Position numbers and translations under genes: made by a program
Origin: Loxodes magnus
Lineage: Eukaryota > Ciliophora > Karyorelictea > Loxodida > Loxodidae
Assembly (NCBI GenBank): GCA_946699065.1
Contig: CAMPDV010001072.1
Location: 1-64,000, forward strand
Direction: 5' to 3'
Length of the DNA: 64,000 bases
Shown: in pieces, positions 1 to 64,000 of the stretch
Position numbering within the stretch: position 1 is the first letter of the stretch
How the letters are laid out: every line of letters begins with the position of its first letter
Notes under the pieces: model-generated
The model's database searches: none
Seen by the model: only the letters and a program-made list of their open reading frames with translations
What the model was told of the DNA's origin: nothing

Positions 1-504
1 AGTTTTTGTTAAAATTTGTTTCCCTTAATAGGAGAATTTTAGTCTAAAGGTAAAAAAGAGTTTTATAGCAAAAATAGAGAAAATGAATCAAATATGCCAG
101 TTTATATTAATTAGGAAGTATTAAGAAGGTATTTAAGAAAAGATTGAATTGATATAAAATGTAAAAAAAGAATTGAAAGCTATTAAAAGCATCAAAATTA
201 CTAGCAACCAACTTAAAGTTAAATACAATTTTTTTTAAATAAAAGAAATCTAAAATTGAAGATAAAAAAGATATTTCTAAGATTCTTTAATAAATTTATC
301 ATATTAATAAAAATAGAATTAAGCCTTTTTGGAAATCAGATATTAATAAAAATAATGATCTACTAAATGACTTTATTATAGTGTAATAAAGCAATGTAAT
401 TTCATAGATAGCAATATAATCAATCATAATTAAGTCAATTTTATATTATAATATTCATATACTTGCTACTTTAAAAATTACTTTATAAAATTATTTTTAA
501 AATC

Positions 505-1765
505 ATGAAACTTAAATCAGTTATGTAGAAATTATTCAAGCGAAAGAATAGTCTAAATAAAGAAGCTTCTAAAAAATAGTAAGAAATAGGCTAGTTTTGT
601 GAATAGCAAACATCAGGATTCTATAATTAAAATAATTGATATCCTCCTAATTTGAATTATCAAAATAAAGGGAAATGTGGAGCGTAAAAGGATAAATATA
701 GTTTCTATTGTTGTGAAAATTGCTAGTATATGTATACTTAGAGATCTGCTTTTAGTCTGAATAAAGTAATATGCGCTAGATTTATTCGCTTTAAAGCTTC
801 AAATAAGAAGACTTTTATGAACCTAAATATGCTACTTAAGTCAGAGATTAATAATATATCAAATTATAAAGACTCGACAAAGGTGGTTTCTCAGAAGTCT
901 GGAAAGGAATTTGAAACTAGAAAGAAGTGGCAATAAAAGAGATAAATAAATAAGAGTTAAATTAATAAGCTATGAATGAATTTATAAAGGAAATGGAAAA
1001 CATGTATCTCTTAAAGCACGAAAACATAGTAGAAATATATGGATACTGTTTTCATCCCTTTTTTTTAATACTTGAACTTGGCGAATAGTCTTTAAATGAT
1101 TTTTAAAAAATAATCAAATTACTTGAAAATAACGTTATCAAATTGCGCGTGACATTACCATTGGACTTTAATATTCTCATAGCTAGAATATTTTACATAG
1201 AGACTTAAAAAGCAAAAACATTATTTTAAATGAAACCAGAAAAGCTTTAATTGCGGATTTTGGACTATCCCATGTAAAAAGAGAATCCAAATCGATAAGT
1301 GATAAAAAGGAAAGTAGGAACTATAGCATGAATGGCTCCAGAATTGTTTGAATAAATCCCTAAGTATAGTAAAAAGTCAGACATTTATGGATTAGGAATG
1401 ATTTTTTGAGAGTTAGCTACAAGAAAACAACCATGGGAAAAAACTTTAAATGATGTGATCATTTATAAAGTTCAAAGAGGAGAAAGAGAAAAAATACCTG
1501 AAACATGTCCACAATTATTCGCAGAAATAATTAAAGGATGCTGAGATTAAGATCCAAATAAGAGACTTGAAATAGAAGAAATAATTTAAATATTAGAGAT
1601 TTTAAAATAAGAATCTGATTACTGCATATAAGAGTAAGAAAATGATTATTAAAATTTTAGCCCATCCAACAGTTAAGCAAAATATTCTAATAACTAAAAT
1701 AGCTAAATTTGATTTAATCAGAAAGAAAAGAGAGCAATAGTCAAGAATTTTTACAAGATTTTTGA
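505..1765 (+). pseudogene. TKL-type protein kinase, frameshifted copy 1
   Basis: Nearly identical to the intact kinase at 59069-60331. It encodes the same N-terminal Cys motif, AIK lysine, HRDLKSKN catalytic loop, DFG, WMAPE (W from UGA) and GCW motif. Against the intact copy it has four one-base differences in homopolymers: one T missing near 750-753, one T missing near 1100-1104, one A extra near 1304-1308 and one A missing near 1705-1707. Each shifts the frame. Start at 505 and the UGA at 1763 match the intact copy. It is either a young pseudogene or an intact gene with consensus errors; homopolymer placement makes the second quite possible. Confidence 0.75.
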
Positions 1766-2144
1766 TTGATAGCAAGATTACAACTTTTAAACTTTAAAAT
1801 AAAAGTTTTTACATTTTTTAATTGAATAAAAGACTTAAATTTAATTAAAAATTGCATATATTATTTATTGCATATTCTTTTTTATTAATAAAATATATTA
1901 ATTAGTATATTCTAAAGTAGAATTAAGTGCTTTGCTCATATATGATTTTTTAAATAAATTATTTTACTACTATTAAGAGACATTCCTCATTTCGTAATTA
2001 ATAATTAAATTAATTATCTTCTATATAATTAAGAACTTTAATAACTACAATTATTTTAAATTATGAACAATCTACCTAATTCTAAATAATTTGCTATTAT
2101 ACAAATAGAGATTTTAATAATAATACGATAAATTAAGTTTGCAA
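1766..2144. other. Intergenic, A+T-rich, no gene seen
   Basis: Spacer between convergent kinase and gag-like genes. Repeated at about 60332-60710. No RNA gene or coding frame recognised. Confidence 0.6.
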
Positions 2145-3009
2145 TTTTCGAGGATTTTCACCTCTTCATGCTGGATACCAGATTGCTCCAGTGTTAAAAA
2201 TAAAGTTTTAGATGTCTCTACTCCTCTCTCCTCCCATTACTCTTGTTATTTCCGAATCTAGCCTTATTTCTAATTAAATTTTCTCTTGTAAATGTATCCT
2301 TATTTATTTAAGTATAATCTTTCTCTTATTTGTCTCTACTACTTTTGTTTTTTCTTCCTCTACTGTGCTTGTATGGTTCTTTATTTATTCCAGTACTACG
2401 TCTTGAAATTTTGGAATTCCTTGCAGCATCTTCATAAGTGTTCTGTCGAATTGCAGTAGTAACATTTCTTCACTACTTTTTGGAGTTTAACCTTAGTCTT
2501 CCTATTGGTTTCTTCAATCATCATTGGATCTCCCCTTTGTTCATCTAATTTTTTTTCTAGTATTTCCAGTCTAATACTCATATCAGATTGTTTCTGAAGC
2601 TAATTTTAGGATTAGCTACTCTGGTCTTAAGATATGTTTCGGAAAGCGCTTAGTTCTCTTTCTTAGGACATAAGTCTGGATTCTATTCCTTCCGCTAGGT
2701 TGAGTTTTTCCATCAATTTCTCATTATCCTTTCTCAGTTTCCTAACCTCTTCCTGGAGGTTTAGTACCACTTTGATGAGCTGTTCCATGCTCATCTGGCC
2801 AGAAGGATTAAACTTTGAGACCTCCTGGTGCAGAGCAGACTTCATCTGCTTTCTGGGCTTCTCTTCTGAGCTTGTTTCTGTTCCTCTTCAGGTTGCTAGA
2901 ATTAAACAAAAGGTTAGGGTTAAGGGTAAGAAGACTATCCAAGATTGGATTCAGGTTTCCTCTCCAACTTTTTGGAGGTGGTGTAGAAACCTCTTTTGAA
3001 TCCTTCCAT
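2145..3009 (-). pseudogene. Gag-like coiled-coil/CCHC zinc-knuckle protein, frameshifted, copy 1
   Basis: Read on the minus strand from ATG 3009, the start MEGFKRGFYTTSKK resembles the intact relative at 6247 (MAEGLRKGF...). A heptad-rich segment follows (EQLIKVVLNLQEEVRKLRKD, about 2680-2780), then a CX2CX4HX4C zinc knuckle (CYYCNSTEHLWRCC, near 2420-2465; its Trp is UGA), then a basic Gln-rich tail with GYIYKRKF. The start frame and the coiled-coil frame differ by one base around 2850-2900, and the same shift is present in the copy at 60711-61575. The 3' end is uncertain because no UGA follows closely in frame. CCHC knuckles after a coiled coil are typical of retroelement gag or ORF1 proteins, but no polymerase is visible nearby, so a retroelement origin is inference. 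Confidence 0.6.
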
Positions 3010-4915
3010 TTTTTTAATATATAGAGATTTTAATTAAATCTAATTTAAGAATAATTTTTCCATGATTATACCATCTAACTCTCATTAATAGCTTAATTTT
3101 AATAAGTGCTAATTATATCTAATTATATCTAATTATTAATTTGTTATTAATATGTATAACTTAAATAGTTTAAATAAAGGTATTTATTACTATTTATTTT
3201 ATATTATTTTCCATATTTCTTATAAAGAAGTCTCATATCTTTTTTCTATCTTGCTATTAAATCTAATATATTTTATAATTATTTTCATAAGAGTTTTATT
3301 TATTTATTCGCAACATATAGCCAATATTCTTTTAAAAATTAGAATCATATAGAGTTAATTTAATACTCTATTTATAATTCATATCACATTATGAAGTTTA
3401 TTACAATTAATATTAAAATCAAATAGCTTCATACTATATACATTCTTTCTCAATTTAAATTACTTTTTTCATTTTTATTTTTCTAAATCTTTTTAAAGAC
3501 TAAAATGCTAGAGATATTAGTAGAATCCTTACAAAAGAGTATTTATCTTCCAATTTTTTTTATAGCTGATGAACAAACCCATTGCTTACAAAAAAGCATA
3601 TATATAGCTTTACAAGTATTTATTATCTTTTGTATAAATCAAATATAAGATACTCTATATAATCCAAATGCATAGAAATAGAAAAAACTTTACAAATTTC
3701 TCAATTTAATAAAATTTAATAATCTAATCTTTATGATTCCGTCAAAAGCATATTACAGCTCTTAAAAATTATTTTTTCAAATAAGTGTCATAATTTTTCT
3801 TCCTTTCCTCATTATTGCATAAAGACAACAAAAGAAGCAAGAATAAATTAATTTCTTTATTAGTCTTTTTCTACCTATTTACACAAAAGAAATGAAAGTT
3901 AAATGAAATTAAAAATTTACTCTAAGTATTTATGCTTTATGTAATAAAACTTTCTTTCTGATTCATATAATTTGTAACATTGCTACCCAATATAAAGTCA
4001 TATCCATACAAAATGTTTGAAAATTTAAATAGGTCCTGCATTTAAATAACTTTAAAGTTTATTATTTTCTTATTATATTTATAAATATTTCTTAATACTT
4101 TATTATCTAAAAAGCTCTAAATTTATTAAATTGTTATTTTTATTCTCTCCATTTAATAAATAATTTATGCATATCGTTTCTTAAATTTTATAATTTTAGT
4201 CTCCTCTTTTCTATCTTTTAATTCATACACATAATATTTTAGTAGAGTGATGAAAATTAATTAGAAAAAGTGTAAAAAATAAATACAAAAAATTGATTTT
4301 TTCATCTACATAAAAATTAAAAAATTTTAGATTTAATAATATCTTTAAAATCAATTGTAGATTAAATAATAGATAAAAATAAATCTAAGTAAAGCTATAA
4401 TAATAATCATCTAAATTGAGAGGGAAAAATAGAATTTCTTGAATAAAGAAAATAAATATTATTAATTACAGGGAAATTAATCTATGTTTTCAATTAAAAT
4501 TACCTTTTGTTACTAAATACCTTTAAGATATTTCTATATATCTCTAAAGCTAATTTATATTCAATATTTTAATAAGCTGGGCAATAATTGCATCTCTTTA
4601 TTTATGATAAATAATTTTTCATGGTGTCTCATAATTAGAAACTGCAAAAATAATTTAAGTTAGTTGTTTACTCAATAAAAGTTAATATTTTTTTAATAAA
4701 AGAAGGATATTTCTAAGAATATAATTAAATAAAACTGTAAAATTTCTATTTATTTGTATTTTATATTTTTAAGAATGATGTATATCTTAAACTTTGAATT
4801 AATTACTTAAAAATAATTAGTTGTTTTACGTAAATTAAGGATAAGTTAGATAATCAACTTTATCTTTTTTTTATATATTTCCTATTTAAATTAAAGTTAT
4901 TAAGGTATTATTAAA
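3010..4915. other. Gene-free A+T-rich stretch
   Basis: About 1.9 kb, repeated at 61576-63490. Contains a short direct repeat (taattatatc, twice, near 3110-3130). No conserved coding frame was recognised. The hydrophobic readings near 3152-3352 are low-complexity T-rich translation and I do not regard them as genes. Confidence 0.55.
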
Positions 4916-4988
4916 GGGGATCTAGCTCAAATGGTAGAGCGCTCGCTTAGCATGCGAGAGGCATTGGGATCGATACCCAAGTTCTCCA
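4916..4988 (+). tRNA. tRNA-Ala(AGC)
   Basis: Complete cloverleaf: D arm TAGCTCAAATGGTAGAGC, anticodon stem CTCGC/GCGAG around loop TTAGCAT (anticodon AGC), and T arm TTGGG-ATCGATA-CCCAA. The acceptor stem GGGGATC/GTTCTCC has a G-U and one U-U mismatch. Internal A and B boxes are recognisable (the B box has GGATCGATACC instead of GGTTCGANNCC), and a T5 run directly downstream could serve as the Pol III terminator. Identical copies lie at 63491 (+) and 32274-32346 (-), plus a truncated copy at 44784. Confidence 0.93.
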
Positions 4989-5790
4989 TTTTTATTAATT
5001 TATGGTTTTAATAAAAGAAATTTTTAGAGATAAAAACTAAATAAAATATATTAAACTTTTTTGTTTTTTTCACTTATTTAAACTGATAAATAGATAAAAG
5101 ATTTATAAAAAGCTTATGAAATTAATTTTTAAATACTTTTATACAGCTAATTGTAAAATTTTAATTTTAATGAAAAATCAGACCAGGATATTTTCCTTTA
5201 ATTTAGTTACATCTTAGTTTTAAGTTAAAAAAATGCTAAAATAGACTTTTATCTCAACAAATATTTTTATCTTTACCTAGATTTATTTTTCTATTTATTA
5301 AAAGCTTATTAACGTTAATCATAACTTCCATTATTAATTTTTTATAATCTTTAATTTTTAGACTTCGAATGTCCAATTATTTTAAAAGAAAACCTTAAAA
5401 ACTATATACAAATAAATAAAAATTTAAAGTTATGATTATTTAATTAGTAAGAAATATATTTTTAATAATTATTATCATCACATAATTAAACTTATTCAGA
5501 TTCGTCTATAAATAAATATTTCTATATTAAAATTAAAGATAAATAAATTAATATAACTAATTTGTACAACTTAGACAAGGAAATTCATCTTTTACCATCC
5601 TTAAAAATAATAGAAATAAAAAAGTGATATTGTAGCTTTAAATTTAGTAGTTGCATAAGTTTAATTATTTATTTTTACAAAATATAATAGAATTTACTTA
5701 TAGCATAATTTAATTATAAATATAAAGGATATTATAAATTAAATAAATTACTGGGAATAAAATCTAAGCACTTAGTTAAATTAAAGATTC
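4989..5790. other. A+T-rich spacer; first part is a repeated tRNA flank
   Basis: The first ~170 bases after the tRNA resemble the flank following the tRNA-Ala relic at 44836 (cttatttaaactgataaata and neighbours) and, inverted, sequence below 32274. No gene recognised. Confidence 0.5.
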
Positions 5791-5799
5791 AAATTCGAA

Positions 5800-6115
5800 A
5801 TGTTGTTATGCTATACATGGAACAAGTAATGATAGCATGCTAAATTAGGAAGAAAGTTAGAAAGATTAAGAAGAATCTTTATTTTATTTACCTAATTGGA
5901 GATAATAAAAAACTTGAGTAAAAATGAGAGAAAATAAATAATTAGGAACAATTATCTAGACAGTAAAGAGGAGATTAGTCAAATTTAGTATATGTTTCCT
6001 GATAAATAAAACTTATTAAAAGTCTATTAAGACAGAATGCTTAAATAACTAAAAATTGTAAAGAAGAAAAAACTCTAAAATATTTGAAATTGGAAAGGAA
6101 AATGAAGAGAGTTGA
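5800..6115 (+). other. Purine-rich possible coding remnant
   Basis: Codon-like, purine-rich stretch on the plus strand. Two different frames read plausibly in succession (MLNQEESQKDQEESLFYLPN, then DSKEEISQIQYMFPDKQNLL), which would need a frame shift. A UGA closes one frame near 6110. No family recognised. Since every codon can be sense, openness is no evidence; only composition supports this call. Confidence 0.25.
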
Positions 6116-6246
6116 TTATTGACATCTATTTTTATTTAAATAAATTTTAAAATATAAAATAGATACCATTTGAATATTCCTCTCAACTCATATCATTTTA
6201 AACTAAATGCTTAATATATTAAATAAGCAATAACACTATAAAAAAA

Positions 6247-7017
6247 ATGGCAGAAGGTCTCAGGAAGGGTTTTTTTCCAGCTCCATAGAAAAAGGAAAAA
6301 AAACCAGAGACTTCTAATTCTTCTCCTACCACGTCTTCTTTAATAATATAATAATTTTCTTAGGCTCTTTAACCCCCAAATTTAGAAAAATAAAGATAAT
6401 CTTAAATTGAATAAGAAATTAAATCAACAGAAACTGACTAAAGCAAGCGAGACTTTTTACTCCCATAGCCACGATCAAGCAACTACATGAAAAGTGGTAA
6501 CTAAAAAATAATGTAGAAATAGAAAAATGATGAATAGCTAATAATAGAATAACTTATGAAATCTATCCGTAACCTATAAGAAGAAGTTTAAATATTAAAG
6601 AAAGAAAACCAAAAATTACTATAGAAAAGTTAAAACAATGAAGAAAGATTAATGAAACAGGAAATCGAAGTGAAACTTTTGGGAGAAAAAAGAATTTAAC
6701 CTTAAACTTTAGCTGAAAATAAAATGGAACTAGAATACACAAAACCCTTAGAGATAACTCCTCCCAGAAGGATCGTCAAGCTGTGCTACCTGTGCAAATC
6801 AAAATTCCACACATACAAGAGATGCAAGATATATTTGGATAAACAGAGAAGAAACAGTGAAGAGATTTGGAGAGAACTTTCAAGAATTTATGTAGACAAG
6901 GATGGAAGAATATTTAGAAGGAGGCTTTTTCAAGGGAGTGCCAGAACTCCAAAAAAACTGGGAGTCCCGAACTTTTATTTTAAACCTCAAGGAACGAACT
7001 CTGGAGGAATGTATTGA
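6247..7017 (+). CDS. Gag-like coiled-coil protein with CCHC zinc knuckle (intact)
   Basis: A 256-residue protein from ATG 6247 to UGA 7015 with no frame break and no internal UGA. The N-terminal third is low-complexity Ser/Gln/Lys. A coiled coil follows at about residues 100-150 (heptads around SIRNLQEEVQILKKENQK). A CX2CX4HX4C zinc knuckle is at C180, C183, H188 and C193, followed by a basic segment with DKDGRIFRRR and a Gly/Asn-rich end. The minus-strand genes at 2145-3009 and 60711-61575 share start, coiled coil, knuckle and basic tail. Zinc knuckles bind single-stranded nucleic acid, so an RNA-binding or retroelement gag/ORF1 role is likely but inferred; no reverse transcriptase or terminal repeats were seen. 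From about 6724 the gene uses CAA/CAG only and higher G+C, while its first half is full of UAA/UAG Gln codons. Confidence 0.8.
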
Positions 7018-10000
7018 AGGGGTTTAAAATCCCCGGAGATACGAACACTTTAATTTAGTATATTATTATTATTATAAGCAATAGCACTTATATTATATAC
7101 TCATCTTACAGATCAATAACTTTTAAAATTTATTTTTTATTTTTTAGTTTTAGTCATTTTCTTAAAAATTATATTAGATATTTTTCAATTAATATTCAGT
7201 TAATTAAGCATAAAGTTGGGTAAGTAGATTATGATATGAAGATATAAAAGGAAAAAATATATATCTATTATAAAAACTAAATATAGATAAAGAAATTTTG
7301 TAATAAAGCTAATATAATTAATATTCAGAAATTAGAGATAATTGGCTTAAAATTTTTTTGAAATAAGCATAATAGAAAGATTGCAGACCTTTCAATATAG
7401 TTTATTATTTTGGCTTTAAGAATTTTTAGATTATATTAAATTATTTTGTTAGATGACTTCCATAACAATACAATTGAGGAATCTGAAAAAACAATTTGAA
7501 AACCAAGGTAAAGCATTTTACTAATCCAAGTAAGGATTTATCAAATAATGTTTAAGAGTTTCTATATAGAAAGAATTATATTTGCATGAGTAAATTAAAA
7601 GTTAAATATCATAGAAAGTATATAATTAAAGTATATAGAGCATACATAAAGAATATATTAAAGGAATAATTTTAAATAAATTCTAAATCTCCTTACTATA
7701 ACTAATAAAATTATTATGTAGTTTCTTATTTTAGTTTATTAAATTGATATTTAGAAAAATCTATCTAAGTAATTCTAAAAAATAGAGCAAAATATATAAA
7801 CATTTAATCATTATTGCCTAAAAATTAGTTTTTTGTTATCTAAAATTAGCTATAATTATAAAAGCTAAAATAAGAATAATTATTTTACTTTTTTATGGCT
7901 TAGATTATATAATTTAAAAATTTATTTAAAAATTAATTCAAACTTACTCTATCCTTGCTGAGAAGCTTTATTTTAATTTTTTATATTAGTTTATTTCTTC
8001 CTTATGCAAAGGAAAAAAGTTAAGATTTAAATAATATATTTATTCTTTAAAATAACTAATTCATTGGAGAAAAGTAAAAGCGAAATATAACTTGATTTAA
8101 GAATCTGAAGTTTAGTGAAGGAAAAATAAATTTTTCTTATTCAGTAAGTGGAATTCAGCTACTCATAAAGATTTAAGCATTTTAGGATAAAAAAATTTTA
8201 GCAAGGTAATTCCAATTATTTTATATTTAAAAAAAAATTTAATGTGTTTGAGCATCTATTTTTGCATATTATCCCTTGGGGAAGCTTAACATAAACAGAG
8301 GTAATGGATTTGTAATAAGAACTAAAAAGATTGGGAAATCCTTACTTAAAAAAATGATAATAATAATATTAAAACTCGAGGAAAAGAGTAAGTTTATGTA
8401 AAAAGTTGAATTAACTCCTAAAGAAAGATTATATAAGCAATGGATACTTTTTACTCTCTAAAAAGAAGAATATAAAAAATATATTCAGAACTGAAAAATT
8501 TTGAAATTAATAAGAACTTCTGCTTGTATAAATTATAAGATTTTTAGATTATCATATTAAGATTTTTTTAACTTAGAAATAAAAATAGACTAACAAAGCA
8601 TTCTATCTTCTTTCTTTGTTTTATCTCTTATCTTGAAATTATATTATTGTTTATTCATCCTTTTTGTTTTGGTTAGTATATAAACTTCATTTAATTTTCT
8701 TATTCATAAGTCTCTATTAATAATGAGTATGCAGAGGTATAATAGATTTATACCTTTTGTCTAGTAAATAATTTATAACTATAAGGTTCCAAGTTATTTT
8801 AATACCAGATTTTATATTATATGGTAATTAAATAAAGATTTAATATCAGTTATCAAACTAGAGAGTATTTTAAATTGGTTATAGATAGAAACTAAAATAA
8901 TTTATCTTTCTATTTTTATATTTATTTACTAAACGTTTTAAGAAAAATCTTATGCTTCTAGATTAAAATAGTTCTTTAGAAGCTATTACTTTAGCATAAT
9001 CAACTCTTTATCATTTATGATAAAACAGATCCTTAGCTTTAAAGAGTAAATTAAGGTGTTAAGATAACTATATTCACTTAAAAGCAGTATCTAGTTTAAG
9101 TTTTATAATTATAGGTATTTTAGTTCTCATATGAGCTTTAATTATTATCAACATACCTTAACATATATAAACAATCTTTTATTTATGCGCTAGTTAAAGC
9201 AAACTTGACAAATTAAAATTCTAACTTAGATGATAATAAAAATAATAGGAAATAGAATTGTTTAATAATAGAGTGCTATGTAAAACTTAAATTAAGCATT
9301 TAAGTTAAATTTTATTTTAGCTAATTTTAATTTAAAAGATATCATAAAGCATTAATATAACAAACTATTTTGGTTTAAACTTAAATGCTAAAAACATTAA
9401 TCTAGTCCATTTAATTTAGCTTTCTCTTATTAAATGCTAGTTAAGAGTTAATTATGAGAAAATTTACTTAAATAGCTTATAATTAAACTTCCATCAATAA
9501 CTCACATATATTTATTGATCAATCAATTTCTATTTTTATTCTTCACTTTTTTATTTAAGAAAAAAGCTTGTTTATCACAAAATTTTCCAAATAAAATATT
9601 AGCTATCTAATATTTCTTAGGTATATCAAAGTTGCCTACTATAAATCAAGCATTTTAAATTTAAAGCATTTTATTAAAGTTATTAATTTATGTGAAAATA
9701 TAGTAAAACTAATTTTTATAGCTAAACAGTAATAGTTATTGATTTAGAATTTGAAAGAGTAATTTTTGGAATATTTTTGGAAATTCATAGTTAGGAAAGA
9801 ATAAAAAATATTTATAATTGTTAAAATATACAAATACAGTCTTTTAGTAATTCCAATTATAAATTGTCAATAATTTTTCCAAATTTCATACATTTTTCAA
9901 CTTTCGGAATTTTTTAAAAGCAAAAAACTTTTTGTATGTTGATTTGGCACTGATTTTATAAATTAACTCTGGTTAAAAATTAAATTTTTTAATCCTAGAT

Positions 10001-10024
10001 ATCTAATTTTTAAGTATTTAACTA
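7018..10024. other. 3 kb without a recognised gene; contains a dispersed repeat
   Basis: Mostly A+T-rich spacer. Near 7452 an ATG opens a frame beginning MTSITIQLRNLKKQFENQ that looks weakly coding and runs without a clear end; I do not call it. Bases ~8640-9060 recur, diverged, at ~25745-26145. No RNA gene found. Confidence 0.5.
8640..9060 (+). repeat. Dispersed repeat, copy A (direct match at 25745-26145)
   Basis: Shares ordered landmarks with 25745-26145, such as tctattaaYaatgagt, ttttgtctagt, atcagttatcaaactagaga/gagttatcaaactagagagt and atttatatttatttact. Substitutions and indels are frequent, so the duplication is old. No coding capacity recognised. Confidence 0.7.
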
Positions 10025-11045
10025 GCTTATGATTTTTAAGATTTCCTCAATATTTATTCTCTCACTTGGATCTTGTTTTCAACAATTAGAAATTAAATCT
10101 TTAAATGATTAGAGACAATCCTTAGGAATTTACTCTCTTTCTCCTTTTTAAATATGAAATTTTATTACTGCAGCTAAAGTTTATTCCCAAGAATTTTTCT
10201 AGAAGTTATTTCTCAGAAAATAATTCCTAGAGTATATATATCAGATTATTTACAATATTTTGGTTCTTGTAAATATCTCAGGAGCCATCCAACTTAATGC
10301 TTCTACTTATTATTGATCACACAAAGATTTAAATTCTCTCTTAACTCGTGAAAGACCGAAATCTGAAATCATAGCTCTATTATCATTGTTTAAAAGGATG
10401 TTCCTGCTTTTAAGTCTCTATGCAAAATTTTGTTAATGAATATATTATATCCCCTTTACAATATTGCATGTAGATTAGAATCTTACGTTTCAAGAAATTT
10501 ACTCTTTGCTTTATAAAAAATCAAGCAAAGAACATTTTCCGAGTTAAAGCATCAAACAGTAAGGTTTAAAACAAAATCCATAAAGCTTAATGATATTTTT
10601 ATGATTAATATTAGCTATTATCTTTTCTTCTTATAAAAACTAATTTTATGCTTCTTAGCTAAATTTAAATATACTACTTTTATGGCTACTTCTTTTTAGT
10701 TTCATTTTCTTATATAAACATTTCCAAATTCTCCTTAACCTGTTTGCTTTATTTTTTCAAAAATTTGATTAGTAATTTCCTGGTTATTTTGCTTTTATTA
10801 TTATTTTATGTCTTATGTTTTACTACTATTAGATATTTATTTATTGCTATGGCTGTTTATTTTTTTAATTTATTTAAGAGCATTTCAACTCGTAATCCTT
10901 TTAACAAATCCTGTAACAAAAAACGGATTTTATCTTTTGTGCTTCCATATTTGCCTCTGTCATCTTTGGATATTGGCATGTAATATTTTCTATTTTATAA
11001 TATTCTGATGTTTCTTCCTTGCAAAATTATCCCTTTTCTTATTTA
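10025..11045 (-). pseudogene. Decayed TKL-type protein kinase
   Basis: On the minus strand, pieces of the same kinase family appear in order but in different frames. They are the N-terminal motif KGQFCKEETSEYYK and CYRICQKDYE; a glycine loop GQGEFGNVY with WNQKEVAIK; NHKNIIKLYGFC; HRDLKAG; DFGLSRVKRE; LSWMAPEIF; IIFWEITSRK; and KQDPSERINIEEILK. At least four frame shifts separate them, so the gene is broken. The insertion-like changes are not all in homopolymers, so this looks like real decay rather than error. The N-terminal Cys motif shows it had the same architecture as the kinases at 28.4, 55.1 and 59.1 kb. Confidence 0.75.
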
Positions 11046-13082
11046 AACTAAACTACTTCTAGATGATTGATAGAGTTACTATTCTATCTACTCATTTTTA
11101 AATTTTAAATTTTTTTTAGTTTAAATTTAATTATTTTCAAATTTCTTGTCTCATTATAAAATAAAAGTAATCTAATATAAATTTAGACTCTTAATTTAAC
11201 AATTTTAAGCTTATATTTAAGAAATAATTCTTTTATTGAAATGTTTAAATTTAATTAATAATTATTACGATATACCATCCTCTTATTTCTTGCTTCATTG
11301 GCAATAGTTCAATAAATAAAATTAAATATTTTATTTTAAGCGATTTTATCTTAGTGTTTTACAACATTATCTAAAGAATTTTAAATAATAAGGCTTAATA
11401 TTTTAGCTTTTTGCTTCTTTTTATTAAATGTGAAAATAATAGAAAAATAATAAAAATAAATCCTAATATATTATGAAAATACAATTTTGTAACTTCCTAA
11501 ATAGAAAATCCATAAATAAATGTTTTGATTTATTCTTTGCTAATAAAGTTTATTCTAAAGAAAAGAAAAACATTAAAATAATCCATTATAATAAGTTCAG
11601 CTTTCACGATTTTTATCATATAATGGTGTATAGAACAAAATTATCAGAGAATTATTCAATTAACTAATTATTTTTATCTTATAGATTTATTAGCAAACAT
11701 CCATAAAATAAAAAATAGAAATAAGATACTTTTAGTATTTTTTTAAACCTTTTTCAACTATAAATTTCATTTAAATGATTAAGTACTTAGCTGCTTTAAG
11801 ATATATAATCTAATACATTTTACTTTGATTTAAGTTAAAGATTTTCTTTAAAATAATTGTTTAAAACTATTTTATAATAGAGAAAAACCTTTTCTTTTTA
11901 AATAAATTAATTTAAGATATTAAAAGCAATATTGCTAACCTAAAAAGCTTAAAATAAGATTTATTAGTTATTAGTGTTATAACTTGTATCGATTAATATA
12001 TAGTTAATATTTTATAAAAGGATTGCTAGTATGATATTTTAATTCTTTAATTTTTAGTTTAGATTATGATAAAGATTTATGTTTTCTTTTGGATTTAATA
12101 TTTTAATATAATTCTAAATATTAGAAATTATTTAAAAAATATTGCTTTAAAATTTCAAATTTAAACAAAGATTCAACTAATATGCAATTTTAAAGGATAA
12201 GTGTACAATTTATATTTATTCAGTGAAGTAAATCAAAAGCTTATATATTAAACTCAAGCTTATAAGAATTCTATCTATCAAGGAAGAAGCTAATCTTGAT
12301 AGAATAGCTATTATTTAAACAAAAAAATTAACTATAAACTTACTAGTAATAAATTACTAAACTATCCTATTTAAATAGTTCAATTTTATAATTATAGATG
12401 TAATTATTAAATTTTAAATTCAAAAAAACTCAGAAAAAAACATCTTTATTGAAGATTCATAATATATAGCAAGATAAATAAAAGTAGCATCTCAATAATA
12501 GTTAGTTAAAAATAATATCTAAATATAGTAATTATTAGATTTTAATACTCAGTAATTTAAATACTAAAATACAGCAATTTTATACAAGTTATTTATTATG
12601 CTATATTTTATTTAAATATATTTTTAAATATTATTCATAATCTAGTCTAATATTCTTTAGCTTTTCTAATATTTTAATTTAAGTATATCTTTATTATCTA
12701 AATATTTTAGAAGTTATTTTATTAAATTGTTAAAAACCTAAAATAAATAATAAATAGCAAGTTATTTTGTTTTTAGTATATATTAATCAGTCTAAAGCTA
12801 AAAAGGATGATTGCTTTTATTAAAAATAAAATAAATAATAATAAATTTAGATTACTTCTAGAACTTAACTAAAAATAAACAAATATAAAGATTAATTTTG
12901 TATTTATTTCATTTCATTTAATAATAAAAAATACATTAACTTAGTTAATTTTTAAGTTTATTATATCTCCCTATAATGCAAAATTAAACATAGAGATAGC
13001 AAATTTTAACTACTAAAGTTATTTATTTTTAATAATTTAAAAAATATTCTAGTTTATAAAGAGTCAATAATAATAAATATGA
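11046..13082. other. Gene-free; contains a diverged third copy of the 16.3/46.4 kb repeat
   Basis: Bases ~11225-11470 resemble 16345-16575 and 46445-46675 (gatataYcatcct, then aataaaattaa, then tcctaaaat). A frame of 64 residues from 11473 reads under the standard code, but it resembles no protein and lies in repeat-like sequence. Nothing else recognised. Confidence 0.5.
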
Positions 13083-13167
13083 GGCAGTTTGTCCGAGTCG
13101 GTTAAGGAGACAGACTTAAGATCTGTTGCACACTAGTGCGCGTGGGTTCGAATCCCACAGCTTGCCA
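13083..13167 (+). tRNA. tRNA-Leu(UAA)
   Basis: Class II tRNA of about 85 nt with the long variable arm expected of Leu. The D arm is TGTCCGAGTCGGTTAAGG, anticodon stem CAGA/TCTG surrounds loop CTTAAGA (anticodon TAA), and the T arm is GTGGG-TTCGAAT-CCCAC. The acceptor stem GGCAGTT/GCTTGCC holds one mismatch and wobble pairs. Discriminator A and a short T run follow. In this code UUA is an ordinary Leu codon, and the anticodon has no role in reading UAA as Gln. Confidence 0.9.
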
Positions 13168-14340
13168 TTTTATATAATTAATATTTATAAAATTAAAAAA
13201 TATAAAAGTATAAATAAGCACTATTGTACAAGAATACTGAAGAATATTGAGATGAACAATGAAGTTTAAAATCAGCAAATTTAATTTTTTGTAGATTCGC
13301 TTTAAAAATTAGCTAATTTTTAATATTTCTTTAATTTTAAGATTTTTTAATTAAAATAGGTTTGCTATTGACTTAGATGTAAAATATATTTAAAATAATT
13401 ATTTGTATTTAAAATAAAATAATTAAAATATAATGATTTAAATAAAAATAATTATAAAATTTAAAGATTCTTATTTATTTTCTATATTTTTCAATTTACA
13501 ATGAAAATTTATTAATAATTAATTTAAACTAAATTTTTTTACATCTTTAATTGCAAGAATTTTTTCCTTCAATTATAGACATAGATAATTGTTTTTTTTT
13601 ATTTTTTAAAATATCTTCTTGAACTCCTCGTTAATTACATTTTCTTTTTTAAATTTTACTTATTCCTTTTTTAATTCCTAAATTAAAATATTTTATAATA
13701 TACAATTTTATATAATTTTATTTAATTTTAAGAATTAAATAAAATTATTAATTTTTCTTTTTTTACTAGTTAATTTCTTATTCTTAAAAAATATTTATCA
13801 TCTTTATTTCTTGGAATTTTTTATCTCTGACAGTAGATAAAAAACTTTTCAATTTTTATTACTAAGATAAATAATAAATTGTTTATTTTCGATATTTTTA
13901 TTTTTGAAAGTTATGCACTAAATTAAGAATTTTTTATTATTTTTAAATAAAATTATAATTTAAAATTTTATAGTAAATAATTTCAAAATAATTCACTCTA
14001 AAAGCGAAAGGAACTTAAATTTCAAGTTCAAGATTCATGATCAAAACTTTTCTTTTAGTTCATATTTATAGCTATTTAATAAAATACATCTCTTTTCACT
14101 TTTATAAACTGATATATAAATCATTAGTATTTCTTCAAAGACAATATACATGAAGCATGCTTACATTTATTTGAATTTCTTCAAAATATCTTACTTAAAT
14201 TATAAACTCAAATTTTTTATCTTTTCTTAATTTATTTCATCTATAAAAATATTCTAAATTAATCACAAAAATTTCTTTAAAGGTGTAAATTTTAGTTTGT
14301 TTTTCAAAATTTTTATTTTCAAAGTTTTTTTAAAGTGCCT
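13168..14340. other. A+T-rich spacer, nothing recognised
   Basis: Dominated by ttttattt and aattaaaat words. No tRNA, repeat or coding pattern seen. Confidence 0.5.
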
Positions 14341-14615
14341 AAACTTCATATGTCGAAAAAGATTATTTAACTATCACTAAGCAAGATATATCTTCGAAAG
14401 TAACAAGTTTGGACTTCTAAAATAGCTTAATAAGTATTTGATTGAATATTTCTTACAAAGAGACGTAAACTTAAATTGGTTGGTAATAAAGGAGCTATGT
14501 AGTCCAAAGAAGTAAAAGGAAATAAAAAAGATTTAAAGCAGGATGAATTGATAAATTTTAATAGAATTTGAAAGGCTTAGAACGACCAAGTTTATATTAT
14601 GAAGTTTAAATAACC
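14341..14615 (+). other. Possible coding fragment, unrecognised
   Basis: A purine-rich island in A+T-rich spacer. From ATG 14351 one frame reads with many Lys and few hydrophobic runs, including FLTKRRKLKLVGNKGAMQSK and NRIWKAQNDQVYIMKF (Trp from UGA). A second frame is also plausible. No family recognised, no terminator chosen. Composition is the only support. Confidence 0.25.
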
Positions 14616-15714
14616 CCTTATTTAATAGTAAAAGTCTATTTCTATTTTTAATTAATAATTTATATAAATAAATATAGCTTTTTATTTAATTTCTCAATTT
14701 AATTATTAGTTACTTACTTAGAGCAAAACATTTATAAAAATTAAATTTAATAAATATAATAACTCTTATTGTTTACTTTTATTTAGAGAAAATAATAAAA
14801 TTAAAATAAGTTATAAAGATTAGGAAATTATTTAAAATTTAAGATTATTTAACTTCTATAAAAATGCTCTATTTGTATACAAAAAATCTATAATTATAAA
14901 TAATAAAGCATTTATAATATAAATAATTAATTTTAAAATACAAATAAATTTAGTTAAATTATTTAGCATATTTAACTAATATATTTTATATAAGATTCAT
15001 ATTAATATAAAAAGCATATTTATTCGAAAAATATTAAAAATTAGAAAATATTCCAAATTAAATTTTTGTAAAGAAATTTAATTTAATTAGCTCATAAATA
15101 TCTAAAATTTTATAGTAAAAAATAATTTAATAATTGATAAAAAAGTTAACCAAATATAGTAATTTATTATTAATTCTAAAATAATTAATTTTGTTTTAAT
15201 TTTGCATATATATCTTAAAAATATTTTATAATACTTTTAAATAAAAATTAATATTAAAAAAATTAATAAATCAAAGTGATTTATTTATCTAGATATTTAT
15301 TTTATAAATTTTATTCTAATTGTGCGATTATATATAATAAACTAAACATAATGAATTTAAAATTATTTATAAGTGAAAAATAAAAATATTTTTTATTTTA
15401 TTAATAAAAAGTTATAATAATTTGGTACTGAGATTTGAAAGAATAATTTTAAAAATAATCTTAGAAAATAATTGAAGCTAATAAAAATTAAATATCTTTA
15501 TATTTCGTAAAATCTACATATACTAGGTTAGTATATTTTAGCCTAAATTATTAATTATTTTTCCGAATTTCATGTGATATTAGCTTTGAGAAATTATAAA
15601 AGATTAATAGCTTTCTGATACTTACTTTGAATTTTAAATACCCTTTTGCTATTCAATCTACATTTAAAGATAGTTCCTTTAAGCCTATATCCTATATACT
15701 CTCTTTTAAGTATT
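14616..15714. other. A+T-rich spacer, nothing recognised
   Basis: Long runs of ttaat/aaaat words; the low-complexity sequence shows no coding signal or RNA fold. Confidence 0.5.
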
Positions 15715-16330
15715 TTGATTCTTTTAAAATTTCCTCTATACTTATTCTTTCGTTCAGATCTTGCTTCAACAATTAGAAATTAATTCAGAAAATTTTTAAA
15801 GACAATTCTTGGGAATTTCTTCTCTATCTTCCTTCAAAACACTTGCCATTATAAATGCATACACAGAATCTTCTCAAGGAACATTTTCTGAAGCAGTTTC
15901 TCAGAATATTATTCCTGATGTATAAATATCCGATTTATTGCTAAACCTAGGTTTTTATTTAATTTCTCTGGGGCCATTTAACTTAAAGTTCCTACTTGAT
16001 TTGAACTACTTGGAGATTCAGATTCTTCCTTAACTCGTGAAAGACCAAAATCTGAAATCATAGCTCTATTTAATTATTCAAAATTATGTTCTTGCTCATT
16101 AAGTCTCTATGCTAAATGCTTTTACTATTAAGATATTAAACACCTTTATATGTATCCCAGGCAATTTAGAATTTTTATATCAAGAAATGTTTTTGTTACT
16201 TTATAAAAAGTCAAATAAAGAACATTTTACAAGTTCAAGTAGTAGACTATATGAATTAAGGCAGAACGCATAAATTTTTATTATATTTTCATGATTTATC
16301 TCTGCCAAAATTTTTGTTCTTTTTTATTTA
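15715..16330 (-). pseudogene. 5'-truncated, decayed TKL-type kinase
   Basis: Minus-strand kinase fragments in shifting frames: LAEINHENIIKIYAFCLN, LFDFLQSNKNISW, HRDLMSKNIILN, SDFGLSRVKEES, VGTLSQMAPEK (the usual WMAPE Trp replaced by Gln), FWETAS and ELISNCW. The ATP-binding lobe and the N-terminal Cys motif are missing: homology stops at ~16320, exactly where the repeated block at 16310-17394 begins. That suggests the duplicated block replaced or interrupted the 5' end. The gene is certainly non-functional as it stands. Confidence 0.7.
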
Positions 16331-17394
16331 ACGAAATATACTTTCAATTGTGTTATTATGTTTATTAATAATTATAATGATATAGCATCCTCTATTTTTG
16401 CATGCTTTATTTATAGTTTCTTAAATAAAATTAACTTTTTAATTAAGTTATTTAATTTAATGTGTTGCAGTATGAATTTAAAAAGCTTATAGCAATATCT
16501 TTCTATAGATTTTAATTTTTTCTCTTTATTTAACAAAACGAAAAAATCTAATAATAATAAAATAAAATCCTAAAATGATGATTAGAGTAATTTTAGCTTT
16601 CTTAAGAGAAAAAATAATTAATGTTTAGTAATTTTATTGATATGATTCGCTATATTTATACTCATCATAGATATATTTTATAATAGTTTTCATAGGTTAG
16701 TCTCTTATCCTCTTACTCCATGCTTATAAACTCTAATTTTTATAATTATCTTATAAGCTATTTAATTTTTATTTTTAACGAATATCTTAATTAATAGGTT
16801 TATTTATATTCCATTTACTACATCTATATTATTTATACATTTTATCTGTCTTAGTCTAAAATTAGTGTCTAAGTAATTTTAACAAAATTGAGGGTTATGC
16901 AAATAATTTATTTCTGTTTTTTATAAATTTAGCAAGTTATTTATAAATAAAGCAATAGAAATAAAATAGCATTAGTATAGATATGTATTATAATTGAAGT
17001 TATTTATAGATATACACATGCTAAGCTACTAAGGTATTATAGATTATTACATTTACTATTATTTAAAGTTATTTTATTAAAACAAAGTTCAGTTTGAACT
17101 ATTAAGAGAAGCTATTAAAACTAAATACTTTAATTTAAAATAAAAGTTGGTGAAGCTTTATTCTTATTTATGAAAATAAGAAATGATTATTATTTTTAGA
17201 TAAAATGCATTTAAGATATTTATGACAAATAGTTTAAGCTTAAGGAATTAAAAGTATTTGAAATGAATAATTAATAATTATGACTTAGATGCTAATGCTA
17301 AATATGATATTATGTAGTTATAATTTTAATTATAGTCTATGATTATTAAGAGATATTATTAATTAAATATACTATAAACATTAAAGCTTAGAAC
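16310..17394 (+). repeat. Dispersed ~1.1-kb repeat, copy A (matches 46408-47459)
   Basis: Followed almost continuously in 46408-47459 in the same orientation, from tatttaacgaaatatacttt to atatactataaacatta, with small indels. No coding content. The left end coincides with the truncation of a kinase pseudogene. The right end of the other copy coincides with the start of a tandem array, so the boundaries look like real insertion or recombination joints. Confidence 0.85.
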
Positions 17395-17643
17395 TATTAA
17401 CTTTAACTTATATTTGTTAACCTCTAGAATATTAGTTATTTAATAGCTTTAGTTCTATTGACTAAGAATATATAAAAGCTATTATATTTCAATGCTAATA
17501 ATTTATTTAGAAGCTTATTTTTAACTTAATAAAAAGGAGTTTATTACATAGATAAAGCAGGTATTGATTACTATTTATCTTATTAAAATAAAGTATTAAA
17601 TCTAACTAATTATGATTAAATACATTATTCTCTATAATTTAAA

Positions 17644-20600
17644 TCAGCATTTTTTATCTATTCCAAACTATCCTTCATACTAGTCCTCATGCTCTTGAGT
17701 ATAAACTTGAATTTCTCTTGTTTGTCTTTCATTTTAAATACTCTCATCATAAGCTGAAGGAACAACTAAAGACTCTTTCTAAAATTTTAATAGGCTAATA
17801 TAGTTACTCTGATTCTTTAACCTTTATTCTTTATTTTACAGCTTTAAGAGGTTTAGGTTTGACGAAAGTGGAGAAATTCTTTCTGGATAATCATCATATA
17901 ATTCCTCGAGAGAAAATGATTAAACGATCTATGAAATTTTTATTCTTTACTTGAGTTTTTTCCTAGCTTTTTATATTGAAAATACTTTTCTAGTTTAAGT
18001 CTTTTATATAGGAATAAACTAATATCTCTCTTTTCATTTATTTAAATTTTTTACTAAGGTATTTAATTCACCTTCTTTTTATTTCTTTTTTAAAGCATTC
18101 TTTATTCTACTTTTCAACTTCTCTATGAAACCCATTAATTTTCCTAAAAAATTCATTAACCCAAAAATTGATCCTAAGATAGTCGCAACCAAGTTAACTC
18201 AGGAAGTTTTTAGAATTTATCGAGTCATTAATGAGCTTTCACTTGGCTTAAAGTTTATTCTTGCATATATATCGGAAGTAAACTACATTTCAGAACTTGA
18301 ATACTAAGTTCCTTTACTTATGTATCCTGTACTCATTACATGATATCCTGTTTCTCCATTATAATTTAAATCGTCCTGATTGTTTGTTTCATAAGCAGAA
18401 GATATTGTTAGAACTTAAAGTATGGTTGGTTTTGGTCCTCTGAATACCATTTCTTTATCAGGATTAATCGTAATATTTATGCTTGAAACTTCTCCAGGAA
18501 TAGAGGAAGTTGTAGTAACATTAAACTAAATAGATGAAGCAAAAGATTTATCTTCCTTTAGGCTGAATAAGATGTAAGAAGGTCCATTTATTTCACACTT
18601 CTTGCATGTTTTTTTTACATAGCAGTTTCCATTCACCATTTAGCATTGAAACTAAGTCCCTTCCATATCATCACTAACTGATGTTATTCCACTTCACTCG
18701 AAACTGATGTCTTTATGGCATTCTGAGTATTCTTATAGTTTTTTAATTTAGCATTGTCCCGCTATAAGATTCGAATTTTACTATAAATTATAGATTTGAC
18801 TTAATAGTAGGGTAACTTTCTTTTAAAATAAGATAGGGAATGAGAGCTTTACTTTCTACAATATTATCAAGAGTAAAACTTATTAAGTTATTTAATACAA
18901 ATGCAATTGTTAACACACCAAAGATAGATGAAAAGAGTCCGCCTATAGAAGTTTTTTTTAGTTTCATAAACTACCCAAGAACATAGTTGTGACTTTTATC
19001 ATACATGTCAAGCACTTTTATTTTTTTTCGAGACTCTTTCTTGATTAAAAATAAAAGAATAAGAAAGCCAATTATTAGGAAAAGTCCTATTATAATATAC
19101 TAACTGTAATGCTAAACTTCCTCAGCATTGTCTTAAAAATTTTAAGGCTATTTTGACTATTCCTCTTTTTATTTCTATTATCTTATAGGAAGAGTAGATC
19201 CAACAGGACATTCTAAATAGTTTGGACATTCCAAGCAAAGATCAGTTCCTTCTTTATCATTATAGAATCCCTTTGCACAAGGTAAACACTATCTTTCAGA
19301 AGAAGCTCCTAGAATAGGCTACTCCATACCTTTAGGACATTTGTTGCATTTATTACTTTATTTCGTATAAGTACCACGAGGACAAAGTTAACATTCTCCA
19401 TTTTCATCTTCATAAGTTCCATAGCTATAAGGCCATCCACATAAAGTTAAGTTAGGACTACAGTGTCGAGGAATATCGTAAATTCAAAATTAGTTTATGG
19501 ACTTTTTGGTTACACTGAAACCTCCTTAGATAAAAACTCCACCAAAGTACATTAGCATTCTCTTATAATAAATCATGGTATGACCCCATACTTAATTCAT
19601 TTAATCACTAGCTTCGATAGCTTTAGTATCCTTTTTTTATTCTAAATCTATTAGTATCATATCATTATAGGGAAATAATCCTCAGCTCAGTCCCTCCGTA
19701 AATGGCCATAAAATTATCAACTGCACTAAATGCAGTTATTCCTCGATTCTCTAATACTACTCAATCTTCTCGAAATTGGAATGTTTAAAGATCGTAAGAA
19801 TAAATATATGAATTATCGGAATCCTGTAAATTTGTGCCTAGTGAAATGTATAGAACGTTTTCATATTCATAAAGGTTACAGTGTATAAGTTTTCTAGGAT
19901 AATCTTTATCTTTGTTGAGAAGTAGTCATACACTGGATCCTAAGTCTAACTATCATAGTTAGTTGGTTTCTCCTGAGATGGTTTATCCACCAAACATGTA
20001 GAAATGTTTTCCAACCATTGTACCACAGGCAAATTTTCTTGGAGTTGGAGGACTTTTTTGAGAGACTTATTCTCACGTTCTACTAATTGTATTGAACTTG
20101 TACATATCATTTAACATTTCTGAATTTCCTTAACCCCCCCATATTGTCAAAAAATTTCCATTCTGAGCAGCAATATGCCCGAATCTTTCCTGCGGCAAGG
20201 ATCCAAATACCTGAACTTACTACCACATCCAATTTTCTAAGTCTAGCTTCCAAATACTGTTAAGTAACTATTATTCTGAGTTTATACCTCCAAACACATA
20301 GGCACTTCCAGAGATTACATTCATAGTGTGATAGTGCACAGGTTCGGGAAAATCGATACTATCCTAGATTATTTCTCACTCTAATTTTGGTTTTTACAAG
20401 TCTAAACAAATCACATCGTTTTTAATACCCGTCTAAGATCTGCCTCCTATCATCCAAATTTTTTCATCACTACATGCTGTGTAAAAGGAATCTCTTTTGA
20501 AATAATCTCAATTTTAAACATCTAATAGCTTTCAGATAAAATTGTCGTGATTTGAGTAGTCAAGTTCTAACAATTCTCCAACATTATCTAATAAATTATC

Positions 20601-21377
20601 AGATAATTCTGAAACTCTGTATATCCTTTTATTCTTTTTATCTAAGCAACTCGAAGCAAAGTATTATGATTAAGATGAATTATTTTAATCCATTTTTCTT
20701 CAAACTAAGCTTGCTAAATTTAAGATATACATGTTTTCATCTTTTACTGCTCCCGAGCCTACGACAATCAGTTCGTTATCATCGTAAAAAATTTGAGCTT
20801 TATTTTATTCAGGAGGAGAATCTCCTGTTGTATTCAATTCTGTTCACTTATTAAGTTAAGAATTATAAACTCAAACGTCATTTGCTTATCCATCATATGT
20901 TCTTCCTCCAAAGATATATAGAAGGTAGCTTCCATCTTCCTGCTATACTAGATCTGAAGTATGTCCTGTTCTTGGAAGTGGCTTTTTACCTTAAGTAATA
21001 ATTTTTTTTCATTCATAATTTTGAATAGAGAAGGATCATAAATCGTTATGAATGCCATATGCTGATTATCCTCCAAATATAATCATAATTTCTTAATTTT
21101 CTACTCATTAAGAAGTGCCTGAGAATCTAGCTTCAGGATTTACTTAGCTTGATACTGGTATTAAATATCAATAATTTTATGCTAAATCAAGCCATCAAAC
21201 ATCATTGAAAATTACGTCTTTATCTCCCTTTCCCATAGAAATTAAAGCAAAATTTTGCTTCTAACTATATACTCCGTAAAATAAATAGCGTTTTGTCGGA
21301 GGAGTAGAACTCTCTGGGAATTATCTTCATTAAGCTTAAGAAAGTGAAAGCAAGAGACAAATAATAAGGATAGGCAT
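17644..21377 (-). CDS. Secreted-side kelch / Cys-rich multi-pass membrane protein
   Basis: Reads from ATG 21377 to UGA 17646-17644 as about 1243 residues once two extra single bases are allowed for (A7 run at ~19631-19637 and near 18771-18782). The order is a signal peptide (MPILIICLLLSLSQAQ); at least six kelch-type repeats (NDVWWLDL, IFGGRTYDGQANDVWVYN, AYVFGGINSEQQLLNSIWKL, FYMFGGQTISGETNQLWQL); a GCC2/ephrin-like Cys-rich part (CQLCPRGTYTKQSNKCNKCP, CLECPNYLECP); TM1 (IIIGLFLIIGFLILLFLI); a second hydrophobic stretch (SIGGLFSSIFGVLTIAFVL); a Cys-rich ectodomain; a third (VNLVATILGSIFGLMNFLG); and a charged tail ending DKKC. About twenty Trp are UGA against roughly seven UGG. Such kelch-Cys-TM proteins are common in ciliates; the ligand is unknown. 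The two shifts may be errors or early decay. Confidence 0.82.
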
Positions 21378-22708
21378 TTTTGGCTGCTTAAAAAAATAAA
21401 TAATTTAATTATAGTTAACGATAACTTCTTAAAGCTAAAGCTGAAGATATAATTTAAAATAAAGCATAGTTTTATAGCTATAAATGAGAACTATACAAGC
21501 ATTATAATTAATAAGAAAATACTTAATGTTTATACAATTATGCTTATGAATACATTCTAGTCAGCTTTTAGCTGAAATGATTTATTAATAATTAAAGCAA
21601 ATTTATATTTATATCACTTGATTTTCTTAAGCTACTTCAATTTAATTAAATTATTAAGTTGTTTCAACATGAAATTAACTAAGAACATTGATTTATTTAA
21701 CTAAAATACTTTTGAAGAATATTCTTATAAATCAGACAAATAAAGATTTTATAGCTGTAAAATAAAAATTGTAATAGACTTTATTTGATTAACTATCAAA
21801 GTGCTTAGCTATTTAATTAATATCTAAGATTCATAAATCTTAATAGTTTCTTTTAAGTTCTTAAAATCCTTTAATATAACTAAGAAATATTTAGATAGCT
21901 AATATTTTATTTAAAAATAGTGTAAGCACTATTTTTATTATTTGAGATATATTCTAATAATAACCAATTTAATTCAGTATACTCAATGAAGTTTTTGAAT
22001 TATCTTAATCAATTTAGCATGAAATAACCTATTCTTAAGGTAAATTGATTACCTTATAGCTTTCAATATTTTTAAAGATTTATTAGGATTTTCTAAAGCC
22101 TGAAAAGCTAGAAATCCTGCTTTTTAATACCTAAAAATAAAGCTAACTAATATAAAATTATATCTATAATTTAGTTAAATCATAAGAGAGATTCAGCTTA
22201 AACATACAAATCTAAGAAGAGTATAATAATTATTCTAATTTGTTAAATAAGCTTATATTCTAAAGCTATATAAATAAACTAGATATAAGGGATAAAGTTT
22301 TAAGGAGTTAGTTATATGCTAGTTTGCTTTATTAATATCAATGATAAACTTTTATTTTGCTTAAAATAAAAAATTATTTTAGTTTCTTATATCTTCAATA
22401 TACTAAACACTATTGTTGCTCACTAAATATATCTAAGTAATTAGAAAATTTTACTTATAAAGATAATAATTTAATGTTTACAGCTTAATTAAATAATAGC
22501 TTTAGATTATCTTTTACTACTGATCAATTGTAACCAATGTATTTTATTTCCTTACTAAACCTTTTTCTTTAATTAACTTTTGTTCTTATTAACACTTTTT
22601 GCTTATATCCTCTATAAATTTATTCCTTTTAACTAAAATTTTAGTAAACAAACTTAAGATAATTAATTTTAACCTTTAAACCTAGATTTATAAAAATAAT
22701 TAGAACAG

Positions 22709-22870
22709 ATGAATATACTAAATGTAGAAGAAGAAATTATAGTAAAGCAATTTTAGGAAGACTATGCTATCATACTTATTGTAGGGACTCTCTTAATACA
22801 TTTTTATTTAATGAAAGAAGGAAAGAGTGAGAGAAAGTATTGTAAAGCTAGTATCTTTACTTCTTAGTGA
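22709..22870 (+). CDS. Possible small single-pass membrane protein
   Basis: A 53-residue frame from ATG to UGA, MNILNVEEEIIVKQFQEDYA followed by a hydrophobic segment (IILIVGTLLIHFYL) and a basic tail (KEGKSERKYCKASIF), with only Q-coding UAA/UAG inside. The acidic head, membrane span and basic tail look protein-like and stand out from the surrounding spacer. No homologue is known to me, and short frames are cheap in a code with one stop, so this stays tentative. Confidence 0.3.
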
Positions 22871-25744
22871 ATCGTTTTAGTTACTAGCTTTAAATTATAA
22901 ATACATTTAAATTTTTATTTTTAAGTGTTCTTAGATATAAATAAAAAAGCAATGAAACTATAAATAAAAATATTATTATTAAAGAGATAAAGAATACATC
23001 AATAATGATATATAAACTGTGTACTATTCTAGTTGCTTTCTAATTAAATTTTTCTCAATTATAAATTTATAAAAGCTAGTTAAAGTTAATTAAGGCTTAA
23101 TAATTAAGATGCTAATATTTATAAGGAAACTAATATCCTAGTATAAATACTCTGGTATTAATTTATTATTTTATAAATTTGGTAGAACAATAAAAATAAA
23201 TAAGGAACAATAAATATTTTATACTTCAACAGATATTATTAGAGATTTCTAAATAATTAATATGTTCTATTATCTATTCTAATTAATAAATGAAATAAGA
23301 AAATTAACTAATAATCATTAAGAGCAATAATTAATAAAGGAACTTCTAAATTTATATAAGCAATTTACTAAAATATAAAGAATTAAATTAAATATATCCC
23401 TAATATTAAAGCTTCTTTTAGCCTATTATTAGTAATATACTAAAGATAAAACAAAGCTTTACTATATTAATAATTACGTTCAGTTTATAAATAATCTGAT
23501 TTAGCATCTGTTTACCTTGAATAAGTTAGTATGGTTTATCTAATATAAGGTTATACTATTTGTCTGATATTAATAGTTGATCTCTAAGGTAATTTGAATA
23601 ATAGGTAAATTTACTTATGAACTATTGATATATTTTAATTATAATATAGTTTGATACATATTTATCTTGATGATTACAATGGTAGGAATATTTGAATAAT
23701 AATAGAAATATAATATGAAATATAGTAAGTTAATAGAATTAGATGTTTAACTAATTATTTATATATATGCATTTACATTTATTATAGAACTATTATTTTA
23801 TCTTTAACTTTATTATATTTCTTAGTTCTTTTTATTAGTTACTACTAATCATCTTCTTATAATACAACCAATCTAAGTGTTAGAACTTAAAAATCCTTTG
23901 CAATATCTAATTTAATTCAACTTGTTTGAATCTAGATTCTTTTTAGGGTTCCTTTATCTATTTAAAACTTAAAGGATTGCCCCAAATTTTAATTTAAACT
24001 AATGATTATTTCTCTATCAATAGTATAAAATAAAGAATATAATAGTTGGTTTAAATGAAGCAAACTAGTAAACAAAAGTAATAGTATCTTTTAAAATACC
24101 AGCTATACTTATTATAATCAATAAACTTTAAACTAATTCACTCTTTTTAAGCCTTCAAATTATTATTTATTTAATAGGCTTTCATAATCATCTATAAGCT
24201 AAAATCAAGTAGCTGTAGCTTGTTTATTTATTGTAAAAAAGAAAGGCAATAGCTTTTATTATATCTATAGCTGTGGTACTTATAACAAATAATTGAATTA
24301 TCTTGGTATTTAATAATTGAATTAGCTATATCATCTGCTTATTTATAAAGTATTTATTAATAAATAGATAGTAGAAGCTGTTTGCTTTAATATATTAATA
24401 GTAATAAACCTTATCAAATAATAACCTCTTAGTTAATTATATATTCTACCTTTATTTACTAAAATGCTTTCTTAACTTAAATTAAAACCTTACTATATTT
24501 AAACCAAACCTATTTAAATTCTAAAACCTAGAATATCTATCTAAATATGAGATAAACTAAATTTATTTATACATGCTAAATATAATCAAACTTTAACTAT
24601 AAAATTACCATATAAACCAATATTATAAGATTATTTATCTACTTTTCATTATATACTTATCAACTTAAATAGCCATATCATAACTTATTGTTCCTTATTA
24701 CTAGATCAATTAAATTGCTACTATATATATTAAAGAAGAAAAAATACAATAAATATAAACTTTAAACTATCATTAGTTTATTATATAGAATCAAATTAAT
24801 ACTACCATCTATTATTTTACCTAGTTTCAAATAAACTAAATAACCTGATAATATTAAGAAATATTTTCTTAAGACCTTTGCAATGAAAACAAGCTTCTTA
24901 ATTATATAAGCTTAGTTACCCTTTAAAAATAAATAATTTTTATATTTATGAAGTAATAGAATAAATCAAAAGATATTACTAATAATTATTTTAGTTGTAT
25001 TTAATCATGCAATTATTTATAATTAAATGGGTATTTTTACTAGAATGCTTATTATTTCTATTTAGTCTTTTATAAAAATATTTAACTAGCTAAAGTTAAA
25101 TTAATTTATATGGTATTGCTAATTTAGTTTAGTATTTAAATTGAGACTTTCATTATAATTATAAACAAATATATTGCATAATTTCTTTTTAATCTAATAC
25201 AAAATTATTTCTATTAGTAGTATTATTACTTAGCCTTAATTATGAATGTGATTTTAGATATACTAATAATAGCAAAATGTTATTAAAACTTTTAAAAGAA
25301 AAGGTATATTTAATATGATAAATAAAGAGAAGCAAGTAGATAAAAGTTTAATTAGCTTTTAATTATTTTTATTAGTTTTACATATGCACATTTAAAATAA
25401 TTTCCAATTATAACAATTTATTTCTATTCTTTAAGCAACTAACTATTATTATTCTTCTTAAAGCTAAATTATGTCTATCTAGCAGCAAATTATTAGTAGT
25501 TCTTTATAAATTAATTTATATCTCTTAGAAATTATTTAAATCAAATAGACTATTTAGGAAAGATATTTAAAATTTTATAAAAGTTATTATTTTAGTTAAT
25601 ACACTTAAGTGATTAAGATATTTGTTTAAAAGTGTTATGAAGATTTCAATTTTAGATAAAAAGTATTAATATAACCTTTTCTAAATAGTATAATTCATCA
25701 AAATAATTTTATTAATATATCTTCTTTAATAAATCATTTATGTT

Positions 25745-26145
25745 GAGTTCTACTATTTTTATTCATCCTATTTATTTCAAATTATTAATATACACTTCAT
25801 TTCATTTTCTTTCTCATAAGTTTCTATTAACAATGAGTGAGCTGTAGTATCTTTGATTCATACTTTTGTCTAGTCAATAATTTATTACTATTGAGTTATT
25901 TTATTTGATATAATTTGGTAATTAAGTGCAGAATTAATATGAGTTATCAAACTAGAGAGTATTTTAATTTGCTTATAGATATAAACTCTTATAGTTTATC
26001 TTTATATTTTTATATTTATTTATGTACTCAACATTTTAGATAAATCCTATGCTTTAGGCAATCATTTTTAACTTACATATTAAATTAGTTTTTAATTATT
26101 TACCATGAAACAGATCTTTACATTGAAGTTCTAAAGGGTAAACTA
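25745..26145 (+). repeat. Dispersed repeat, copy B (direct match at 8640-9060)
   Basis: Second copy of the element at 8640-9060, in the same orientation, inside the long gene-free region. No terminal inverted repeats or target-site duplications were obvious by eye. Confidence 0.7.
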
Positions 26146-28399
26146 TTATTTAATTAAAAGGATTTAAAGTAAACTCTACGCTTTATACTTTTTGTTTGGC
26201 TAATAATTGTATATAAAAAAGATAATATTACTATTTTAGCTAAATTCACTAAAAGCCAAATATAGAAATTTTATTCTTAATATACTAAAATTTTTAATAA
26301 CTTAGATATATATTTCAATAAAAGAGCGAGAGCAATAATAAAGTTTAGTATATTTATGAAGAAATTAATGGAATAGTTGTAATTATATACACTGAAGAAA
26401 ATATTTCTTATGCTTATATTAAGCATTCATTATAAATCAACAAATATAGGAAGAAACCAATAAAGGTATATAAGTAGAGAATACAAATAAATGAGAAATA
26501 TTAATTAGAATATAGATAATTCATTTATCAATAACTTTAAATTTTAAATATATTTAGTATTTGTAAAAAATTAATTTTACCTTTATATTCAACAAAGGTC
26601 TCTATGAAAGAAAGTTATTATATAAAATTAGTAGCATAATTTCTTAAGAAATATTTACAAATGTTTGTAAATAATTTAGGGAATAAATAAACTTTTACTT
26701 GAATAATCAATCTAAAAATTCTAAAAGTATTTAGTACAAGCTATTCTTATTATAAAACTAGTAAGGCTTCGCTTTTTATATCAAACTTAAAATATTTTAT
26801 TTTAGCTTTTTGTTTAATAATACTAAATTTTTCAATTATCTAAAATAAGAGACTTCACTAAATCTTTAGAATAAATAAAGATAGAGTGTAATATAGTTTA
26901 TTATATTATATGATAATTATATAAATATAGATATACTAAATAGTATATTTATTCTATATTTAAGAAATTCCCTTTTTGATGTAATTAATAATGGGATTAT
27001 ATAATATTATTATAATAGTATATAAGTTTATTTAAGCTAGTTTTAATTAAGATTACTACAAATTAAATTGTTAGTTATTAGTTTTTTATTATTTTTCTTC
27101 TAGTATTTATTTAATTATAGGTATAAATAGAAATACTGTTTATAAGTTTAGTAGCTTGTTTAAATAGTGTAGCTTACAATCATTTCTAATAGTCTATTAT
27201 TTAGTAAAATAGTAAGATAAACTTCTACAGGGTAAATAAGAGTAAATATGAGAATTTAAATAAAATTCCTTTATAAACTCTTAGTAAACTAAAATATTTT
27301 ATATTAGAAGTATTTTAATAAGTAGCTAAACAATAGAGTTGCAAATATTTCTGTCAAATATAATCAACAAATTATAATACTAATATCATCATAGCTATCA
27401 TTAACTAATTATATAATAAACTTAACATCAATCCACAACAAAAGAATCTTTCTTTTATGATTCAGAAAATCATAAGTCATTATTGAAAAAAGTAAATTAA
27501 ATATTATTAATAGTAATCAACTACCTTGCAAGGGAAATTAATAAAACTCTTGATGATTATTTGATTGCGAAGGAAAAGGTAACAAATAATTTTAAATATA
27601 TAATACATCTTTATTGTGAAACATACAGAAGAAAAATTATATTGTAAATCGAATTACTATTAATTAAATACTTTAAATCATATTAAAAATCATCAGAGAC
27701 TTACTTTAAGGGTTATTTTTTATTTTTAATCTAAAATAATTTATAATATAAATGTAAAGCTATAAATAAATAAATTTTAACTTTATTTTTATTAAATTAT
27801 AATTAGAATATAATTTTAATAAAGCAGACTGGAGGGTGGATGATATATATTGCTTTATGCCTAATTTACTATTATTTAATCTATTAGGATAAATTGATAT
27901 AATTTTCTTATAATTTAACTTTAAATAATTATTGAATACACTGAATTATAATACTAATTATGAAATATAAAAGTTTAAATTACTCATATAAATTATTATA
28001 TAGAAATTAATATATTCTAAAATGTAAGCTAAAATAAAAGGGTAATTATTTTTATTTCTAAAGAGTGCTTTAGAAAATATTTTTTATCTAACTAATACAA
28101 AAATAAACTTATGAATAGCTCATGGATATTAATATTTATTAAAGAATAAAAATTAAACTATGTATCAGTATTATAAATATATTTAATTAATATTTAAATA
28201 AAAAAAGATAAAATTTACTTAATAATTACTATTTTATCTATTATAATGTAAAATTATTATAATTTAATAATACAGAAGAGGCTATTAAAATTATAAAATA
28301 AATAATTAAATCAAAAGCTATCAGAAAACTTTTATTATATAAGTGAAAATTACTTATATTATAAAATAAAATATACTAGTTAATTAATAAACATCTTTA

Positions 28400-29642
28400 A
28401 GTCCTTAGCTCCTTTAGAAAAAAAAGTACAGTAATTCAAATCAAATATAGGAAGATTTTGTGGTATGCCCACAAAAGGGTTTTATAAATGTAGAGAATAT
28501 AATTAATCTTAGCCACAAAGTTGGGAAGGAAACTGTGGAGGCATTAAAGACAAATGACGTTTTTATTGCTGTGAAAATTGTAAATAAAATTATGAGTAGA
28601 GATAAAATTAAATAAGCCATTAATAGTTCATGTCTTTCCCTTAACCAATTGCTTAAAATTAATAAAGCAGCTCATATCAAATAAAATCTAATCCTAAAAA
28701 CGTTAAAATATTAGATCGTCAAAGTTTTACTTAAAAAGAGAAAATAGGATCTGGAGCATTTGGGGCTGTGTTCAAAGGAGAATGGAATCAAAAAGAGGTA
28801 GCAATAAAATAATTAACAGGATAAACTTAAGTTAAGAAGCAAAAGAAGAATTTCTATAAGAAATGCAAATAATGTATGAATTAAATCATAAAAATGTAGT
28901 AAAGCTTTATGGAATTTGCCTTACTCCTTTCTCATTGATAATTAAGCTGGGATAATGTTCTCTATATGACTTTTTACAAAGTAACGAATAGATTACTCGA
29001 GAAGCAAGATATTAAATTTCTTATGATATTGCTTTAGGTATTTAATATATTCATAGTAAAAATATCCTGCATAGAGATCTAAAGAGCTAAAATATTATTA
29101 TGAACAAATGAAACAGAGCTATTATTTGCGACTTTGGTCTATCACGTGTTAAGAGAGAATCTAAATCTTTAAGTGATAAAAGATAAGTAGGAACATTAAA
29201 TTGAATGGCTCCTGAGATATTTGAGAAAAAGCCAAGATATAGCAAATAGTCAGATATATTCTCACTAGGAACGATATTCTGAGAGATAGCTTCTAGAAAA
29301 GTTCCTTGGGATTAAAAATCAGATAATTAAATAATAAAATAAATTTTATAAGGAGAAAGAGAATAAATTCCTTAGGATTGTCCATAATAATTTTCTGATA
29401 TTATTTCTAGATGTTGGTTATAATAGCCAAATTGGAGAATAAGTATTGAGGAAATTATTAATAAGTTATAAGAGGGAATCTAATAATAAATTGAAATTAA
29501 AGGTTAGGAAGAGTAATAATTTAATTATAATTGCAGTTAACTTTAATTATCAAATAATCAATTCTTGAATATTTAGATACCTGGAGAGTAAAATTCGGGA
29601 AGATAAAGGTTATTATCAAGTACTCCAGCTTAGTTGAATTGA
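28400..29642 (+). pseudogene. TKL-type protein kinase with one frame shift and no clear start
   Basis: Same architecture as the other kinases. The N-terminal Cys motif is present (GRFCGMPTKGFY, NCGGIKDKWRFYCCENC, about 28453-28592). Then come glycine loop IGSGAFGAVFKGEW, WNQKEVAIK, EFLQEMQIMYELNHKNVVKL, HRDLKSQN, DFGLSRVKRE, GTLNWMAPEIF (W = UGA), FWEIASRKVPW and SRCWLQQP, and the frame ends at UGA 29640. Between AIK and EFLQEM (about 28820-28850) the frame shifts by one base. No in-frame ATG is visible before the Cys motif, unlike the intact paralogues, which begin MKLK. It could be a pseudogene, or an expressed gene with a sequencing slip and an unseen first exon. Confidence 0.75.
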
Positions 29643-30898
29643 TAAATAAAAAGATTTATAACAATTAAAAATAAAAATATATTGATTTAAATATAGATAT
29701 TTTATTATTAAATAGGATTATAATTAAATTTTAATTTTTTAATAAAATTCTTAAAAATAACTACTTAAATTTAATAATTAAGATAGTTAAGTTATTATAG
29801 ATTATTTTAAAAATTTTAAATATCTAAGTATTTATTTAATCTCTATTCTTTAAATTTAAATTTTCATGTTTATGTTCATCAAATTCCTATGAGATAATTA
29901 ATCAAAAGGGCTAAAATAAATAAATAATTGTTTATAAAGATATTATTAATGAAGAAAGTAATTTTATAGAAATTTATAACCAAAAATAAAAGTATCTACA
30001 TAGCAGTTTGTTTTAATTACTATAGTGGATAAACTTAAGTCTTTAGATATGTTCCATGCTTGACTACTTTACTAATTATCTCAAGCTAAAAATTATTAAA
30101 TTTGGCTTATTAAATGAAAATAAAAAAATAATATTGTAATTAGATGAGGCTTGTTAGCGCAAACTTAGTTTATTGATTTATATAACCTAAAATCCTGTCA
30201 GGCAATGAAGATTTGCTTTTAAAAAATTAAATATATTTAAAATTAAAATTTCTAATTTTACACATCTTAAAAGACAAAGCATCATAAAATAAAAGATACA
30301 AAATTTTAAATAATATGATATTAATTTAAGCTTATATTAGTAATATTATGAAATCTAACAAAATAATAAAAAGTTTTTAATCTTAAATAGCATTAAAGAT
30401 TGATATTAATAAATAAAAATATTAATTATAAAAAATTAAAATCAGAAGCAATATATTATTTATTAAAGATAAATTAATTAAAAAAATAATAAAGAAATAA
30501 ATTAATAACATTTTTCATTAAAATAGCATAAAATTAAAAATAAAATATTATCAAGAAAATAAATAAAAAATAAATGGAAAAATTCTTTAAAAAAATATGT
30601 TAAAGTTTTATAAAATTTAAAAATAATTTAAAGTAATATAAAAGTTCTAGTAAAAAGAAAACAAAATTTTTTCATGCAAATTTATAAAAAAAGATGAATT
30701 GAAGAAAATTGAAAAAACACAAAAAATTATGATGGTGAAACTTAGAAATGCAATTCACAAAATCTTTTTAGATTTAAACAAAATTTAGATTTTATATTAA
30801 TAATTTTTAAAATATCTTATAAAAAAATTATTTTATATTTTCATCTTTCAATTAAAAAAATTTATCTTATTATTTCTAAAATTAAAAAAAAATTATAA
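29643..30898. other. A+T-rich spacer, nothing recognised
   Basis: A- and T-rich words only. The part from ~30460 is very A-rich. No gene, RNA or clear repeat. Confidence 0.5.
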
Positions 30899-30971
30899 TG
30901 CGGTTTGTGAGGATCGAACTCACGACCTTCAGATTATGAGACTGACGCGCTACCGACTGCGCTAAAACCGC
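30899..30971 (-). tRNA. tRNA-Met(CAU), elongator type
   Basis: Minus-strand cloverleaf: acceptor GCGGTTT/AAACCGC, D arm TAGCGCAGTCGGTAGCGC, anticodon stem TCAGT/TCTGA region with loop CTCATAA (anticodon CAT), and T arm GTGAG-TTCGATC-CTCAC, discriminator A. The D, anticodon and T arms match the familiar eukaryotic elongator Met tRNA rather than the initiator, which has A1:U72 and a GGG/CCC anticodon stem. Confidence 0.94.
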
Positions 30972-30979
30972 CTTATTAT

Positions 30980-32346
30980 TAACATATACAATTTATATTA
31001 ATAACTCTATTATATTGCTATTTATATTCTGTAAATTTTATACTTTAAACAACAATATTTTTTGTATATTTTAAATAGTCTTTCAAAAATTATCTCAATC
31101 AATTTATTCAAATAATTTATTTTTTAATTCTGTTTATTAAGTTTGAGAGTTTATATTTTTCAAACTTCATAAATTGATTTTTAGATATGCTTTTAAGACT
31201 ATGCTTATAAACCCTTTTTATTGCCTTTTTATTACTTTGAAAAACATTTTAACAGATTTTTTTGTATAATATTTTAAATTTTTTTAAGTTAACTATTAAA
31301 ATAAACTATATTTAAATTTTTTTGATTTTCAAATAGTTTTTTTATTTTTCTTAAGATAAGTTTAGGCAATTCATTTTATATATATTTATTCATAATCTTT
31401 AAAATATTTTAAGATTTTTAATCTAAAATATGTAAATTTTTAATAAAATTTAAGATTTAAAATTATTTTATAAAATTAAATCTAATTAAATTATCAAAGA
31501 AAAATTAAAATAAAATATAAAATTAACTCTAAATTTCTTAAAATTTCTTAAAATAAAAAATATAATATTAATTTAAATAATAGTATATTTCTATTTTTTA
31601 TTTAAAATTAAGATATTAAAAATTTAATTAAAACTTATAACTTTTTTATTTACTACAAATATTTGAATTGTTTAATTGTTTAATTTTAAATATTATTAAT
31701 TTATATATATTTTATAACTTTAAAATAAAAAGAAGTTCTCTTTAAATAATTAAATATTTTATTTAAAGATAATTAAAATGCTTTTATAAGTTTAAATAAG
31801 TATAATATATTTTTTTAATTATAATATACAATTTAAAATAAATTCAAAAGAAATTTAATAAAAATCATTTATGAAAAATTTCCCTCAATCACAATAAAAA
31901 AATTCCAAGTAAATTTCATAAAAATAATAATTTTAAAGATTTTAAAGCAATATTTTATTAATTTAACTTTAATTCAGCTAAATAAATTTTTTAATTAAAG
32001 AAAAAAAATTAAAAAATATTTCTTATTTCCTATTTAATATTAAATTTTAGAATTTTCTATATACAAATATTTAAATTAATTTAAATTTTTTTTTATAAAT
32101 ATTTTATCTATTTATCTGTTTAAATAAATGAAAAAACAAAAAATCTTAATATATTTATATTTATTTTTTCTAAAAATATCTTATTTATAAACTTTGAATT
32201 CAATTATAGCTAAGTATTATAGAATTTCTTTACTTAATTTATTATTTTTATAAAAAACTTGAAGCAATAAAAATGGAGAACTTGGGTATCGATCCCAATG
32301 CCTCTCGCATGCTAAGCGAGCGCTCTACCATTTGAGCTAGATCCCC
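30980..32346 (-). repeat. Inverted copy of the block at 44784-46090
   Basis: Read on the minus strand from the tRNA-Ala, this block parallels 44784-46090. Shared items are the tRNA-Ala sequence, the flank with ttgcttcaag and ttctataat, and a ~170-bp stretch near 31140-31260 that mirrors 45905-46080 (ttgaaaaatataaa, ctcaa, agcaataaaaaggg). The copies are diverged. A 78-codon frame at 45847 lies in the shared part, but I cannot tell a gene from duplicated spacer. Confidence 0.7.
32274..32346 (-). tRNA. tRNA-Ala(AGC)
   Basis: Exact reverse-strand copy of the tRNA-Ala at 4916-4988, with the same U-U acceptor mismatch and the same anticodon AGC. Its upstream flank (32347 onward) differs from that of the 4916 copy after a few bases (ccctttaataatgcc), so it is a separate gene, not part of the 5.4-kb duplication. 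Confidence 0.93.
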
Positions 32347-35300
32347 TTTAATAATGCCTAAATCGCTTCAATTTAAATAGCAAATTAATAAAAAATAGAG
32401 CTAACTATCTGATTTCGCTTAAATAAAATGTTAACAAATAATCAAATTTTAAGTATAAAAAAATAAAAAATATTATATAGAAAATATAGCAAATTATAAG
32501 GGTAAAAAACTGAACTTTTTATATTTTATGATACAATTTTTCTTTCTAAAGAATGTTATTTATTTATAAAAAATATAACTTTTAAATATTAAGCAAGTGA
32601 CTTAAATTTTTTTAGAGTTTCTAATTATCAGACAATATAAAAAAATAATAATCACAAATAAAAGAGAGAGGAAAATGCTTAAACTTAAAATAAACAATTA
32701 ATATAAATTTGATTTATAATTCTAAAGAAGTGTCCTAAAAATATTTTAGTAAATAAATGTTTATTTTATAACTGAAAATATTGATAATATACCTCTACTA
32801 AATAAATTTTATATTTCCTTTCATTTAAGATGATTATTATTATTATTTTACTTAGATTTAATTTATCTATTCTCTATTTACAATTATTTTAATTTAAGGA
32901 TTAATCTTAAATCTATATTTCTTTTAAATTTTTTAAAGGAAATTAAATTTTTAATATATAAAATAAGGGTATAAATAATATAAAAAAGCATTAAGGATTT
33001 CTTTAATAACTTAATTAAGAAGCTTTTTATTTTATTTAGCATTTGTGAAAGAGGGGATTTAATAAAATAAAATGGGATATTTTTTTAATTTAGAGAATAA
33101 CTCGAGTAAAACACTACTTAGTCGTTACCCCATAATGTATCTTTGCTTAATATGCGAACAAATTTATTAAATTCTTTGATATATAATAAAAATCCTTTTT
33201 GTAAATTTATTTTTTATGCTTTTTCTTATTCATTTGTTTTACGCTAATTAATGATTAGAATAGGAGTTGAAAGAAAGAAAGAAAGAAAGAAAGAAAAGGA
33301 GAGATGAGGTAAAATTTAATTTTAATTAAAAAAATGACTTAAAGGATAAATGAGTATGCAAAAATTGTTTAATGAAAGGAAAGCATAAAAATAAAAATGG
33401 TTATAGGAATTAGCCTTTTAGATATTAAAAGCTTTATAAGTCTTAGATTTTTTACCTGGGAAGCATTACTACAAATGATAGAAATAGAAAGAACATTTTA
33501 TTACATAAGCATAAAAGGAATATTTTCCTTAAATATTTAGATTTTATTTAGCTTGAACTTTCTATTGTATAAATAGGTATAATATAAGATAAATTTAAAA
33601 ATAATGAAATCAATCCGAAGATATATCTTGCATAATGTTTTATAATTTTATTGCTATTATCAATAAAGAAAGAAATGTAGTTTATAATCATTATTCTAAT
33701 AATAGCCATTATGAGATTTAAATATTTCTAAATGGAATCTGAAAGTTTTGATACTCCAAATTTTTAAATCTCCAGAAAATAGTGAAATATTCTTCTTTTT
33801 CTATACATTTCAAATGTGTGCAGAGTATCTTAAACTATATTTATACTTAAAAATAATAAATATTTGCATGACTGATGTATATGCTTAATTTTTCATATAT
33901 TTTTTAAATGTGATATGAAGCAAGAAAGCCCTTCTAAGATAAAAGTTTTCTTTTTTAAGGATTAAATCACTTAAAATCTCTATCAGCATTATATTTTAAG
34001 CAGATTAAAAAGAAGAAAAATAGTTTATAGGAAAATTATTTTAAGTTGAGAGAGTAAATTGCATTAAATTTATTTGATTTTCTGATTTCCTTATAATTTA
34101 AATGTAATAAACTTCATAGAGATAAGTAAAATAAATTTAAGGTATGATTTATACTAGAGTATTATATTAATTTTATATGATTATAGATTCTATAATCATT
34201 GTAACTTTGTTTATGAAGCTTTGTTAGCACAAAAATAATTTTATTTTTATAGATTTTCTTTACATTTAATATAGCCTATTTTAGTTAAAAAAGCAAATAT
34301 AAATTTCTCTTTAAGCGTTTACATATTAAAAATAAATGAGTAGAATAAATAGCAGGATAAAGATTAAAGTATAAAAATTTTTGAAAGACTAGAGTAAATT
34401 AAAGTGTTTTCCTGCAATCAAGAGGAAATACCCTAAGAAATATAAAAGTAATGTTTCCTTATATTTTAGACAAAAATAGCTTATTATATCTCAAAAATAA
34501 AAATAACTTAAACATTTCTAAAAATTAATTTCTCATGTTTTTCTCAGTTATTTTCTATTTAGAACTAAATTAAAATATTTAGATTTTTTAAAGGATAAAA
34601 GACATATACATTTAATGGATTGAGATAAAAATTGTTTTATTTAGATCCATGAAGATCAACATAATTATAGAATAATAAATTTTTAGTAGATCTAAGAGAT
34701 TATATTTATAACTTAGTTTTATATTTATTATTAAATTATAAACCTTAATTTATCATAAACTTTTAATTATTTTTAACTTAATCCTTATTTAATATTATCT
34801 TCTCTTTAATTAAATGTCTTGCTATATTAAATAATCTGATAAAATGTTTAAGGTATTACCTTAATATTTACAACTAATATTATAATTTTTTTTCTAATTA
34901 ACATGTTTGCAAATATAAGTTTTCTTCTTAACAAAATTTATCACATAAAACCTCTTTAACTTAATACTTTACAAAACATTTTATTTATTAATTATAAGTT
35001 AAATAGATATAAGCTAAATAGATAAAAGTTATTAATATTAAAAATAATTTAAGGAATTTAATTAGTAAGAATCAATTTTATTACCTTACTATTAAATTAA
35101 AATTTAATACTCTTTTATAATTATTAAAAGTAAAAGTTTCTAAATCTTTTTATTTTTTAATAAGTAAAACAACACTATTTTAGCAACTAATTTTTATATT
35201 AATTCTAGAAATTAAGAATTTTTATCTCAAAAATATTTGCTAATAAATAAATATTTTAGAATATTAAATTAAAAATTTCAATCTTGCTGAAAAATTTAAT

Positions 35301-35524
35301 TTTAAAATTAAAAATTAGTTATGTTTGTTTTTTGGAATTAATTGAGATTTCACATAGAATTTTTCTTTATAAATTAAAATTTTATTTATTTAATTTTTAT
35401 AGCTAAATTAAAATTTTTATATTAAGCTTTTTTAACATATTAACTAAGTATTATTCTCTTTATGAGTCGTTTACTTTAGTAAATTTTATAAATACATTAT
35501 TTATTATTAAATATCTAAAAAATA
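32347..35524. other. 3.2 kb without a convincing gene
   Basis: A+T-rich spacer with a (gaaa)n microsatellite at ~33271-33298. A 44-codon ATG-to-UGA frame at 33915-34049 (MKQESPSKIKVFFF...) is listed here only for completeness. No RNA gene seen. Confidence 0.45.
33271..33298 (+). repeat. GAAA microsatellite
   Basis: About seven tandem gaaa units in a row, the only clear short simple repeat of this kind in the window. Polypurine on the plus strand. No function inferred. Confidence 0.85.
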
Positions 35525-35597
35525 TACAGACAGCGCGGATCGAACCCGCGACCTACTGCGTGTGAAGCAGTCGTCATAGCCACTAGACCATGTCTGC
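35525..35597 (-). tRNA. tRNA-Val(CAC)-like gene with an irregular T arm
   Basis: Minus-strand cloverleaf: acceptor GCAGACA/TGTCTGT (G1-U72 wobble), D arm GGTCTAGTGGCTATGAC, and a perfect anticodon stem ACTGC/GCAGT closing loop TTCACAC, giving anticodon CAC. The T stem pairs best as CGCGG/CCGCG with loop GTTCGAT, shifted one base from the standard TTC position; in standard register one G-G mismatch appears. The D arm resembles tRNA-Glu, but the loop is that of Val. It may be a functional tRNA with an odd T arm or an early pseudogene. A more damaged copy lies at 52174-52246. Confidence 0.7.
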
Positions 35598-36724
35598 GTA
35601 TAATATTAAGCTATGAACTTGCTTAAATTCTTAAAATTTAAATAAAGTTTCTCAATTTTTTATCTTCCATTTTTAAGTTAGTTTGCTCTTATCTTACCAG
35701 GCTTTCAACATCTACAAAGAATATAAACTTTTATTTCGAAAATTTAAAATTGAAAACTTTTAAGTTTTTCATAGTATTATAATATGATTGGCTTGTTAAG
35801 CTATATCTTTTTAAATAAATAGAATACGTTACGTAGAGAACATTGCTACCTGAAGAGGTAAACTTCAAGCCAAAATTATTAAGTTTTAGCTAACCTAAAG
35901 TGATTCATAGATAAGAAAAAGTAGATGAACTCACTTGACAATTTAAACTGACTTTACAATTTAGTTGATATAAATTATTTTACTATGCAATTATCATTCT
36001 ATATAATGTAAAGTATTTTAGCCTTTATTCGAGCAAACTCTTTGCTTTTTATTCAAAGGATATATATTTATGTTAAAGTAATTGATTTAATTATGAAATT
36101 TTAGAAAAAGTGATGGCTATATCTGAAGAGAATAGTTAGAACTAATTTACATTTTTTAATTTCTAAAATATTTAGATTTTATTAAACAAACAACCATTGG
36201 AAATAATTGCCAGCTTTAGAAAAATTTCTTTATAATATTTTTGTTCTTAAAAATAGCATCTAAGTATATATCTAGAATTAAAATAAAAAATAATATCCTT
36301 AATATAGAAACATTAATAATTAAGATATAATAGAGTATATAGCTTTTAAAAAAGTGAATTAAGAATAAAGGAATATATAATTATAGTAATTATTAATAAA
36401 AAATCTATATAGTAGCTATTTTAAGAAATTTATTTCATATTAATTTAAAAATATTACAAACATTAAAATAAACCTTATAGTTTGCTGAAAATAAAGAATA
36501 AATTTGTTTAGATAATCAAATTATAAAAAGTTAAATACAAGTTTGTCAAGTTAAGAATAAAAATCTTTAATAAAATACAGCTTAAAATTTTTGATTTAAG
36601 CTTTAATTATTAAATCTTTTAGCTAAGGGGCAAATAGTTTTTAGTTTATTTTTAGCTTAAAGTATTTTTCCTTTATTAAAGTAGTAGAAGTTTTTACATT
36701 TATTATTTAAATAAATATTGGTTA
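35598..36724. other. A+T-rich spacer, nothing recognised
   Basis: Lies between the tRNA-Val-like gene and the 3' end of the receptor gene. The receptor frame stays open on the minus strand down to a UGA near 36548, but the sequence below ~36750 no longer looks coding. Confidence 0.45.
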
Positions 36725-39700
36725 TAATCAAAAATTAACTCTAGTCAAATAAATCTTTAAATTTAAATTTTATATATAAAGAAAGTGTTAACACATAATG
36801 AAGATTTTTCTCTTTTTTTTCATTTTCAAACTTATCTTCAAAACTTTGTTCCTAATCATATAATGCTTCATCTATTTAGATTTATTTTCTTTCTTTTTCC
36901 TTAAAGATATTACTTTGAGAGCTACTCTGTAGAACTTCTTTTTATAAAGTTTACCAAGTAAGTGAAAGGGATTTTTCAAATTTTTTAGAAGTAGTCTCTT
37001 CCTCTATTTATTTAGGATTTTCAAGTTTTTTATTATTTTTTTGAATAGAAACACTTCTGGTAAATTATTTTTGATATAAAAACTAACTGCACTCATTATT
37101 CTTAACATTGTGCTAGAGATAAAGCTTAAGCATAAAATTATTTTTATCAAATAAAAAATTTTCACAAGATAGCTATTTATCAGCTAGGTACTTTCTAAAA
37201 TTATAGTAAGTTAGCTAGTTTTATTAGTATTAATAAAGCAAATTCTCTTTATTTTTGCACTAAAATGTCCATCTGAACAAATAAGTTTCGTCTAGCTCAA
37301 AGATAGTTATCATAATTTTATATTTCCTTTACAGTTTATAGCCTATTATACTGCTTATGATACAACTAACTATAAAAGAACTTATGAAGATTCTTTCGTT
37401 TTCAGTATATTACTCCAAATATACTCTAAATATCTATACTATTGCATGGTTTATATTAAAGGAGAGAAGAATCAATATTCAATAGTTTAGCTTTATATAG
37501 CAGCAAGGCTGAGTTTTGTAAGTGTAATAGAATAAAATAATCAAAGTTAGTAAATAAAAGATAGCATGGATCTTCTTGCTTTATTATTCGATAAGCAAAT
37601 TCATTACTATCAATAACATCTGAAACAATCTATATACCACTAGGTAGCTTTTCTTGTATTTTATTTTCATTAAGTATCCATAAAGTTCTTGTCACATCAG
37701 AACTGTTTTTGTTCCAAGAAGTGTATAAAGAATGAAGCAGATAGAACATAAAATCACGAAAAAAAGATGAGTTCCTTATCAGCATTTCCAATTACAATCT
37801 TTATAGTGAAAAGATTCTTAAAATTCTATAGTTCCACTTTTATTGCTATCTACTCCATCAACACAAATAAATAAATCCATAAAATTTCAATTTAAAGGAA
37901 GAAGGAAGCTTTATGTCAAAAGGGGACCAAAGTAGTATGAAAAGCTTCCTATTAACTACAAAAGCGTATATTTTGAAAATTCTAACTTCACTAAAATGGA
38001 TAGAAAGCTTAAAAGTCAAATAATAGCAATAGCACAAGCTACTAATTTATTAGAGTATTATTTATTATAAGATTATTCGAATATATTTACAAAATCTAAC
38101 TTAGCACAGCTTGTGGCAAATTTTGCAATATAACCGTAGCCAGAAATGTCAGGTCCTATTGAAATTATCTAGAAAAAGTACAAAATTAAATGTGACATAT
38201 AAATGAAGTCTCAAGTTGACATTACAAATACTTTTTGAAGTTTTTCAATTTTGTAATTTCTTTAAAATTTAATTTCTTATAGATAAAGGATTGTAAGCAG
38301 AAATAATAAAGCAAGTAACACTACAATTTTTACGATAAATTCTTTCTTAAATTTTTATTTATCTCTTTCTTTAAATGGGCAAGGTTAATATCATCTGTCT
38401 TTGAAAATTCCAGTGCTTCCATCTCCTCACATAAAAGGAGTTTTATAATCAAAAATAACATCACAAAAAATACAATAAGATCCAATTTATTAAAGAGATC
38501 AGGTTCCTTATTCATCTTTTCTATAATTAAAAATAGCTCAAGGCAAAAATTCTCTATCATTAGTGGAATCTTTAATACTTACTTTCCCAGTAGCTCCTAT
38601 AAATTTAACTCTTCTTATTTCTTTTATGATATTGTCTTAATTAGTGTAATTTTCCCCTGATTCGATCAAATTTTTTAAAGCATGTGCTCCTAATAAAACA
38701 CTATCGAATTCATTAAAGATGTAGTTAGATACTGTAGAAGTTTTAAAATATTCTTGTATTTAATCTTTTATAGACTATCCAAACTCACCTATTTCTCCAA
38801 TAAAATCAAATTAAATTGCTCCTTTTAAGACAGTTTAAATTTTATAGATTTCTTCTCCTTTTTCTAAAAAATGTTAATTTAACCAGCCAAAGGCTAATAT
38901 CTCAAAGTCTCCTTCCCTTGCTCCTAAGTCATATAAATATCTTAGTAAGTATTTAACATAATCATCATAAACACCTATTAGTACCACTCTTGTTTTCTTA
39001 TATATCTCTTACACCACTAATTTTCAGGTATCGTTTTGACTTTATGAACTGATGTAATTAATTTATCTTAGTTAGTTTACTATATTTATATTAAAATGAT
39101 CAGCTTCTTTTTAAAAATAGTTATAAATACCCTTAGATCATGTATTGTCTTGATAGATAAATCCTATGTTTTTCCATCCTTATATTTGACATATTCATGT
39201 TATCAAAATTGCTAGGTAAGAATCAGAACAAATTGTACGAACGAAAAATGTAAATTTTTTCATATCAGATAAATCAGGAGCTGTGTCTCCTCCGGAAATG
39301 CAGGTTATTGTAAGATTTTATTGCTCAAAAAAGTGGTAGAGATCAATAGAATTAGCGCTTGTTACAGGCATAAAATGAATCAGACCATATTAGTCCTTTT
39401 TTTGGCTTCATTCTTAATATACATAATTATAATCAAATCATTCTGCACCTGTATACATACTAGTTGAGTTGAACTTATAATAAGGTAAAATATTACTAAT
39501 GCTATTTAAATAGTAAATGCCATATAATCTTCCTTAATAGTAAGCAGAAATCCATTAAACTTCAACTCCGTCGTGATTTTTCTCATCCAAAACCATGCTA
39601 ACTGGAATTTAAATAAGGCTATTATCAGGTGGCTTCGAAGTTCCATCAGGTCATAATATCATCTCACTATAATCAATTTAAGAAATACTAGCGGTTCCAA

Positions 39701-40695
39701 CTACTTTAATCTAGTTATCTTATATATTCAAAATTTAAAGTTAGATATTTTGACTGGAAAATAACTTCTATACAAGTTGATTTACTTGAGCGTTATTAAT
39801 AGAATGAATCTCCTTTAAAAGACTAAGAATTTATTAAATAACTAGTTCGACACAGTAAAGCTAATATTCTATCTTATTTTTATTGAATCGTTAGCCAAAG
39901 TTTAATCCTATAAATCCGTTTAAGTTTAATTTCCCTACTAAATCCCAGGCCAATCATGAGTTTTATAAGTTCATAATAAATGATTTGATATTTAGTTTCT
40001 TTTATAATAGTTAATTAAGGAAAACTTCAAAGTTATAGTTAATAGTACTATAAAACTTAGAAATCCCTTTTAACTAAATTTCTTCAAAGATTATTGAGAA
40101 CTAAAGCTTCTAATTGGAGAAATCTGGAATATATCATAAGTATTCCATATTGTTAAGTCTTTAGTGTATGATAAAAGATTCATTTTAAGAGTACTAATCA
40201 GTAAAATATCCTATTGATTTTCACTTAAATTAATCTAGAAAATGAATAACTACTTCGGCAATTGATTCAGTTGAAGATAAAATAAAATGGGTGAATTAAT
40301 TTCATTTCGTTTTCACGAGTTACTCTTTGGCTACCAGATGAATTACCTTTTATTGATTGCAAAAGATGGAAACTAAATAGGTGATTTGATAACTTTAAGT
40401 AATTTCAATAATAATATCGAACTATTACTTAGCCCATTCTTAGGTAAAATTTCAGTTCTAATTTATCAGAAGAATATCTTTTTCAATCTCCTAAAACTAA
40501 ATTTAAAAGTGGTAATTATTATTTTAAAATTGATAGCTAATATTCTAAAAATTCTGGCTGTAATAGAAGTCTAAAATTGCTTGCAAATTGACTGTTATAA
40601 CTTTCTAAATCTTGGCTTGCATCTTAATCATATAAATAAAGAATTTTTAATCCCTTGGCTTCGATAAAGAAGCAAATAATACATAAAGGTAATAC
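36725..40695 (-). CDS. Large receptor: type I periplasmic-binding-like ectodomain plus multi-pass membrane region
   Basis: Minus-strand gene of roughly 1300 residues. It opens with a signal-like segment (VLPLCIICFFIEAKG) and LKILYLYDQDASQD. Two ligand-binding halves follow in tandem: one with FKWKSIGYFTDQYS and ending near WPDGTSKPP, and one with WKNIGFIYQDNTWSKGIY, VVLIGVYDDY and FNEFDSVLLGAHALKNLI. Both resemble the ANF-receptor / branched-chain amino acid binding fold. After EFIVKIVVLLALLFLLTILY (about 38280-38345) come some eight hydrophobic segments (LVACAIAIIWLLSFLSILV, HLFFVILCSICFILYTLLG, FISSFIVSCIISSIIGY) and a charged Gln/Glu/Lys-rich tail. A loop between segments is Cys-rich (DGVDSNKSGTIEF, CNWKCWQ). 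One base shift lies near 40275-40285 (TTTTATTTTATC). No in-frame ATG is visible, so the start is uncertain, as is the end. Many Trp are UGA. Probably an environmental sensor; whether it is GPCR-like or channel-like is open. Confidence 0.75.
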
Positions 40696-40799
40696 TTTAT
40701 GTGCTATTTTAATCTAAAGGATTTAGATAGATAACTAATTAAATAAAATAATTAAATTATAAACTTTCTTATTTTATACATAGCTTTAAGCTTCTTTCA

Positions 40800-41400
40800 C
40801 CTTAATATTAATGAAAGCATAAGTCTTAATTTATAAAGTTAATTATAAGATATTCTACTTGTTAATTTAAGTTTTAGTAGCAATTCTTACAGTTTAGTTA
40901 TAAGAATTTTCTTATTTTGCTGAAAAGTTATATTTGAAGTATTATTAATTTCATAAATAAAGAGATACAGAGTCTTAAAAAACAATAGATTTGCTGACAT
41001 ATCATAAGCATAGTGTTAATTAATTTATAAAGAAACTAAATTTTTAACTTTAGGTATGACTAAACATTTTCGAGGGTTAGTAAGGAAAATATTCTAAAAT
41101 AGATATATCTTTCATTATAAATTTTAAATAAAAGCTTTATAACTTTCTTAAACAATGCTTTTGCATCAATTAAACCAATTTTTTTTATTGCTAATTTTAT
41201 AGGTGAAAGGTTATTCATTTTAGAATTTACTAAAATACAAAAATTAGTTAAATTTATAAAATAAATCTTGGCTTATTAGCTACTAAAGAGAAATAAAAAT
41301 TCACATTACAACTCATTAAAACTGAAGTTTAGTAGATAAATCAGAATATAAAGAAAATTAATTTATCAAAAGAATAAATAACACATATAAGTTAGATTAT
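40800..41400. other. A+T-rich spacer, nothing recognised
   Basis: Upstream of the receptor gene on the minus strand and of the hypothetical plus-strand gene. No promoter motif can be named with confidence. An ATG at 40781 (-) opens MYKIRKFIIQ but is out of frame with the receptor signal peptide. Confidence 0.45.
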
Positions 41401-41429
41401 CTAAGAAAATTAATAATTAAAGCAATATA

Positions 41430-41970
41430 TTATTTTTTACTCCTAAATGAAATTAGCAATAAAATTAAATTTCTCTATCTAATTTGGAAACTTTGAAGGA
41501 AAATAATATAAGCCAATGGATTTTATAAACGAAAAATGAATTACAAGAGTAATTAGATGCTTATTTTTAAGGACTATCAAAAATAGAAGCTATGCTTTAA
41601 TTTAGAATCTTTATCTAATTTAACTAAAATATTTATAATTATTTAAGCATTGTTTTGATAATATGGATAACAATTAATAAGCTTTCGCATTTAGATGAAA
41701 AAATCATAAGTCTATTTAAAAAGATTTAGAAAATTATAAATAATAATTAAAGGATATTATTGATTCTTTTGAATAAAAACCATATCCTGTATAATTTTAA
41801 ATTTAAAGCAATAAAATAGTTAAATATCATAGGCTAATTAAAAATATTTTAAAGATAAATAAAAATTTATTTAATTTATATAAAAAACCGAATGATGCTG
41901 ACTAAGAAAAAATCTTAAAACAAATAAAAAGAAACGCAGTCTTATTAGATCCAGACTAAAAGTATTAATT
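41430..41970 (+). CDS. Hypothetical protein, probably with one frame shift
   Basis: Purine-rich and coding-like. The first half reads LSNLETLKENNISQWILQ, TKNELQEQLDAYFQGLSKIE; the second, one base out, reads MDNNQQAFAFRWKNHKSIQK, DLENYKQQLKDIIDSFEQKP and KKPNDADQEKILKQIKRNAV. The charged, Gln-rich composition suggests a helical or coiled-coil soluble protein. No family recognised, start and stop not fixed. The alternation of frames could mean one indel near 41640. Confidence 0.35.
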
Positions 41971-43704
41971 ATTTATATAATTTACTTTAAATAAAAAATA
42001 AAAAATTTTCCTTATTCAATAAAAATAAATTTCTAACAATTTTATCTGATCTTGCTTACTAAAATCACTCATATACTTTTAAGAAAATTTTTTTAAATTA
42101 AGGAATACAAAGGTATGAAATATCTAAGCTAAATAATTAAAATAATATAATGATATATACAAAATGTATGTGAAAGCTAATAATTATATTGTATACTATA
42201 TTATTAATAATTTTAAAATACTCTAATGTTCAATTATAAGTTAATTCAAAGCAAGATATTCATATATATGAACTTAAAAATATCTATAATAATCAAATAA
42301 TTATTAATAATTAAGTATACATTTTAATATTTATACCTATTCATAATAAATATAATCTAACCTAAAATAAATTTTATAAATTATCCTTTTAACCATCTAT
42401 TTACATTTTGTTTTTTTTGGGTAAAAATAATATTCTATACTTATAGCTTAAATAATAAATATAGATATTTTCAAAAATATGATTGCATAAGCTGAAAAAA
42501 CGAATAGCTAAATAAAAAATAGTTATAAGAAAAATATATTAATTTTATCTAGTTAAATATTTTATCTTAATTAAATAGATAAACATAAATAAATTATAAA
42601 TAAATAGTTTATAGTAAAATTAAAACTAAATTTACAAATAAAATAAATTAAGAAACTTATTATTATTTCTTTCTTTTTATTGAAAAAATTATATCATATC
42701 ACAAATTTAATTAGTTTCAAGCTTAAAGAGTAAATAAGCATTATCATTAATTTTAAAAGGATTATTTTTTAAATAAAGGAATTATTTAAAATACTTTAAA
42801 CTTATTTTAAATTACAAGTATCTAATTGATTTTCTAGTAAACTATTTATTAATCATATAATATTTTTAAAATTTCTATTAAGAATTAACAACAAAAAATT
42901 AGCTATCTAGTGTTAATTTAATCAAAAGACTTTAAAACTTATAATATAAAATAAAGATATTTAATATTTACTAAATAAAAAGGAAAATAATTAAAATACT
43001 ATTATTATTATTTAGGTTATAGTTAACTTCTAAGTTAAATATAAAGATAAATAGTACTATTCAGTTTGTTTTTATGAGAATTTATAGGATAATTAAGTTA
43101 TGCTTAGGCATAAAAATTAAACTATTTGATAATTTGTAATATCTCTATCTAAGAATTTAAATCAAACATTAAGTCACTTTTAATCATAATGGCTATTTAT
43201 TAAGATAACCTTTAATATCATATATTTTTAAGATAAATGGAAAATGAAAATAAGTTTAATTTAAAGTTCTTTAAAAACTTACTCTATTAAATTTTCTTTC
43301 AAGTGATTATAAGAGTAATAAAAAATAATCTAAAATAAATAAGATTAAGGATTAAATAAATCTTTAGTAAGATTAATAGATAATAATGATAACTTAATAA
43401 CTAATAGCTAAAAATACTTCAACAGATAAAAATAAATTATAATTAAAATAATTAAAAAGGAATCATTATAATTTAAAGTAACCTAAAAAATCTAAAATTT
43501 TAAATTATAGATATTTCAATAAGCTATTAGTCCTTTACTATTATACTATTTAGATTAAAAAATTATACAAATAGATATTAATTATATATAAAACTGCTAT
43601 AGTCTATTTTATAAATTAATAATATTTAAAATTATTTATATAAACTTTTAAAATTTTAATTTATAAACTATATTTAATTTTTAATTTTATTATATTATTA
43701 TAAA
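41971..43704. other. A+T-rich spacer, nothing recognised
   Basis: Only A/T-rich words; many short inverted AT stretches, as expected at this composition. No RNA gene or coding signal. Confidence 0.5.
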
Positions 43705-44673
43705 ATGGCTTCTAAGAAATAACAGAACTTTGAACAAAATATTTAAACAGGAAAATTCTCTAAAAAATAAAAAAGCAAAATAATTACAATGAGTGAAAGT
43801 AAGAATTATGATTGATAAGACGAAAATTAACCACTTGGAAATCCAGAATTAAAAAAACTTCCGACACAAACTCAAATAGAAATATTATCTAAGTAATTAA
43901 AAGAGTTTATGTTCAAAAATAGATACCTCACTGATAAAGTAGAAAAACTAGAAAAATTAATAACGTCTTTACTTGAGAAACAATATTAATCATCATAAGA
44001 AATAGAAAACAAACTGGAACAATGAATTCTTTAAATTTAATAATAAATTTAGGTAATTCCATTTTCGTTTTAACAGAATTAACCAGATCCTATGGAAATA
44101 GAAAATGAAGCCTCAAATTAAAATAAATAGTAAATGTTTATTTAAAATAAGTAATAAATTTAAATTAAATAAGTGCTACAGGAATAATAGTTTAAAAGAA
44201 GAATAAAATGTTATGCAATAAATAACACCAATGAAAATACTGCTACTAACTAAGCAAAATTTAAAGAAAGAATAAATAAGATATTTTTAGAAAACTATTT
44301 AGGATATATCCAACATAAAGCGGAAAAATTTATAGAAAAAATTATTTAATTCAAATCTTAATCCTAGGAGAAATAATTAGGACTACATGCAAGATGAAAA
44401 CTATTCAGAATATTAAAGGATGGCGCGCTAATGAAGTGCTACACCGCCTAACTAAGCCTAGTAGAAATTTAAGACAAACTAATGGAGAAAAACTAATGGA
44501 AACAAGCTGATAGAATAGGTCAGATGGCTGACTACTAAGGCTTTAACAAAGCTTTTTAACTTTTAAGTTTTTTTTCATAAAAAATTAAACATTTAACCTC
44601 TTTCATATTGCCAAGTTTGCTTGATAGTATATCTAGAAGAAATTAATTAGAAAGAATTTAATTTTTGATTTGA
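43705..44673 (+). CDS. Coiled-coil protein, diverged relative of the gag-like family
   Basis: From ATG 43705 a frame runs 322 codons to UGA 44671 without a shift, with three or more internal UGA as Trp (YDWQDE, EQWILQ, ARWKLF). Residues ~50-110 form a heptad-rich helix (FMFKNRYLTDKVEKLEKLIT). Then come a Gln/Asn-rich linker and a basic region (FKRRIKCYAINNTNENT, ERINKIFLENYLGYIQHKAE). The order coiled coil, KCY, Asn/Thr-rich, GYI plus basic residues matches the gag-like proteins at 2145-3009 and 6247-7017, but the knuckle cysteines and histidine are gone. The last ~40 codons look less coding, so the true end may be earlier. Homology is my inference from this alignment by eye. Confidence 0.5.
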
Positions 44674-44783
44674 GTTAAAATTATTAAAAAGTTCTTTAAT
44701 GACAGATCTAAATTCAAGTAGTCATAAAATAAAATTTTCACAGCTTTAAAAACTGATTTAGAAACAAAAAATCACATATTTGA

Positions 44784-44836
44784 AGAGAACTCGCTTAGCA
44801 TACGAGAAGCATTGGGATCGGTACCTAAGTTTTCCA
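44784..44836 (+). pseudogene. tRNA-Ala relic (5' part missing)
   Basis: Matches tRNA-Ala(AGC) from the end of the D stem to the discriminator, with substitutions (GCGAG to ACGAG in the anticodon stem, GATACC to GGTACC in the T loop). The acceptor 5' strand and D arm are absent, so it cannot fold as a tRNA. Its downstream flank is homologous to those of the 4916 and 32346 genes. Confidence 0.88.
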
Positions 44837-46090
44837 TTTTTTTTTGCTTCAAGATTTTACAAAAACCATAAATTACGCAAGATATTCTATAATCATTAGC
44901 TAACAATTAAATTAAACATATATAAATAAGATATTTTTTAGATAAATATAAATATATTAAGACTTTTCGCTATTTAATTTATTTAAACCGATAAATATAT
45001 AAAAGATTTATAAAAAACTTTTGAAATTTAATTTAAATACTTTTTTACAGAAAATTCTAAAATTTAAAATTCATAAATAGGAAATAAGAAATATTTTTAA
45101 TTATTTTATTTACATCTTAATTAAAATTGATTGGTTGATTACTAAAAACATTTAGCTAAATTCAGGCTAAATAATAAAATATTGCTTTAAAATTTGAAAA
45201 TAATTAATTTTATGAACTCAACTTAGAATTCTTTTCAACTGTATTTAAGAGAAAATTTTCATAAATGATTTTTATTTAATTTTTTTTGAATTTATTTTAA
45301 AATTTATATTCTAATTTAATAGCAACAAAAAAATAAACTAAATTAAACTTATAAAAATATTCATTATTTTTAAATCAAATAATTAATTATTTTAAAGGGA
45401 AATTATTTTTATTTTAAAGTTATTAAATATATAGAAATTTTATAATATTTCATTAAAAATTAAAAAATCGAAGATTTGTAGAAAAATAAAAAAGTTAAAA
45501 GTTTTAATAAAATTTTAATATTTTAATTTTAAGTAAAAAATAGAAATATACTTTATTTAAATTAATATTACATTTTTTATTTAAATTAATTTTAAGAGAT
45601 TCAGAGCAAAATTTATATTTTAATTTAGTTTTCTTTGATAATTTAATTGGGTTTAATTTTATAAAATAATTTTACATCTTAATTTATCTAAAAATTTTGC
45701 TTTTTAGTTAAATTATTAAAGATAAAGTTAAATTTTTTAATTTTTACGTATTTTAGATTAAAAATCCAAAAATATTTTAAAGATTATGAATAAAAATATA
45801 TAAAAATGAATTGCCAAAATTTATCTTAAGAAAATAACAAAAATCAATGAAAAATAAAAAACATTCAAATATATTTTATTTTATTATTTTACTCAAAAAA
45901 ATTTCAAATATTATGCAAAAAAGCATAACAAATGTTTTTCAAAAAAATAAGAAAAAAGCAATAAAAAAGGGTAAGCATCGTCTTAAAAGCATAACTAAAA
46001 ATAAATTTCTGAAGTTTGAAAAATATAAATTCTCAAGCATAATAAACAGAATTAAAAAAATGAAATATTTGAATTTTAATTGAGATAATT
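44784..46090 (+). repeat. Inverted copy of the block at 30980-32346
   Basis: Plus-strand partner of the minus-strand block that starts with the tRNA-Ala at 32346. A frame of 78 codons at 45847-46083 (MKNKKHSNIFYFIILLKK...) and antisense frames at 45939-46217 lie here. Lys/Phe-rich low-complexity composition argues against their being genes. Confidence 0.65.
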
Positions 46091-46407
46091 CTCGGAAAGA
46101 CCAATAAAAAAATAAAAAATTCTTGTTGAAAGTATAAAACTTACTGAATGCTTCCACATTAGCCTCAATTGCCTTTAGACTTGGGAATGAAATATTCCCT
46201 TTTTTTATAAAATCCATTTGTTTCCTTATAACAAAATTATATATTTCTAATTTAAATGATTCTACTTCTTTTTCTAAAAAAAGGACAGACTTAAACTACT
46301 ATCAAAAGAACTCCCTTAAAAAGATTAATTTTTTTTTAAGTTAATTTTTTTTAATTAATATTTTCTTATAAATAAAATATTCTAAGATAAACTTTAACTA
46401 TTAATTT

Positions 46408-47459
46408 AAATTTTATTTTTGCTCTTTTTATTTAACGAAATATACTTTCAATTGTAATAATTATTTTCTTAATAATTATAATGATATAGCATCCTTTATT
46501 TTTACATTCTTTATTTATTTAAAGTTTCTTAAATAAAATTAACTATTTGATTTTTATGAGTTACAGTATGATTTAAAAAGCTTATAACAATAATTTTCTA
46601 CTATTTTAGTATTTCTCTTTATTTAAAAAAGTTAAATAAATCTAAAAATAATTAAAGAAAATCCTAAAATAACGATTATAGTATTTTTTAGCTTTCTTAA
46701 GAGAAAATAATAAATTTAATGTTTAGTAATTTTATTGTTATATTTTGCTATATTTATACTTATTGTAGCTATATTTTATAATACTTTTTATAAGTTAGTC
46801 GCATATACTTTTATTCCTTTGCTCACTCTAATTTTTATAATTATCTTATAAGCTATTTTTAATTTTATTTTAACTAATATCTTAATTAATAGGTTTATTT
46901 ATAATCCATTTTAGTTATATATTTTATCTTAGGCTTTAAGTAGTGTCTAAGTAATTTTAACAGAATTGAGGATTATGCAAGTAATTAATCTCTGGTTTTA
47001 GGTATATTTAGCAAGTTATAAATAAAATAATAAGACTAAAATAGCATTAGTATAGATATGTATTAAAATTGAAGTTATTTATAGATATACACATGCTAAA
47101 GCTACTAAGGCATTATAGATTATTACATTTACTATTATTTTTAGTTATTTATGAAAAACAGACTTCAGTTTGTATTTTTAACAGAAGCTATTAAAACTAA
47201 ATACTTTAATTTTAAAATAAAAGTTAGTGCAGCTTTATTCTTATTTATGAAAATAAGAAATGATTATTATTTTTAGATAAAATGCATTTAAGATATTTAT
47301 GATAAATATTTTAAGTTTAAGGAATTAAAAGTATTTGAAACTAATAATTAATAATTATGACTTAGATCTAATGTTAAATACGATATTATGTAGTTATAAT
47401 TTAATTAAAGTCCTATGATTATTAAGAGATACTATTAATTAAATATACTATAAACATTA
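46408..47459 (+). repeat. Dispersed ~1.1-kb repeat, copy B (matches 16310-17394)
   Basis: Second copy of the 16310-17394 block. The homology ends at aaacatta, and the ~100-bp tandem repeat array begins directly after it. Confidence 0.85.
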
Positions 47460-47464
47460 AGAAT

Positions 47465-48520
47465 CGAGAGTTCTTAAATATTAAAAATCTGTAAGAGAAA
47501 CTTTAAGTTTGGAATCCGTTAATCGTATATTGCTCTAATCAAGTTCTCAAAATTTGAACTTAGAATCGAATGTGCTGAAATATTAAAAATCTGTTAGAGA
47601 AACTTAAGTTTGGAATCCGTTAATCCTTATGAACTCTGATACTGCTCTCATAAAAGTCTGGATAGAGATTAAGCTATAGAACTGTAAGACTTTAAGAAGA
47701 ACTTTAAGATTTCAATCCGTTATCATTGCATGTTCGGATCTATTTCCTTAAATTTAATCTCAATATGCAAAGTGCTAAATAGAAAAATCTATAAGATGAA
47801 TTTTAAGTTAGGAATACGTTATCCTTGAAAGCTCTGATCAAATTCTCCAAATTTGAACTGAGAATCGAAAATGCTAAGTACTAAAAGAATGAACTGTAAG
47901 ACTTTAAGAAGAACTTCAAGTAAGGAATCCTTATCCTTTAGAGCTCGATTGTTTTCTAAAGCATAATCTGCTTATCGAAAGTTCTGAAATCTAAAAAGCT
48001 GTAAGAAGAACTTTAAGTTTTGAATCCGTTAACATTGCGAGCTCTTATCAAGTTTTCAAAAAATGTCTGGATAGATGTTAAGCTTAAGAACTTCAATAAA
48101 TTATGAAGAATTAAGATTGGAATCCATTTTCTAGATTGCTCTGTTCTTTTTCTCAAAATACTTCTGAGTAACGAATAAGCTGAAGTACTTAAAGAACGAA
48201 AGTACAACTTATTGTATAGACTCCATTTCACTTGAGAGCCAGTGTTTAGTTCTAAAAATTTTTGTCGGGATATAGTTGAAAAACTTAAAAATTGAAAGGA
48301 GAAATTTGACTAAAAACTCCATTCTGTTTCATATTCACATCCAGTTCTTAAATTATTAGTAATAAATTTTAAAAGCGGAAGATTTTAAGGTTGAACATTG
48401 AGTTAAAAACTTTTTCTGCTTGATAGATTTGGTCTAATTCTCAAAATAAGTCTCAGTAGGGATAAAGCTGAAGAGCCTAGAAGATTGTAAGTAGAACTTT
48501 GAATAAAAACTCCATTCTGC
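47465..48520 (+). repeat. Degenerate tandem array, ~100-bp unit, about 11 copies
   Basis: A recurring core (ctgtaagaagaactttaag, then ttggaatccgtt, then atcctt and gagctctgat) reappears with ggaatccgtt or its variants at about 47511, 47610, 47712, 47811, 47924, 48021, 48119, 48220, 48315 and 48509. Most spacings are 95-102. Copies degrade toward the right (aactccattctg). The left end abuts the 46408-47459 repeat. Unit lengths are not a steady multiple of three, so a protein repeat is unlikely, though all frames are open on the minus strand. Confidence 0.82.
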
Positions 48521-48539
48521 CTTTTCTACGGATTTTCAT

Positions 48540-48862
48540 ATGCTCATTCTTTTTACCATATTCTTACTTAAGATTTCTTAGAAATGCTAAATAATTTCAT
48601 TTGTTTGTATTTCTTCTTGAAAGAGTCTTTGGTTGTAGCTCTTTTCTTCTAAAAATTTTTTAAATCGTTAAATTTTTCTCTTTTAGCAGTTCCGAGCTTC
48701 GTATTCTCGTCTATTTTTCTCATTCTTTTCTTCCTACATTCTAAAGATTTTCAAAGAGCTTTTGTCTTAGTAAATGTTCTAACTTAGCTACTTTTTTTGA
48801 TATTAAGATTAGTTAAAGATTCTGTCCCTTTTTTAGTGCATTCCTCCTAGTAGTTTTTAAAG
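48540..48862 (-). CDS. Possible Lys-rich hypothetical protein, fragment
   Basis: The minus strand beyond the tandem array is purine-rich and reads CTKKGTESLTNLNIKKSSQV, RTFTKTKALWKSLECRKKRM and EKFNDLKNFQKKRATTKDSF without a break (Trp from UGA). It runs on into the array in the same frame, where it loses protein character. No start, stop or family can be assigned. The high-Lys composition suggests a nucleic-acid-binding or nucleolar-type tail if it is real. Confidence 0.3.
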
Positions 48863-49110
48863 ATTTTAGGATAGAGATGTTTTTGTTATTTATAGAATAA
48901 AAAATGTGATTAAGTTGTAAAGCTGGTTGGTTTTTTAAATTTAGCAAAATGTATTGGTGCGGATTGTAGATAGGTACTTGATATAAGAGGTGAATATTGT
49001 AGTATGTATGTAATGATAGATATTTGAATTTATAATGGTTAATTATAATTTTTGATGGTAACTGTTATAAATTACCTTTATAAGCTTTTTTAATCTAAAT
49101 AATAATAAAA
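48863..49110. other. C-poor, G/T-rich upstream region of the RING-kelch gene
   Basis: Plus strand is almost free of C between ~48885 and 49075 (gtattggtgcggattgtag, atgtatgtaatgatagat). It contrasts with G-poor blocks at 49390-49720 and 50820-51110. No gene seen. Confidence 0.5.
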
Positions 49111-50557
49111 ATGTAAGCGTTACCAAAATGCTTAATCTGCTAAGAAGATTACAACTTAACTAATGCTCTTCCAACTGTCTTACCTTGTGGACATATTTAC
49201 TGTGGTTTGTGTTTGAATACTCAGTTCTGATTATAAGGCATAATGTAATGTCCTATTTGTTAAAAAGGATTCCATTTTAGATTTGAAGACTTACCTTAAG
49301 AAAGTGATTTAATAAGAATGATATTTTAAAACTAATAATACATATAAAAGATTTAAGATGCTAGATAGAAATTAAAAGAGATAAGGAAGTAAATTATGCA
49401 AAAATCTAAAACCATTACAACCAAATTATCTAACATTACTAATACTCTCATTATACCATATACTAATATCATCCAATACACTACCATTAACTACAACTAA
49501 TAACACTAAAATATTATACAATCATCCTAATTCCCTATTTACTAATATCTAAAACCAACTCAAATCCAAACTATAACAGTCTAACTATATTCCACTATAT
49601 AACCACCTTTAGTACAAAACCTATCTAAATTAACTTCAAATTATATCACACAAATAAGAAACAAACTATAATACAATACAAAGTAAGAACAGTTAAACAC
49701 TAAACAGACTAATTAACATAAACTAACCTAGTAGCAACATTTTATTCAATCTAACTATATTCACTTTTTTAATTGAGGAATTTAAAAATTAAGTTTATTT
49801 AACATTTAAACTGAGTAATTACGATAAGTCTAAGTTTAAATTATAATTCCAGTACTTAATAAAAGTATAGAATATTAAAATAAGTTATATTTAATTGGAG
49901 GATATTAACTAAAATTAAAATAAAGGAATAAAAGAAACTTGATAGTTCGATTTCGAAGGTAATAATACAAAACTTAGTGATCTAAATGAGGGAAGATATT
50001 ATTTTGGATTAGCAGTAGCTTAAAATTATCTTTATGTGGTTGGAGGATTTACTAGTATAAATAAGCTTTATAATCAGTAGAAAAGTTAAAGATAGGAAAC
50101 TAAAGTAAATGATAAAAATGCTCTTAATTTCCATTCTTAATAGTTTGGTAAACTTTAGTAGTAGATAAAGATGAATAAAACATTTATTCAATTGGAGGTG
50201 CAAATTAGAAAGTATAAACTTTAAAAGATATATGAAAGTATAACATATAGAATGATAGATGGAGTAAGTAAAATTTGAATCTTCCTGAAGCTGTTGCTTG
50301 TCCTATAGTTTCTTTAGAGCCTTTTGTCGTAATCGGAGGTATAAAAAATTGTTTACAAAGAACATTCAAGAAGAATATATAAAAGAAACAAATAATAATG
50401 GCAATAAAGTTAAATTTTTAAAGATGTTGAAGCTTTAACAGAGATGAAAATAAGAGGTGTCTATGGATATGTTTTTGCTTCTGAATAGGAAAGAGTTTCA
50501 ATAATGAGGATTGATTTAGAAAAGTTGAGTTATAGAAGTATTAAAGGGGATAACTGA
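49111..50557 (+). pseudogene. RING-finger kelch protein with several frame shifts
   Basis: Starts ATG 49111 with a complete C3HC4 RING finger: C7, C10, C26, H28, C31, C34, C47 and C50 (CLICQEDY, LPCGHIYCGLC, CPICQKGF), typical of E3 ubiquitin ligases. A short helix and a long Thr/Asn/Gln-rich linker (49390-49730) follow, then kelch-type blades LYLIGGY, NYLYVVGGF, IYSIGGANQKVQTLKDIWKY with NIQNDRWSK, and PFVVIGGI. The closing strand MRIDLEKLSYRS ends at UGA 50555. The blades lie in different frames, needing about three to four shifts after 49880, so the kelch half is broken as written while the RING is intact. If expressed it would be a ubiquitin ligase with a kelch substrate-binding domain. 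Confidence 0.65.
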
Positions 50558-51119
50558 GATAATAATAATATTGATATGATTAATATTATTGATAATAAAT
50601 ATAGTTTTATATGTAAGTAGTTTAAATATCTATAGTAAATATGTTACTACTTATTAATATGGTTAATCTATACTTATTAATGTTGTATTTTTATAACTAA
50701 GTTTTTTTGTATGTTTAAGTGTATATATGATGTTGATATGGTAATGTAGTTATAGCTATATAGTTGACAATAAAGATTATTTTCCTTACTAGCTCTTTTT
50801 AAAGCTGAAATAAATAAAGAATCAAATTTTATCTAAACATCTTTAAAAATCTATTATTCAAATATTATCATTATTCAGATACTAACATACAGCTTATAAC
50901 ATACCAAAACATATTCAACAATGTCAAAAAACTATCTTTAATATATCCTTATATTTAAATTATACAAGTACAGATTACTATTTATCTAATCAAAACTATA
51001 ATCAAATTATCATTAACCTATATCTAAATACAAGTCATTATTACTATCATACACTCTAAAATACATACTTTAATACCAACTACTAAACTTTCCTATACAC
51101 ATATATCAAATCAGGCCAT
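50558..51119. other. Strand-skewed spacer
   Basis: Bases 50560-50770 are C-poor (gttgatatggtaatgtag); 50820-51110 are G-poor (aaccatattcaacaatg style). The switch falls near 50800. No gene recognised. Confidence 0.5.
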
Positions 51120-51420
51120 TATATTTGAGGGTTCTCTCAATCGCTACCAGAATCTAACTAGGGTGCTGAAGTCCAGGTCTCAGGGTAAATTGCCTCTATG
51201 TCGTTAATCTGGTTAGGAATTGGAAAAACCTGAAGACATGACTGAGACAAATTATATCTTTAAGTATAAAATAAAATTCGATTGTGAAATTTGGCACAGG
51301 AATTGGATTTTATTCTATTCCCTTTTAACTTTAGCCTTCGGAAAGAAATACAAGAATTTTGAGAGTAAAGGTAATAAATTTTTATTTAAAAAACTGAGAA
51401 AAAAGTGACCAAAGAGATCA
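51120..51420 (+). other. Higher-G+C island, coding or RNA, unassigned
   Basis: Clearly richer in G+C than the surroundings (ctaccagaatctaactaggg, tgaagtccaggtctcaggg). A plus-strand frame reads EKPEDMTETNYIFKYKIKFD and HRNWILFYSLLTLAFGKKYK up to UGA 51406, or on through it as Trp. Neither this nor the other frames resembles a known family, and I found no tRNA or snRNA motif. It may be a gene fragment or the edge of a non-coding RNA. Confidence 0.3.
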
Positions 51421-52173
51421 GACGAAGCCAGAAATATTTCTAGACTATTTTAACAACAAAATTTGGTTTTTTTATTAATCGTGGTGAAGCCTAATAAAGG
51501 TAGAATCACGTTAATTTATTTATCTTTAGAAACGTTCTCATCAGATTATTAAATCCTAGCCTCCTTATACTTAGCAGATAAAACTTCCCTTTTAAATTTA
51601 ATCTTCTAGGTAGCATTCAAATTAATACTTACTTCTGTGATATTCGATTTTAACTTAGAAAAAGATGCAAGAGAGTAGAATTTACATAATTAAAATTTTA
51701 AGTTGTCTAAAAGTAGTGTAATATATTACTTAGTAGCACATGAAGATTAATTGAACCAGCTAAATATTATGAATAATCCTTAAATTAAAAGTTCTGAAGA
51801 GCCCTACTAGAGAGTAAAGATCTCCTAATGGCAGTGTATCAGGAAAAATATTGAGACCTTTAGCATTACGAAAAGGCTCTGATGTAGTAAAATGTATTCC
51901 TGATATTGATATTTTTGTAAGAGGAAAATATATTCATACTTTATTGCAATTAAAAAGGAAAAAATGCTCCAACTTAAAAAAGAAACTTTTAATTCTTGAT
52001 GAAATATTTAGATGAAGTCATGCTAATTAATTATAATAATTAATATATCAGCTCTAGAATTTAAGACTTAGATTTATGAAATTTTTGGTAGTAAAATTTA
52101 TGATTTAAAAAAGCAAAATTATTAGCAAGTTCACCTTTAAAGATTTGAGCAATTTTATAACTTAAAATTATAC
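51421..52173. other. Spacer with weak coding-like patches
   Basis: Sequence near 51540-51680 and 51780-51980 has mixed composition (ctcctaatggcagtgtatca) but no frame I can identify. A short complementary pair, cgtg...cacg, flanks 51490-51515. Nothing named. Confidence 0.35.
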
Positions 52174-52246
52174 GCAGACATGGTCTAGTGGCTATGACAG
52201 CTGCTTCACACTCAATAGGTCGTGGGTTAGATCTCCGCTGTCTGTA
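52174..52246 (+). pseudogene. tRNA-Val-like pseudogene
   Basis: Plus-strand relative of the tRNA-Val(CAC)-like gene at 35525-35597: the same acceptor GCAGACA/TGTCTGT and D arm. The anticodon stem is broken (GCTGC against TCAAT around TTCACAC) and the T arm is damaged (GTGGGTTAGATCTCCGC). Short stretches of both flanks are also shared in inverted orientation. Unlikely to be functional. Confidence 0.82.
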
Positions 52247-53030
52247 TAATTTTGCTAATTTATAATATTTTTCTAGTTAATATACTAAATACTGTTAAAA
52301 TAGAAAAATTATCATATTAATAAGTTATTTTGCTTGTAAGTTAACTAAATTTAAGCAATAGTTAAAATTAAGTTTTGCTTTAGGAATAAGAAAGATTCTT
52401 TCATTAATTAAGCTAATTATATATAAAGTATTTTATTTTACACTCAAATCACTATAAATAGCAATAACACTTCGTTCTATAATTTCCTAACAAACAGTTG
52501 AGTTATTAAATAGTTATCTTATTTCTATAACTAATAAATAAAAGCAAAACTGAAAAATAATTTATTCTATTCATTATATAAGCTATTGGTTCTCCGAAAT
52601 ATAATCATAATACAATAATAACTCTAATTTTATAGCTTAAAGAATATAAATATATAAAATAGATAAGTTTATTAGATATTTTCTTCTCAGAAAAGTATAC
52701 TTAAAATTATACAATATATTTACTCTATATTAAACAATTATTCCTATCTTAAAAATTTCATTTATATAAAACTTTTACTAGAAGAAATTTCTACTTTTCT
52801 AGCACTAGTTTAATAAAACTTTTAATTCTAGTAAATTTAAATTTAATAAGTATCCTATAATTTTAGCTTTATTTAAAAGAACTATGTTTAGTTATCTAAA
52901 GCTATGATTATGATTATTTCTAAAATAACTAAAGATTTATATTTAATAGTTTTATGATTATATTTAATTTAATATTTTCATAAAGCTAATGCTAATTAAA
53001 TGAGAAAATATATTAAAAAAATATTTAGAT
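52247..53030. other. A+T-rich spacer, nothing recognised
   Basis: No gene, RNA or repeat seen before the G+C-richer block at 53035. Confidence 0.5.
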
Positions 53031-53034
53031 AGAG

Positions 53035-53345
53035 ATTCCCGTGCTTTACTTGCTTAACTTTCTTTAGAAGGTGGAAATTCTGAAGGAATTTAAATAATCA
53101 GACGAGGGATGAAGAAAAGGATAGTTTTCATCAGAGGTTAGCGAATTAAAAATCCAAAATTAGCTATGTCTTCCACTGCTTTGGCTTATTATTGGAACCT
53201 TGAACGAAGTAACTTTGGTTTTGGCAATTATTTATCTTGCAATCTGACTTGGGGTGATATGTAGCACTGCCTTCGTGTTTTAAGAGATAAAACTATGATT
53301 CTATTTTTCAAGATGTATCCTATTTACAGTATTGAACAGCTAAAA
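53035..53345 (+). other. Probable protein-coding fragment, family unknown
   Basis: Abrupt rise in G+C and codon-like sequence. The most protein-like frame reads DSRALLAQLSLEGGNSEGIQ, IIRRGMKKRIVFIRGQRIKN and then LAYYWNLERSNFGFGNYLSC, followed by NLTWGDMQHCLRVLRDKTM, with UGG Trp codons and few UAR Gln codons. Another frame gives two membrane-like spans, so the frame choice is uncertain. No start, stop or family recognised. It lies just before the structured RNA candidate. Confidence 0.35.
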
Positions 53346-53529
53346 TAATGGTTAACCTAATAATGATAAAGCCATGTTATCTTATTTTGTATGCAACTTT
53401 AATTTTATAAGAGTATCTTCATAATAGAAAATTAGATTATGTTATTTCTCATATCATTTCATTTAATATAAAAAATATTTCGTTTCTTTAGTTAAAACTA
53501 GTCATTAATAAGTTTAAACTATGAATAAT

Positions 53530-53760
53530 TGAAAAGATGGTAAGAGCTGAGAGGTATCTTCGTGACTAAACATCCTGGTTTTATGGCAAGGAGCAAGTTT
53601 CTTTCCTGTCGCTGAGAAAGTCCCTGGTCAGAGTAATTTTCTGAAGGGAACGCTGTCTTTGAGATTATCAGCTCTTGGTAGGGGCTTGAAGCCCGGCTGC
53701 TCATAGCTATGTGCTCCCTAGCAGCTGTGTCTGGAGCACAACAGGATATCCCCGTTTTTC
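53530..53760 (+). ncRNA. Candidate structured non-coding RNA (RNase P/MRP-like at best)
   Basis: A sharply bounded G+C-rich block in A+T-rich spacer with strong base-pairing potential. AAGAGCTGA (about 53541) pairs perfectly with TCAGCTCTT (about 53668). TGTGCTCC and GGAGCACA (about 53709-53740) form an 8-bp stem. GGGCTT-GAAGCCC and GGATATCC are further short palindromic pieces. The sequence GCTGAGAAAGTCCCTGGTC resembles the CR-I core of RNase P/MRP RNA (GAAAGUCC followed by CC/GG), and a T5 run at ~53754 could be a Pol III terminator. I could not place CR-IV and CR-V or a convincing P4 partner, so the family is a guess; strand is also uncertain. No SRP, U1-U6 or U3 signature fits. Confidence 0.4.
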
Positions 53761-53819
53761 CATAAAAAGAGAGCGTCGGGTTGTGTAATCGTAAAGGAGA
53801 TTCCGATCCAAAAAACTTT

Positions 53820-55000
53820 TAGTTGAAATTAATTAATTAATTAATTTAAATTGTCTAAATAATTTAATTTCGTTTTCTTAGGCTTCATAATTTTTAACAA
53901 GATTAATAAAATTTTAATATAAGAGAATATGGAAACAGATAGTCATTTATTATTTTATCTCACATTACTGAGAATTTAATTTTTTTGGATTATTTATTGC
54001 TATATTTTAATTTTAGCTTTCCAGAATAATGTCTCTTTCTGATTCCAAAAAAATAACTTAAAAGTCGGTTATTAATATTTTTAATACCTTAAATTTAATA
54101 TAAATTCAATGACCTATTTTTTGTGACTTACAGTTTATGAGCTTCGAGCTTCCATAATTTTTATTTTAGTTAATGAAAAAGCAGAAAGAAACTGCTTAAT
54201 TAGATAAAATTTCAAACATAATTTAATTAAAAAACTTTTGAGTCTCAATTATCATTAAATTTATTTTAATGCCTCATTTTAAAGAAAGTTCAGAAATAAA
54301 GTGTTCCTAAGATTTCTAAGATAAATAGTTAAAAAATCAATAAAAGAGAATTAAATTTAAATTAAATATATCAGTTCATTCAATAAATATGGGCTAAAAT
54401 AATTAAAATAAGCTATGATAAGCTTTATAGCAATGATTCAATTAAATGAATCTTTCAACTTATTCTTTTGATTATACTTTTGAAGATCTCTTCTATTACT
54501 TTGGTTAAATTATATTTAATAGATATCTTTTTATAGTGATAAAATTATAATATTTGAATCATATTCAACTATTGTGATTTAAGTAATTGCTCTATGAGTT
54601 TGCAATCCGTTCTAATGAAACAAAAACTTAGAAATGAAAATTTTCAATTTATATGAATCTTTTATACTAAAGAAGATAATATATACTTCCTTACTTTAGA
54701 TTTAACTTTATCTTTTATTTCAAACATTAATATATTGGGTATAGAGATATACTTTATAGTAATAAAAATATTTAAGAGGCTCTCACTTGCTAATTGTCTA
54801 ACATTTGAAAGGTAAAAAGCATTTTAAAATAATAAATTAATATTATAACTAATAATTACTTTATAAAATATTTTATATATTTAGAGCCAAGCTACCAGAA
54901 CATTTTTATTAAGTTAAAAGTATTAAAAATATAATTGTATAACTTTTAATAAATATAACTATTAACTTAAAACAAGCTAGTAAAGTAGAAAAACTAAATA
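53820..55000. other. A+T-rich spacer, nothing recognised
   Basis: Starts with an AT-tandem patch (attaattaattaatt at 53829). No coding signal. Homology to the kinase upstream region begins near 54998. Confidence 0.5.
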
Positions 55001-55101
55001 AAAGATAGCAATATAATCAATCATAATTAAGTCAATTTTATATTATAATATTCATATACTTGCTACTTTAAAAATTACTTTATAAAATTATTTTTAAAAT
55101 C

Positions 55102-56391
55102 ATGAAACTTAAAATAGCCATGAAGAAATTACTCAAGCGAAAGAATAGTCTAAATAAAGAAGCTTCTAAAAAATAGTAAGAAATAGGCTAGTTTTGTGAA
55201 TAGCAAACATCAGGATTCTATAATTAAACTAATTGATATCCTCCTAATTTGAATTATCAAAATAAAGGGAAATGTGGAAAGTAAAAGGATAAATATAGTT
55301 TCTATTGTTGTGAAAATTGCTAGTATATGTATACTTAGAGATCTGCTTTTTAGTCTGAATAAAGTAATATGCTTTAGATTTATTCGCTTTAAAGCTTCAA
55401 ATAAGAAGACTTTTAAAATGAAGCTTAGTCTATTTTAGTAAGTTCTAATGAATTTACTAAATAGTATTCCATTGGCAAAGGAGGATTTGCAAGAGTTTGG
55501 AAAGGATAATGAAACTAGAAAGAAGTGGCGATAAAAGAGATAAATAAATAAGAGCTAGATAAATAAGCTTAAAAAGATTTTATGTAGGAAATATAAAACA
55601 TGTATCTCTTAAAGCACGAAAACATAGTAGAAATATATGGATACTGCCTTGATCCCTTTTGTATAATACTTGAACTTGGTGAATAGTCTTTATATGATTT
55701 TTTAAAAAATAATCAAATTTCCTAGTATAGAATATTCTAGATTGCTTAAGATATAGCTTAAGGGCTTTAATATTCTCATAGCTAGAATATTTTACATAGA
55801 GACTTAAAAAGCAAAAACATTATTTTAAATGAAACCAGAAAAGCTTTAATTGCGGATTTTGGACTATCCCATGTAAAAAGAGAATCCAAATCGATAAGTG
55901 ATAAAAGGAAAGTAGGAACTATAGCATGAATGGCTCCAGAATTGTTTGAATAAATCCCTAAGTATAGTAAAAAGTCAGACATTTATGGATTAGGTATGAT
56001 TTTTTGAGAGTTAGCTACAAGAAAACAACCATGGGAAAAAACTTTAAATGATGTGATCGTTTATAAAGTTCAAAGGGGAGAAAGAGAAAATATACCTGAA
56101 ACATGTCCACAATTATTTGCAGAAATAATTAAAGGATGCTGAGATTAAGATCCAAATAAGAGATTTGAAATAGAAGAAATAATTTAAATATTAGAGATTT
56201 TAAAATAAGAACCTGATATATTAGTATAAGAATTAATAGAAAAAGAGGCAATAGAAGAATAACTAAAGTCCAAAGATTATTTGAGATAAATTCAAATTTC
56301 TTAAGATATAGAAAGGGATATATAAATCTAAAAAAATATTGCAGCAAATATGATTAGTATAGTCTAACCACATTTTTCACATTTTAGATGA
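55102..56391 (+). CDS. TKL-type protein kinase, intact, with N-terminal Cys motif
   Basis: A 429-residue protein from ATG 55102 to UGA 56389, unbroken. An N-terminal Cys motif has C32, then SGFY, then C58, C69, C70 and C73 (KDKYSFYCCENC), probably metal-binding. The kinase domain follows: glycine loop IGKGGFARV (125-132), K145 in AIK, HRDLKSKN (H232, D234), DFG (252-254), GTIAWMAPE (W276 is UGA), FWELATRKQPW and GCWDQDPNKR. HRDLKSKN and GTxxWMAPE are characteristic of tyrosine-kinase-like Ser/Thr kinases. All catalytic residues are present. The N terminus and the C-lobe are nearly identical to the copies at 505 and 59069, but the N-lobe and the last ~40 residues (EPDILVQELIEKEAIEEQ) differ, a mosaic pattern. 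Upstream ~105 bases are shared with the paralogues and may hold the promoter. Confidence 0.88.
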
Positions 56392-57815
56392 GATAAACAT
56401 AAAAGATAGGAAATATAAACTTATTTTACGTTATTTTAAATTAAAAATATCAAAAATATTAAAATTCTTTAACTAATTTCTTTATTCTTGCTTTTAGTTG
56501 TATAATTTAAAAATATTTGAAGAAGCTTAAAAGCTAAAAATAATTTAGTCGTTACCTCATAATTTTCTAAATAGTTTTATTTCTGTATTCTAAAAAACTT
56601 AGATATTATATATAGTTTACTAATAAATCGTAGTACTTGATTTATTTTAAAAGAAGTATATAATTAGTTATTAAGCATTAAATTATACTTATTTTTATTA
56701 AGCTCTTATAGAAATATGATTGGGGAGTAATTATATCATGCCTCACCTATTTAAAGTAGTTACATTCCTTAGATAGAAAAGAAGTATAAAAGTGATGGTT
56801 TGATGCTAGTTAATAAATCACTAATAATCTAAAGAATTAATTTCTAAATTAGGTACTCAAGAATAAGCTTTACTCGTATATTTGAATGATATGGAACTTT
56901 CTAAGATTTTTAATTAAGCTAGATAAAATCAAGCTGGTTGATTTTCTAGCTAAGTTTTAAACCCTTAAAATAAATCTAAATTGAATCACATAAATGGAAT
57001 AAATAAAAGGGACTATCTAATACTCTAGTGATTTTTTTAAATTAGCAAGCGCAAAATCCTTTACAGAATATTTCTTAATATTAGACCAAAGCAAACCTAT
57101 TATTGAGACTTAGTATATTAAACTAAGAAGTATTTAGTTTCTTTAAATTTATGAGATACCGTTATCTTACCACTGACACTATAATCTTAATATTTTATAA
57201 GTGAATAAATAGCTATTAGTATATATAATAGACAACATTTATTTCTTAAAAGATAATTGAAAGAGTATCTCAATACCAATGCTAGTAAAGCTTAAATAAT
57301 AATTCAAGAGTACAAATATTTTTACAGTGTAGACAAATAAATTAAGAAGGGAAAGAAAGAAACTTACTAATCTCAAAACAAGTTTAAAACAAAGAAATTA
57401 ACGATAATTAATCTTTATACTAGTTCATAGCTTTACTAAAATGGATCGCATATTTAATGGATATATCTATAAGATTTAACAAGGCTGTTTATTATTTTTA
57501 ATATTTATTTTCAAAAGTGAAGAACCATAAAAATAGCAAGAAGGACTAAAATGCTTGAGTATGTAATTTTATATCTAAAATATTTTCCCATAAAGAAGTA
57601 AAGCTTCTCAGTTACCCTCTATCATAAAATATAAAAATAAACATTTTAATAGTTATAATAGAAGCTATTAAAAATGAATAAAGCTTTTATACTGTAAAAA
57701 ATTATTATGTTTTAAATATCACTTTGCTATAAAGGAAATTGTATAAAAACTAAAGAAGCTTTATAAATTCAGGTTTATACATGTAATATGGTAATTTAAA
57801 AGAATTTTCAAAGAT
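56392..57815. other. A+T-rich spacer, nothing recognised
   Basis: Lies between the intact kinase and the convergent small gene on the minus strand. No gene, RNA or clear repeat. Confidence 0.5.
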
Positions 57816-58338
57816 TCATATATATAATAGAGATTTAAGTTTCGAAGAAATAGTGGATAAGACTTAAAATTTATCGTCTAAAGCTCTTACATCTAATTTT
57901 ATTAATTGATAGCTCTCCTTCACTTAAAATAATAAATCCAAGATTATATCTTCAATTAAAATCTCTTTTTTATTATTTACAGCATCTTTACATTCTTCGT
58001 TGCAAAATATGAATATTTTAATTTATTTTTACTCTTTCTTAGCTTGTAAGTTTATAAATTAATACTTATCTCTAAAACACTTCAATTTGAATAGTTAAAC
58101 TTATTCTGATTTTATTTTCTTAAGTAATTTAAATTAGATTTTATTTAATGTAATCCTTAGCTATGAAATTTATTGAAGTTTCTTAGTTTTTTTTATTAAT
58201 TCAAACTTCTTTTTTTATAAAAAATTTCTTGAAATTTACTCGAGTTTTACGTAATTTTTTAACTAGAAATATCTCTAAAATTTGTATATTTTACATTAAA
58301 AATTAGGGTATATCTAAATGAATTTTAACGCAAGCCAT
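57816..58338 (-). CDS. Small Cys-containing hypothetical protein, one probable frame shift
   Basis: On the minus strand the 3' two-thirds reads KLKCFRDKYQFINLQAKKEQ, IKIFIFCNEECKDAVNNKKE, IEDIILDLLFQVKESYQLIK and VRALDDKFQVLSTISSK, ending at UGA 57818. The spacing C-x26-C-x3-C with IFCNEEC resembles treble-clef/MYM-like zinc-binding segments, but this is only a resemblance. The likely start is ATG 58338 (MACVKIHLDIPQFLMQ), one base out of frame with the rest; the shift would lie in a T8/T7 homopolymer near 58187-58214. No family assigned. Confidence 0.4.
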
Positions 58339-59068
58339 ATTTTTTTAAGCTTAGTAGAAAAAGTTGATCTCAGTGTAATTTAGTGCTTTGATATAAAATA
58401 AATATAATACTATAATTAAGTTTTTGTTTTCTCTAAAGATTTTAGCTTCTAATATCAACAACTATAGGATTAGACTTGAAAGAAATTCTTGCTATGTTTA
58501 TAAGCTAAACTTATATAATAAGAAGATAGAAAAAATCTAATTTAAAAACAGTTCTTAATGTAAGGAGTTTTTGTTAAAATTTGTTTCCCTTAATAGGAGA
58601 ATTTTAGTCTAAAGGTAAAAAAGAGTTTTATAGTAAAAATAGAGAAAATGAATCAAATATGCCAGTTTATATTAATTAGGAAGTATTAAGAAGGTATTTA
58701 AGAAAAGATTGAATTGATATAAAATGTAAAAAAAGAATTGAAAGCTATTAAAAGCATCAAAATTACTAGCAACCAACTTAAAGTTAAATACAATTTTTTT
58801 AAATAAAAGAAATCTAAAATTGAAGATAAAAAAGATCTTTCTAAGATTCTTTAATAAATTTATCATATTAATAAAAATAGAATAAAGCCTTTTTGGAAAT
58901 CAGATATTAATAAAAATAATGATCTACTAAATGACTTTATTATAGTGTAATAAAGCAATGTAATTTCATAGATAGCAATATAATCAATCATAATTAAGTC
59001 AATTTTATATTATAATATTCATATACTTGCTACTTTAAAAATTACTTTATAAAATTATTTTTAAAATC
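58339..59068. other. Intergenic; duplication boundary at 58566
   Basis: Divergent region between the small minus-strand gene and the kinase. The 5.4-kb duplicated segment starts inside it at 58566. The part from ~58973 (gatagcaatataatcaatc) is shared by all three kinase copies (409, 54998, 58973). Confidence 0.6.
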
Positions 59069-60331
59069 ATGAAACTTAAATCAGTTATGTAGAAATTATT
59101 CAAGCGAAATAATAGTCTAAATAAAGAAGCTTCTAAAAAATAGTAAGAAATAGGCTAGTTTTGTGAATAGCAAACATCAGGATTCTATAATTAAACTAAT
59201 TGATATCCTCCTAATTTGAATTATCAAAATAAAGGGAAATGTGGAAAGTAAAAGGATAAATATAGTTTCTATTGTTGTGAAAATTGCTAGTATATGTATA
59301 CTTAGAGATCTGCTTTTTAGTCTGAATAAAGTAATATGCGTTAGATTTATTCGCTTTAAAGCTTCAAATAAGAAGACTTTTATGAACCTAAATATGCTAC
59401 TTAAGTCAGAGATTAATAATATATCAAATTATAAAGACTCGACAAAGGTGGTTTCTCAGAAGTCTGGAAAGGAATTTGAAACTAGAAAGAAGTGGCAATA
59501 AAAGAGATAAATAAATAAGAGTTAAATTAATAAGCTATGAATGAATTTATAAAGGAAATGGAAAACATGTATCTCTTAAGGCACGAAAACATAGTAGAAA
59601 TATATGGATACTGTTTTCATCCCTTTTTTTTAATACTTGAACTTGGCGAATAGTCTTTAAATGATTTTTTAAAAAATAATCAAATTACTTGAAAATAACG
59701 TTATCAAATTGCGCGTGACATTACCCTTGGACTTTAATATTCTCATAGCTAGAATATTTTACATAGAGACTTAAAAAGCAAAAACATTATTTTAAATGAA
59801 ACCAGAAAAGCTTTAATTGCGGATTTTGGACTATCCCATGTAAAAAGAGAATCCAAATCGATAAGTGATAAAAGGAAAGTAGGAACTATAGCATGAATGG
59901 CTCCAGAATTGTTTGAATAAATCCCTAAGTATAGTAAAAAGTCAGACATTTATGGATTAGGAATGATTTTTTGAGAGTTAGCTACAAGAAAACAACCATG
60001 GGAAAAAACTTTAAATGATGTGATCATTTATAAAGTTCAAAGGGGAGAAAGAGAAAATATACCTGAAACATGTCCACAATTATTTGCAGAAATAATTAAA
60101 GGATGCTGAGATTAAGATCCAAATAAGAGACTTGAAATAGAAGAAATAATTTAAATATTAGAGATTTTAAAATAAGAATCTGATTACTACATATAAGAGT
60201 AAGAAAATGATTATTAAAATTTTAGCCCATCCAACAGTTAAGCAAAATATTCTAATAACTAAAATAGCTAAAATTTGATTTAATCAGAAAGAAAAGAGAG
60301 CAATAGTCAAGAATTTTTACAAGATTTTTGA
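59069..60331 (+). CDS. TKL-type protein kinase, intact copy 3
   Basis: A 420-residue protein from ATG 59069 to UGA 60329, unbroken. It has the same N-terminal Cys motif as the 55102 gene (FC...SGFY...CG...FYCCENC). The kinase domain has LDKGGFSEVWKG (the first glycine of the loop is Asp), AIK, HRDLKSKN with H at 232, DFGLSHVK, GTIAWMAPE (W = UGA), FWELATRKQPW and GCWDQDPNKR. The tail (SDYYIQEQENDYQ, then Ser/Asn/Gln-rich) differs from that of the 55102 paralogue. It is the intact version of the frameshifted gene at 505. Substrates are unknown; by family a Ser/Thr kinase of MAPKKK/Raf-like type. Confidence 0.87.
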
Positions 60332-60710
60332 TTGATAGCAAGATTACAACTTTTAAACTTTAAAATAAAAGTTTTTACATTTTTTAATTTGAATAAAAGA
60401 CTTAAATTTAATTAAAAAATGCATATATTATTTATTGCATATTCTTTTTTATTAATAAAATATATTAATTAGTTTATTCTAAAGCAGAATTAAGTGCTTT
60501 GCTCATATATGATTTTTTAAATAAATTATTTTACTACTATTAAGAGACATTCCTCATTTCGTAATTAATAATTAAATTAATTATCTCTATATAATTAAGA
60601 ACTTTAATAACTACAATTATTTTAAATTATGAACAATCTACCTAATTCTAAATAATTTGCTATTATACAAATAGAGATTTTAATAATAATACGATAAATT
60701 AAGTTTGCAA

Positions 60711-61575
60711 TTTTCGAGGATTTTCACCTCTTCATGCTGGATACCAGATTGCTCCAGTGTTAAAAATAAAGTTTTAGATGTCTCTACTCCTCTCTCCTCC
60801 CATTACTCTTGTCATTTCCGGATCTAGCCTTATTTCTAATTAAATTTTCTCTTGTAAATGTATCCTTATTTATTTAAGTATAATCTTTCTCTTATTTGTC
60901 TCTACTACTTTTGTTTTTTCTTCCTCTACTGTGCTTGTATGGTTCTTTATTTATTCCAGTACTACGTCTTGAAATTTTGGAATTCCTTGCAGCGTCTTCA
61001 TAAGTGTTCTGTCGAACTGCAGTAGTAACATTTCTTCACTACTTTTTGGAGTTTAACCTTAGTCTTCCTATTGGTTTCTTCAATCATCATTGGATCTCCC
61101 CTTTGTTCATCTAATTTTTTTTCTAGTATTTCCAGTCTAATACTCATATCAGATTGTTTCTGAAGCTAATTTTAGGATTAGCTACTCTGGTCTTAAGATA
61201 TGTTTCGGAAAGCGCTTAGTTCTCTTTCTTAGGACATAAGTCTGGATTCTATTCCTTCCGCTAGGTTGAGTTTTTCCATCAATTTCTCATTATCCTTTCT
61301 CAGTTTCCTAACCTCTTCCTGGAGGTTTAGTACCACTTTGATGAGCTGTTCCATGCTCATCTGGCCAGAAGGATTAAACTTTGAGACCTCCTGGTGCAGA
61401 GCAGACTTCATCTGCTTTCTGGGCTTCTCTTCTGAGCTTGTTTCTGTTCCTCTTCAGGTTGCTAGAATTAAACAAAAGGTTAGGGTTAAGGGTAAGAAGA
61501 CTATCCAAGATTGGATTCAGGTTTCCTCTCCAACTTTTTGGAGGTGGTGTAGAAACCTCTTTTGAATCCTTCCAT
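60711..61575 (-). pseudogene. Gag-like coiled-coil/CCHC protein, frameshifted, copy 2
   Basis: Copy of the 2145-3009 gene inside the duplicated segment: start MEGFKRGFYTTSKK at 61575, coiled-coil frame from MKSALHQEV at 61411, CCHC knuckle near 60985-61030 (CYYCSSTEHLWRCC in this copy, with UGA Trp). It shares the one-base shift between start and coiled coil seen in copy 1, so that shift predates the duplication or marks a true feature such as a missed short intron or programmed shift. Confidence 0.6.
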
Positions 61576-63490
61576 TTTTTTAATATATAGAGATTTTAAT
61601 TAAATCTAATTTAAGAATAATTTTTCCATGATTATACCATCTAACTCTCATTAATAGCTTAATTTTAATAAGTGCTAATTATATCTAATTATATCTAATT
61701 ATTAATTTGTTATTAATATGTATAACTTAAATAGTTTAAATAAAGGTATTTATTACTATTTATTTTATATTATTTTCCATATTTCTTATAAAGAAGTCTC
61801 ATATCTTTTTTCTATCTTGCTATTAAATCTAATATATTTTATAATTATTTTAATAAGAGTTTTATTTATTTATTCGCAACATATAGCCAATATTCTTTTA
61901 AAAATTAGAATCATATAGAGTTAATTTAATACTCTATTTATAATTCATACCTAAAATATATCACATTATTAAGTTTATTACAATTAATATTAAAATCAAA
62001 TAACTTCATACTATATACATTCTTTCTCAATTTAAATTACTTTTTTCATTTTTATTTTTCTAAATCTTTTTAAAGACTAAAATGCTAGAGATATTAGTAG
62101 AATCCTTACAAAAGAGTATTTATCTTCCAATTTTTTTTATAGCTGATGAACAAACCCATTGCTTACAAAAAAGCATATATATAGCTTTACAAGTATTTAT
62201 TATCTTTTGTATAAATCAAATATAAGATACTCTATATAATCCAAATGCATAGAAATAGAAAAAACTTTACAAATTTCTCAATTTAATAAAATTTAATAAT
62301 CTAATCTTTATGATTCCGTCAAAAGCATATTACAGCTCTTAAAAATTATTTTTTAAATAAGTGTCATAATTTTTTTTCCTTTCCTCATTATTGCATAAAG
62401 ACAACAAAAGAAGCAAGAATAAATTAATTTCTTTATTAGTCTTTTTCTACCTATTTACACAAAAGAAATGAAAGTTAAATGAAATTAAAAATTTACTCTA
62501 AGTATTTATGCTTTATGTAATAAAATTTTCTTTCTGATTCATATAATTTGTAACATTGCTACCTAATATAAAGTCATATCCATACAAAATGTTTGAAAAT
62601 TTAAATAGGTCCTGTATTTAAATAACTTTAAAGTTTATTATTTTCTTATTATATTTATAAATATTTCTTAATATTTTATTATCTAAAAAGCTCTAAATTT
62701 ATTAAATTGTTATTTTTATTCTCTCCATTTAATAAATAATTTATGCATATCGTATCTTAAATTTTATATTTTTAGTCTCCTCTTTTCTAGCTTTTAATTC
62801 ATACACCTAATATTTTAGTAGAGTGATGGAAATAATTAGAAAAAGTGTAAAAAATAAATACAAAAAATTGATTTTTTTCATCTACATAAAAATTAAAAAA
62901 TTTTAGATTTAATAATATCTTTAAATCAATTGTAGATTAAATAATAGATAAAAATAAATATAAGTAAAGCTATAATAATAATCATCTAAATTGAGAGGGA
63001 AAAATAGAATTTCTTGAATAAAGAAAATAAATATTATTAATTACAGGGAAATTAATCTATGTTTTCAATTAAAATTACCTTTTGTTACTAAATACCTTTA
63101 AGATATTTCTATATATCTCTAAAGCTAATTTATATTCAATATTTTAATAAGCTGGGCAATAATTAAATCTCTTTATTTATGATAAATAATTTTTCATGAT
63201 GTCTCATAATTAGAAACTGCAAAAATAATTTAAGTTAGTTGTTTACTCAATAAAAGTTAATATTTTTTTAATAAAAGAAGGATATTTCTAAGAATATAAT
63301 TAAATAAAACTGTAAAATTTCTATTTATTTGTATTTTATATTTTTAAGAATGATGTATATCTTAAACTTTGAATTAATTACTTAAAAATAATTATTTGTT
63401 TTACGTAAATTAAGGATAAGTTAGATAATCAACTTTATCTTTTTTTTATATATTTCCTATTTAAATTAAAGTTATTAAGGTATTATTAAA
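61576..63490. other. Gene-free, copy of 3010-4915
   Basis: Same spacer as in the left copy, with a few one-base indels and an extra cctaaaatat insertion near 61951. Nothing recognised. Confidence 0.55.
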
Positions 63491-63563
63491 GGGGATCTAG
63501 CTCAAATGGTAGAGCGCTCGCTTAGCATGCGAGAGGCATTGGGATCGATACCCAAGTTCTCCA
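63491..63563 (+). tRNA. tRNA-Ala(AGC)
   Basis: Identical to the gene at 4916-4988, within the right copy of the 5.4-kb segment, with the same downstream T5 run. The spacer after it carries small changes, but the tRNA itself is unchanged. Confidence 0.93.
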
Positions 63564-64000
63564 TTTTTATTAATTTATGGTTTTAATAAAAAAAAATTTT
63601 TGAGATAAAAACTAAATAAAAATATATTAAATTTTTTTGTTTTTTTCACTTATTTAAACTGATAAATAGATAAAAGATTTATAAAAAGCTTATGAAATTA
63701 ATTTTTAAAGACTTTTATACAGCTAATTGTAAAATTTTAATTTTAATGAAAAATCAGACCAGGATATTTTCCTTTAATTTAGTTAAATCTTAGTTTTAAG
63801 TTAAAAAAATGCTAAAATAGACTTTTTATCTCAACAAATATTTTTATCTTTACCTAGATTTATTTTTCTATTTATTAAAAGCTTATTAACGTTAATCATA
63901 ACTTCCATTATTAATTTTTTATAATCTTTAATTTTTAGACTTCGAATGTCAAATTATTTTAGAAAAAAACCTTAAAAACTTTATTAAAATAAATAAAAAT

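Follow-up and report, generated by a model that had tools for sequence, protein, structure and literature searches.

Glutamine at UAA and UAG and tryptophan or termination at UGA in the Loxodes magnus genome: a 64-kb window and histone genes

For the karyorelict Loxodes magnus the nuclear code is stated to be NCBI table 27 (PMC11441545), under which UAA and UAG encode glutamine and UGA serves both as tryptophan and as the stop. According to that paper, the choice of stop depends on the proximity of the poly-A tail, with UGA and UAA depleted ahead of the stop; the macronuclear assembly comprises 706 Mbp, the median 3'-UTR is 41 nt, and the intron mode is 17 nt. Condylostoma magnum, with table 28, also uses all three former stop codons as sense codons, and there UAA, UAG, and UGA are all able to stop translation (PMC4967479). 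The share of UGA among codons is given as 0.042% in C. magnum and 0.120% in Parduczia in the same source. A tRNA-Trp(CCA) with a 4-bp anticodon stem is described for Blastocrithidia, C. magnum, and Amoebophrya, and also occurs in Loxodes according to PMC13092985 and PMC12005148, citing Swart and others; genes from Blastocrithidia and C. magnum raised UGA readthrough in reporters (PMC13092985).

The 64,000-nucleotide stretch analysed here (the window) can be read in the same way. With a probability of about 95%, this is nuclear DNA of L. magnus that follows table 27, UAA and UAG being glutamine and UGA being tryptophan internally and the only stop terminally. This is a correct rediscovery of the karyorelict code, already in print in 2016 and 2022–2024. 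The first-pass annotation of the sequence had proposed exactly these readings, with UGA also terminating, and they are borne out by histone columns, scores against PF00125 and PF07714, masked alignment columns, and histone ends. Its attribution to a karyorelict also held, since it fits the table stated for L. magnus, while its other precedent, Condylostoma, holds for the sense use of all three codons and not for termination, as all three can stop there and only UGA does so here. UAA and UAG as glutamine, UGA as tryptophan and stop, and a 17-nt intron (predicted here) are common to the window and to L. magnus as described in PMC11441545, and no difference from that description was found. Comparison of sequences shows the amino-acid meanings of the three codons and the presence of UGA at the recognisable histone ends. 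In the most likely mechanism, translation would be the default outcome at former stop codons, UAA and UAG would be read by putative glutamine tRNAs with UUA and CUA anticodons, and, in a step drawn from the literature, eRF1 would prevail at a UGA only where the 3' end of the mRNA and its poly-A tail are near. The window is a clear example of a code without a dedicated stop, in which the codon by itself need not decide termination and its place in the mRNA can matter as well. Such a code defeats standard gene prediction. With the standard code (table 1), seven stop-to-stop reading frames of at least 100 amino acids are present in the 64 kb, one of which shares its frame with a modelled gene.

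The genes of the window considered here, and the codons of interest within them, are as follows.

17644..21377, minus strand: gene for a membrane protein with kelch repeats, containing UAA, UAG, and UGA in frame (gene-finder model)
17644-17646, minus strand: modelled last codon of the kelch gene, UGA
21195..21197, minus strand: UGA at the tryptophan of a kelch NDVW, followed by UGG (NDVWWLDL)
21036..21038, minus strand: UGA at the equivalent tryptophan of another kelch repeat (NDLW)
20871..20873, minus strand: UGA at the equivalent tryptophan of a third kelch repeat (NDVW)
20250-20252, minus strand: UGG at the equivalent tryptophan of a further kelch repeat (NSIW)
55327..56391, plus strand: protein kinase gene (Pfam), with UGA at four columns where 11 of 12 homologue residues are tryptophan
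59294..60331, plus strand: second, closely similar kinase copy (Pfam), with UGA at the matching WMAPE and FWEL sites
675..1712, plus strand: third kinase copy (Pfam), its motifs at 1196 and 1329 lying in different frames
28465..29642, plus strand: divergent kinase recognised by its motifs, with HRDLKSQN (UAA)
28724-28740, plus strand: predicted 17-nt GT..AG intron of the divergent kinase
39974 down to at least 37700, minus strand: ANF-receptor-type gene (Pfam; model)

The gene finder was trained on the window itself, and its seeds were segments surrounding the quoted motifs, including one within the kelch gene; it placed the ends of that gene exactly at 17644 and 21377, the limits given in the first-pass annotation. 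The unspliced kelch frame, with UAA, UAG, and UGA read as Q, Q, and W, matches the Pfam kelch family PF24681 with an E-value of 1.2e-99. Two introns of 28 and 19 nt placed in this gene by a script are doubtful, because the frame ahead of each looks protein-like when inspected by hand, the likelier explanation being single-base shifts or different introns. In the 3' half of the gene (17644-19860) the frame changes about twice, for which unmodelled introns, assembly indels, and decay are candidate causes. Among the kinases, the copy at 675..1712 is either frame-shifted or mis-modelled, and the divergent kinase scored 22.3 bits against Pfam, under the cut-off, in a frame that left most of the gene out. 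For the receptor, a stop modelled at the UGA at 38391-38393 (KDRW) was rejected, and this UGA is probably tryptophan because the frame continues into hydrophobic segments.

The first-pass annotation rested its case on five motifs, which were located in the window as follows.

21206, minus strand: NDVWWLDL, with UGA and then UGG
1329, 29202, 55927, and 59894, plus strand: WMAPE with UGA, in four kinases
10291, minus strand: WMAPE with UGG, in a kinase fragment
1404, 56002, and 59969, plus strand: FWEL with UGA, in three kinases
39152, minus strand: QDNTWSKG with UGA
29070, plus strand: HRDLKSQN with UAA, in one of four kinases

All five strings are thus present with the codons given for them, although two, HRDLKSQN and QDNTWSKG, do not demand the proposed reading. 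Only NDVWWLDL lies inside the span 17644-21377 to which they had been assigned, the kinase and receptor motifs being located elsewhere in the window. WMAPE, FWEL, and the kelch NDVW are, from comparison of the kinase columns with PDB homologues and of the kelch ND-W repeats with each other, tryptophan positions of their families, and provide good evidence for UGA as tryptophan. HRDLKSQN was rejected as evidence for UAA as glutamine, the column being AAA (lysine) in the other three kinases and P or R in the aligned PDB kinases, and QDNTWSKG was rejected for UGA, which there faces G and Y in the mGluR chains. Raw counts of in-frame former stops were also set aside, because similar numbers occur in other frames of the same genes.

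The homologue comparison proposed in the first-pass annotation was carried out by masking the former stops of the kinase, kelch, and receptor genes as X, searching PDB, and tabulating the aligned residues, one block of a single residue being left out. For UGA the expected enrichment was found: tryptophan accounts for 20 of the 29 homologue residues at UGA columns, against a background of 2.5% of 1,914 residues, and for 12 of 41 at the UGG columns used for comparison. By family, the fractions are 11/12 for the kinase, 9/12 for the kelch protein, and 0/5 for the receptor, where the mGluR residues opposite UGA are D, D, G, Y, and D. One kelch UGA column faces D, F, and F, the blocks added later bringing W and other residues; with eight further kelch domains added, UGA faces W in 21/33, UAA faces Q in 10/109, and UAG faces Q in 4/55. 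Of the ten letters (X included) substituted for UGA in the kinase at 55327-56391 and scored against PF07714, W was best with 207.6 bits, followed by Y with 195.4 and the rest with at most 192.8, while against PF00069 W and Y were inseparable (181.9 and 182.0 bits, respectively). Outside the window, UGA occupies the NF-YC tryptophan in two genes, as seen for L089 when aligned to NF-YC chains of plants and for L088 as judged by eye. In a small sample of four coding stretches (1,964 codons, including two closely similar kinases), UGA makes up 39 of the 54 tryptophan codons and 1.99% of all codons, far above its shares in C. magnum, where it is rare, and in Parduczia as given in PMC4967479; the use of UGA as the majority tryptophan codon is possibly new.

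A candidate decoder of these UGA codons was sought in the whole genome (705,730,643 bases in 7,843 contigs). The pattern for tRNA-Trp(CCA) gave 147 matches, compared with 41 for a reversed control pattern, and 100 places were listed. Among these listed matches, 48 belong to a tandem array on contig C67 and 41 are clustered on contig C148. The first array, at C67:482323-491201 (L037-L060), has a spacing of about 187 bp and at least 48 places, and the second, at C148:155464-166726 (L064-L066), a spacing of about 241 bp and at least 41 places. The matched string is identical in all 89 of these listed places and puts C at position 43. Of the copies in which position 27 was read, all those on C67 (about 32 of 48) carry A there and all those on C148 (three of 41) carry T, so that the 27-43 pair is A.C or U.C, respectively, in these copies and the anticodon stem is left with four pairs. 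We infer the same broken pair in the other approximately 54 copies of the two arrays. The basis of the stem reading is manual and scripted numbering of the tRNA positions, together with ARAGORN calls, and a raw count of 332 tRNA-Trp copies tallies those in overlapping loci several times. A ViennaRNA fold of the tRNA-Trp gave neither a cloverleaf nor a signal over shuffled sequences (z -0.54). Two further genes, at C110:362514 and C110:470107 (L061, L062), were called as tRNA-Trp(CCA) with the full 5-bp anticodon stem, and in the other nine listed places ARAGORN found no tRNA in any of the seven scanned. The first-pass annotation had suggested a search for tryptophan tRNAs, and for the CCA anticodon this revealed abundant genes, mostly with the 4-bp stem.

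The broken top pair of the anticodon stem is shared with the 4-bp tRNA-Trp(CCA) of Blastocrithidia, C. magnum, and Amoebophrya as presented in PMC13092985 and PMC12005148, and the U.C of the three C148 copies read consists of the same bases as reported for Amoebophrya and C. magnum in PMC12005148. Relative to what these papers give for the three organisms, the differences are the A.C of the C67 copies read, the many tandem copies, and the presence of two 5-bp copies; the amplification of 4-bp genes alongside 5-bp ones is possibly new, and the contrast in copy number between them offers a route to test ambiguous decoding of UGA. It is unlikely that UGA is instead read by a cognate tRNA-Trp(UCA), given the abundance of the 4-bp tRNA-Trp(CCA) in this genome and the readthrough that such a tRNA promotes in the reporters of PMC13092985.

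As regards UAA and UAG, the window genes by themselves do not settle the reading: UAA faces Q in 7/86 aligned residues and UAG in 1/42, at a background of 3.1%, so that the glutamine enrichment anticipated in the first-pass annotation is not clear there and emerges from the H3 and H2A columns. Because the window genes show little conservation of glutamine, histones of the same genome were used. The genome gave 31 matches to PF00125, 28 of which were read, and ten genes, five of H3 and five of H2A, were compared with PDB reference chains at the glutamine columns. UAA or UAG occurs at least once in nine of the 13 columns with glutamine in the reference, and each of the 45 cells in those nine is UAA (17), UAG (13), CAA (12), or CAG (3); the other four columns are devoid of both UAR and CAR. 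Thirty of the 45 UAA and UAG codons in the ten genes face a reference glutamine, and the remaining 15 are spread over seven columns, in all of which one sister copy or more has CAA or CAG. When one H3 gene was scored against PF00125 under ten codes, glutamine for both codons was best with 160.1 bits, the next being UAA as E with UAG as Q (155.4 bits).

The histones also inform on termination. In all 18 recognisable histone ends (five H3, six H2B, and seven H2A, from the 28 genes read), the first former stop past the C-terminus is UGA and never UAA or UAG, in agreement with the first-pass claim of UGA as a terminator and pointing to it as the sole stop; this sample is small, drawn from one protein family, and based on the genome sequence. 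The ends of H3 and of one H2A type were placed by alignment to PDB chains, those of H2B and of two other H2A genes by eye. Conservation does not fix the ends of ten other histone-family genes (six H3 variants, two NF-YC-like genes, and two others), and in two of the six H3 variants (L073 and L076), with unanchored ends, UAA and not UGA is the first former stop beyond RGEK. In the tail of H2B, at a position that is not conserved, UGA in L084 corresponds to CGC (arginine) in its sister L082.

UGA after every recognisable histone end would equally be expected from the ordinary ciliate code (table 6), which assigns UAA and UAG to glutamine and keeps UGA purely as a stop, so that genes with internal UGA would be pseudogenes. 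The apparently frame-shifted kinase copy fits this as well, and a single-cell transcriptome study from 2019 (PMC6935857) gives UAA and UAG as glutamine and UGA as stop for Loxodes. Nevertheless, table 6 is very improbable here: UGA falls at conserved tryptophan columns of the kinase and kelch genes (20/29 residues with the receptor included) and at the NF-YC tryptophan, and provides 39/54 tryptophan codons in the four stretches; the PF07714 scores and the masked columns likewise show UGA in use as a sense codon. The Condylostoma code (table 28), in which each of the three codons may be sense or stop, predicts identical amino-acid readings and would accommodate the two unanchored, ambiguous H3-variant ends with UAA, yet with 0/18 recognisable ends at UAA or UAG, and a predicted intron whose 17 nt equals the published Loxodes mode, it has scarcely any probability. 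Table 27, with UGA as the sole stop, is the code that these data support.

A few other features of the window and the genome are worth mentioning. A block duplicated at 675-3074 and 59294-61640 comprises a kinase on the plus strand followed by an unknown protein on the minus strand, which, tested in the first copy (675-3074), has no Pfam match. Decayed kinase fragments are located on the minus strand at 10291 and 15562-16037; the latter has UGA at kinase tryptophan positions in one frame and UAA at the tryptophan of WMAPE in another, and the one frame submitted to Pfam matched nothing. In contrast to the sequence around it, the short stretch 53523-53827 has coding scores in each of the six frames. 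An Rfam tRNA match at 52174-52246, without a counterpart in ARAGORN, was considered as a suppressor tRNA and rejected, as its loop reads CAC (valine) by hand; it looks like a decayed tRNA-Val. tRNA-Ala(AGC) genes at 4916, 32274, and 63491 have an equal Rfam score of 53.2 bits and are possibly copies of one repeat. The best genome-wide tRNA matches scanned (L001-L030) are tRNA-Lys(TTT), some of them in regular arrays with spacings of about 527 and 1753 bp, and tRNA-Ala(TGC) is also present in eight of the 26 loci scanned.
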